From: a bacterium
GTDB lineage: Bacteria; UBP18; UBA7526
Length of the DNA: 34,952 nucleotides
Reading direction: 5' to 3'
Assembly (NCBI GenBank): GCA_030619985.1
Contig: JAUXAI010000007.1
Span: forward strand, 1 to 34,952
The notes beneath the pieces were generated by a model, which was given only the letters and a program-made list of their open reading frames with translations, did no database searches and had not been told where the DNA came from. Numbering within the stretch: position 1 is the first letter of the stretch; each line of letters begins with the position of its first letter. Of the stretch, positions 1 to 34,952 are shown in pieces. Both the position numbers and the translations under genes were made by a program.

Positions 1-318
1 TTTGGTGCATATCGTTTGGGTAATATCCTTCTCTATGATCCCGGATGCTTTCTCAAGCATGGTGGGACCCAGGATGAGAATGGCTGATTCGATCTCTTCT
101 TTACGAAGGAAGAAGGCCTCAAAGGGAGAGGTTACACCAAAGTAATTCACCCCTTCCTTCTCCAGGGCCCTTGAGATCTGGACCATCCCATGGCCATAAC
201 CTTGGGCCTTAACGATGGCCATGATTCCAACATCTGGGCCTACTCTTTTCTTAATCTCCTTGAAGTTATGGACCAAGGCACCTAAATCAATCTCTGCCCA
301 AGTGGATCGGCTATCCAT
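1..318 (-). CDS. alr: Alanine racemase, N-terminal part (cut by window edge)
   Basis: This is a PLP-dependent racemase that makes D-alanine for peptidoglycan in the cytoplasm. Only the first 106 codons are inside the window. The protein opens with MDSRSTWAEIDLGALVHNF, the usual start of the alanine racemase barrel. Near residue 37 it has the PLP-lysine motif AIVKAQGYGHG; most family members read VKANAYGHG, so the Asn-Ala pair is Gln-Gly here. The ATG at 318 follows a GAGGGAAA ribosome binding site. It lies downstream of dnaB, separated by a 237-bp repeat-filled gap. The C-terminal domain with the catalytic Tyr is outside the window, so completeness cannot be judged. Confidence 0.93.
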   Translation of the reverse strand, partial: MDSRSTWAEIDLGALVHNFKEIKKRVGPDVGIMAIVKAQGYGHGMVQISRALEKEGVNYFGVTSPFEAFFLRKEEIESAILILGPTMLEKASGIIEKDITQTICTK

Positions 319-329
319 TTTCCCTCATT

Positions 330-545
330 TCATTCGGGGTAACCAATTAACTGTAAGTAATGAATTCTGAAGTAACCAGTAACCAGTTTACAGTTTTTGA
401 AAGAAGTAACCAGTTACCAGTAACCAGTTTTTTACGGTAAACTGTTCGCTGGTTACTGTTTCAGCCGAAGGCTGATCCGCCTCTGGCGGACGCTGGTTAC
501 TGTAAACCTCTATTCTACTGTTCACCGTAAACCCCATCTTGCCTC
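330..545. repeat. Inverted array of GTAACCAG-type units with embedded hairpins
   Basis: This fills the alr-dnaB gap. Copies of AGTAACCAGT and TTTACAGT lie on the left and CTGGTTACTG and GGTAAACTG on the right, so the whole forms a degenerate palindrome. Two GC-rich hairpins lie in the right half: CAGCCGAAGGCTG at about 461-473 and TCCGCCTCTGGCGGA just after it. No ORF or promoter could be supported here. Confidence 0.8.
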
Positions 546-555
546 GCTTATCAGA

Positions 556-1917
556 TCATTCTGCTCTCTTAGCTAAGTTCTCGAACTTGGTATACTCTTT
601 TATAAAGGCTAGTTGTAGGGTTCCAGTCGGACCATTTCTCTGCTTCCCAATATTTATCTCTGCAATCCCCCTTACATCTGGGTTATCCGGCTCATAGTAT
701 TCTTCTCTGAAGATGAAGGTCACCAGGTCGGCATCCTGCTCAATAGCGCCACTCTCCCTTAAATCAGAGAGCTGGGGCCGGTGGCTTGGCCTCTGCTCTG
801 CCGCCCGGGATAATTGGGATAGGGCAACTACCGGGACATTCAGTTCTCGGGCCAAAGACTTCAGAGATCTTGAGATTTCTGAGATCTCCTGCTGCCTATT
901 TTCTATTCTTCCTGAGCCAGACATAAGCTGGAGATAATCGATGATGATTAGGCCGATATTGTGCTCTGCCTTCAATCTCCTCGCCTTGGCTCTTACTTCC
1001 AGAACAGAGATGGCCGGGGTATCATCTATGAATATTGGTGCCTCGGCCAACCTTCCAGCAGCGATGGTCAATTTCGGCCAGTCGGATTCTGATAGATAAC
1101 CGGTCCTTACCTTCTGGGCATCGACCCTAGCCTCGGAGCAGAGCATCCTCTGGACCAGTTGATCCCGGGACATCTCTAAGGAGAAGATGGCAACCGGGAT
1201 CTTCTCCTCCCCCCCTGCCTTATGGGCAATACCTAAAGCGAAGGAGGTCTTCCCCATACTGGGCCTTCCCGCAATAACTATTAATTCAGAGCCATGCAGC
1301 CCACTTGTCCTGAGGTCGAATTCCCTATAGCCAGTGGGAATACCGGTGACATGCTCCTTCTTGGCATATAACTCTTCAATGGCCTGGAAACTATCCTTTA
1401 TGATATGCTTTATTGGTAAAAAATCCTGCTTTATCTTCTCCTGGGTGACAGAAAAAATTATCTTCTCTGCACTATCTACAACCCTATCCACCTCTTCTGG
1501 GCTCTCATAACTCAGGTTCTTTATCTCATCACAAGCATTGATCAGTCCCCTCAGCGTCGCCTTCTCTAAGACGATCTTGGCATAGTATTCCACATTGGCT
1601 GCCGTAGGAACGGAATTTATTAGTTCTGTTAAGTAAGCTGTTCCCCCAATGGCCTCCAGGTTTCCCTTCCTCCTCAATTCCTCAGTCATAGTTACCAGAT
1701 CCACCGGCTCATTCTTCATGAAGAGCTCCACAATTGCCGAATAGATCTTCTTATGGGCCTCCTTATAGAAGGGCTCCTCATTTCCTAAAACCTCGATGCC
1801 CTTTCCAATGGCCTCCTTCTCAACGAGCATGGAACCGATTACCGATTTCTCGGCCTCAATATTCTGGGGAGGAATCCTTGCCGTTAATTCCTCTTTTCGC
1901 ATTATTTCTGCGCACAT
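556..1917 (-). CDS. dnaB: Replicative DNA helicase DnaB
   Basis: This is the hexameric ATP-dependent helicase that unwinds DNA at the replication fork. The N-terminal primase-interacting domain starts at PPQNIEAEKSVIGSML. The RecA-like domain carries Walker A in AGRPSMGKTSFALG, Walker B in LIIIDYLQLM, and the Gln/Arg-rich segment ALSQLSRAAEQR before DLRESGAIEQDAD. No intein is present. I place the start at the ATG at 1917 because AAAGGAGGTACTGAG lies directly upstream; the ORF could extend six codons further, but that would translate the ribosome binding site. The 453-residue length is normal. It follows rplI and a small membrane protein, the common ribosomal-protein/dnaB neighbourhood. Confidence 0.97.
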   Translation of the reverse strand: MCAEIMRKEELTARIPPQNIEAEKSVIGSMLVEKEAIGKGIEVLGNEEPFYKEAHKKIYSAIVELFMKNEPVDLVTMTEELRRKGNLEAIGGTAYLTELINSVPTAANVEYYAKIVLEKATLRGLINACDEIKNLSYESPEEVDRVVDSAEKIIFSVTQEKIKQDFLPIKHIIKDSFQAIEELYAKKEHVTGIPTGYREFDLRTSGLHGSELIVIAGRPSMGKTSFALGIAHKAGGEEKIPVAIFSLEMSRDQLVQRMLCSEARVDAQKVRTGYLSESDWPKLTIAAGRLAEAPIFIDDTPAISVLEVRAKARRLKAEHNIGLIIIDYLQLMSGSGRIENRQQEISEISRSLKSLARELNVPVVALSQLSRAAEQRPSHRPQLSDLRESGAIEQDADLVTFIFREEYYEPDNPDVRGIAEINIGKQRNGPTGTLQLAFIKEYTKFENLAKRAE

Positions 1918-1962
1918 CTCAGTACCTCCTTTCAAGTAGGTATTCGTTATGAGTTTTGATAA

Positions 1963-2298
1963 TTATTTCCTTGAAGAGCAGAATCTTAAGATTATCTTGA
2001 TGAGTAGATTCAGTTCGCCAATGAGGGTAAATAGGGTTCCTATGAAACAGAGGAGATATTTTGTCTCTTCCTCCACCCCGCTCATACTCAAAGAGATAAG
2101 TCCAGAGACGAGGACGCCTGTTCCCAAAAGGAGAAAGATGGTCATAAGGGAGTCGAAGAGTGTCCAGCGTCTGAGGAGTTCTATTCCCAGGGGGGTTCCT
2201 CCCCTACTCTTATAAAAGACCTTTAGAATAATTCCTATTATTCCTAGGAGGAGAAGACTGACTCCTCCAATAAGACCCCAGATCTGTGCTCCGGTCAC
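1963..2298 (-). CDS. Small membrane protein of unknown function
   Basis: I do not recognise this 111-residue protein. It has three hydrophobic segments, at about residues 6-28, 47-72 and 80-104, separated by short charged loops (KSRGG, GVEEETK), so it should sit in the cytoplasmic membrane. The start is GTG, with AAGGA eight bases upstream; that Shine-Dalgarno lies in the last codons of rplI, whose stop is only 3 bp before the GTG. Translation is therefore probably coupled to rplI. Other bacteria often have a small membrane gene between rplI or rpsR and dnaB, but I cannot assign it to a named family. Confidence 0.8.
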   Translation of the reverse strand: MTGAQIWGLIGGVSLLLLGIIGIILKVFYKSRGGTPLGIELLRRWTLFDSLMTIFLLLGTGVLVSGLISLSMSGVEEETKYLLCFIGTLFTLIGELNLLIKIILRFCSSRK

Positions 2299-2301
2299 TA
2301 T

Positions 2302-2745
2302 CTATTCCTTAACTACCCAGACCTTTATCTTTGTTTCCACCTCAGGATGGAGTCTAATCAGGGCATGATAGATCCCCAAGGTCTTTATATTCTTTACTAA
2401 GGATATATATCTCTTATCGACATCTATCCCCTGACTATCCAAGGCCTTCTTAATATCCAAGGGAGTGACCGAGCCGAATATTCGATCATCCTCTCCGGCC
2501 TTCACCTTCACGGTACAGGAGATATTTTCTAATTCTTTAGCTAAAGTAACTGCCTTCTCCTTCTCTTTTTTCTTCGCTGTCTCTCTCATCCTCTTCTCAT
2601 GCTCCAGAACCTTGAGGCTCTTGGGATTCGCCTCCAGGGCCAGGCCCTTTGGTATCAGGAAGTTTCGGGCATAGCCATCCTTCACCTCTATCACCTCCCC
2701 AATATTTCCTAAATTCTCTATCTTTTCCTTTAAGATTACCTTCAT
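2302..2745 (-). CDS. rplI: Ribosomal protein bL9
   Basis: This large-subunit protein binds 23S rRNA and has two globular domains joined by a long helix. The N-terminal signature is clear: MKVILKEKIENLGNIGEVIEVKDGYARNFLIPKGLA. A Lys/Glu-rich connecting helix (about residues 40-75) and the C-terminal domain ending KIKVWVVKE follow. The 147 residues match the family. The ATG overlaps the stop of a 26-codon upstream ORF (2742-2822) by an ATGA junction, and its weak AAGGT ribosome binding site is in the 3' arm of a hairpin, so expression may depend on translation of the leader. Confidence 0.97.
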   Translation of the reverse strand: MKVILKEKIENLGNIGEVIEVKDGYARNFLIPKGLALEANPKSLKVLEHEKRMRETAKKKEKEKAVTLAKELENISCTVKVKAGEDDRIFGSVTPLDIKKALDSQGIDVDKRYISLVKNIKTLGIYHALIRLHPEVETKIKVWVVKE

Positions 2746-2822
2746 CCCGCACCTTTTTTTCTAGATATTTCTGTGTATTTGTATATCTTATAACCAATTC
2801 TAAGGAAAGATGCGGGATTCAT
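2742..2822 (-). CDS. 26-residue leader ORF coupled to rplI
   Basis: An ATG preceded by AAAAGGAGCAAGAG, a much better ribosome binding site than that of rplI, opens a 26-codon ORF starting MNPASFLRIGYKIY. Its TGA overlaps the rplI ATG in an ATGA junction. The peptide is basic with several Tyr residues and resembles nothing I know. A ribosome translating it would run through both arms of the hairpin at 2744-2818 and so expose the rplI start. It is either a coupling peptide or a chance ORF in a repeat; the strong Shine-Dalgarno and exact overlap favour the first. Confidence 0.55.
   Translation of the reverse strand: MNPASFLRIGYKIYKYTEISRKKGAG
2744..2818 (-). promoter_or_regulatory. Hairpin sequestering the rplI ribosome binding site
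   Basis: On the minus strand CCCGCATCTTT (from about 2817) can pair with AAAGGTGCGGG (ending at 2746), giving an 11-bp stem with one G-U pair. The 3' arm contains the rplI Shine-Dalgarno and touches its ATG. The same CCCGCACCTTT / AAAGGTGCGGG stem recurs at 30887-30938, so it is probably a repeat adopted as a control element. The regulation is inferred from structure only. Confidence 0.5.
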
Positions 2823-3199
2823 CTCTTGCTCCTTTTAGGTAAGCAATCGTTTACAGTTCACGGTTTATCCATCCTCCGTAGCAGTAGCCTGGCCAACTCC
2901 GCCGTAGTAGCCTACGGCTACGAAGGCTGGACTACTGCGGAGGACGGGCGGTTAACGGTAAACCCCGTAGATACGAAGTTATCAACGGGGTAAACAGCGA
3001 CGAACAAGGTGAGGAGTGGGCAAATTGAATAATAGTTATTCATCAGCGGGGCAAGTAAAACGCACCGCTCAACAGTAAACGATGAAACAACAATTAAAAG
3101 TAGTGGCTATCTCTAATCTACAGTAAATGATGGGGGAAAGAAAGAGAGTGGTAAGGTTCAAGAGGAAAAAGGAAGAGGAGTATGATGACAGAAAGTTAT
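2823..3199. repeat. Gene-free rpsR-rplI spacer with nested palindromes
   Basis: This is a 377-bp stretch without a credible gene. From 2850 to 2995 it holds outer arms GTTTACAGTTCACGG and CGGTTAACGGTAAAC, an inner stem of CCTCCGTAGCAGTAG against CTACTGCGGAGG (2873-2943) around further GCCTACGGCTACG palindromes, and a second hairpin with CCCCGT and ACGGGG arms (2962-2990). The rest (2996-3199) is low in structure; I see no promoter in it. Confidence 0.7.
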
Positions 3200-3469
3200 C
3201 TACTCGCCCTTAAAAGGTAATAGAGCAATACTCCTTGCCCTCTTGATTGCTCGGGCAAGCTCCCTCTGATGCCGGGCACAGTTTCCGGTAAACCTCCTGG
3301 GCTTTATCTTTCCCCGATCACTGATATAATTCCTTAAGGTAGCGACATCCTTATAATCAATTATGAGAACTTTTTTGACACAGAAACGACAGGGCCTCTG
3401 CCTCCTAAAAAACCGGGGACGAACACCCCTTCTCGGCCGAAATGCTCTCCCTCTTGCCTGATAAACCAT
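3200..3469 (-). CDS. rpsR: Ribosomal protein bS18
   Basis: This small-subunit protein partners S6 on 16S rRNA. The core is RPCRFCVKK, then [19 protein letters not shown], then [21 protein letters not shown]. The CxxC and later CxxH (NCARH) positions mark the zinc-binding (C+) form rather than the Zn-free one. I start it at the ATG at 3469 (MVYQARG), because the four extra codons upstream would begin at TTG and translate the GGAGGAG ribosome binding site. It follows ssb after a repeat-filled 164-bp gap, in the standard rpsF-ssb-rpsR order. Confidence 0.96.
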
Positions 3470-3481
3470 TCTCTCCTCCAA

Positions 3482-3633
3482 ACGCTGATTTCTTTTTATT
3501 GCTTACTGCTTGGGCTTATTGGACGCTGGCACTCAACGCACTTCGTTTGCCTTGAGGCGTTAGCCGCTGATATCTGCGGTCATCTGCGTCCCTTTCTATT
3601 CAATCTCCTTGCTATCTGCGATAATCTGCGGTA
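3482..3633. repeat. Inverted array of ATCTGCG-type units
   Basis: This gap between ssb and rpsR contains CGCTGATTTCTTT, ATTGCTTACTGC, CGCTGATATCTGCGGTCATC and ATCTGCGATAATCTGCGG. The same blocks appear in the same order at 12035-12142, so the two are copies of one family. An extra palindrome (CTCAACGCACTTCG / TTGAGGCGTTAG) sits inside this copy only. Confidence 0.75.
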
Positions 3634-4050
3634 TTAAAAGGGGATTTCTTCCTCTCCCTCTTCCGTAGGTAACTCTTTTTCTACTGCCTTTTCTTCAACT
3701 GCCTCTGTCTTAGGAGCAACACTCAGAAAGTGAACCCGAAATGCTCTTATCTCAACAACACTTCTCTTCTGTCCCTCTGGTGTCTGCCAGGAGCGCTGCA
3801 TCAGCCTTCCTTCCACTAAGACCGGGCTCCCCTTTTTCAAGTATTCACTGCAGACCTCTGCCTGCCTTGCCCAAGCGACGATACGTATGAAGCTTGTCTC
3901 TTCTTTCCACTCCCCGGATTGATCACGATATCTTCGGTTATTGGCAATGGAGAAGTTGGTCACTGCCTGGCCACTGGGGGTATACCTCAATTCTGGATCG
4001 TGAGTCAGGTTCCCGGATATGAACACCCTATTAATGCTTATTCTCGCCAT
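3634..4050 (-). CDS. ssb: Single-stranded DNA-binding protein
   Basis: This OB-fold protein coats single-stranded DNA during replication and repair. The N-terminal 105 residues form the OB fold, with NRVFISGNLTHDPELRYTPSG, VTNFSIANNRRYRD, SFIRIVAWARQAE and KGSPVLVEGRL. An acidic linker follows, and the C-terminal tip is EEGEEEIPF, the acidic-hydrophobic tail that recruits partner proteins. Length is 138 residues. It overlaps rpsF by 13 bp, so the two are translationally coupled. Confidence 0.97.
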   Translation of the reverse strand: MARISINRVFISGNLTHDPELRYTPSGQAVTNFSIANNRRYRDQSGEWKEETSFIRIVAWARQAEVCSEYLKKGSPVLVEGRLMQRSWQTPEGQKRSVVEIRAFRVHFLSVAPKTEAVEEKAVEKELPTEEGEEEIPF

Positions 4051-4415
4051 CTCTCTCTACCTCCTCTTTCATATTCTTGAACTCTCGGTCTATATCTTTT
4101 CGGCTTCACCTTCTTTGGTTTTGGTTTTCGCTCCTCTATCCTCACGCTCAGATATTTGATGATCTCCTCTGTTATTCTATAATTCCTCTCCAGGCTTTCA
4201 ATAACGGCAGGGGTAGCCTCTAAATTCAGAAAGTAGTAGTATCCCTCTTCACATCCCTTTACCGGGTAGGCTAGCCTCCTCACTCCCCACTCATCGAGAC
4301 CCAGAAGTTTTCCCCCACCTGAAGTTATTATTCCTTTTAACTTCTCAATGAGTTCCTTCCTCTTCTCTTCCCCCACTTCAGGATTTATTATGAATATCGA
4401 TTCATATTTATTCAT
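4038..4415 (-). CDS. rpsF: Ribosomal protein bS6
   Basis: This small-subunit protein forms a dimer with S18. It begins MNKYESIFIINPEVGEEKR and has the usual EWGVRRLAYPVKGCEEGYYYFLNLEA strand region (shown here only as a landmark, about residues 42-67). A basic tail (about residues 96-125, rich in Lys, Pro and Arg) is longer than in E. coli after removal of the glutamate tail. GCGAGGAGGTCTC precedes the ATG. It is the first gene after a good promoter at 4445-4473, so it starts the rpsF-ssb-rpsR unit. Confidence 0.96.
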   Translation of the reverse strand: MNKYESIFIINPEVGEEKRKELIEKLKGIITSGGGKLLGLDEWGVRRLAYPVKGCEEGYYYFLNLEATPAVIESLERNYRITEEIIKYLSVRIEERKPKPKKVKPKRYRPRVQEYERGGRERWRE

Positions 4416-4444
4416 GAGACCTCCTCGCTTACGCTTCTCTTTTT

Positions 4445-4473
4445 ATGTTAGCACACTAAAATTATCTGGTCAA
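4445..4473 (-). promoter_or_regulatory. Sigma-70 type promoter for rpsF-ssb-rpsR
   Basis: The minus strand reads TTGACC, 17 bp, TAACAT, within the ychF-rpsF gap. Predicted transcription begins near 4438, leaving about 20 nt of leader before the rpsF ATG at 4415, too short for an S6/S18 autoregulatory structure upstream of the start. Confidence 0.8.
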
Positions 4474-4490
4474 GCGAAAAAACAAAATTT

Positions 4491-5576
4491 TTATACTCGA
4501 AACTTAATAGTAATTATATCTCCCTCCCTTACTTTATAATCCTTCCCTTCTATTTTCAAAAGGCCCTTCTCCCTTGCCTGGGATAAGAAAGCCTCTCGCT
4601 TCACTCGAGAACCTTGTTTTCTCGCTTCGCTTGAAAATAGAGAGCCTATCTGAATCAAATCAGAGTAGTTAATCACTTCCGCTTTAATGAATCCCTTCTC
4701 CATATCTGAATGTATCCTTCCTGCTGCCTCCCTGACGTTTCTCCCCTCCTCTAAGGTCCAGGCGCGAAGCTTCTTCCTCTCCAAGGTGAAGAAGGTAATA
4801 AGACTTAGTAATCTATAACTTTCTCTAATCAACTTCTTTAGTCCCATCTCCCCTATTCCCAGTTCAGCTCGAAAGTGGGCGCGCTCCTCTTCTGGTAGTT
4901 CCTGCATCTCAGACTCTAATTGAGCACAGATTCCTATTGCATTATACTTCTTCAAATCTTCTGGAACTTCCTCTTCCTCACCCAGATTGGCAATATAAAG
5001 AGTAGGCTTCAGGGAAAGAAGGTGGTATCCCTTCAGGATTTCTCTCTCTTCCTTATTTAATTCTGGTGGTTCTCCCTTACTTAGCGATTCTGCCACTCTT
5101 CCGAGTAGCTTAAGTTCTTCCTTTGCCTCAGGGTCCTTCTTTATTTTCTCTCTTCTTTTTTCAATGATCTCCAGATCTGCCAAGGCAAGTTCCAGATTGA
5201 TGATTTCTATATCTCTTATCGGATTGAGGTCGGGAGTGATGTGGGCAATATTGGGATCTGGAAAGCACCTCACGATATGGATGATGGCCTCCACTTCCCT
5301 TATCTTTGCTAAGAACCGATTCCCTAATCCTTGCCCTTTACTCGCCCCCTCAACCAATCCCGCGATATCCAAGAACTTAATGGTGGCTGGCGTTACCTCT
5401 TCTGCCCCTATGAGCTCTTTTAACTTCGCCAATCTCTCATCCGGAACCTTTACTACCCCGATATTGGGCTCTATAGTAGTGAAGGGATATCTCTCAACCT
5501 TGGCATGTCCCCTGGTTAGGGCATTGAATAGGGTTGTCTTCCCCACATTGGGAAGTCCCACAATCCCGATCTGCAA
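4491..5576 (-). CDS. ychF: Ribosome-associated P-loop NTPase YchF/OLA1
   Basis: This Obg-family NTPase is linked to ribosome function and stress responses. G1 is GIVGLPNVGKTTLFNAL, G3 is FLDIAGLVEGASKGQGLGN, and G4 is ANLGE, the NxxE variant that in this family favours ATP over GTP. The C-terminal TGS domain is marked by REGDIITIKFRV. I place the start at the TTG at 5576 (reads LQIGIVGL), preceded by GGGAGA; upstream codons in this frame come from the repeat array at 5599-5693. This gives 361 residues, normal for YchF. A near-palindromic repeat makes up the whole hppA-ychF gap. Confidence 0.95.
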   Translation of the reverse strand: MQIGIVGLPNVGKTTLFNALTRGHAKVERYPFTTIEPNIGVVKVPDERLAKLKELIGAEEVTPATIKFLDIAGLVEGASKGQGLGNRFLAKIREVEAIIHIVRCFPDPNIAHITPDLNPIRDIEIINLELALADLEIIEKRREKIKKDPEAKEELKLLGRVAESLSKGEPPELNKEEREILKGYHLLSLKPTLYIANLGEEEEVPEDLKKYNAIGICAQLESEMQELPEEERAHFRAELGIGEMGLKKLIRESYRLLSLITFFTLERKKLRAWTLEEGRNVREAAGRIHSDMEKGFIKAEVINYSDLIQIGSLFSSEARKQGSRVKREAFLSQAREKGLLKIEGKDYKVREGDIITIKFRV

Positions 5577-5598
5577 TAGAATCTCCCAATAAAAGAAG

Positions 5599-5693
5599 AA
5601 CAAGGGTGACAAGGGTGATACGGGTAGCAGGGGTGGCAAGGGTTTAAACCCCTGTTACCCCTGTAGCCCCTGTCTCCCCTGTAACCCTTGAAC
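5599..5693. repeat. Inverted array of 9-nt units (AAGGGTGAC / CCCCTGTTA types)
   Basis: Left of centre are five 9-nt units of the form AAGGGTGAC, AAGGGTGAT, ACGGGTAGC, AGGGGTGGC and AAGGGTTTA. Right of the TTTAAA at about 5642 are AACCCCTGT, TACCCCTGT, AGCCCCTGT and similar. Spacing is exactly 9 in both halves while the units vary, so this is an old minisatellite in palindromic form. It has no T-run expected of a terminator. Confidence 0.85.
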
Positions 5694-5709
5694 TACTTGA
5701 ATTCTACTT

Positions 5710-7773
5710 TCAGAATATCCTCTCAATGAGTGCCATGAGATGCTTATTGAGAGATAGGATAACGGGAGAAAAGACCAGGGAGACGATGGCCATGAGCTTC
5801 AATAGAATATTTAAAGAGGGACCTGCAGTATCCTTGAAGGGATCCCCTACCGTATCCCCGATGATGGCGTCCTTATGGACTTGAGAACCCTTCCCCCCCA
5901 AATTTCCTTCCTCAATATATTTCTTGGCATTGTCCCAGGCACCACCAGCATTGGCGAGCATGATGGCCAAGGGGACACCGGTCACTAAGGAACCGATTAG
6001 AAACCCTCCTAGGGTCTCCACCCCTAAGAGAATGCCGATTATGAAGGGAATGATGACCGCCATGATCCCGGGAACGATCATCTCCTTTAAGGCGCCCCGG
6101 GTAGTAATATCCACACACTTGTAGGAGTCGGGCATCACCTTCCCCTCCATGAGGCCCTTTATCTCCTTAAACTGCCTTCTCACCTCTTCCACGACCTTAT
6201 GGGCCGTCCTTCCCACGGCCTGCATGGTCGCTGAACAGAAGAGGAAGGGAACCATCCCTCCTATGAATAGGCCGGCAACTACCTTGGCCTTGAGACAGTC
6301 AATGAGGGTGAGGTTCACTGTCTTGGAATAGGCAACGAATAGAGCAAGAGCGGTCAGGGCAGCAGAGCCAATGGCGAATCCCTTTCCAATGGCAGCCGTG
6401 GTATTCCCCACGGCATCCAGCCTCTCTGCCCTTTTACGAACCTCTGGCCCCATACCAGCCATCTCGGCAATCCCGGCCGCATTATCGGCAATGGGACCAT
6501 AGGCATCGACCGCCACGGTCATTCCTGTTATGGATAACATTCCAATGGCGGATAGGGCGATCCCGAAGATCCCTTCTAACCAGTAAGCGATGATGGTCGC
6601 CAAGCCGATGGCCACCATAGGGAGGGCGGTAGATCTCATTCCCACCGCCAGGCCCTGAATGATGTTGGTTGCTGGACCAGTAGTCGTTGCCTGGGCGATC
6701 TGGCGCACCTCTTTTCCCGAGGTGAAGTACTCTGCGGTGAATCCCACGATGAGACCCGCCACCAGACCAGCTAAAACACTGAAAAAGGTATTGAATATCT
6801 TCCAGGATTCGTTATACCAGTAGGTGGCTAGAATGAAGGCTCCGATTATCAAAACCAGGGCGCTGGATACCATGCCATTGCGCAGTGCTCTCTGAGGATC
6901 CTGGCCCTCCTTCATCCTCACGAAGAATATCCCAATAATAGAGGAGAGGATTCCCCAGCCAGCCAATAGCAGAGCGAGCATCATCCCCTTGGTATTGAGT
7001 GCTGCGGCAGCAATGATCAGACAGGCGATGATGGCCCCCACATAGGACTCATATAGATCAGCCCCCATACCTGCTACATCCCCTACATTGTCGCCCACAT
7101 TATCTGCAATGACCGCTGGATTTCGGGGATCATCCTCTGGTATCCCTTTCTCCACCTTTCCCACCAGATCAGCACCAACATCTGCGGCCTTAGTGAAGAT
7201 TCCCCCTCCTACCCTGGCGAATAGGGCCACCAGGGAAGCGCCCATAGAAAATCCCACGATGAGTGAAGTAGCCTCTATGATTCTATTTGATAATTCCATC
7301 TCTCCTTTGCCAATAAAGAGCAAGAAGACCAGACAGAGACCCAATAGACCAAGGGAAACAACGGAGAGGCCCATCACCGCTCCTCCGGGAAAGGCAACAG
7401 AAAGCGCCTCGTTGAAGCTCTTTTTCGCCCCCTGGGCAGTTCGGGCATTGGACTTGGTGGCGATCTGCATTCCAAAGTAGCCAGCCAGAATGGAGAAGAA
7501 GGCGCCCACTAAGAAAGCCAAGGCGGTCTTCTTCGCCACAGCGAAGAAAAGGATTATGGCGATGGCCAGGATGAAGAAGGCGATTACCTTATACTCTCGA
7601 TATAAGAAGGCCATGGCTCCCCGATGAATGCTATCCGAGATCTTGATCATCTTCTCACTTCCCGCATCCTTCCTCAGTATTCTCCGAGAAAGAATAAAAA
7701 CGAAGAAGAGACCCACTACCCCACAAGCCAGGGCAGCTATTAAAGAGGTTAAATCACCAAATACCGGGATCAT
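5710..7773 (-). CDS. hppA: Membrane-bound cation-pumping pyrophosphatase, K+-dependent type
   Basis: This protein couples PPi hydrolysis in the cytoplasm to Na+ and/or H+ export. About sixteen transmembrane helices are visible over 687 residues. The PPi-binding loops are present: [21 protein letters not shown], then [20 protein letters not shown], and near the C-terminus [32 protein letters not shown] carries Ala where K+-independent enzymes have Lys, so this is the K+-dependent class. [10 protein letters not shown] resembles Na+-pumping members, but ion choice is inference. AAGGAGGG precedes the ATG. With pckG nearby, it points to a PPi-economising metabolism. Confidence 0.97.
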
Positions 7774-7795
7774 CTCTCCCTCCTTTCACTCGGGA

Positions 7796-8057
7796 GTTAA
7801 CAGTTTACAGTGTACAGTTTACAGTAAAAAAGTAGAAGAGCATCAGATAACCAGATTATCAGATGGAGAAGGTCAGTTATCAGAATTTAGATAAAAATCT
7901 GATGCTCTGACTTTCTGAATTCTCATTCTAATACTCTGATGTTTTGCATTCTGAGCATCGCGAAGAATCTAGCCAGTTTATCTGGCGTCTAATCTATAGT
8001 TTCGCTGGTCACTGTTCGTCCGCCCCAAAGGGGCGAGACCTCGCCTTCGGCGGGCTG
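7796..8057. repeat. Composite repeat region between pth and hppA
   Basis: Three blocks are visible: AACAGTTTACAGTGTACAGTTTACAGT units (7799-7826, given here as separate TTTACAGT copies), a palindrome with AGCATCAGAT and ATCTGATGCT arms (7838-7904), and TTCTGA / ACTCTGATG units, then TTTCGCTGGTCACTG with a CCGCCCCAAAGGGGCG hairpin and GTTACTGGTTAC up to pth. No promoter or ORF is supported. Confidence 0.7.
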
Positions 8058-8627
8058 TTACTGGTTACTAATGTTATACTTGTTCATGGCAGGAATAATC
8101 CCTTCTTCCCCAAGAAGGATTAGAGCCTCCCCTGCTCTATCTATCGCTTCTTTAACTAATAAATTTTCTTCTTTGGTAAAATCTTGAAGGACATACTCTT
8201 TGGGATCCATTCCTTGAGGAGGTCTTCCAATTCCCAGGCGCAAGCGAGGGAATTCATTACTTTTTAAATATTGAATTATAGATTCCAGTCCTTTATGGCC
8301 CCCAGAACTTCCCTTTTTTCTTATTCTTATTCTTCCTATAGGAAGGTCGATGTCATCACAGACAACGACCAGATTCTTCAAAGAAGTCTTCAGGCCTCTA
8401 ACTAAGGAGGCCGCTGCCACTCCAGAGTTATTCATAAAGGTTAAGGGTTGGGCAAGAACGATCCTTTTCTTTCCTATCCTTCCTTTTCCCATAAGGGATT
8501 TATATCTCTTGGTCTTTACATTAATCTTAAGTCTCTTGGCCAGGGAATGGAGGACGCGAAAACCTAAGTTGTGGCGACTTTTCTGATATCTTCTTCCTGG
8601 ATTCCCGAGACCGAGGAAGAGGATCAT
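8058..8627 (-). CDS. pth: Peptidyl-tRNA hydrolase
   Basis: This enzyme frees tRNA from prematurely released peptidyl-tRNA. The catalytic set is visible: Asn in FLGLGNPGRRY (residue 9), His in SRHNLGFRVL (residue 19), Asn in FMNNSGVA and Asp in VVCDDIDLPIGRIR. GSSGGHKGLESII and RLRLGIGRP complete the family signature. At 189 residues it is normal size. Its ATG overlaps the rplY stop (ATGA), the ctc-pth coupling also seen in Firmicutes. Confidence 0.97.
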   Translation of the reverse strand: MILFLGLGNPGRRYQKSRHNLGFRVLHSLAKRLKINVKTKRYKSLMGKGRIGKKRIVLAQPLTFMNNSGVAAASLVRGLKTSLKNLVVVCDDIDLPIGRIRIRKKGSSGGHKGLESIIQYLKSNEFPRLRLGIGRPPQGMDPKEYVLQDFTKEENLLVKEAIDRAGEALILLGEEGIIPAMNKYNISNQ

Positions 8628-9382
8628 CTTTTCTTTTCTTCTGCCTTTGGTGCTTTCTCTGGTTTCTTCTCTTCCTTAGCAGAAGGCTTGGCCCCTTCTG
8701 CCGCCTTAGGAGGTGGAGCTGGTTTCTTCTTTGCTTCTTCTGCCTCCTCTGGTGGCACCTCCTTCTCCTCTCCGATCACCTCAGGCTCGGCCACCACCTC
8801 CTCTGGAGTGGGTGGGGCCACCTCCTCTACTGTGGGAGGTACGATAGAGACCACCGATTCCTCTCCACCTGCCAATATCTTAATATCGCCGGTTACTCTC
8901 AAATCCTTGACATGTAAGGAGTCCCCGATTCCCAGTCCTGAGACATCGACGGAAATGGACTCTGGGATCTCAGTGGGGAGGCACTCCACCTCTATCTCCC
9001 TCAATCTATGCTGTAATATTCCTCCCTCTTTCACTCCGGGAGCCTCTCCCCTTACCTCAATAGGAACAGAGGCTTTCAACTTCTCTCTCAGGGATATCTG
9101 GCAGAGGTCGACATGGAGAAGGTCTCCCCTCACGGGATCGGTCTGCAGCTCCTTTACAATGACCGTCCTTGTTTTATCTCCCACCTTTAAAGATATGATG
9201 ACATTCTCCCCCGCTTCAGAAGAGAGGGCTCTCTCCAGGTCCTTAGTATTTACAATTAGGGATTGGGCTTCCTCTTTTCCTCCGTAGAGAATAGCTGGGA
9301 TGTAGCCTGTTCTCCTCAGCCTTCCCGAGGAACCCTTCCCTGTCTTTTCTCTAACCTCAGCCTCTAGACTTACTTTCTCCAT
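8624..9382 (-). CDS. rplY: Ribosomal protein bL25/Ctc, long form
   Basis: This 5S rRNA-binding protein is called Ctc in its two-domain form. The N-terminal L25 domain (residues 1-95) starts MEKVSLEAEVREKTGKGSSG and has GYIPAILYGG. The TL5/Ctc C-terminal beta domain follows, to about residue 190 (GDSLHVKDLRVTGDIKIL). The last 60 or so residues are a low-complexity tail rich in Pro, Glu, Ala and Lys (EEVAPPTPEEVVAEPEV, then KKPAPPPKAAEGAKP). I start it at the ATG at 9382; the 19 extra upstream codons of the open frame come from a repeat. It overlaps pth by 4 bp. Confidence 0.95.
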   Translation of the reverse strand: MEKVSLEAEVREKTGKGSSGRLRRTGYIPAILYGGKEEAQSLIVNTKDLERALSSEAGENVIISLKVGDKTRTVIVKELQTDPVRGDLLHVDLCQISLREKLKASVPIEVRGEAPGVKEGGILQHRLREIEVECLPTEIPESISVDVSGLGIGDSLHVKDLRVTGDIKILAGGEESVVSIVPPTVEEVAPPTPEEVVAEPEVIGEEKEVPPEEAEEAKKKPAPPPKAAEGAKPSAKEEKKPEKAPKAEEKKR

Positions 9383-9395
9383 CTTTCCCTCGCTT

Positions 9396-9630
9396 CGTTC
9401 GAAACACAGATTTGTACAGATATTAATACAGATTAGCACTGATTAGTTTAAATTCAAAAATCAAATATCAAAAATCAAGATTACCCCGGTACCATTCGGT
9501 ACGGGACAGGCATATTAAAATCCAAAATTTTAAACTGCGCTTTTTGCCCCTGCGGGATCCTGGAAGGGCATTTTGCATTTAGTCATCTGTGCCCATCCGT
9601 TTCCAAATCTGTGCCAATCTGCGGTTAGTC
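9396..9630. repeat. Inverted array of CAGATT units, interrupted by an AT-rich element
   Basis: The left arm is CACAGATTTGTACAGATATT, then TACAGATTAGCACTGATTAG (9402-9446). The right arm is TCATCTGTGCCCATCCG, then AAATCTGTGCCAATCTGCGG (9583-9627). The two arms are inverse complements in unit sequence, and the AT-rich element at 9449-9580 sits exactly between them, as a nested insertion would. Confidence 0.75.
9449..9580. mobile_element. Gene-less relative of the four-helix-bundle cassette ends
   Basis: AATTCAAAAATCAAATATC, then AAAAATCAAGATTAC, then ATATTAAAATCCAAAATTTT closely match the left end of the element at 33166-33611 (AAAATCAAAAATCAAATATT, ATCAAGATTAC, ATATTAAAATGTAAAATTA). A 27-bp palindromic insert (CCCGGTACCATTCGGTACGGG core) breaks the match after GATTAC. 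The far end carries GCATTTTGCATTT. No protein is encoded. It reads as a deletion derivative or solo end of the same family. Confidence 0.6.
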
Positions 9631-10554
9631 AAAGAGGGAGCTCACTGACTCTCCTTTGTAGATCCTCTTTATCGCCTCTCCTAAGAGAGGAGCAACAGAT
9701 ATAACCTTTATCTTCTTGAGCCTCTTCTCCTTTGGCAGAGGAATAGTATCAGTGATTATCACTTCCTTAATTACCTTCTCCTTTAATATCTTTATGGCTG
9801 GAGGAGAGAAGACCGCATGGGTGCAGGCAGCAGAGATCTCCCTTGCTCCCTCATCCTTCAAGGCCCTCACTGCCTTTATCAAAGTTCCCGCAGTATCTAT
9901 AATGTCATCGACAATAACCAAGTTCTTATCCTTCACCTCACCGATGACATTCATCACTGCCGTCCTCCCTGTTAAGTCTCTCCGTTTATCAATGATGGCT
10001 AAAGGAGCTCTCAACCGCTTGGCATAGAACCTCGCCCTAGCTACCCCACCAGCATCTGGAGCCACAACTACGAACTTCTTCTTCTTGAGATATCTACAGA
10101 TGATCGGGGTGGCAAATAAGTGATCTACCGGGATATCGAAGAAAGACTGTATCTGAGCAGCATGCAGATCCATAGTAAGCACCCTATGGGCCCCAGAACG
10201 GGCGATGAGATTGGCCACCAGTTTGGCCGCGATAGAAACCCTTGGCTCCACCTTCCTATCCTGCCGGGCATATCCATAGTAGGGTAGGACAGCAGTGATC
10301 CTCTCCGCAGAGGCCCTCTGGGCGGCGTCGATCATGAGCAGAAGTTCCATCAGGTTCTTATTCACCGGGGGACAGGTGGGCTGAAGAATGAAGACATCCT
10401 TTCCCCTTATATTCTCTAATATCTTGACATAGGTTTCCCCGTCCGGGAACTGAGTCACCTCTGCCTTGCATAAAGGAATTGCAAGATACTTGCAGATCTC
10501 CTTTGCCAGTTCTGGGTTGGCATTTCCCGTAAAGACCTTCAACTTATCCTTCAT
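9625..10554 (-). CDS. prs: Ribose-phosphate pyrophosphokinase (PRPP synthetase)
   Basis: This enzyme makes PRPP from ribose 5-phosphate and ATP for nucleotide, His and Trp synthesis. It opens KLKVFTGNANPELAKEICKY. The substrate loops are visible: FPDGETYVKI, YYGYARQDRKVEPRVSI (ATP and flexible loop), DLHAAQIQSFFDIPVDHL, VVAPDAGGVARARFYAKRL, and the PRPP loop VIVDDIIDTAGTL. Length is 309 residues from the ATG at 10554, which follows AAAGGAGGAAACGGG; nine codons further upstream are open but would include this site. It lies between glmU and rplY as in Bacillus. Confidence 0.97.
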   Translation of the reverse strand: MKDKLKVFTGNANPELAKEICKYLAIPLCKAEVTQFPDGETYVKILENIRGKDVFILQPTCPPVNKNLMELLLMIDAAQRASAERITAVLPYYGYARQDRKVEPRVSIAAKLVANLIARSGAHRVLTMDLHAAQIQSFFDIPVDHLFATPIICRYLKKKKFVVVAPDAGGVARARFYAKRLRAPLAIIDKRRDLTGRTAVMNVIGEVKDKNLVIVDDIIDTAGTLIKAVRALKDEGAREISAACTHAVFSPPAIKILKEKVIKEVIITDTIPLPKEKRLKKIKVISVAPLLGEAIKRIYKGESVSSLFD

Positions 10555-10572
10555 CCCGTTTCCTCCTTTCTC

Positions 10573-10662
10573 GAAACGCAAATAGTTGCGGATAATTCGC
10601 GTTGATTCGCGTTTTAATTATTTCTTTTTTCGCTTTACGGTTCGCGTTAATTCGCGTTTGGT
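10573..10662. repeat. AACGCGAATT unit array reaching into the 3' end of glmU
   Basis: Units AACGCAAATAG, ATTCGCGTTGATTCGCG and TTCGCGTTAATTCGCGTTTG are spread over the glmU-prs gap. They cover the last 15 or so codons of glmU, so the array supplies its stop codon region. The same unit type fills 31083-31257 and appears at 34088-34117. Confidence 0.75.
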
Positions 10663-12021
10663 CCTCTTCTTGGCCCAGTCCTTTATGTTCTTCTGTCTTC
10701 CCCGAGCAATGGCTAAAGCATAAGGGGGAACATCCTCAGTAATGGTGGAGCCGGCTCCGATCACCGCTCCCTTTCCAATTTTGACTGGAGCAATGAAGTT
10801 GGTATTGCTTCCCACAAATACCTTATCCTCAATATATGTGGGATATTTTTTGAAGCCATCGTAGTTACAGGTGATGGTCCCTGCCCCAATATTGATCTCA
10901 TCCCCTAAGGTAGCATCCCCAATATAGGACATGTGGGCCACCTTGGACTCTCTTCCAATACTTGACTTCTTTATCTCTACAAAGTTTCCAATCTTGGCTC
11001 TCTTCCCGATCCTGCTCTTTGGCCTTAGGTGGGCATAGGGGCCGATTCTGGCCTCTGATTCTATGATGCTATTCTGAATGGATGAGTTCTTGATCTCAAC
11101 CTTATTGGCCACTCTACTATCCCTTATCTGGACCGCGGGGCCGATGATACAGTCTTTTCCAATTCTACTCTTCCCCTCAATTATGGTGAAGGGATAGATT
11201 ACGGTATCCCGATCAATCTCTACCTCCTGGTCAATGGTAGTAGTGAAAGGATCAACGATGGTCACCCCATTGAGCATGAGCCTATCCAGGATGTGCTCCC
11301 TCATGATCCTATTGGCCAGGGCAAGATCCTTCCGAGAGTTAATCCCAATGATCTCATCTGACTCATCCGTGGTATAGACCTCAACCCTATGGCCCTTCTT
11401 GGTCAAGACCTCAATGGCATCTGTTAGGTAATACTCCTCCTGGACGTTCTCCGGCTTTATCTTCTCTAAGGCCTGGAAGATGGCTTCCTTCTTAAAACAG
11501 TAGGTCCCGGCATTCACCTCCTCATTGGCCAGTTCGATTATCGTGGCATCCTCTTCCTCCACTATCTTACGGATGGTTCCATCCCCATGCCTGATGACCC
11601 TCCCATATCCTGTAGGAGGCTTCAAGATGGTGGTAAGGATGGTGGCCAAGGCATCCTTCTCTCTATGGGTCTCGATCAATCCCTTCAGAGTCTGGGTAGT
11701 CAGAAGTGGAGTGTCCCCGCTTAAGACCAGAAGGTCCCCTTTGAATTTAGTGAGGGCTTCTCTGCATTGGGCCAGAGCATGGCCGGTACCCAGCTGCTCC
11801 TTCTGCCAGATGTAATCTACCTTTTTGCCCAAGGCCTCTTTAACTAAACTTCCTTTATATCCAATGATGACTATCTTCCGATCAATATTTAGCTTTTCTA
11901 ATCGGTCGATGAGATATTCTGTCATGGGCTTGCCACAGACCTGGTGCAAGACCTTGGGCAATCTGGACTTCATTCTCGTCCCCTCGCCCGCTGCCAGGAC
12001 AATGGCCACAATATCCTTCAT
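10618..12021 (-). CDS. glmU: Bifunctional UDP-GlcNAc pyrophosphorylase / GlcN-1-P acetyltransferase
   Basis: This enzyme catalyses the last two steps to UDP-GlcNAc, the precursor for peptidoglycan and lipopolysaccharide. The N-terminal uridyltransferase (residues 1-230) has VLAAGEGTRMKSRLPKVLHQ and GTGHALAQC. The C-terminal left-handed beta helix (about 250-445) shows hexapeptide repeats and the acetyltransferase sites HLRPKSRIGKRAKIGNFVEI, MSYIGDATLG and GTITCNYDGFKK. The final 18 residues (AKKRTKRELTRTVKRKKK) are a basic tail encoded by the AACGCGAATT repeat and are probably not part of the ancestral protein. Length 467 against about 456 in E. coli. A GGGGAG site precedes the ATG. Confidence 0.97.
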   Translation of the reverse strand: MKDIVAIVLAAGEGTRMKSRLPKVLHQVCGKPMTEYLIDRLEKLNIDRKIVIIGYKGSLVKEALGKKVDYIWQKEQLGTGHALAQCREALTKFKGDLLVLSGDTPLLTTQTLKGLIETHREKDALATILTTILKPPTGYGRVIRHGDGTIRKIVEEEDATIIELANEEVNAGTYCFKKEAIFQALEKIKPENVQEEYYLTDAIEVLTKKGHRVEVYTTDESDEIIGINSRKDLALANRIMREHILDRLMLNGVTIVDPFTTTIDQEVEIDRDTVIYPFTIIEGKSRIGKDCIIGPAVQIRDSRVANKVEIKNSSIQNSIIESEARIGPYAHLRPKSRIGKRAKIGNFVEIKKSSIGRESKVAHMSYIGDATLGDEINIGAGTITCNYDGFKKYPTYIEDKVFVGSNTNFIAPVKIGKGAVIGAGSTITEDVPPYALAIARGRQKNIKDWAKKRTKRELTRTVKRKKK

Positions 12022-12034
12022 AACAACTACTCCC

Positions 12035-12142
12035 CAACGCAGATTTCTTTGTATTGCTTACTGCGCGAAATATCGGACGCTGATTGCCGCTGATTATTAT
12101 CTGCGGTCATCTGCGTTGTTATCTGCGACAATCTGCGGTTTT
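12035..12142. repeat. Inverted array of ATCTGCG-type units (second copy)
   Basis: The blocks ACGCAGATTTCTTTGTATTG, CTTACTGC, CGCTGATTGCCGCTGATT, ATCTGCGGTCATCTGCG and CGACAATCTGCGG match those at 3482-3633. It lies directly against the 3' end of tRNA-Gln. Confidence 0.75.
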
Positions 12143-12144
12143 AG

Positions 12145-12215
12145 CTGCCGGGGATGGGATCGAACCATCACACCGGGCTCCAAAGGCCCGTGTCCTACCA
12201 TTAGACTACCCGGCA
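12145..12215 (-). tRNA. tRNA-Gln (anticodon TTG)
   Basis: The cloverleaf is complete. The acceptor TGCCGGG pairs with CCCGGCA and is followed by discriminator G. The D-arm is GTCT-AATGGTA-GGAC. The anticodon stem CGGGC / GCCCG encloses CTTTGGA with anticodon TTG. The T-arm is GATGG-TTCGATC-CCATC. CCA is not encoded. It sits between spoVG and glmU, inside the ispE-to-pth gene cluster. Confidence 0.95.
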
Positions 12216-12244
12216 ACTCTTCCCTGAGGGCTCTCTCTCAAAAA

Positions 12245-12350
12245 TCTTTAGAACCCTCTAATTACACAGATTTCAAAATGATTACACAGATTTTCTCGTC
12301 AATAACTAATCGGTGTAATCTTGTTTTCAATCAATGTAATCAAAGATTTC
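12245..12350. repeat. GATTACACAGATT inverted array, downstream of spoVG
   Basis: Left units are AATTACACAGATTTC and TGATTACACAGATTTTC; right units are AATCGGTGTAATC and AATCAATGTAATC. The same family lies on the other side of spoVG at 12765-12850. Confidence 0.8.
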
Positions 12351-12370
12351 TGACTCTTTCAGAAATCTCT

Positions 12371-12718
12371 TTACTTCTCTTCTTCCGGCTTCTCCCTTAC
12401 CTCAGGGGTCTCCTCGTAGACCTTGGGCTCTTCCGGAACCACTGCCTCTGGGACTGCTCCCTGGGAGGCGAGCTCTTCCTGGTACTTCCCAATGACCTTC
12501 CCCTCAATCATCCTTCTGGTCTCGTTGTTCAGGGGATGGGCGATGTCCTTGAAGCTTCCGTCCTGGAGCCTTCGGGAAGGCATAGAGACAAATAGTCCTC
12601 TCATGCCCTTAATCACCTTCAAGCCCCTCACCACAAAACAGCCATCGAAGACGATGGAGGCAAAGGCCTTGAGCTTCTCCTCATCCCTGAGCGTGATGCG
12701 TACTTCCGTGATCTCCAT
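12371..12718 (-). CDS. spoVG: SpoVG family regulator
   Basis: SpoVG is a small nucleic-acid-binding protein, known in Firmicutes and spirochetes for effects on septation, sporulation and expression of surface factors. MEITEVRITLRDEEKLKAF, IVFDGCFVVRGLKVI, GLFVSMPSRRLQDGSF and DIAHPLNNETRRMIEG are the family core (residues 1-85). The Glu/Pro-rich C-terminal tail (about 88-115) is poorly conserved in the family. The protein is 115 residues. The ispE-spoVG-glmU-prs context is the classical one; no sporulation is implied. Both sides of the gene carry the same GATTACACAGATT repeat family. Confidence 0.93.
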   Translation of the reverse strand: MEITEVRITLRDEEKLKAFASIVFDGCFVVRGLKVIKGMRGLFVSMPSRRLQDGSFKDIAHPLNNETRRMIEGKVIGKYQEELASQGAVPEAVVPEEPKVYEETPEVREKPEEEK

Positions 12719-12764
12719 CTAGTTCTCACCACCTTCCTTTAATCCTCGCTTTGCTCGGAATTTG

Positions 12765-12850
12765 ATTACACAGATTTTTTAATGACGATTACACAGATAC
12801 TCTAAGCAGTCTTAATCTGTGTAATCTGCCTTTTAATCGGTGTAATCAAG
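12765..12850. repeat. GATTACACAGATT inverted array, upstream of spoVG
   Basis: Units are TTGATTACACAGATTTTTT, CGATTACACAGATAC, TTAATCTGTGTAATCTG and AATCGGTGTAATCAAG. The array touches the last codons of ispE. With 12245-12350 it brackets spoVG. Confidence 0.8.
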
Positions 12851-13805
12851 TATCAGATTGAAATTCTGATGCTGCAAGATGCTTAAAAGATTTCAAGAGA
12901 AAGACTTTTCTAAAATCTTTCTTTATCTCATTATAAATCTCTTCTGCTCTCTGGTAGTCTTCCGCCAGACCAAAGACTGATGGGCCAGAGCCGCTCATTA
13001 AAGCGCCGCAGGCACCCAATTCCAAGAGCCTCTCTTTTATTCCAGCAATTGCGGGGTGCTTGGGGATGACTGCCTCTTCTAATCTATTATATAAGCTTAT
13101 ACCTATTTTCTCTATCTTGCCCGATTTCAGGGCAGATAAAATCATTTTAATACTTCGCCTCTCTTTTGTCAAGTTCCCTTTCAGGTTTCTATAGGCCCAC
13201 TCGGTAGAGACCTCAAAATCAGGGGAGACGAGGACAAAGTAAAGGGTTTGGCCTTGGGGAAAAGGCTGGAGTTCATCCCCCCTTCCCTTACCTAAAGCCC
13301 TTCCTCCTCTTAAGAAAAAAGGGACATCGGCTCCTATCTCTCGGGCAAGACCAAGTAGTTCTTTATAACTTAGGTGTAGATCCCATAATTTGTTCAATCC
13401 CAAAAGGACGCTGGCGGCATTGCTCGAGCCTCCTCCCAGGCCACTGGCTAGGGGTATCCTCTTATCGAGGGTAATCTGGACTCCTCTTTTGATCTTGAGT
13501 CTCTCTTTTAAGAAGGAGGCTGCCTGATAAGCAAGGTTCTCTTTCCCTAAAGGTAACTCAGGAAGATCGCTCTCTCGCCTGCTAACGCCTGAGCGCCCGC
13601 CTGCCACTGCGAGGCACGAGCGGGCAGGTAGCGATGGCGGGCAGGTAATTTCTATCTCTTCCTCTATCTCTTTCAGTGTGAGACTATCGAAGAGGTCTAC
13701 CGTCTCTAGGATAGTCTCCACATTATGATAGCCATTCCCTCTCTTCCCCAGGATCTCTAAGAAGAGATTCACCTTGGCTGGCGATTCAATCCTTACTTCT
13801 TTCAA
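12846..13805 (-). CDS. ispE: 4-diphosphocytidyl-2-C-methyl-D-erythritol kinase
   Basis: This GHMP-family kinase catalyses the fourth step of the non-mevalonate isoprenoid pathway. The N-terminus is SPAKVNLFLEILGKRGNGYH; the ATP loop is PLASGLGGGSSNAASVL; ALMSGSGPSVFGL is the third GHMP motif. At 319 residues it is about 30 longer than usual. The extra length lies at about residues 52-77 (SLPARSCLAVAGGRSGVSRR), between EITCP and LPLGKENLAY, and is encoded by a GC-rich palindrome inserted in frame. The start is TTG at 13805, close after AAAAAGGAAC, and overlaps the TPR gene by 20 bp. Confidence 0.95.
   Translation of the reverse strand: MKEVRIESPAKVNLFLEILGKRGNGYHNVETILETVDLFDSLTLKEIEEEIEITCPPSLPARSCLAVAGGRSGVSRRESDLPELPLGKENLAYQAASFLKERLKIKRGVQITLDKRIPLASGLGGGSSNAASVLLGLNKLWDLHLSYKELLGLAREIGADVPFFLRGGRALGKGRGDELQPFPQGQTLYFVLVSPDFEVSTEWAYRNLKGNLTKERRSIKMILSALKSGKIEKIGISLYNRLEEAVIPKHPAIAGIKERLLELGACGALMSGSGPSVFGLAEDYQRAEEIYNEIKKDFRKVFLLKSFKHLAASEFQSDT
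13585..13650. repeat. GC-rich palindrome inserted in frame in ispE
   Basis: The segment holds nested inverted repeats: GCCCGCCTGCC on the left, GGCGGGCAGG on the right, with CTGCCACTGCGAGGCA and GAGCGGGCAG between them. It is far richer in GC than the flanking ispE code and keeps the frame open for about 25 codons. Confidence 0.75.
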
Positions 13806-15639
13806 GTTCCTTTTTTACTCTCTTTATCTTCTTCTTAACTCTCTTATTCTTCTTAAGTTGATAGGACTTCTCCCAGGAATGAAGTGCCTTCTCTAAGAGG
13901 CCCTTCTGCTGGTAGGTATCACCAAGATGGTCGAAGATGATGGGGTCATCAGAGACAAATCCAATGGCCTTCTCTAAGAGTTCTAAGGCCTTCTCATAAT
14001 CTCCCTTCTGGTAGTAACCCCATCCCAGGCTATCTAAGAAGTAGCCATTCTCTGGTTCAATCTCCAAGGCCTTCTCTACCAATCCTTTTGCTTCCTCAAG
14101 GTTTATCCCCCTCTCAATGTAGAGATAGCCCAAGTAATTGTAGGCATTGGCTAATTTGGGGTCAAGTTCTATTGCTTTTCGAAAATTCTCCACCGCCTTC
14201 TCAAACTCCCCCCGCTTATCATAGGCTGCTCCCAAGCTGAAGTAGACCGCTCCATCCTTGGGATTTAAGGAGAGGGACCTCTGAAAAGAGATAATTGCTT
14301 TCTTATAATCCTCTATCCCATTGTAGGCCAGGCCGAGGAAAAACCAGACTTGGGCATTGTCTGGTTTTAATTTAGTGGCCTTCTTAAATACCTTGAGCGT
14401 TTTTCTCTTCTCATCTATTTCAGAATAGATATAGCCCAGGTGGAGGTAGGCCTCCAAGAAGTCCTTCTTTAAATCGATGACTTTCTTGAACTGGTCTCTT
14501 GCCTTCTGATAATCCTTCTTCTCTTCAAATAGCACTCCCAGATAGTAGTGAGCCCGCACATCCTCTGGTGCTATTCTTAGGACCTTCTGGAAACCTTCTA
14601 TGGCCTTATCTACCTCTCCCTGATAGTAATAGATCAAGGCTAATCTCTTGGTTACGCTTATCTCCTCGGGATTTATTTCCAGGATTTTTTCATACTGGGA
14701 GAGGGCCTCTTTTAGCTTGTTCTGGTTGCAGTAGATCTGGGCCAGGCGGTTTCGGGCAGTGATATTCTTGGGATCCTTCCTCAATACCTCAAGATATACT
14801 TTCTTTGCTTCTTCTGTCTCATCCTTCAGTTCATACAAGATGCCCAAGGAGAGGTGAGCAGGAAGGTATTCTGGATTGAGCTCTAAGACCTTCTTATAAG
14901 AATCGATGGCTTTAGCAAACTCTCCCTTTCCACTATAGAGCAGCGCCAGGTTTAAGTGGGCGCTGGTGTAATCCGGTTCCAGCCTCTCAACCTCCTCATA
15001 GGAGTCTATTGCTTTTTCAAAGTCTCCCTTTCGAGCATAGAGGTTCCCCAGGATGAAGTGGGCCTCAGCATAATCTGGCTCCAGATCTATCGCCCTCTGG
15101 TAGCATTCCCTGGCTCTTTCTATTCTCCCCTTTTCAATACTTAGGGTTCCTAAGAGAAAGTGGGTCTGGGGGGAGAGGGGATCACGCCACATGGATTGGC
15201 GAAAGAGTTCTCTGGCTTCTTTGAACTTCTCTATTCTGAAGTAGTCCTTCCCTAAGGCGGTGAGGATGGCACTGGAGTTTGGTTCATACTTTAAAGCCCT
15301 CTCATACTGCTTGATGGCTTTCTTGAAATCACCCTCCTCATCATAGATAATCCCCAGGCTGTAATGGGCATAACTTAAGGGGTGGGCGATTTTTTTCTCT
15401 TCCTTGGGGGGCGTAAATGGTCTCTCCTCAATCTCAAAGGAGAAGCTATCCAAGGAAAAGCAAGATAGCAAGATAGCTAAGGAAAATACAATTTTTAAAA
15501 CCCGAAATCCGAAAAAATTTCCTAATGCCCAATGCCTAAATTTAGTCACTTTGTCATTAGACATTGATTCGCCTGCCCCGTAACTCGCCGAAGGCGATGG
15601 TATGGGGTCATTCTGGTTTCTGGTTTCGTCATTTCCCAT
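13786..15639 (-). CDS. Tetratricopeptide repeat protein with N-terminal hydrophobic segment
   Basis: The protein is a TPR superhelix for protein-protein contacts. About fourteen 34-residue TPR units run from about residue 90 to 600, for example AHYSLGIIYDEEGDFKKAIK and AHFILGNLYARKGDFEKAID. VLKIVFSLAILLSCFSLDSF (about residues 49-68) looks like a signal peptide or anchor, so export to the periplasm or membrane is likely. The first 45 or so codons are made of repeat sequence with a CGCCTTCGGCG hairpin, so the true start is uncertain: ATG at 15639, or more likely at 15564. No partner can be named. It follows pckG by one base and overlaps ispE by 20 bp. Confidence 0.85.
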   Translation of the reverse strand: MGNDETRNQNDPIPSPSASYGAGESMSNDKVTKFRHWALGNFFGFRVLKIVFSLAILLSCFSLDSFSFEIEERPFTPPKEEKKIAHPLSYAHYSLGIIYDEEGDFKKAIKQYERALKYEPNSSAILTALGKDYFRIEKFKEARELFRQSMWRDPLSPQTHFLLGTLSIEKGRIERARECYQRAIDLEPDYAEAHFILGNLYARKGDFEKAIDSYEEVERLEPDYTSAHLNLALLYSGKGEFAKAIDSYKKVLELNPEYLPAHLSLGILYELKDETEEAKKVYLEVLRKDPKNITARNRLAQIYCNQNKLKEALSQYEKILEINPEEISVTKRLALIYYYQGEVDKAIEGFQKVLRIAPEDVRAHYYLGVLFEEKKDYQKARDQFKKVIDLKKDFLEAYLHLGYIYSEIDEKRKTLKVFKKATKLKPDNAQVWFFLGLAYNGIEDYKKAIISFQRSLSLNPKDGAVYFSLGAAYDKRGEFEKAVENFRKAIELDPKLANAYNYLGYLYIERGINLEEAKGLVEKALEIEPENGYFLDSLGWGYYQKGDYEKALELLEKAIGFVSDDPIIFDHLGDTYQQKGLLEKALHSWEKSYQLKKNKRVKKKIKRVKKELERSKD

Positions 15640-15640
15640 T
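15490..15640. repeat. Repeat region forming the 5' end of the TPR gene
   Basis: On the minus strand, units such as GGAAATGACG, GAAACCAGAAACCAG and CTAATGACAAAGTGAC lead into TTAGGCATTGGGCATTAGG and TTTCGGATTTCGGG. A hairpin CATCGCCTTCGGCGAG within CCCCAT/ACGGGG-like arms lies at about 15575-15608. The sequence is in frame ahead of the signal-like segment. Confidence 0.6.
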
Positions 15641-17521
15641 TTAATTCTCTTTCTCGAAAAAAGCAGGAGCTATGTAGTCTCCATGTTTTGCTCTTGCCGC
15701 TTCTAACCTCTTTCTCTCTTCTTTCAATACCTTAAACAGGATATCCGGAGTATCAGGGACCTTTGTTCTATAGATCTCAATAATCCTTTCGTTTTTTGCC
15801 AGATTCTCCGGGATCCTTAATGTGAATTGCTTTATATAATCCTCTTCACTATAATCCTTACCGAGAATTTCTTTAAATAATTTTTTAAGGTCTTTATACT
15901 TGGGGATATAGCCGGTGGGAGTCTTAACGGCATCAACCTCGCCATGCACCCTTCTCTCCATCCACTTGAGCCAGATGAGTTTATCCTCCACAGCATTCAG
16001 ATACTCTCCCTCCTTATCCTTCAAGAAGTAATTTACGGAGAAGATGGATGGTGGATTATCTAAGGTGTTACCAAACTGAAGATTATTATTGATGTATCTG
16101 CCTAAAGGGAGGGATAAGAAGTCCAGATTGGACATGAGATTAAACTTCCTCACCCCTTCTTCTCCTAAAGTGGCGGCAGTAGTCTCTGACTCCAGGGAGG
16201 CCCCTTTGGTTATTATTCCATGCGCCCAGTCAAAAGATTCTTGTACCGGCACCCAGGTATCCGAGTCCCGACCCCCGTAAATTATTCTCCCCACTACAAC
16301 ACCCTGGGGATCGTCGAGTCTGGGATCGGTATTCTCCAAGAGTCTTAGATCGAGTGTAAAGCGAGCATTCCTATGCGAGGGTGTTATCTCGTTGCCCTGG
16401 GCATCCTTCTTTCCCAAAAACCATTCGCCGGAATGATTAAGCCCCTTCTTGGGAACCTCTCCATCCTTCCCAATCCAGTGAACTCCTCTTTCAGAAGTAA
16501 CCAGTACATTGGAGAATATGATCTCACCCGGTGAATGAAGTGCTTTCCATATTATGGGATCGTCTTTGGAGTTTACCCCCTGGATTATTCCAAATATTCC
16601 CTTCTCTACATTGACCGCCCGCACTTCCCCATCCTTCTTTTTCAGGTATGCTATATCGTCCCCAACTATAGTCTCTCCCTTTAACATGGCAGTGGAGGTT
16701 TTTCCGCAGAGAGAGGGAAAGGCTCCCGTGAAATAGGATACCCGTCCCTTTGGGCCATGGACTCCCATGATGAGCATATGCTCTGTCAGCCAGCCCTCTT
16801 CTGATGCCCTATTTATTGCCAGCCTCATGGCGAGCTTCTTAAGTCCGATGGTGTTGCCCCCGTACTGGGTATTCACACTATATATAATCTCCTCCTGAAG
16901 ATTGATGTATATCCTGCGTTTAGCAACGTTCTTACTTACCGCGCTTTCCAGTTCCCCTTCAGAATGGACAAATTTAAAAAATCTGGCAGAGCCCTTCAAT
17001 CTTTTGAACTCCTCATATCCCGGCCGATAAAGGAGGTTCTCTGAGTGGGCCACATAGCTGGAATCAGTAAGTTGAACACAAGGTATGGAGAATTCGGAGT
17101 TGGTGGGGCCCAGAGAGAAGAAAGAGACATACAACTGATGCCCCTGCATGATGCCTTTTAGAATATCATGAATCTCCCTAAGCCCTTCCTCTTTATCTAT
17201 AGCATTTATATTAGGGCCCAGATCAGCGCCCTTGGGTAGGAGGAACTTGGTATTCTCTTTATCCCTTGCCTGATCGTAATAGCCATCGAAGTGAACGGTG
17301 TGTCCCTTTAGAGCAAGTTCCTTCTCCTCCCCGGTCCTTATCGCCTCTTCCCGAATGTAACGAATATCGGCTTCTGAATCATTGGAGACAAAGACTTTGT
17401 CTGGATTACAGAGCTCCACGTATTTTGCCACAAAATCTACTAAAGTCGGGTTTTTCAAAGCAAGGAGCTTCTCATAGTTTCCTATTTCACACTTGGCCTT
17501 AAGTAATTTTATATCCATCAT
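15641..17521 (-). CDS. pckG: Phosphoenolpyruvate carboxykinase (GTP)
   Basis: This enzyme interconverts oxaloacetate plus GTP with PEP, CO2 and GDP, in gluconeogenesis or anaplerosis. The GTP-type signature is clear: the nucleotide loop GAFPSLCGKTSTAM around residue 270 with the reactive Cys, QYGGNTIGLKKLAMRLA for Mn/substrate binding, and FSLGPTNSEFSIPCVQLTDS. NFxxxLDNPPSIFSVNYFL-like sequence lies near residue 495. Length 626 is normal. The ATG is preceded by AGAGGAAGGAAG; a second in-frame ATG follows directly. It probably begins the transcript that continues into the TPR gene and ispE. Confidence 0.96.
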   Translation of the reverse strand: MMDIKLLKAKCEIGNYEKLLALKNPTLVDFVAKYVELCNPDKVFVSNDSEADIRYIREEAIRTGEEKELALKGHTVHFDGYYDQARDKENTKFLLPKGADLGPNINAIDKEEGLREIHDILKGIMQGHQLYVSFFSLGPTNSEFSIPCVQLTDSSYVAHSENLLYRPGYEEFKRLKGSARFFKFVHSEGELESAVSKNVAKRRIYINLQEEIIYSVNTQYGGNTIGLKKLAMRLAINRASEEGWLTEHMLIMGVHGPKGRVSYFTGAFPSLCGKTSTAMLKGETIVGDDIAYLKKKDGEVRAVNVEKGIFGIIQGVNSKDDPIIWKALHSPGEIIFSNVLVTSERGVHWIGKDGEVPKKGLNHSGEWFLGKKDAQGNEITPSHRNARFTLDLRLLENTDPRLDDPQGVVVGRIIYGGRDSDTWVPVQESFDWAHGIITKGASLESETTAATLGEEGVRKFNLMSNLDFLSLPLGRYINNNLQFGNTLDNPPSIFSVNYFLKDKEGEYLNAVEDKLIWLKWMERRVHGEVDAVKTPTGYIPKYKDLKKLFKEILGKDYSEEDYIKQFTLRIPENLAKNERIIEIYRTKVPDTPDILFKVLKEERKRLEAARAKHGDYIAPAFFEKEN

Positions 17522-17571
17522 TCTTCCTTCCTCTTAATCGGAATGGGGGAAATGATCATGACAAGATAGGT

Positions 17572-17685
17572 AACCACAGATTTTCACCAGATTCTCACAA
17601 GATTTTTTAAATTTCTTCTGTGTTTACTCCGCCCCTGCGTGCAGGAGCGGGGTTAATTTGTGTAATCTTGTGGTTTCATTGAAAT
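17572..17685. repeat. Inverted array of CACAGATT / AATCTTGTG units upstream of pckG
   Basis: ACCACAGATTTTCACCAG and ATTCTCACAAGATTTT lie left; TTTGTGTAATCTTGTGG lies right. A GC-rich hairpin CCCCTGCGTGCAGG within CCGC / GCGGGG arms lies at 17630-17652. The rest of the 17522-17811 gap contains only the hairpin at 17736-17788. Confidence 0.7.
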
Positions 17686-17735
17686 TCCAATACGATTAAC
17701 CAAATTAGTTTAGCACACCAAGCTCTAAAAGGCAA

Positions 17736-17788
17736 CCCCCCACCACTTTTCTTGCTTTTGTAGTTAATTATTCTAAAGTGGTGGGGGG
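17736..17788 (-). terminator. Terminator-like hairpin after the 71-residue protein gene
   Basis: CCCCCCACCACTTT (17788-17775 read on the minus strand) pairs perfectly with AAAGTGGTGGGGGG (17749-17736), around a 25-nt loop. On the minus strand TTGCCTTTTAG follows the stem. The stem is strong but the T-run is short, so it may be a terminator or an mRNA-stabilising hairpin. Confidence 0.6.
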
Positions 17789-17811
17789 CTCTTCTCTAAA
17801 ATATTCCTTCC

Positions 17812-18027
17812 CTAACGGCGGGCCATCTTGGCTTCGGCAATGTAGCCGGCCTTGTCCAGGTAGTACATGTAGCCTTTTCTTCTGGTGATCTTCTCAGTGC
17901 CCACTCTCTTCTTCTTTCCACCCTTGGTGCGTTTCATGGGCGCCTGCCAGACATAGCAGTCCTTCCCGATGTAGTAAAGATAGCCCTTCTGCCTCGCGAT
18001 CTTCTCCTTACCGATTCTCTTTCCCAT
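17812..18027 (-). CDS. 71-residue basic protein with two GYxYY repeats, unknown function
   Basis: I do not know a named family. The protein is two copies of one motif: GKEKIARQKGYLYYIGKDCY then VWQAPM (about residues 5-30), and GTEKITRRKGYMYYLDKAGY then IAEAKM (about 42-67), joined by a Lys/Gly-rich linker. The shared pattern is G-x-E-K-I-x-R-x-K-G-Y-x-Y-Y-x-x-K-x-x-Y-x-x-x-A-x-M. It is strongly basic and aromatic, which suggests binding to nucleic acid or polysaccharide, but that is a guess. I use the ATG at 18027 because AAGGAGGTGAAGGGA precedes it. A consensus promoter, strong ribosome binding site and hairpin make it an independent, highly expressed gene. Confidence 0.85.
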   Translation of the reverse strand: MGKRIGKEKIARQKGYLYYIGKDCYVWQAPMKRTKGGKKKRVGTEKITRRKGYMYYLDKAGYIAEAKMARR

Positions 18028-18123
18028 TCCCTTCACCTCCTTCGTAATGTTCGACATTCATCGAAGATTTCGTTCTGATTCTATCGGAACTCAATACTCT
18101 CGAAAATTTTTCAACCAAGAAAT

Positions 18124-18152
18124 AGTATACTCGAAAAAAATCGCTTTGTCAA
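18124..18152 (-). promoter_or_regulatory. Consensus promoter of the 71-residue protein gene
   Basis: TTGACA, 17 bp, TATACT on the minus strand, beginning 10 bp past the gspM stop codon. Transcription should start near 18117, giving a leader of about 90 nt with a small TTCGATGAATGTCGAA hairpin ahead of the ribosome binding site. Confidence 0.85.
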
Positions 18153-18161
18153 GGAAAATCT

Positions 18162-18695
18162 TTAGATTTTTCTGGGGAGTAAGGTGGAGACTTCGAAGGT
18201 AACATTTAGAAGTCCCTGTTTAGGAGTAATGTGAAGCCTCCTTACCTTTAAGGAGTGGGGTGAACTCTCTACGGAGTAAAGATACCTGGTCAGTTGTTCC
18301 AAGGTAACCCCTTTTAACTTGACTCTAACTAGTGACCTCCGATACTTCTCGCTCACTACCCTCTCCTCTGGTTTTAAGTAGTCTATTCTTTCCTTAATCC
18401 CTGCCTGAGAGGCGAGGTTATCCAAGTGAGAAAAAAGGGTAAAGTCGGGAGGCCTTGTGCCCATTCTCTCATCAAAGGACTTCAATCTCTCCTCTAAGGC
18501 AAGATAACGGCTTTGGAGGTGATACATCTCTTCCAGGTCCTTCTCCAACTTTCTATTCACTCTCTCCAGGGTCTTCATTCTCTTGTGGCCAGAGGATAGG
18601 AGTTGGAAGAAGATAAGGAGAAGGAGAAGGGCTATTCCCCCGATAAGGAGAAGCTTCTCCCTCTTGGCCAATCTTATTTTCGGTAATTTAATCAT
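18162..18695 (-). CDS. gspM: Type II secretion protein GspM / PilO-like
   Basis: This is an inner-membrane assembly-platform subunit that partners GspL. A basic N-terminus (IKLPKIRLAKREK) precedes one transmembrane helix (LLLIGGIALLLLLIFFQLL, residues 15-33), then a periplasmic coiled coil (about 38-75) and a ferredoxin-like domain to residue 177. The call rests on size, topology and place at the end of the gsp operon rather than strong motifs. It overlaps gspL by 4 bp. Confidence 0.8.
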   Translation of the reverse strand: MIKLPKIRLAKREKLLLIGGIALLLLLIFFQLLSSGHKRMKTLERVNRKLEKDLEEMYHLQSRYLALEERLKSFDERMGTRPPDFTLFSHLDNLASQAGIKERIDYLKPEERVVSEKYRRSLVRVKLKGVTLEQLTRYLYSVESSPHSLKVRRLHITPKQGLLNVTFEVSTLLPRKI

Positions 18696-20530
18696 CTTTC
18701 TTTCCCATGTTTTATAGTCATCCTGAACTCCACGCTCCTCCCCTCTCTACTCAGGTGAGCATCGCTCACCTTAACCTCAGTAAAATAGTCTGAAGTCTCC
18801 AGGGCCTTTTTAAGATGATCTACGAGAGAAAAGTCGGGGACTGAAGTTCTCCCTCTTATTCTGCTCTCATCCCAATCAATGGAGAGATCTTCTATGGTTA
18901 TTCCCAAATCCTTGGGGGTGAGAAAAGCGAGCTCCCTTAAAATGGCCAGAGAAGAGAATTTCATCGGTGAGAGGGCAAGATCCTCTTCTCTCTTCTCTAA
19001 TCCTTCTTTCATCTGGACTAAGGGATCGACAATATTGGTAACCTCGGGAAAGGTTTTCTTGAAGACTAAACGGATTTCCTCTTTTAGCTTCTGGCATCTT
19101 TTATTCCTGAGGTGAAGATGGATATAGAAGTCCAGGAGGCCCAAGAGAAGGATGGAGATTAAGAGAATGGCTGCGGGCTTAAGAAGGGGCCTGACCTCCT
19201 CTAATCTCTTGATGAGGGGCTTCTCCTCCCGGATGAAATTAAGGGATGCCTTGGTCCTCGCCATTCCACATAAGGCAATCCCCATCGCCTGGGGGAGGAG
19301 GGGTTTAGTTTTCTCTAAAGTGGCGCTATCCAGAGCATGAGAAATCTCTTTCAAAGAAGGAAGGAAAATCTCCTTAATGCGAAAATAAAATGGTTTGACA
19401 GGTGGTAATTTAAAAAAGGGATTAAAGAGAGAGGTTTCTATATTGAGACTCTTCTGGAAGTGTTCAACTATTCCGGGCAGGCGGACGCTTCCCCCGGTCA
19501 ATAGGATCCTTTCTATCTTCTTATCTGGGTAAAAAGCCAGGAAAGAGGAGAAGGTATATTCTATCTCTTTCTTAATCTCATCAAGAACCGGTTCTATTAC
19601 TTTTGACTTTGCCTCATCGAGCCCTTCTCTCTTTAACTTCTCTGCCTCTTTAAAGCTTGCCCCGAGGCTTTCTGCTAAAGCCTGGCTGATGTCATCCCCA
19701 GCCTTCATGATGCTCCGAGTGAAGAAGAGTCTCCTTTCACTCATAATATTGACTATTGTCTGCTCTGCTCCAAGATTAATTAGGGCAACGGTTTCTTTGG
19801 CCTCTTTCAGAACATAGACATTGAAGAGGCTGGTGCTATCAAGGTCCACAATTTCTGGCTTGATCCCTGCCATATTTAAAATCTTAAGATGCCTTTTGAT
19901 CACTTTCTTGTTGAGGGCAAAGGCTAAGACCAGCGTTCTGTCTGGGAGATGATCATCTATAATGTAGAAGTCAATGATCGCCTCTTCCAGAGAAAATGGG
20001 AGATAGGGCTCCATCTCATACCTTATTACCTGGCGGATCTTCCTTTTACCCTTAAAGGGTAGGGAGAGCCGCTTAATTACAGAAGAGGAGGTGGGAAGGG
20101 AGGAGATTATCTTCTTTTCCCCTTTAATCTGGGAGAGGAGTTCGGTTATTGTCTGGGCAATAACTTCATCCCCTGCTTCATCCTTTCCTTCCCTAGGAAT
20201 CTCCTTCTCCCAGAAATTAAGGAGTCTCACCCCTCTTTTTGTTTTCATCAATCGAGCAATTTTTATACTATTTGTCCCGATATCCAGGCCCAGGGCCTCT
20301 CTTCCTTTCAGGAATCTCTTTATCTCGGCCAAACCCTTTTTTATCAAAGGCCTTGACCTATTTCGAACGAAATGAGATGCCTTCTGGAAGATGGGGAGAA
20401 GAAATCCCTTTATCCGAAGAAGAGCCTTGCTTTTGGTAAGGATAGTACTCATTAGCCTTTTTGTTTTCCTCATTTTCTCCTTAAGGTTCGATCTCAGATT
20501 TAGGTTCTTTAGAAGCGTAAGTTTTCTCAT
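18692..20530 (-). CDS. gspL: Type II secretion protein GspL, PilM-like ATPase fold fused to PilN-like region
   Basis: This is the inner-membrane platform component that links the ATPase GspE to GspM. An actin/FtsA-like PilM domain starts at ALGLDIGTNSIKIARL (about residue 74) and includes ETVALINLGAEQTIVNI and RILLTGGSVRLPGIVEHF. One transmembrane helix lies at about 450-470 (AAILLISILLLGLLDFYI); the periplasmic PilN/GspL-like domain follows to residue 612. The first 70 or so residues are very basic and without counterpart in the usual family. The ATG at 20530 overlaps the gspK stop as ATGA, which fixes the start; four codons more are open upstream. Confidence 0.87.
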   Translation of the reverse strand: MRKLTLLKNLNLRSNLKEKMRKTKRLMSTILTKSKALLRIKGFLLPIFQKASHFVRNRSRPLIKKGLAEIKRFLKGREALGLDIGTNSIKIARLMKTKRGVRLLNFWEKEIPREGKDEAGDEVIAQTITELLSQIKGEKKIISSLPTSSSVIKRLSLPFKGKRKIRQVIRYEMEPYLPFSLEEAIIDFYIIDDHLPDRTLVLAFALNKKVIKRHLKILNMAGIKPEIVDLDSTSLFNVYVLKEAKETVALINLGAEQTIVNIMSERRLFFTRSIMKAGDDISQALAESLGASFKEAEKLKREGLDEAKSKVIEPVLDEIKKEIEYTFSSFLAFYPDKKIERILLTGGSVRLPGIVEHFQKSLNIETSLFNPFFKLPPVKPFYFRIKEIFLPSLKEISHALDSATLEKTKPLLPQAMGIALCGMARTKASLNFIREEKPLIKRLEEVRPLLKPAAILLISILLLGLLDFYIHLHLRNKRCQKLKEEIRLVFKKTFPEVTNIVDPLVQMKEGLEKREEDLALSPMKFSSLAILRELAFLTPKDLGITIEDLSIDWDESRIRGRTSVPDFSLVDHLKKALETSDYFTEVKVSDAHLSREGRSVEFRMTIKHGKER

Positions 20531-21528
20531 ATTATACGCCAATATTTTATTTCTAAAGTCTTTTCTTCTCTCTCTAAGATGGTTTCTATCCTCTTTCTTG
20601 CCTCGCCTAAAGAGCCCGTAGCATATACTTGAAAGAAACTACTTTTTACGGTAATGAGGGGACTGATCTTATTATAGAGTCTATCGTCTATCCCGAAGAC
20701 TTCTTTTAGGTCGGTAATCTTTTTAAAGGGATGTTCCTCGCGATATTCTACAATCTCTTGAGCCAGACTTTCATCGATATCAGAATGAAGGGCCTGGAGA
20801 ACAGGGAAGGAGGCGGTATTGATATTCACCTTCCCATCTCCATAGATTGTAAGGTAGGAGTTAAGAGAACCTCTCTCCTTCTCTTTTCCATAGAAGGCCT
20901 CATCATCAAAGCCTTTTAAAAGAAAGAGTTCATCTATCGTGCCCAGAGGGCCATCCTTGCAGGGGTAGGGATTCTCCAAGTTAGAGTAATAACTATCCTC
21001 TGCCCCAAAATCCCTTATTTCATCATCCTCATCTATCCAGTCACAGACTACATCAGCCAATTTCTTATCGATTTCAAGGACCTCAAATAGCCTCTCTAAT
21101 ACTGCCTTCTTTCTGTCATCAATCCTTCCCTTTTTAGTGAGAAGGGAGTTAATATTTATTTTACCACACTCGTCTATAATCTGAAAAGTTACCGCTCCTT
21201 CCTCTATGACAACCGGGGGCTTGACCAGGGCCCAATCCTCATCCAGGTAATCACAACTTAAGTCATCATCATCCCTCAAGAGGAGATAGGCGAAGTTGAC
21301 CCCGGAGTTTGCCAGATAGTAAGCCTTCAGGCTATCCCGATAATTTCCCGAGATCTCTGCCTCCACTCTCATGAGATAGTTAAACTCCAAAACCAAAACA
21401 GCCAGGATGGTGATGACTACCAGGGTAAGGACCAGGACCATTCCTCTTTGAGGATGAATCGGTGAATCGGTGAATCGGTGAATCGGTGATTTTCCCCGTT
21501 TCTTCCTTTCTCCCTGTCTCCGTTTCAT
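20527..21528 (-). CDS. gspK: Type II secretion minor pseudopilin GspK
   Basis: GspK is the large minor pseudopilin that caps the pseudopilus tip with GspI and GspJ. The prepilin motif is QRG followed by MVLVLTLVVITILAVLVLEF; as in other GspK proteins Glu at +5 is absent. The body contains GKININSLL, VCDWIDEDDE and a helix-hairpin-helix-like GDGKVNINTASFPVLQALH plus VEYREEHPFKKITDLKEVFG. The 29-residue leader (MKRRQGERKKRGKSPIH and on) is unusually long, because it is encoded by a repeat at 21456-21528. It overlaps gspL by 4 bp. Confidence 0.93.
   Translation of the reverse strand: MKRRQGERKKRGKSPIHRFTDSPIHPQRGMVLVLTLVVITILAVLVLEFNYLMRVEAEISGNYRDSLKAYYLANSGVNFAYLLLRDDDDLSCDYLDEDWALVKPPVVIEEGAVTFQIIDECGKININSLLTKKGRIDDRKKAVLERLFEVLEIDKKLADVVCDWIDEDDEIRDFGAEDSYYSNLENPYPCKDGPLGTIDELFLLKGFDDEAFYGKEKERGSLNSYLTIYGDGKVNINTASFPVLQALHSDIDESLAQEIVEYREEHPFKKITDLKEVFGIDDRLYNKISPLITVKSSFFQVYATGSLGEARKRIETILEREEKTLEIKYWRII
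21456..21528. repeat. Repeat at the 5' end of gspK
   Basis: On the plus strand four perfect GAATCGGT units (21456-21487) are followed by a pyrimidine-rich block containing CCCCGTTTC and CTCCCTGTCTCCGTTTCAT. On the coding strand the first 44 nt match the start of gspH with about two mismatches, beginning ATGAAACGGAGACAGGGAGA. It ends just before the prepilin cleavage motif. Confidence 0.85.
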
Positions 21529-21542
21529 AACCCACTCTCACT

Positions 21543-22211
21543 TCATTCTTTTACTGTCTCACTCTTTCCTAAAGGGATAAAGGCTATAGTGGAAAGCTCC
21601 TTGTTTGCAAACTTTAGGGTAACCTTAACCGCCTGGGGCAGCCCTTCCCCTTCTTTACTATCCCACTCATCACGCCATTCTTCCCCATCATAATACTTAA
21701 ACTCCAAACCCTCTAAGCCTTCCATTAGCTTTTCTCGTTCTCCTCCCTCAAGAACATCGTCATCTGGTGTCCTATCTTCTCTACGCCATAGAAAAAGACT
21801 CTCTCCTTCTTCATCTACTTCTGTGAAGTAGCCGATCTCTACCAAATCATACTCTTTGCTATCCTTGAATATTCTCTCATGGGAAGAGGAAATAAAGTCT
21901 ATCTTTCCTTCTTCTCCAGAAAACATCACATCCTCACTATCTTCTGAAAAAAAGGAAGAGGTGAGTTCATCATTCATTCTGCTTAAGGTGAGTCTTATTA
22001 TGGAGAAGGCATCCATCTTCTCCCGGGTATAGTTCATGGTATCAATACTTGAGGCATAGGAAGCGTAGATAATGGTGAGGATGAGACTAACGATGGCTAC
22101 GGCAATTAATATCTCAACCAGAGTAAATCCCGCTTGAAGATGAATCGGTGAATCAGGAAAGTTCTCCGTTTCTCCCTTTCTCCCTTTCTCCCTTTCTCTG
22201 TTCCACTCTAT
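21543..22211 (-). CDS. gspJ: Type II secretion minor pseudopilin GspJ, start out of frame
   Basis: GspJ is a minor pseudopilin of the tip complex. The class-III motif LQAG followed by FTLVEILIAVAIVSLILTII is encoded at about 22141-22073, followed by a body rich in Asp and Glu ending ELSTIAFIPLGKSETVKE. An ATG-initiated reading (MNYTREKM, 22037) would lack the whole prepilin segment and cannot be right. Upstream in frame, back to a TGA at 22253, there is no ATG, GTG or TTG; only ATA (22211) or ATT (22145). The GTG at 22206, aligned with the start codons of gspH and gspK, would be in frame if one more 8-bp GAGAAAGG unit were present. See findings. Confidence 0.82.
   Translation of the reverse strand: MEWNREREKGRKGETENFPDSPIHLQAGFTLVEILIAVAIVSLILTIIYASYASSIDTMNYTREKMDAFSIIRLTLSRMNDELTSSFFSEDSEDVMFSGEEGKIDFISSSHERIFKDSKEYDLVEIGYFTEVDEEGESLFLWRREDRTPDDDVLEGGEREKLMEGLEGLEFKYYDGEEWRDEWDSKEGEGLPQAVKVTLKFANKELSTIAFIPLGKSETVKE
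22142..22200. repeat. Repeat at the 5' end of gspJ, with three to four 8-bp units
   Basis: On the coding strand GAGAAAGG is repeated three times, then GAGAAACG, then GAGAAC. TTTCCTGATTCACCGATTC follows, and then the prepilin motif. It is the same element type as at gspH and gspK, but its length leaves gspJ out of frame with the GTG at 22206. Confidence 0.85.
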
Positions 22212-22975
22212 TCTCTCTTCGCAAGATAGGTAATTACTTCCAGATTTTTCTCATCCCAGGAGACGGTCAAGGTTACCTTCCTCAAATCCTCAATGGGGGT
22301 CTCGGTCACTCTTTTTCTCCAGGTGAAGCGGGGATACTCCTCTCCAAAGTCTCCTTCTTCCCCTCCTACCTCAGGGAATCCTTCTAATTCTATCTCAGCC
22401 ATCTTTCCCTGAGCAAGTAGAGTGGCCAGAGAGAAATCCTGGGACACATTAGCCATACTCACCCCCAGACCATAGGAATGGAGGATGACTACTAAAGCAA
22501 CAGCAATGATGGCTATCGCGATCATCACCTCAATCAGAGTGAAGCCTTTCTTCTTTGAATCGGAGAATGGGGGAATCGGGGAATCGGAGACTTTTGGCTT
22601 TATTAGCCATTTATCTGCTTCATCAATCATCTTTACAATCTGGCCAATAATTTTGTTGTATGCTGCATCTAAACTTCCCGCCATAGTTTTACTAATATAA
22701 CGACATCTGAATGCAAATTCCACCCAGACTTGCGTTTCGCAGGCTTCAGTCTCTGCATCACTCAACTTTGCGATAAACGCATTTTTATATCTCCTTTTTC
22801 GCCAGGCTTCAGCTATGTTAGTACATACTGACCTTGATGAACGTCTGGCTTGGTCAACAAGAGAATATCTTTCCTCTGCAGGAAAAATTTTCGTTATTTC
22901 AAAAATCTCCATTGCTTTATCTAATGCCAGTTGGTATACTCTCAAATCTTTATAACTTCTTATCTTCTCTCCCAT
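22208..22975 (-). CDS. gspI: Four-helix-bundle (S23/IVP) protein fused to minor pseudopilin GspI
   Basis: Residues 1-125 are a complete four-helix-bundle protein of the 23S-rRNA intervening-sequence family: SYKDLRVYQLALDKAMEIFE, ERYSLVDQARRSSRSVCTNI, AEAWRKRRYKNAFIAKLSDA, ETEACETQVWVEFAF. A linker KVSDSPIPPFSDSKKK follows, then the prepilin motif KKKG / FTLIEVMIAIAIIAVALV with cleavage expected after Gly144, and about 111 residues of normal GspI. Ordinary GspI leaders are about 6-10 residues. Prepilin peptidase would thus release the bundle into the cytoplasm. An internal ATG (MIDEADKW, residue 117) could give a 28-residue leader instead. Repeat units border the bundle on both sides. Confidence 0.9.
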   Translation of the reverse strand: MGEKIRSYKDLRVYQLALDKAMEIFEITKIFPAEERYSLVDQARRSSRSVCTNIAEAWRKRRYKNAFIAKLSDAETEACETQVWVEFAFRCRYISKTMAGSLDAAYNKIIGQIVKMIDEADKWLIKPKVSDSPIPPFSDSKKKGFTLIEVMIAIAIIAVALVVILHSYGLGVSMANVSQDFSLATLLAQGKMAEIELEGFPEVGGEEGDFGEEYPRFTWRKRVTETPIEDLRKVTLTVSWDEKNLEVITYLAKRE

Positions 22976-23020
22976 TCTCCCTTTCTCCGTTTCTCCGTGT
23001 CACCGTTTCACCGCGTCCCT
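22557..23020. mobile_element. Four-helix-bundle insertion between two halves of the pseudopilin repeat
   Basis: On the coding strand, GGTGAAACGG, ACGGAGAAACGGAGAAAGGG (22976-23011) precede the bundle, matching the purine-rich half of the gspH/J/K element. On the plus strand four 8-nt units GAATCGGA, GAATGGGG, GAATCGGG, GAATCGGA (22557-22588) lie after it, matching the other half. The bundle gene lies exactly where the other three genes have only a short junction. Confidence 0.7.
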
Positions 23021-23028
23021 GTTTTAAT

Positions 23029-23580
23029 CTATTCACTCTCCTCTTCAACATATCCCTCATAGACCATAACCTGGCCCATGGTGCCTTTGATTAATAGGGT
23101 CTGGACCTCTTCCTTTTCATTCTGGAGATGAATAATGGATTTTGTAACATAGCCTTTGGGGAAGAAGAGGGTAAAGGTCTGGCCACTACTTATCTTCCCT
23201 TCTGGAATAATAATATCCAGGAATTTTATCCCTTCCGGAAGGGCCTCCCTCCTTCCCAAAACGGTCTTTACTTCCTCAAACTCTCCCTCTTCATTCTCCT
23301 CCTCTATCCAGTATTTATTCTCATCTAAGTCATAACAGAGACGCAAGCGTTTTCCTGTAGTTGCTGAGCGATCATGAAGATAGCGGATAGTTCCTATCAG
23401 ACGGCGGCTTGTGCTCTTCAGGTAGCTTCCGGAGAAGAAAGCCTCCATCCTGGGAAAGGTAATGGTTAAGACCGCCGCCAAGACAATAAGGACGATGATT
23501 AACTCAATGAGAGTAAAGCCTTCTTGAAGATGAATCGGTGATTTTCCCCGTTTCTCCCCTTCTCCCTGTCTCCGTTTCAT
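23029..23580 (-). CDS. gspH: Type II secretion minor pseudopilin GspH
   Basis: GspH is a minor pseudopilin located below the tip complex. The prepilin site is LQEG followed by FTLIELIIVLIVLAAVLTI, with Glu at +5. The GspH/FimT body follows (FPRMEAFFSGSYLKSTSRRL, TIRYLHDRSATTGKRLRLCY). The 20-residue leader MKRRQGEGEKRGKSPIHLQE is encoded by the repeat at 23532-23580. AGGAAGGTTAAGTA precedes the ATG. The 183-residue length is normal. It lies between gspG and gspI with short gaps, consistent with one transcript. Confidence 0.93.
   Translation of the reverse strand: MKRRQGEGEKRGKSPIHLQEGFTLIELIIVLIVLAAVLTITFPRMEAFFSGSYLKSTSRRLIGTIRYLHDRSATTGKRLRLCYDLDENKYWIEEENEEGEFEEVKTVLGRREALPEGIKFLDIIIPEGKISSGQTFTLFFPKGYVTKSIIHLQNEKEEVQTLLIKGTMGQVMVYEGYVEEESE
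23532..23580. repeat. Repeat at the 5' end of gspH
   Basis: It begins ATGAAACGGAGACAGGGAGA on the coding strand and continues to ACGGGGAAAATCACCGATTC, then joins ATCTTCAAG and the prepilin motif. It has one GAATCGGT unit where gspK has four. Confidence 0.85.
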
Positions 23581-23601
23581 TACTTAACCTTCCTGTAGCT
23601 A

Positions 23602-24042
23602 TTATCTCTCCAGTGCCCAGCTCTGGATATCGGCATCATTCTCTTCCCCGCCTTCGGCTCCATCCGCACCATAAGAAACGATATCATACTCCTTATTATG
23701 CACCCCAGGTGAGATGTAGATATAGGGGGTTTCCCAGGGATCCAAGGGGATCTTCTTAGCTTCTAAGTAGCCCCCCTCCTTCCAGTTCTTTACCTCTCTT
23801 CCTGTAGTGGGCTTCTCAATTAGGGCCTTCAAGCCCTGCTCTGTTGAGGGATAGAAGCCATTATCCAGTTTAAAGAGCTTCAGTCCTGCCTCAAAATTCT
23901 TGATCTGAATGATGGTTGCCGTCCTCTTTGCCTGCTCCTCCCGGCCCATGAATTTAGGCACTACAATGGTGGCCAGGATAGCTAGAATGACGATAACGAT
24001 CATCAATTCAATCAGAGTAAAACCTCTTTCATTCTTTCTCAT
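23602..24042 (-). CDS. gspG: Type II secretion major pseudopilin GspG
   Basis: GspG is the main subunit of the periplasmic pseudopilus that drives secretion. A short leader MRKNERG is followed by FTLIELMIVIVILAILATIV. The body has the GspG features FKLDNGFYPSTEQGLKALI, LDPWETPYIYISPG and the calcium-site region DIVSYGADGAEGGEENDADI. Length 146 is normal. AGGAGGGTTTTT precedes the ATG. It is the only pseudopilin gene here whose leader is free of the repeat. Confidence 0.96.
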   Translation of the reverse strand: MRKNERGFTLIELMIVIVILAILATIVVPKFMGREEQAKRTATIIQIKNFEAGLKLFKLDNGFYPSTEQGLKALIEKPTTGREVKNWKEGGYLEAKKIPLDPWETPYIYISPGVHNKEYDIVSYGADGAEGGEENDADIQSWALER

Positions 24043-24061
24043 AAAAACCCTCCTATAATTA

Positions 24062-24180
24062 ATTTGTTAGTTTGCTGGTTATTTGATACCTTATCAACTT
24101 ATTAACTTATTAACTTATTAACTTGTTAACTAACCAATTATCCAACTATTTTACTAATTTACCTAATTTACTTAGCCGAT
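24062..24180. repeat. Array of TTATTAAC units downstream of gspF
   Basis: TTATCAAC, then three TTATTAAC and one TTGTTAAC unit at 8-nt spacing (about 24092-24130). AATTTGTTAGTTTGCTGG on the left and TACCTAATTTACTTAG on the right form loose inverse arms. A related array of GTTAACAAGTTGACAAG lies on the other side of gspF. Confidence 0.75.
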
Positions 24181-24191
24181 TTTGTCGGCTA

Positions 24192-25403
24192 TTAGCGGAT
24201 GGCTTGGCTCATCTGGAAAATGGGTAATAGGATGGCTAAGACGATAAATCCCACCACAAGTCCCATTAAGAGTATAAGAATGGGTTCCAAGAGAGCAGTC
24301 AGGGTACTGACCGTGGCCTCCACCTCACTATCATAGGTATCCGCTACCCTATAGAGTAAGTCCTCTAAGTTCCCGCTCTTCTCTCCAGAGGCGATCATCC
24401 TTACCACAATGGAAGGAAAGACCTTACTCCGGGTCAAAGAGGCAGCCAAACTCTCCCCCCTTCTCACACTCTCTCCTGCCTCTTCAATGACCTCTGAGAG
24501 AACCCGGTTACCCACGATACTCTTGACAATCTCTAAGGCACCTAAGAGGGGAACCCCACCGGCCAGAAGGGTGGCTAAGGTGCGGGAGAACCTGGCTAAG
24601 GCAATCCTCTGGTTCAAAGGTCCAAAGAGAGGAATTCTTAGTCTCAGGCGATCAAAAATTTTTCCTCCTCCTTCTGTTCTGATATACTTCTTAATTCCAA
24701 AGATAAAGGCAATGACTATTAATAAGAGAAGCCACCAGTACCCTTTGAAGAAGTCGCCCAATTTGATCAGGATAATGGTGGGAAGAGGGAGGGAGGCCTG
24801 GAAAGTAGTAAAGAGAGCGGTCACCCGGGGGATGACGAAGGTGAAGAGAAAGGATAGAACCAGGAGACCGATGGCCACAATGAAGAGGGGATAGGCCAGG
24901 GCCGCCCTTACCCTATTCTCTAAGTGCAGGTGCCTCTCATTATAATCTGCCAAGCGTTCTAAGACCAATTCCAATGCTCCGGCGCTCTCACCGGCTCTAA
25001 TCATACTGACATAGAGTTCAGAAAAGACCTTAGGATATTGGCTAAGGGCACTAGAGAGGGTGGAACCTGACTTTACCCTTTCACGAACATCGACCATGGC
25101 CTTCTTCAAAGTCTGATTCTCTAACTGCTCGCTCACCCCAGAGAGGGCCTCAGTGAGGGGAAGGCCGGCACTCAATAAAGTGGCTAACTGCCGGGTAAGA
25201 ATAGCTAAATCTCTTATTCTTACCTTCTTAAATATCCTTATCTCTCGTGAGGGAATAAGGGAGGGAAGAGATTCCTTTAAGGAGGTGAGATGTAGACCTT
25301 CTTGATGGAGCTTGGCCCGGGCTTCGGCAGCACTATCGGCATCGATGATTCCCCTCTTCCTCTTCCCTGATTCATCGAGTGCTTGATACTCAAAGACTGC
25401 CAT
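24192..25403 (-). CDS. gspF: Type II secretion inner-membrane platform protein GspF
   Basis: This polytopic core protein of the assembly platform is thought to transmit ATPase motion to the pseudopilus. It starts MAVFEYQALDESGKRKRG. Two T2SSF domains are visible (about 70-195 and 272-395), each with the family pattern, for example LTRQLATLLSAGLPLTEAL and FSRTLATLLAGGVPLLGAL. Transmembrane segments lie near 167-190, 220-238 and 372-395. Length 403 is normal. GCGAGGAAGAG precedes the ATG. A promoter at 25534-25562 lies upstream. Confidence 0.96.
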   Translation of the reverse strand: MAVFEYQALDESGKRKRGIIDADSAAEARAKLHQEGLHLTSLKESLPSLIPSREIRIFKKVRIRDLAILTRQLATLLSAGLPLTEALSGVSEQLENQTLKKAMVDVRERVKSGSTLSSALSQYPKVFSELYVSMIRAGESAGALELVLERLADYNERHLHLENRVRAALAYPLFIVAIGLLVLSFLFTFVIPRVTALFTTFQASLPLPTIILIKLGDFFKGYWWLLLLIVIAFIFGIKKYIRTEGGGKIFDRLRLRIPLFGPLNQRIALARFSRTLATLLAGGVPLLGALEIVKSIVGNRVLSEVIEEAGESVRRGESLAASLTRSKVFPSIVVRMIASGEKSGNLEDLLYRVADTYDSEVEATVSTLTALLEPILILLMGLVVGFIVLAILLPIFQMSQAIR

Positions 25404-25427
25404 CTCTTCCTCGCTATCGCTCGGATA

Positions 25428-25520
25428 GTTTGTTAGTTGGTTAATTAGATAGTTGACAAGTTAACAAGTTGACAAGTAAAAGTATGGCGGAATCGGACCA
25501 AACTGGCTAACTGGCAAACT
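25428..25520. repeat. Array of GTTAACAAGTTGACAAG units upstream of gspF
   Basis: GTTTGTTAGTTGGTTAATTAG, then GTTGACAAGTTAACAAG and GTTGACAAGTAAAAG are followed by ACTGGCTAACTGGCAAACTAG (units quoted separately). It pairs loosely with itself and resembles the array after gspF, so gspF is bracketed. Confidence 0.7.
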
Positions 25521-25533
25521 AGTATTTTTACTA

Positions 25534-25562
25534 AGTATATCACACTCTTTCAAAAAAGGCAA
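25534..25562 (-). promoter_or_regulatory. Promoter for gspF-gspM
   Basis: TTGCCT, 17 bp, TATACT on the minus strand. The -35 overlaps the tail of the terminator after gspE. Transcription should start near 25527, about 125 nt before gspF. Confidence 0.7.
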
Positions 25563-25591
25563 AAGAAAAGCCCCAAAGGTTATCCTTGGGA
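25561..25591 (-). terminator. Rho-independent terminator after gspE
   Basis: On the minus strand CCCAAGG-ATAA-CCTTTGGG forms a short stem with one bulge, followed by GCTTTTCTTTTGCC. It begins 22 bp past the gspE stop and would separate gspCDE from gspF onward, at least in part. Confidence 0.65.
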
Positions 25592-25612
25592 CAAACAAAG
25601 TGCTTTTCTACT

Positions 25613-27301
25613 TTAGACTATTACCTCTTGGGTGACGCGCAGCACCTCTTCTAAGGTGGTAATTCCAGAGAGAACCTTTTCCACCCCGGCCTGCTGTAAG
25701 GTGGTCATCCCTTTAGAGATGGCCTTCTGCTTTATGAGGTTGGTCTCTTTCTTATTGGTAATCATGTCCCTTATCTCGTCATCTATTACTAATAGTTCGA
25801 AGATCCCGGTTCTTCCCCAATATCCAGTATTGAGACAAAAAGGACAACCCTTTCCTTTCCAGAGGACTCCTTCTTTAAGGTTAGAAGGTTTCAAGCCCAC
25901 CTCTGCCAAGGACTCTGGCGTTGGGGTATAGGACTCCTCACACTTGGGGCAGATGAGACGAACCAACCTCTGGGCCATGATCCCGATAACAGAGGAAGAG
26001 GCAAGATAGGGCTCTACCCCCATTTCGAGTAATCTGGTAATGGCTCCAGCAGCATCATTGGTATGTAAAGTAGAAAAAACCAGGTGGCCGGTTAGGGCGG
26101 CATGGATAGCGATCTCTGCGGTCTCAAAGTCCCTTATCTCACCCACCATCATAACATCTGGATCCTGCCTCACAATAGACCTTAATCCAGAAGCAAAGGT
26201 TAAACCGATCTTGGGCTTCACCTGTATCTGTCCGATCCCCTCTAACTGATACTCAATAGGGTCTTCCACAGTAATAATGTTCTTATCCGGGGTATTAATT
26301 CTATCCAGAGCACTATATAGCGTGGTAGTCTTTCCCGAACCCGTAGGACCAGTATTCAGTATGATACCATGGGAACTTTTGATTAATTTGAGGAGATTTT
26401 CTAGGTTCTCTTGAGAGAAGCCTAAGTTTTCCAATCGGAAGGTCATACTTGACTTATCCAATAACCTCATTACCACCCTCTCTCCAAAGAAGGTGGGAAT
26501 TACTGAGACTCGGATATCAATGTCCTTTCCCGCCATCTTGATACTTATTCTTCCATCCTGGGGAAGCCTTCTCTCAGCAATATTTAATTCAGCCATTACT
26601 TTTACCCGAGAGACGATGGCCGGTTGATGGCTACGCTCATTGCGCAGAATATCATATAGGATGCCATCTATTCTATATCGTATCCTTAATTCCTTCTCAA
26701 AGGGCTCGATGTGGATATCACTGGCCCTCTTCTTTAAGGCCTCAATAATGAGGGAGTCAACGAACTTAATGATGGGTGGTTTGGAAGCCAGGTCCAATAA
26801 ATCCTCTGCCCCTTCAAATGTTCCTTCCCCTTTTCCAAAATCGACTTTCTCAAACTCCTTTATGATTTCAGCGGCGCTCTCTCCCTCCTGGGCACCATAA
26901 CCCCTTTCAATCCCTTTGAGAATTTCCTCTTCCGGAACAATAACCATCTCCAAGGGATGGGCCAGGATAAGGCGGAGATTATCAATGGGACCAGGATCCA
27001 AAGGATCAGAGGTAGCCACCCGCTCTCCTTTCAGGGGAAGAAGGCAACACCTCTTGAGGAAGGAATGGGAGAGTTCAGAGAGTCCCTCAGAATCGATATC
27101 CTCATCTGAGAGATGGTCCAAGTAGGGGACATGAAGTTTTTCACTCAAGACCCGCAGAATCTCTTTCTGAGTAAGAAACTTTAGTTGTAAGAGAACCTTA
27201 TCTAATCTCTCATTGGTCCTTCCCTGTAAGTCTAAAGCCTCTTTTAGTTCTTCCTCAGTTATCTTCTTATTCTTCAGGAGGATTTCACCCAGATTCTCCA
27301 T
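25613..27301 (-). CDS. gspE: Type II secretion ATPase GspE
   Basis: This is the cytoplasmic hexameric ATPase that powers pseudopilus assembly. The N-terminal MshEN-like domain (1-150) starts MENLGEILLKNKKITEEEL. Further motifs are Walker A GPTGSGKTTTLYSAL (about 316), the Asp box VEDPIEYQLEGIGQIQV, Walker B-like RQDPDVMMVGEIRDFETAE and the His box ALTGHLVFSTLHTND. A zinc-binding CPKCEESY and CPFC pair lies at about 448-484. Length 562 is normal. It begins 2 bp after the gspD stop, so the two are coupled. Confidence 0.97.
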   Translation of the reverse strand: MENLGEILLKNKKITEEELKEALDLQGRTNERLDKVLLQLKFLTQKEILRVLSEKLHVPYLDHLSDEDIDSEGLSELSHSFLKRCCLLPLKGERVATSDPLDPGPIDNLRLILAHPLEMVIVPEEEILKGIERGYGAQEGESAAEIIKEFEKVDFGKGEGTFEGAEDLLDLASKPPIIKFVDSLIIEALKKRASDIHIEPFEKELRIRYRIDGILYDILRNERSHQPAIVSRVKVMAELNIAERRLPQDGRISIKMAGKDIDIRVSVIPTFFGERVVMRLLDKSSMTFRLENLGFSQENLENLLKLIKSSHGIILNTGPTGSGKTTTLYSALDRINTPDKNIITVEDPIEYQLEGIGQIQVKPKIGLTFASGLRSIVRQDPDVMMVGEIRDFETAEIAIHAALTGHLVFSTLHTNDAAGAITRLLEMGVEPYLASSSVIGIMAQRLVRLICPKCEESYTPTPESLAEVGLKPSNLKEGVLWKGKGCPFCLNTGYWGRTGIFELLVIDDEIRDMITNKKETNLIKQKAISKGMTTLQQAGVEKVLSGITTLEEVLRVTQEVIV

Positions 27302-27303
27302 AA

Positions 27304-29241
27304 TTACTTCCTCTCAAACTCCTTTATCTCTTCCCTCTTTCTCTCAGTCAGGGCTTCGACCTCCTCTGGGGTAGTGACCACATGAGGGGTTAGAAAGATG
27401 ACCAGGCTTATCTTCTCTGTGACCTCTATCTTTCTCTTAAAGAGCCAGCCCAATCCCGGGATCCTTCCCAGTCCGGGGACCCTTCTCTCCACAACAGATT
27501 TATCTTCTCTCAGTAGGCCCCCAATAACGATGGTCTGGCCATCCCTGACCGTCACTGTGGTATCTGTCTCCCTCTTGGCCAGAACCGGAGCATCATGTAT
27601 CGTCTCTGCTAATACTTTCTGAATCTCCTGATGAATCTTTAAGGTAACAAATCCCTCAGGATTGATCTGAGGGGTGATCTTCAATACAATTCCCACATCC
27701 TCATAGGTATAGGTCTTGACCACCGTCTCATCCTCTGTTATCCGAGTAGCGGTGACCATGGGAACCCTCTTCCCCACCTTTATCTCCGCCTCCTGATTAT
27801 TATTCACCAAGAGATAGGGGGTAGATAGGATATTGAATTCAGAATCAGTCTTATAGAGGTTAACCAGGGCTCCGATATTCGTCGCTTCATCTTTGTATAG
27901 CCCAAGGGTCATTCCATATAGAGTTCCTGCTAAGAGTTCTGGTCGCATACCGAAGTGGGTAGCTCCAAAGGGCTGATGGGCCTTGTCCGGCCGGAGCTCA
28001 TCCACCAGTGCCCACTCCACTCCTAAATTCAGGAACTTCTCTAAAGTGACCTCTGCTACCAGAGCCTCCACTAAGACCTGTTGGCGCGGGATGTCTAATT
28101 TCTCAATGATCTTCTCTAACTCCTCATACTGAGTGGGAGCAGCAATGATGATTAAGGAGTTGGTCAGCTTATCAGCAACGATAGTGGGCTTGGCCTCTAT
28201 AGCCAGGGCCTTTCCCTTCCCCACTCTGCGAGCAACCATCTTGGCATACATCTCGGTCAGAACCTTGGCCAGGTCTGTAGCATTTGAGTTCTTGAGATAG
28301 TAGACGTGAATCATCTCCTTTCCCGGAGGGGGCTTCCTATCGATCTCTTCCATGATGGTCATCATCCTTCTTATATTACTAGAGACATCGGTAACGATGA
28401 CCGTATTGGTTGGGGGATAGGTAATGAGGTTTCCTCCAGGAGAGATCAGGGGGGTCAAGAGGCTTCGCACCTGGTCACAGGCAGCATACTCTAAAGGGAT
28501 GATCTGGGTGACGATCCTATCCTCTGGGCTTATCTTCTTGACCTCTCTCCCCACCCTGGTCTCGATGCTCTTCCCCTTGGCCTCTCTTGAGGGGATGACC
28601 TTTATCACCTTTCCCGCCGGAACCGTGGTATAGCCTTTCACTTCTAGGATGGATTCTAAAACACGATATACCTCATCCAGGGGAATCTTGGTGGGGGAGA
28701 TGATGGTCACCTTCCCCCTCACCTTCTCATCGATGACGAAGTTCTTCCCGGTCAATTCGCTTATTGCTTTAATCACTACCTTAATATCAGCATCCTTGAA
28801 GTCTAAGGAAACATATTTTTCCGGGTAACCGGGTAACCGGGTAACCGGATATCCGGGTTTTGGTGAAATTCTCAAGGAGAGTCTATCTTTCTGGCTGGTT
28901 GTTTTATACTCTGCTGGTCTTTTCAGATCTATGACCACCCGACTGATCCTCTTCGGTCTATCCTTGAATTGAGCAGACCTTATGCTCTTCACCAACGGAT
29001 GCTCAACTACCAATTCTCTCTTAGGCCAGGCGTGGATGGCATTGGAAAGGTCTATTACCATACGATCTGGCTTAGTGAGAAAGAAGACATTATAGTTATG
29101 GGGAGAAGGAAGGGTAATATTAACCATTGCCTCCCCATCCCTTGGTATGAAGGTTATTTTGGTCAATTTATTTACTGCCCCAGAGAGGCTACTCCCCAAA
29201 AATAAAAGAATCAAAGATAAAATTACTATTCTTGTTTTCAT
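27304..29241 (-). CDS. gspD: Type II secretion secretin GspD with N-terminal AMIN domain
   Basis: GspD forms the outer-membrane channel. A signal peptide (KTRIVILSLILLFLGSSLSG) is followed by an AMIN domain (about 25-112), which binds peptidoglycan in pilus and flagellar secretins and is more typical of PilQ. Then come N0 (SLDFKDADIKVVIKAISELT), two N-domains (TQIIPLEYAACDQVRSLL and HVYYLKNSNATDLAKVL) and the secretin core (LVEALVAEVTLEKFLNLGVE; ILSTPYLLVNNNQEAEIKVG; TVRDGQTIVIGGLL). Residues about 125-139 (PGYPVTRLPGYP) come from a 9-nt tandem repeat. AAGGAGAAGAG precedes the ATG. Confidence 0.95.
   Translation of the reverse strand: MKTRIVILSLILLFLGSSLSGAVNKLTKITFIPRDGEAMVNITLPSPHNYNVFFLTKPDRMVIDLSNAIHAWPKRELVVEHPLVKSIRSAQFKDRPKRISRVVIDLKRPAEYKTTSQKDRLSLRISPKPGYPVTRLPGYPEKYVSLDFKDADIKVVIKAISELTGKNFVIDEKVRGKVTIISPTKIPLDEVYRVLESILEVKGYTTVPAGKVIKVIPSREAKGKSIETRVGREVKKISPEDRIVTQIIPLEYAACDQVRSLLTPLISPGGNLITYPPTNTVIVTDVSSNIRRMMTIMEEIDRKPPPGKEMIHVYYLKNSNATDLAKVLTEMYAKMVARRVGKGKALAIEAKPTIVADKLTNSLIIIAAPTQYEELEKIIEKLDIPRQQVLVEALVAEVTLEKFLNLGVEWALVDELRPDKAHQPFGATHFGMRPELLAGTLYGMTLGLYKDEATNIGALVNLYKTDSEFNILSTPYLLVNNNQEAEIKVGKRVPMVTATRITEDETVVKTYTYEDVGIVLKITPQINPEGFVTLKIHQEIQKVLAETIHDAPVLAKRETDTTVTVRDGQTIVIGGLLREDKSVVERRVPGLGRIPGLGWLFKRKIEVTEKISLVIFLTPHVVTTPEEVEALTERKREEIKEFERK
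28821..28858. repeat. 9-nt tandem repeat inside gspD
   Basis: CCGGGTAAC occurs three times and then CCGGATATC and CCGGG. It falls in the linker between the AMIN and N0 domains, and the 9-nt period keeps the frame. Confidence 0.85.
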
Positions 29242-29279
29242 CTCTTCTCCTTAGTTACCACCAATTTCAGAAATTAGAA

Positions 29280-29444
29280 GTCAGTTTCTTGGGTTAAGTT
29301 TTTAGGTTAAGGTTAGGTTGTTAGTTTAGTTGTTAGGTTAGGTAGTTGGTCTTTAAACACCTAACCCTTACCGAACTACCAAACCTACCACCTTACCCTA
29401 ACCCAACTACCGATCACCGTTCACTGATTACCGATCACCAGTGG
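29280..29444. repeat. Inverted array of GGTTAG / CTAACC units between gspC and gspD
   Basis: Left: TTGGGTTAAG, TTAGGTTAAGGTTAGG, TTGTTAGGTTAGGTAG. Right of CTTTAAAC at 29350: ACCTAACCC, CTTACCGAACTACC, AACCTACC, CTTACCCTAACCCAACTACC, then GATCACCGTTCACTGATTACC. Same design as the other gaps, with yet another unit. Confidence 0.8.
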
Positions 29445-30284
29445 TTATTCTGTTATCTCATAGGTCAAGGTGATAGGACGACCGTCCCTCTCTATTTCTA
29501 CACTGATGATCGGTCTATCCTTCACCTCTTTATACATCTGGATGGCTCTCTCAATGCCGTCCAACTCCTGACCCCCAACCTTCCTTATAATATCCCCACT
29601 CCGTACTCCCAGGCTCTCTGCCAGGCTCCCTCTCTTGACATCGTCTAACCTGAACCCCCTCACCTGGCCGGCCTCTAAGTAAGGGGTGACCTTCACCTGA
29701 GCCAGGAGTTGGTTGGGATTGCTTATTGCTGAAGTGAACTCACTCCTGGAAAGCGACCATCTATTGCTGGCCACCTTTTCCACCAAACGGGAAGTATCAG
29801 GAGCCATACCAAAAAGAGAGACTTCTCCATAGACCGTTAAAGAAACTAAGCCGGCTGAGGTTCTTAAGACAACATGGTCTCTCTCGATCTTAACGATCTC
29901 ATTTTCCCCTACCAGATCCCCTTTCTTGTAGACCTCCTCCTTCTTAGTAGCAGGATCCTCAATGATGCATAAGGATTCCAGGCCTTCTACGACAATGGTC
30001 CCCTTCAGTTTTAGATTCAATACTATACCAGGTAGAGTTTCTAATAATCCTTCTTCAGGAAAGGCCCCTTCCACACCAGCAAAGAGGTTTCTCTCCCCAA
30101 TAATGGAATAATATTCGTAGGGTCTGGGTTCCTCTCTTACTTTCTCTTTTTCTGGAAGAGGCAGTGGGGGTTTAGGAACGGGCATCTTTTCCCCTCGCGC
30201 AAAAGAAAGGGAGATATCAACAATAATGATGAGGGCAATAACGATGAGAACTACATTCAGGATCAGAAAATATTTCTTCAGCAT
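29445..30284 (-). CDS. gspC: Type II secretion protein GspC with PDZ domain
   Basis: GspC links the inner-membrane platform to the secretin. One N-terminal transmembrane helix (FLILNVVLIVIALIIIVDIS, residues 6-25) is followed by a Pro-rich segment (MPVPKPPLPLPEKEK), the homology-region domain (YYSIIGERNLFAG; LKLKGTIVVEGLESLCIIED; GENEIVKIERDHVVLRT) and a C-terminal PDZ domain (about 205-279: GFRLDDVKRGSLAESLGVRS, GDIIRKVGGQELDG). Length 279 is normal. It is the first secretion gene after tRNA-Asn and starts the CDE unit. Confidence 0.92.
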   Translation of the reverse strand: MLKKYFLILNVVLIVIALIIIVDISLSFARGEKMPVPKPPLPLPEKEKVREEPRPYEYYSIIGERNLFAGVEGAFPEEGLLETLPGIVLNLKLKGTIVVEGLESLCIIEDPATKKEEVYKKGDLVGENEIVKIERDHVVLRTSAGLVSLTVYGEVSLFGMAPDTSRLVEKVASNRWSLSRSEFTSAISNPNQLLAQVKVTPYLEAGQVRGFRLDDVKRGSLAESLGVRSGDIIRKVGGQELDGIERAIQMYKEVKDRPIISVEIERDGRPITLTYEITE

Positions 30285-30301
30285 CTCTTTCTCTCTTTAA
30301 T

Positions 30302-30366
30302 TGGCTCCGGAGGAGGGATTCGCTCCGACCATCTTCGATAGACGGATGGAAACCCCCGACCATCTG
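30302..30366 (-). pseudogene. 3' remnant of a tRNA (tRNA-Asn-like), interrupted in the T-loop
   Basis: On the minus strand GATGGTCGGGGGTT (from about 30364) is followed by a 28-nt repeat insert, then CGAATCCCTCCTCCGGAGCC and A. Joining the two pieces gives a normal T-arm (GGGGG-TTCGAAT-CCCTC-like) and the acceptor strand CTCCGGA with G and CCA. The matching 5' acceptor and positions 8-11, TCCGGAGTAGC, lie at 30846-30836, just after the promoter. Between these fragments are the GIY-YIG ORF and the intact tRNA-Asn. The sequence is short, so this is a moderate call. Confidence 0.45.
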
Positions 30367-30367
30367 G

Positions 30368-30412
30368 CCCGTTCCGTCCATCCGACAAAGACGGATGGCC
30401 GGACGGGACGGA
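30368..30412. repeat. 45-bp palindrome, left copy, flanking tRNA-Asn and the GIY-YIG gene
   Basis: CCCGTTCCGTCCATCCG, a 14-nt centre, then CCGGACGGGACGGA. The same outer parts occur at 30789-30833. The centre here reads ACAAAGACGGATGG, against TCTTTGCCGGTTGG there, so the loop appears inverted. Confidence 0.85.
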
Positions 30413-30423
30413 TAGATAAAGAC

Positions 30424-30498
30424 TGGCTCCAGGGAGAGGACTCGAACCTCCAACCTAGCGGTTAACAGCCGCTCGCTCCACCATTGAGCTACCCTGGA
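30424..30498 (-). tRNA. tRNA-Asn (anticodon GTT)
   Basis: The acceptor TCCAGGG pairs with CCCTGGA, then G and an encoded CCA. D-arm GCTCAATGGTGGAGC. Anticodon stem AGCGG / CCGCT around CTGTTAA, anticodon GTT. T-arm GGAGG-TTCGAGT-CCTCT. It overlaps the last 15 codons of the GIY-YIG ORF on the same strand and lies 140 bp before gspC. Confidence 0.96.
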
Positions 30499-30766
30499 AT
30501 TTATTTGTTTTGTCCGTTAATATCTTGGTCTTGACGAACTCTCTACCTCGCCTATTTTTTAAATACTTCTCCCGTTCCTTTGCCTCTTCACGGGTTAAAT
30601 ATTCTTCAAAATATATTAGTGTCCAAAGACCTTTATATTGCTTAGTATATTTCGAATAGGTATTATTAGGGTCGTTATGTTGAGAAATCCTCTTTTCCAA
30701 ATTATTTGTTTGCCCAATATAATACTTTTTAGCCTTTCCATTCCAAATAATATAAACGTAATACAT
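30455..30766 (-). CDS. GIY-YIG nuclease-domain protein, ORF ending inside tRNA-Asn
   Basis: This is a small single-domain GIY-YIG endonuclease of the UPF0213 / YhbQ-like type. MYYVYIIWNG and KKYYIGQTNNLEKRISQHN hold the GIY and YIG strands and the catalytic Arg; EEAKEREKYLKNRRGREFVK holds the later Glu and basic region. I start at the ATG at 30766; twelve more codons upstream derive from the flanking palindrome. The last 15 residues (FQGSSMVERAAVNR) are translated tRNA-Asn, so the natural end is lost or the gene ends there by accident. It lies between two copies of a 45-bp palindrome. Function in DNA repair or homing is inferred from family only. Confidence 0.85.
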   Translation of the reverse strand: MYYVYIIWNGKAKKYYIGQTNNLEKRISQHNDPNNTYSKYTKQYKGLWTLIYFEEYLTREEAKEREKYLKNRRGREFVKTKILTDKTNKFQGSSMVERAAVNR

Positions 30767-30788
30767 CTTCTGACTATCTTTAATCCGT

Positions 30789-30833
30789 CCCGTTCCGTCC
30801 ATCCGTCTTTGCCGGTTGGCCGGACGGGACGGA
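30789..30833. repeat. 45-bp palindrome, right copy
   Basis: Same outer arms as 30368-30412, aligned without gaps with about six mismatches, all in the centre. Together the two copies bracket a 376-bp segment with the nuclease ORF and tRNA-Asn. Confidence 0.85.
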
Positions 30834-30858
30834 CGCTACTCCGGAGCGTCTTCTATAC

Positions 30859-30887
30859 AATATATCATTTTTAGAAGAATTTGTCAA
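30859..30887 (-). promoter_or_regulatory. Consensus promoter upstream of the GIY-YIG / tRNA-Asn / gspC unit
   Basis: TTGACA, 17 bp, TATATT on the minus strand. The predicted start near 30852 is six bases before TCCGGAGTAGC, which looks like a tRNA 5' end. This is therefore probably a former tRNA promoter that now serves tRNA-Asn and possibly gspC-E. Confidence 0.85.
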
Positions 30888-30938
30888 CCCCGCACCTTTT
30901 ACTTTGAAGTATTTCTTCGTAGCAGAAAGGTGCGGGGT
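30887..30938. repeat. Palindrome with ACCCCGCACCTTT arms
   Basis: ACCCCGCACCTTTT (30887-30900) and AAAGGTGCGGGGT (30926-30938) form a 13-bp stem. The stem core is shared with the rplI hairpin at 2744-2818. No T-run follows on the minus strand; the left arm abuts the -35 of the promoter. Confidence 0.75.
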
Positions 30939-30959
30939 CAAATTTTTACTGGTGCTGGA

Positions 30960-30997
30960 TAAAAAATAACGGCGCGCTTCGCTCTCCGCCGTTTTTT
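30960..30997. terminator. Bidirectional terminator hairpin
   Basis: AACGGCG and CGCCGTT pair (30968-30993). T-runs lie on both sides: TTTTTT on the plus strand after the stem and ATTTTTTAT on the minus strand. It ends the transcript of the HhH-barrel gene. Confidence 0.8.
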
Positions 30998-31019
30998 ACT
31001 TATTAAAGTTTCGATATCT

Positions 31020-31053
31020 AAAAATAAGCCTCGGAACTAAAAGTTCCAGGCTT
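31020..31053 (-). terminator. Terminator after the HhH-barrel gene
   Basis: Minus strand AAGCCTGGAAC-TTTTA-GTTCCGAGGCTT (one mismatch) followed by ATTTTTAG. It stands ahead of the second hairpin at 30960-30997, so the two act in series. Confidence 0.8.
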
Positions 31054-31082
31054 TCTAAATTCTCAGAAGATTGCTACTTACA

Positions 31083-31257
31083 TATTCGTGTTGATTCGCA
31101 TCTTTTATTTATTCGCGTATATTTGCATCCTTGTTTTTCTTTGCGTTTTTCAGTTTCCTTTTGCGGTTTTGCGGTTGCAATTCGTGTCTTGTTTATTCGC
31201 GTTGATTCGCGTTTTGTTTATTGCGTTCTTGCCTAACAGTTCGCGTTTATTCGCGTT
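31083..31257. repeat. Array of ATTCGCGTT units
   Basis: ATTCGTGTTGATTCGCATC, ATTCGCGTATATTTGC, TTTGCGTTTTTC, TTATTCGCGTTGATTCGCG and GTTCGCGTTTATTCGCG follow one another, all in one orientation. Same unit family as at the glmU end. The 30803-31257 gap contains this array, the two terminators, the palindrome, the promoter and nothing else I can support. Confidence 0.8.
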
Positions 31258-33147
31258 TTACCACTTAATATCTAATTGAACAAAGACAGTCTTCTTTGGC
31301 TCATCCTCTGCTGGGCTTCGACCCTCATCAGTATAGTTCTTGTAGGTATATCTTACCCGCAACTTGACATCCTTGGTGAACTTCTCCGTAGCCTGGAGAT
31401 AGTATTCCTGATATCTGGTACCCCGACCGCTATGGATATCGGTATCCCAGTACTTCATCCTTCCCTCTAATGTGAGGCCCTTGGGTTTAGGTAAGTCGTA
31501 GCGCACCTTGAAGTAGGCGGTCTGGTCCTCCTGAAATTTATTGGTATATTTGGAGGCATCCTTCTGTTTGAAGGTATAGGAGGTTTCTAACCTCAGCCTC
31601 TTAATGGGACGATATTTGCATTTGAAGTTATCGGTAATCGTCTCCCCCTCAGTAGAAGAGCGGCTTCTCCCCCCTCTATCGATATCATTATTCCGCCACT
31701 TTCTGTAATAACTCAAGTTGATTTTTTTTATGGGGGAATAGTCTATCTTTCCCCTCCATTCATCATCCGTTACTAAGGTAGAGTGCTGCTTCCACTGCTT
31801 ATAGTATCCCTGAACCTTCCATCTCCTGCTGAACTTATAATCTCCTTTTATACGGTACCCCTTCTCATCGGTATCTCTTCCAAAGGACTTACTATGGGGA
31901 TTTTCAAAGTCGGTATCATAATCATAGTAGATGGTCTCTAATTTGAACCTCTCCAGTTCCGTGAGGGCCTTCAGAAGATAGGCATCCCCTCCATCCTTCC
32001 TTCGACCAAACTCAGCAAATAGATTGGTCCTCTTTATCTTGGTGGCGAAGTCTAGCCCGGCCACAGAGAAGGTCCTTTTATCCGGGAACCTTGTCCAGTA
32101 ACTACTCTTATATTCAAAGGGAAAGTCCCGATCTATCTTACTCTGATACCAAGTGGCGCCTAAGTGGGTTTTCTTATCCCACCAGAAGGTGACATTGGCT
32201 CCTTCCAATTCCTCACGATAGACATCGGGCAGGGTCTTCGATGTCCGATTGGTGCTTACTGAGGGTAGGTCATAGTCATCCTGGGAGTAGAAGACTGTGG
32301 TATCCAGCCATCTCTTCCCTAAGGGGATCTTCTTCCACCTAAAGGCTGCTCCTAAGAGTCGGTCAGTAGTGGCATCGTTATAGTAGATCCCATGGGCCTT
32401 GCTCCGACCGGTCTCATTGAAGACCAGTCCCTGTCCAAAGCCCACCCCATAGTCACCAACGATGGCACTCCATTGGGGTTCAGCCATATAGATATACTTC
32501 CTCAAGAGGCGCACCTCAGTATCCTCATTCTTAATGATAGCAGTCGATCCAGTAGCGGTATAACCATCCAATATCTCATCCCTCTCTAATAAAAATCCTA
32601 GGTGGACCCGATCGTAGGCATGGAGGCGAAGCCTCTCATACATATAGGGCCTCTCTCCATCTTTCTCGGTATTCTTAAATTTAAAGCGCGACTCCCCCTT
32701 CCAACCCCTCTCTTCCTTCTTCCTCTTCTTCTCTACCGTAGCAAAGGGCTCTATCTGAGGATAAATGTCCTCTACTCCAGGAACCTTCTTAATATCCTCA
32801 GGTTTCTCAAAGGGACCATATCTTTCGCGGTAGGCGATGATTCTATCTGCCAGAGGATAGGTCATAGCGGGGAGGTTGTAGAGCTCCTTTCTACTGGCGG
32901 TATTGAGGTCCACCGGGTTATTGAATAGGTCCCTCAGAAGTTCATAGTCCTCCTCACTAATATCCCCACCAGCATACACCCATTCTTCTTCGTCATAGTC
33001 ATACTCCCACTCAGTCAAGTCATAGAGGTCGTCCTCACTCTCCACCCCGGATAGATCGACAGCATAGTCATAGGCCCAAAGGGGAGGAGCGAAGAACAAA
33101 AGGAAACCGACTGTTATTAAAATGGTGAGTTTCTTTCTGTAGTCCAT
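31258..33147 (-). CDS. Exported helix-hairpin-helix protein with beta-barrel-like C-terminal region
   Basis: I recognise the domains but no named family. A signal peptide (KKLTILITVGFLLFFAPPLW, then A) should be cut before YDYAVDL. A ComEA-like HhH pair follows at about residues 75-135 (NPVDLNTASRKELYNLPAM, ADRIIAYRERYGPFEKPEDI, KKVPGVEDIYPQIEPF). From about residue 150 to the end come alternating aromatic/polar strands (WDTTVFYSQDDYDL-like) with no helices and a terminal FVQLDIKW, typical of an outer-membrane barrel. Similar HhH-barrel proteins exist in Bacteroidetes/Chlorobi; a role in DNA uptake is a guess. The ATG at 33147 follows AAGGAAG. Length 629 residues. The first 297 bp of HhH region is near-identical to the gene at 33618. 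Confidence 0.85.
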   Translation of the reverse strand: MDYRKKLTILITVGFLLFFAPPLWAYDYAVDLSGVESEDDLYDLTEWEYDYDEEEWVYAGGDISEEDYELLRDLFNNPVDLNTASRKELYNLPAMTYPLADRIIAYRERYGPFEKPEDIKKVPGVEDIYPQIEPFATVEKKRKKEERGWKGESRFKFKNTEKDGERPYMYERLRLHAYDRVHLGFLLERDEILDGYTATGSTAIIKNEDTEVRLLRKYIYMAEPQWSAIVGDYGVGFGQGLVFNETGRSKAHGIYYNDATTDRLLGAAFRWKKIPLGKRWLDTTVFYSQDDYDLPSVSTNRTSKTLPDVYREELEGANVTFWWDKKTHLGATWYQSKIDRDFPFEYKSSYWTRFPDKRTFSVAGLDFATKIKRTNLFAEFGRRKDGGDAYLLKALTELERFKLETIYYDYDTDFENPHSKSFGRDTDEKGYRIKGDYKFSRRWKVQGYYKQWKQHSTLVTDDEWRGKIDYSPIKKINLSYYRKWRNNDIDRGGRSRSSTEGETITDNFKCKYRPIKRLRLETSYTFKQKDASKYTNKFQEDQTAYFKVRYDLPKPKGLTLEGRMKYWDTDIHSGRGTRYQEYYLQATEKFTKDVKLRVRYTYKNYTDEGRSPAEDEPKKTVFVQLDIKW

Positions 33148-33165
33148 ATTATACTTCCTTATAGG

Positions 33166-33611
33166 AAAATCAAAAATCAAATATTAAATATCAAGATTAC
33201 ATATTAAAATGTAAAATTATCTCTTCCCCTTAAGGGTTAGAATGCTTGAAGCAAAGATATTGGCGATCTCGTCAAGTTCTTTTAGAAACCAGGCAACTTC
33301 TTCTGGTTTAGCTCGCTTGCTATCACGAAGTAAAGCAAACCACAGCTTACTCTCATTGGCTGACTTGAGAGATGTATTGAAATAGTTGATAAAATCTTTC
33401 TTGCTGCTTGCTGACTCTCCTTCAATGTAATTTCCAAGAATGCTTGTCCCGCTCCGTAATAATTGGTCACCGATTCTTCTGGAAACATTATCCTTTGGCA
33501 GTCTATCTATGAATTCTATAAGCCTCAGGACAAAGTTATATAATCTTTTCTTGAATTCCTTTTTAAATTTTGATTTGTCATTTTCCATTTTAATTTTTGA
33601 TTTTTGATTTT
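33166..33611. mobile_element. Four-helix-bundle cassette with 23-bp terminal inverted repeats
   Basis: Left end: AAAATCAAAAATCAAATATT and AAA (33166-33188). Right end: its inverse complement with one mismatch, ending ATTTTTGATTTTTGATTTT (33589-33611). The only gene inside is the four-helix-bundle protein, whose first codons continue the AT-rich repeat. The element separates a truncated HhH gene from the full-length copy. A target duplication is not convincing (CCTTAT occurs on both sides but at unequal distance). No transposase is present, so mobility would be in trans. Confidence 0.65.
33217..33588 (-). CDS. Four-helix-bundle protein (23S rRNA intervening-sequence / S23 family)
   Basis: This small all-helical protein belongs to the family first met inside 23S rRNA intervening sequences and structurally related to Avd of diversity-generating retroelements. 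Its molecular function is unknown. NFVLRLIEFIDRLPKDNVSR, IGDQLLRSGTSILGNYIEGE, ASSKKDFINYFNTSLKSANE, SKLWFALLRDSK and the C-terminal ASSILTLKGKR are characteristic. Length 123 residues is normal. There is no Shine-Dalgarno before the ATG, where the sequence is the TIR. It differs clearly from the bundle fused to GspI, so two subfamilies are present. Confidence 0.93.
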   Translation of the reverse strand: MENDKSKFKKEFKKRLYNFVLRLIEFIDRLPKDNVSRRIGDQLLRSGTSILGNYIEGESASSKKDFINYFNTSLKSANESKLWFALLRDSKRAKPEEVAWFLKELDEIANIFASSILTLKGKR

Positions 33612-33617
33612 ACTACC

Positions 33618-34079
33618 TTATTTCTCTTCTGTTCTCCGGAGGGCACATCCTCCGCCTATCCTTTTAGTCCTAACCTTAATAAAGGGCTCTATCTGAGGAT
33701 AAATGTCCTCTACTCCAGGAACCTTCTTAATATCCTCAGGTTTCTCAAAGGGACCATATCTTTCGCGGTAGGCGATGATTCTATCTGCCAGAGGATAGGT
33801 CATAGCAGGGAGGTTGTAGAGCTCCTTTCTACTAGCGGTATTGAGGTCCACCGGGTTATTGAATAAGTCCCTCAGAAGTTCATAGTCCTCCTCACTAATA
33901 TCCCCACCAGCATACACCCATTCTTCTTCGTCATAGTTATACTCCCACTCAGTCAAGTCCCAGAGGTCGTCCTCACTGGTGATATCAGAGAGGTCCACCC
34001 CATAATCATAACCCAGAATGAAAGGAGCAAGGAATAGGAGACTAAAAATCATCAAAATAGTAATCTTTCTGTGATCCAT
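33618..34079 (-). pseudogene. Truncated copy of the HhH-barrel gene (signal peptide plus HhH only)
   Basis: The 153-residue product has a signal peptide (KITILMIFSLLFLAPFILG), the acidic segment and the HhH pair, then breaks off after QIEPFIKV into KRIGGGCALRRTEEK and stops 7 bp before the four-helix cassette. From 33681 to about 33977 it matches 32743-33039 with about six mismatches, while signal peptides differ. The barrel is missing. It could be a pseudogene or a short secreted HhH protein; the stop against the cassette end favours truncation. Confidence 0.7.
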
Positions 34080-34087
34080 ATTATCCT

Positions 34088-34117
34088 ACTGTATTCGCGT
34101 CAATTCGTGTCTTGGCG
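34088..34117. repeat. Short ATTCGCG repeat remnant
   Basis: TATTCGCGTCAATTCGTGTC lies between the two HhH genes. It has the same unit as 31083-31257 and 10573-10662. Confidence 0.55.
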
Positions 34118-34952
34118 TTACTCAATAGTAAAAGAACTTTTAAGAAAGCGGCAGGTCTCATCATCCATTCCCGGGATGTCCTTCAGTTCCCTTATACCCT
34201 TGAATGGACCATGGCTTTCTCTATAATCGATGATGGAACGGGCCATCTCTGGACCGATGTCCGATATGGCTGATAGCTCCTGATAACTGAGGCTATTGAT
34301 ATTGGGCTTCTCCACCGTGATGAGAGGCCTTAACTTCTCATAGGTCTTGGATCCGATACGGGGGACATTCTGGATATCGGAGACGCTTCTAAACGGTCGG
34401 TATTCAATGATGCGCCTTGCAGTCTTGGGCCCAATGCCTGGGAGGCTCTCCAACTCTCGCTGAGAGGCAATGTTGATATTTACCTTCCGGGATATCCTCT
34501 TCCTCACCTCTGGTCTTTCTCCTGGAGGAACCTCACCAACTGTAATCAGAGGTCTTAACCTCTCCAGGGTCTTTGGGCCGATCCCCCTGACCCTGATCAG
34601 TTCATCGATGGTAGCATAGGGACGGGTATCTATGATCGCCTGGGCCTTCACTGGTCCAATCCCGGGAAGGGTCTGAATCTCTAAAGGAGAGGCGGTGTTG
34701 ATATCAATCCTTGCTCTAACTGGAGGTGCTCTTTTCACAACCGGGACCTCCTTCTCGAGAGGGGCCTCGGGGGCTGGCTCTGTAACCTCACCAACTGTAA
34801 TCAGAGGTCTTAACCTCTCCAGGGTCTTTGGGCCGATCCCCCTGACCCTGATCAGTTCATCGATGGTAGCATAGGGACGGGTATCTATGATCGCCTGGGC
34901 CTTCACTGGGCCGATCCCGGGGAGGGTCTGAATCTGAGAGGCGCTTGCCGTA
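34118..34952 (-). CDS. Protein with tandem ComEA-like HhH domains (cut by window edge)
   Basis: The frame is open to the window edge, so the N-terminus is missing. At least four HhH domains are seen, each of the form INTASPLEIQTLPGIGPVKA, then IDELIRVRGIGPKTLERLR, PLITV. The first two units are almost identical: 255 bp apart, with over 120 identical bases (34531-34652 and 34786-34907). The later two (residues about 140-200 and 205-262) are diverged. HhH repeats bind DNA backbone without sequence preference; in ComEA they serve DNA uptake. The Pro/Glu linker (EVTEPAPEAPLEKEVPVV) separates units. It is followed by the two HhH-barrel copies and may share their process. Confidence 0.85.
   Translation of the reverse strand, partial: TASASQIQTLPGIGPVKAQAIIDTRPYATIDELIRVRGIGPKTLERLRPLITVGEVTEPAPEAPLEKEVPVVKRAPPVRARIDINTASPLEIQTLPGIGPVKAQAIIDTRPYATIDELIRVRGIGPKTLERLRPLITVGEVPPGERPEVRKRISRKVNINIASQRELESLPGIGPKTARRIIEYRPFRSVSDIQNVPRIGSKTYEKLRPLITVEKPNINSLSYQELSAISDIGPEMARSIIDYRESHGPFKGIRELKDIPGMDDETCRFLKSSFTIE

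Follow-up and report, generated by a model that had tools for sequence, protein, structure and literature searches.

Four successive pseudopilin genes of one gsp operon, gspH, gspI, gspJ and gspK, start with related repeats, and the locus raises the question of where these repeats come from and why they lie at the same point of each gene. We analysed the whole 34,952-nt stretch of DNA carrying the operon (the window) and compared it with relatives, using six incomplete genomes of one family (G000, the source genome, to G005). The gsp leader repeats very probably belong, as copies, to a single family of small mobile elements, called here IVP elements after the 23S_rRNA_IVP gene of their full form.

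Short-unit arrays in the window

Arrays of units repeated at lags of 7 to 9 are far above chance in the window: 15 were counted, versus none in ten block shuffles. Six were found at lag 7, eight at lag 8 and one at lag 9; there were none at lags 4 to 6 and 0-1 at lags 10 to 15, while the seven at lag 16 correspond to twice 8. Away from the pseudopilin genes, array counting located heptamer arrays (AGTAACC, 370-428), a 9-mer array (CCCCTGTAA, 5648-5687), a heptamer array (GTTTACA, 7794-7828), a heptamer-type array (AAATCAA, 9449-9482) and an octamer array between gspE and gspF (GTTGACAA, 25449-25480), all without assigned strand. Another octamer array (CCGGGTAA, 28816-28860, minus strand) lies in frame within gspD, where its product is KPGYPVTRLPGYPEK; at that position, the linker of G002 is short and unrelated. 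The window gave no rRNA match.

Anatomy of the pseudopilin leader elements

As the initial annotation had proposed, one repeat family occupies the starts of gspH, gspI, gspJ and gspK, with arrays in all four on the minus strand. This family, type A, consists of a GAAACGGA array followed by an inverted CCGATTC array. The purine-rich half and second half described earlier are both present and are inverted copies of nearly one octamer (GAAACGGA versus GAATCGGT read back).

The element is short in gspH, gspJ and gspK. At the start of gspK (21454-21526; arrays 21450-21494 and 21499-21526), the short element supplies a new ATG and the leader MKRRQGERKKRGKSPIHRFTDSPIH. At the start of gspH (23531-23578), it likewise supplies a new ATG and the leader MKRRQGEGEKRGKSPIH. 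These two copies are 94% identical over 53 nt, consistent with the match over 44 nt with about two mismatches noted before. The gspJ leader also carries a short copy (22140-22205; array 22159-22207), whose predicted RNA fold was no better than shuffles.

The gspI copy, on the other hand, is full length (22556-23014, minus strand). Between its left array (22966-23014) and its right array (22556-22593) lies a 23S_rRNA_IVP domain (E=1.3e-27; 22637-22951, minus strand; PF05635 and TIGR02436). It is part of the open reading frame 22208-22975, in which a complete gene for this four-helix-bundle protein is joined in frame to gspI. The two arms pair in the predicted RNA fold (z=-4.1), and the fold of IVP relatives has been solved (PDB 2rld, 2gsc).

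Finally, gspG was said to lack the element. It has no leader element, but a different octamer array (AAGTTAAT, 24086-24134, minus strand) lies directly upstream of it; this array is present in G002 and absent from G001 and G003.

Empty and re-occupied sites in relatives

The suggestion that the repeats are insertions was borne out by empty sites in relatives. gspI is uninterrupted in two congeners, G001 and G002. The gspK site holds the same element in G002, the left half alone in G001 and none in G003; the gspJ site holds other elements in G002 and G003 and the left half in G001. In G001 and G002, a heptamer element takes the place of type A at the gspH site. The words that make up the elements in these leaders of relatives are unrelated. 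Such word turnover at one site could be due in part to in-place rewriting and not to fresh insertion.

Outside the operon, PheS of the source genome alone contains a 108-nt in-frame type A insertion; PheS is contiguous in G001-G003, and G004 has a different heptamer element at that point. At another prepilin leader (C55:10109), which is short in the source genome and in G001, the G002 orthologue bears an IVP gene with type A arms, so that IVP-bearing and IVP-less forms are found at one site. Moreover, the window contains a second IVP element (unit AAAATCA, about 33161-33610, minus strand; IVP open reading frame 33217-33588, with a weak NF033474 match). A 450-nt near-copy of it, 91% identical, is present on contig C9 in an unrelated context, and G002 has another element at the junction. 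The gene duplication beside this second element was considered as a product of its insertion and rejected, since G002 has the duplication without the element. Taken together, the genomes of relatives point to a mobile element, through empty and re-occupied sites and through IVP-bearing and short forms of one leader.

Plain microsatellites expanded in place by slippage would account for the slight unit variation within arrays and for a unit that is partly arm-specific. This explanation is extremely improbable: the arms carry one word in two inverted arrays round a gene at 68 of 77 loci (see below), elements come and go as whole units (PheS, second IVP element), and the filled and empty sites of PheS and gspI differ by a whole two-armed element.

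Gene conversion between adjacent pseudopilin genes, moving the copies without movement of an element, is an unlikely alternative. The prepilin motif DNA is common to these genes, and the gspH copy matches the gspK copy best (score 90, and 95 with the gspK copy of G002; the next match scores 68). However, on the upstream side the gspH/gspK similarity ends at the element ends, and unlinked full and short copies show independent movement. The spread between these genes suggested earlier is nevertheless retained in one form: since the gspH copy is closest to that of gspK and gspH carries a different element in G001 and G002, local copying within the gsp operon is likely.

Prepilin genes and other type A sites

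An enrichment in prepilin-like genes was found when the rest of the source genome was searched. In pattern searches, type A was detected in 7 of 15 prepilin-like genes versus about 15 of the remaining genes, whose number is estimated at 1235. The seven leader copies form two clusters only; counted by cluster, with the number of operons assumed, the enrichment gives p = 0.002. Two octamer pattern matches, in RseP (C54:52105) and in a PPDK-like frame (C86:83), were rejected as ordinary coding sequence.

This enrichment could be taken as a sign of preferential insertion at DNA that the element recognises, namely the stretch encoding the prepilin signal (Lys/Arg-Gly-Phe-Thr), as the initial annotation had envisaged. 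The same leaders hold different families in G001-G003, and in both G001 and G005 the GFT motif itself contains unrelated perfect palindromes. We nevertheless regard such targeting as distinctly unlikely. Exclusivity did not hold: ordinary gene junctions hold the majority of type A copies, four copies are in frame within other proteins (PheS, a TolB-like protein, an O-antigen-ligase-like protein and the CFIATAAYGS protein), and almost every IVP element likewise sits at an ordinary junction or in another protein. Purine richness is also found at gene junctions, beside ribosome-binding sites. Moreover, because the seven leader copies lie in just two clusters, which local spread explains, the enrichment mixes tolerance and local spread. 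Tolerance plus local spread is thus favoured over prepilin-specific targeting, with the leader behaving as a safe harbour, presumably through its removal.

IVP loci across bacteria

The survey covered 77 IVP genes from 30 genomes, with 66 open reading frames of the same genomes as controls. Inverted arrays of 7-8-nt units surrounded the IVP gene at 68 of 77 loci versus 3 of 66 controls, counted where the arms exceed the 95% null. Among 47 loci from 24 genomes outside the source family, inverted arms were found at 40, and these came from 21 of the genomes. The array period is 7 or 8 and the unit varies between elements. The idea that the word follows IVP phylogeny was rejected: the two agree only above about 60% IVP identity, and there is no overall correlation (rho 0.03).

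IVP elements sit between genes of all kinds, and elements of this architecture are found in many bacterial groups. The upstream gene is co-directional in 62 of 68 cases, the orientation in tandem contexts is sense for 46 elements and antisense for 3, and the left arm begins a median of 2 nt past the stop codon. Shine-Dalgarno-like strings follow 18 of 51 elements; a purine-tract or Shine-Dalgarno-like target was rejected, as position relative to genes accounts for these strings equally well.

This sense orientation and the tight placing between a stop codon and the next start could also suggest functional RNA hairpins under selection, with a role in the processing of operon transcripts or in setting the translation of the gene downstream; in other bacteria, the IVS elements of 23S rRNA are excised by RNase III (PMC4990558). 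That explanation is quite improbable in view of arrays whose presence is not conserved between congeners, whose word changes freely and which occur inside proteins. Covariation on the RNA strand was rejected as proof of a stem: of the G-U bias that a stem would be expected to leave, there is a marginal surplus relative to A-C pairs per column (126 versus 92, p=0.025), and at the consensus level the balance is reversed (3 versus 7). Therefore, no RNA stem is claimed from covariation.

Comparison with known systems

In the literature searched, we found no description of IVP genes bracketed by inverted arrays between genes, and IVP elements with word-array ends are apparently undescribed. Among the closest systems are the 23S rRNA IVS of Coxiella and Leptospira, of 428-444 nt, which encode S23/IVP proteins (PMC4990558). 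These are suspected to be mobile and selfish and have complementary termini forming a stem, with one four-helix-bundle open reading frame in the loop. The same type of frame is present here, with domain matches over cut-off, as are complementary termini round it (gspI fold and the 68 loci above). In contrast, the location in 23S rRNA genes is absent: the gspI copy lies in an operon, and none of 40 sampled IVP loci was in an rRNA gene. Unlike 23S rRNA IVS, IVP elements separate mRNA genes or are inserted in frame within proteins, end in 7-8-nt arrays and have gene-less short forms.

Rickettsia palindromic elements (about 150 bp) resemble type A in being short and palindromic, in forming several families per genome and in lying in frame in unrelated protein genes, as here in the four proteins above and gspH-K. 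They differ from IVP elements, which have a gene-bearing form and word-array ends; no autonomous form is mentioned in the review PMC10969869. MITEs, like short type A, are short, non-coding and dispersed, lack a transposase gene and carry terminal inverted repeats; they are mobilised in trans (PMC10969869). Unlike them, IVP elements have an IVP-bearing full form, and IVP is no known transposase. A parent transposase and a target-site duplication were not found; at the PheS and second-IVP junctions, where element ends are fuzzy, no duplication is clear. The TAACTGA direct repeats of Beggiatoaceae are intergenic heptamer arrays that mostly point to the downstream start codon, sometimes overlap the end of the upstream frame and were proposed to be regulatory (PMC4679880). 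Compared by description, they share heptamer-scale arrays (periods 7 or 8 here) and sense orientation with IVP elements, but their description gives a single word, with neither an inverted partner array nor an IVP gene.

Avd of diversity-generating retroelements has a related four-helix-bundle fold (PMC10053308), and the weak NF033474 match of the second IVP in the window is a further point of resemblance. Unlike those retroelements, no reverse transcriptase (RVT_1, PF00078) was matched in the six incomplete family genomes, nor was Y1_Tnp (PF01797), the hallmark transposase of REP/RAYT systems. Both enzymes were rejected as mobiliser in this family on this result, although transposases are often missing from MAGs.

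Proposed mechanism and implications

The full form measures about 480 nt. A left array of about 4-6 copies of a 7-8-nt word is followed by a single gene, which encodes the four-helix-bundle IVP protein, and then by a right array in which a nearly identical word is inverted. Short, MITE-like forms keep the two arrays and have lost the gene, probably by deletion. In the mechanism that we propose, elements would be inserted between genes in sense orientation, immediately past a stop codon and shortly ahead of the ribosome-binding site that follows, and occasionally in frame into protein linkers. In pseudopilin genes, the element would overrun the old start codon and bring another in its place, together with a leader rich in Lys/Arg. 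Removal of this leader by prepilin peptidase would make the insertion tolerable, and a first copy in the operon could then spread to neighbouring leaders. IVP itself may take part in movement, and mobilisation might depend on an enzyme other than the two searched for, perhaps acting on the RNA hairpin.

Tentatively, a single unrecognised class of mobile element could carry IVP genes across bacteria as its cargo. Its ends would be inverted arrays whose 7-8-nt word changes freely, and it would enter transcribed gene junctions at stop codons, in sense orientation, by a route linked to RNA that requires no known reverse transcriptase and no Y1 transposase. The leaders of gspH-K would then be its traces.

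PF05635, a common domain of unknown function, thus gains a genetic context, that of small array-ended elements inserting between genes. An IVP gene has been reported between cmr3 and cmr2 (PMC3936711), and scattered IVP genes in cas loci would be insertions and not part of CRISPR function. TAACTGA-type heptamer repeats and 23S IVS elements may share one source. A selfish element can also rewrite signal peptides and protein linkers. As the elements are frequent and empty sites are easily found, the role of IVP and the movement of IVS become testable questions.

Inverted word arrays at the starts of gsp genes

Re-examination of the gsp operon, which lies on the minus strand, bore out the initial annotation's claim that repeats open gspH, gspI, gspJ and gspK. 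On the coding strand, the element, here called type A, reads (GAAACGGA)n then (ACCGATTC)n. Its second half is (GAATCGGT)n when read back, so that almost the same octamer makes up both arrays, in inverted orientation. The window contains 15 arrays of period 7-9, against 0 in ten block shuffles, and the only peaks in the spectrum of array lags are at 7, 8 and 16. Around ABC genes of the same genome, array density was 2.6 per 10 kb, compared with 4.3 in the window, indicating that the whole genome is loaded with arrays.

The gsp leaders were aligned with those of two genomes of the same genus (G001, G002) and one of the same family (G003), and empty sites, which the initial annotation proposed to look for, were found. 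gspI is uninterrupted in G002 (reading MWKKKGFTLIEV) and G001 (MWKKKNNGFTLIEV), and carries a heptamer element in G003. In gspH, a heptamer element (AGGCTAC...GGCTTGA) is present in G001 and G002, with a degraded one in G003. gspJ has a third word in G002, a heptamer in G003 and the type A left half in G001; gspK has type A in G002, the left half only in G001 and none in G003. Therefore the same leaders may be filled, empty or occupied by unrelated words.

A full-length element in gspI

Between the two gspI arrays lies a 23S_rRNA_IVP (IVP) domain (PF05635, E=1.3e-27). It occupies residues 9-113 of an ORF of 255 aa, with GspI as the C-terminal half. Only the ends of this element had been noted initially. 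Judging from the sequence only, a candidate internal ATG for GspI is located inside the IVP end.

That the short and full forms represent a single element is best supported by another prepilin leader (C55:10109), which carries short type A in the genome under study and in G001. At the same place, its G002 orthologue (C6:9075) contains an IVP gene (L164) bracketed by type A arms. This points to an origin of the short form from the full one. Another type A leader element (L079, about 6140-6260; C55:13640-13760) contains a nested palindrome, CCCGTTGGAAGCC...GGCTTTCCTTCGGGG, also found in G001 and, in variant form, in G002.

Of the ten IVP copies in the genome (91 contigs totalling 1.25 Mb, 84% complete), two fall in the window. 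Most of the ten are flanked by their own distinct word; two are near-copies of each other.

IVP elements as a class

Searches of 98 genomes gave 79 IVP loci, of which 77 had sufficient flank for analysis. The left flank was scored against the reverse complement of the right, with mismatched pairs as null. The score exceeded 95% of the null in 68/77 loci and 99% in 51, whereas only 3/66 control ORFs from the same genomes passed. Without the organism's own family, 40/47 loci passed, spread over 21/24 genomes. Clear arm periods were 7 (33 left, 29 right) or 8 (13 left, 11 right), and left arms favored G over C in 51 cases and C over G in 9. The two arms of one element match at 204/222 consensus positions (ungapped alignments only), and different elements have words in common only at high IVP identity.

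The left arm starts a median 2 nt past the upstream stop; between the end of the right arm and the next start, the median distance is 20 nt. The upstream gene is co-directional with the element in 62/68 cases. Among elements in tandem contexts, sense orientation outnumbers antisense by 46 to 3 (p about 7e-11, uncorrected for some copies that are closely related). This bias could reflect RNA-linked insertion, or a selective advantage of expressing the IVP from host operons. RNA folding predicts pairing of the arms in the full gspI element (z=-4.1), and gave mixed results for short type A copies. RVT_1 and Y1_Tnp had no match in the six genomes of the family, which are MAGs and prone to losing repeats. 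Outside the family, Y1_Tnp was counted by hand in 29/32 IVP-bearing genomes versus 30/60 without IVP, an excess that may reflect only general mobile-element load.

IVP genes are known in 23S IVS elements (PMC4990558), in rRNA insertions of CPR bacteria (PMC11270868) and near cas genes (PMC3936711), and the proteins as Avd relatives (PMC10053308). No rRNA gene surrounded the IVP in 40 sampled loci. One element (L190, G091:C37) lies near a CRISPR-DR7 repeat. The two nearest parallels are the TAACTGA arrays of Beggiatoaceae (PMC4679880) and the Rickettsia palindromic elements (reviewed in PMC10969869); no account of word-array ends or junction elements was found in the mainly open-access literature searched.

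Insertions outside prepilin leaders

Type A also occurs in frame within PheS, TolB-like, O-antigen-ligase-like and CFIATAAYGS-type proteins. PheS is uninterrupted in G001-G003, reading DTFYLTKNTLLRSHTSPVQ in G001 and G002, and G004, of the same family, has a different heptamer element at the insertion point. The TolB-like and CFIATAAYGS linkers carry other words in some relatives. GspD of the window contains an in-frame octamer array that G002 GspD lacks.

The window's second IVP element has a 450-nt near-copy (91%) in different surroundings on contig C9, and G002 has another element at its junction. It is flanked on both sides by duplicates, a 153-aa ORF and the N-terminus of a 640-aa ORF (88% over 421 nt; 31258-33180, 33618-34079); since G002 also has this duplication, it is older than the insertion. 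Nearby, a helix-hairpin-helix gene contains a 152-nt direct repeat (98% identity; 34529-34680 and 34784-34935). A GIY-YIG-like ORF (30455-30802) ends within a tRNA gene on the same strand (30427-30498), its last residues being tRNA-encoded.

Prepilin genes as probable tolerant sites

The genome-wide search proposed initially did detect the element at other prepilin genes: type A is present in 7/15 prepilin-like genes (candidates sorted by eye) versus about 15 of 1235 others, a total estimated from genome size. Targeting of prepilin DNA, as first suggested, is consistent with this enrichment, but the seven copies form two clusters, and such targeting may at most be weak. The alternative first suggested, spread between gsp genes, fits the gspH element, which closely replicates that of gspK: compared by eye with the G002 gspK copy, it shows a single mismatch over about 50 nt. 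Our reading of the enrichment is that prepilin leaders tolerate the element and that it has spread locally.

Palindromes that are perfect or nearly so, and that lack word arrays, sit at or within the prepilin motif itself at L215 (G001:C21 near 27004), L219 (G001:C45:272) and, in another genome of the family, L208 (G005:C57:385). A GF or GFT-like remnant precedes each palindrome and an intact motif follows (e.g. MKKRGFTP...GLTLIEI); they appear to be a further type of element occupying sites of this kind.

In the pseudopilin pathway, prepilin peptidase removes the leader. An element without a stop codon in the frame used, providing ATG and Lys/Arg codons, would make an acceptable leader, and its removal by the peptidase would allow the insertion to be tolerated.
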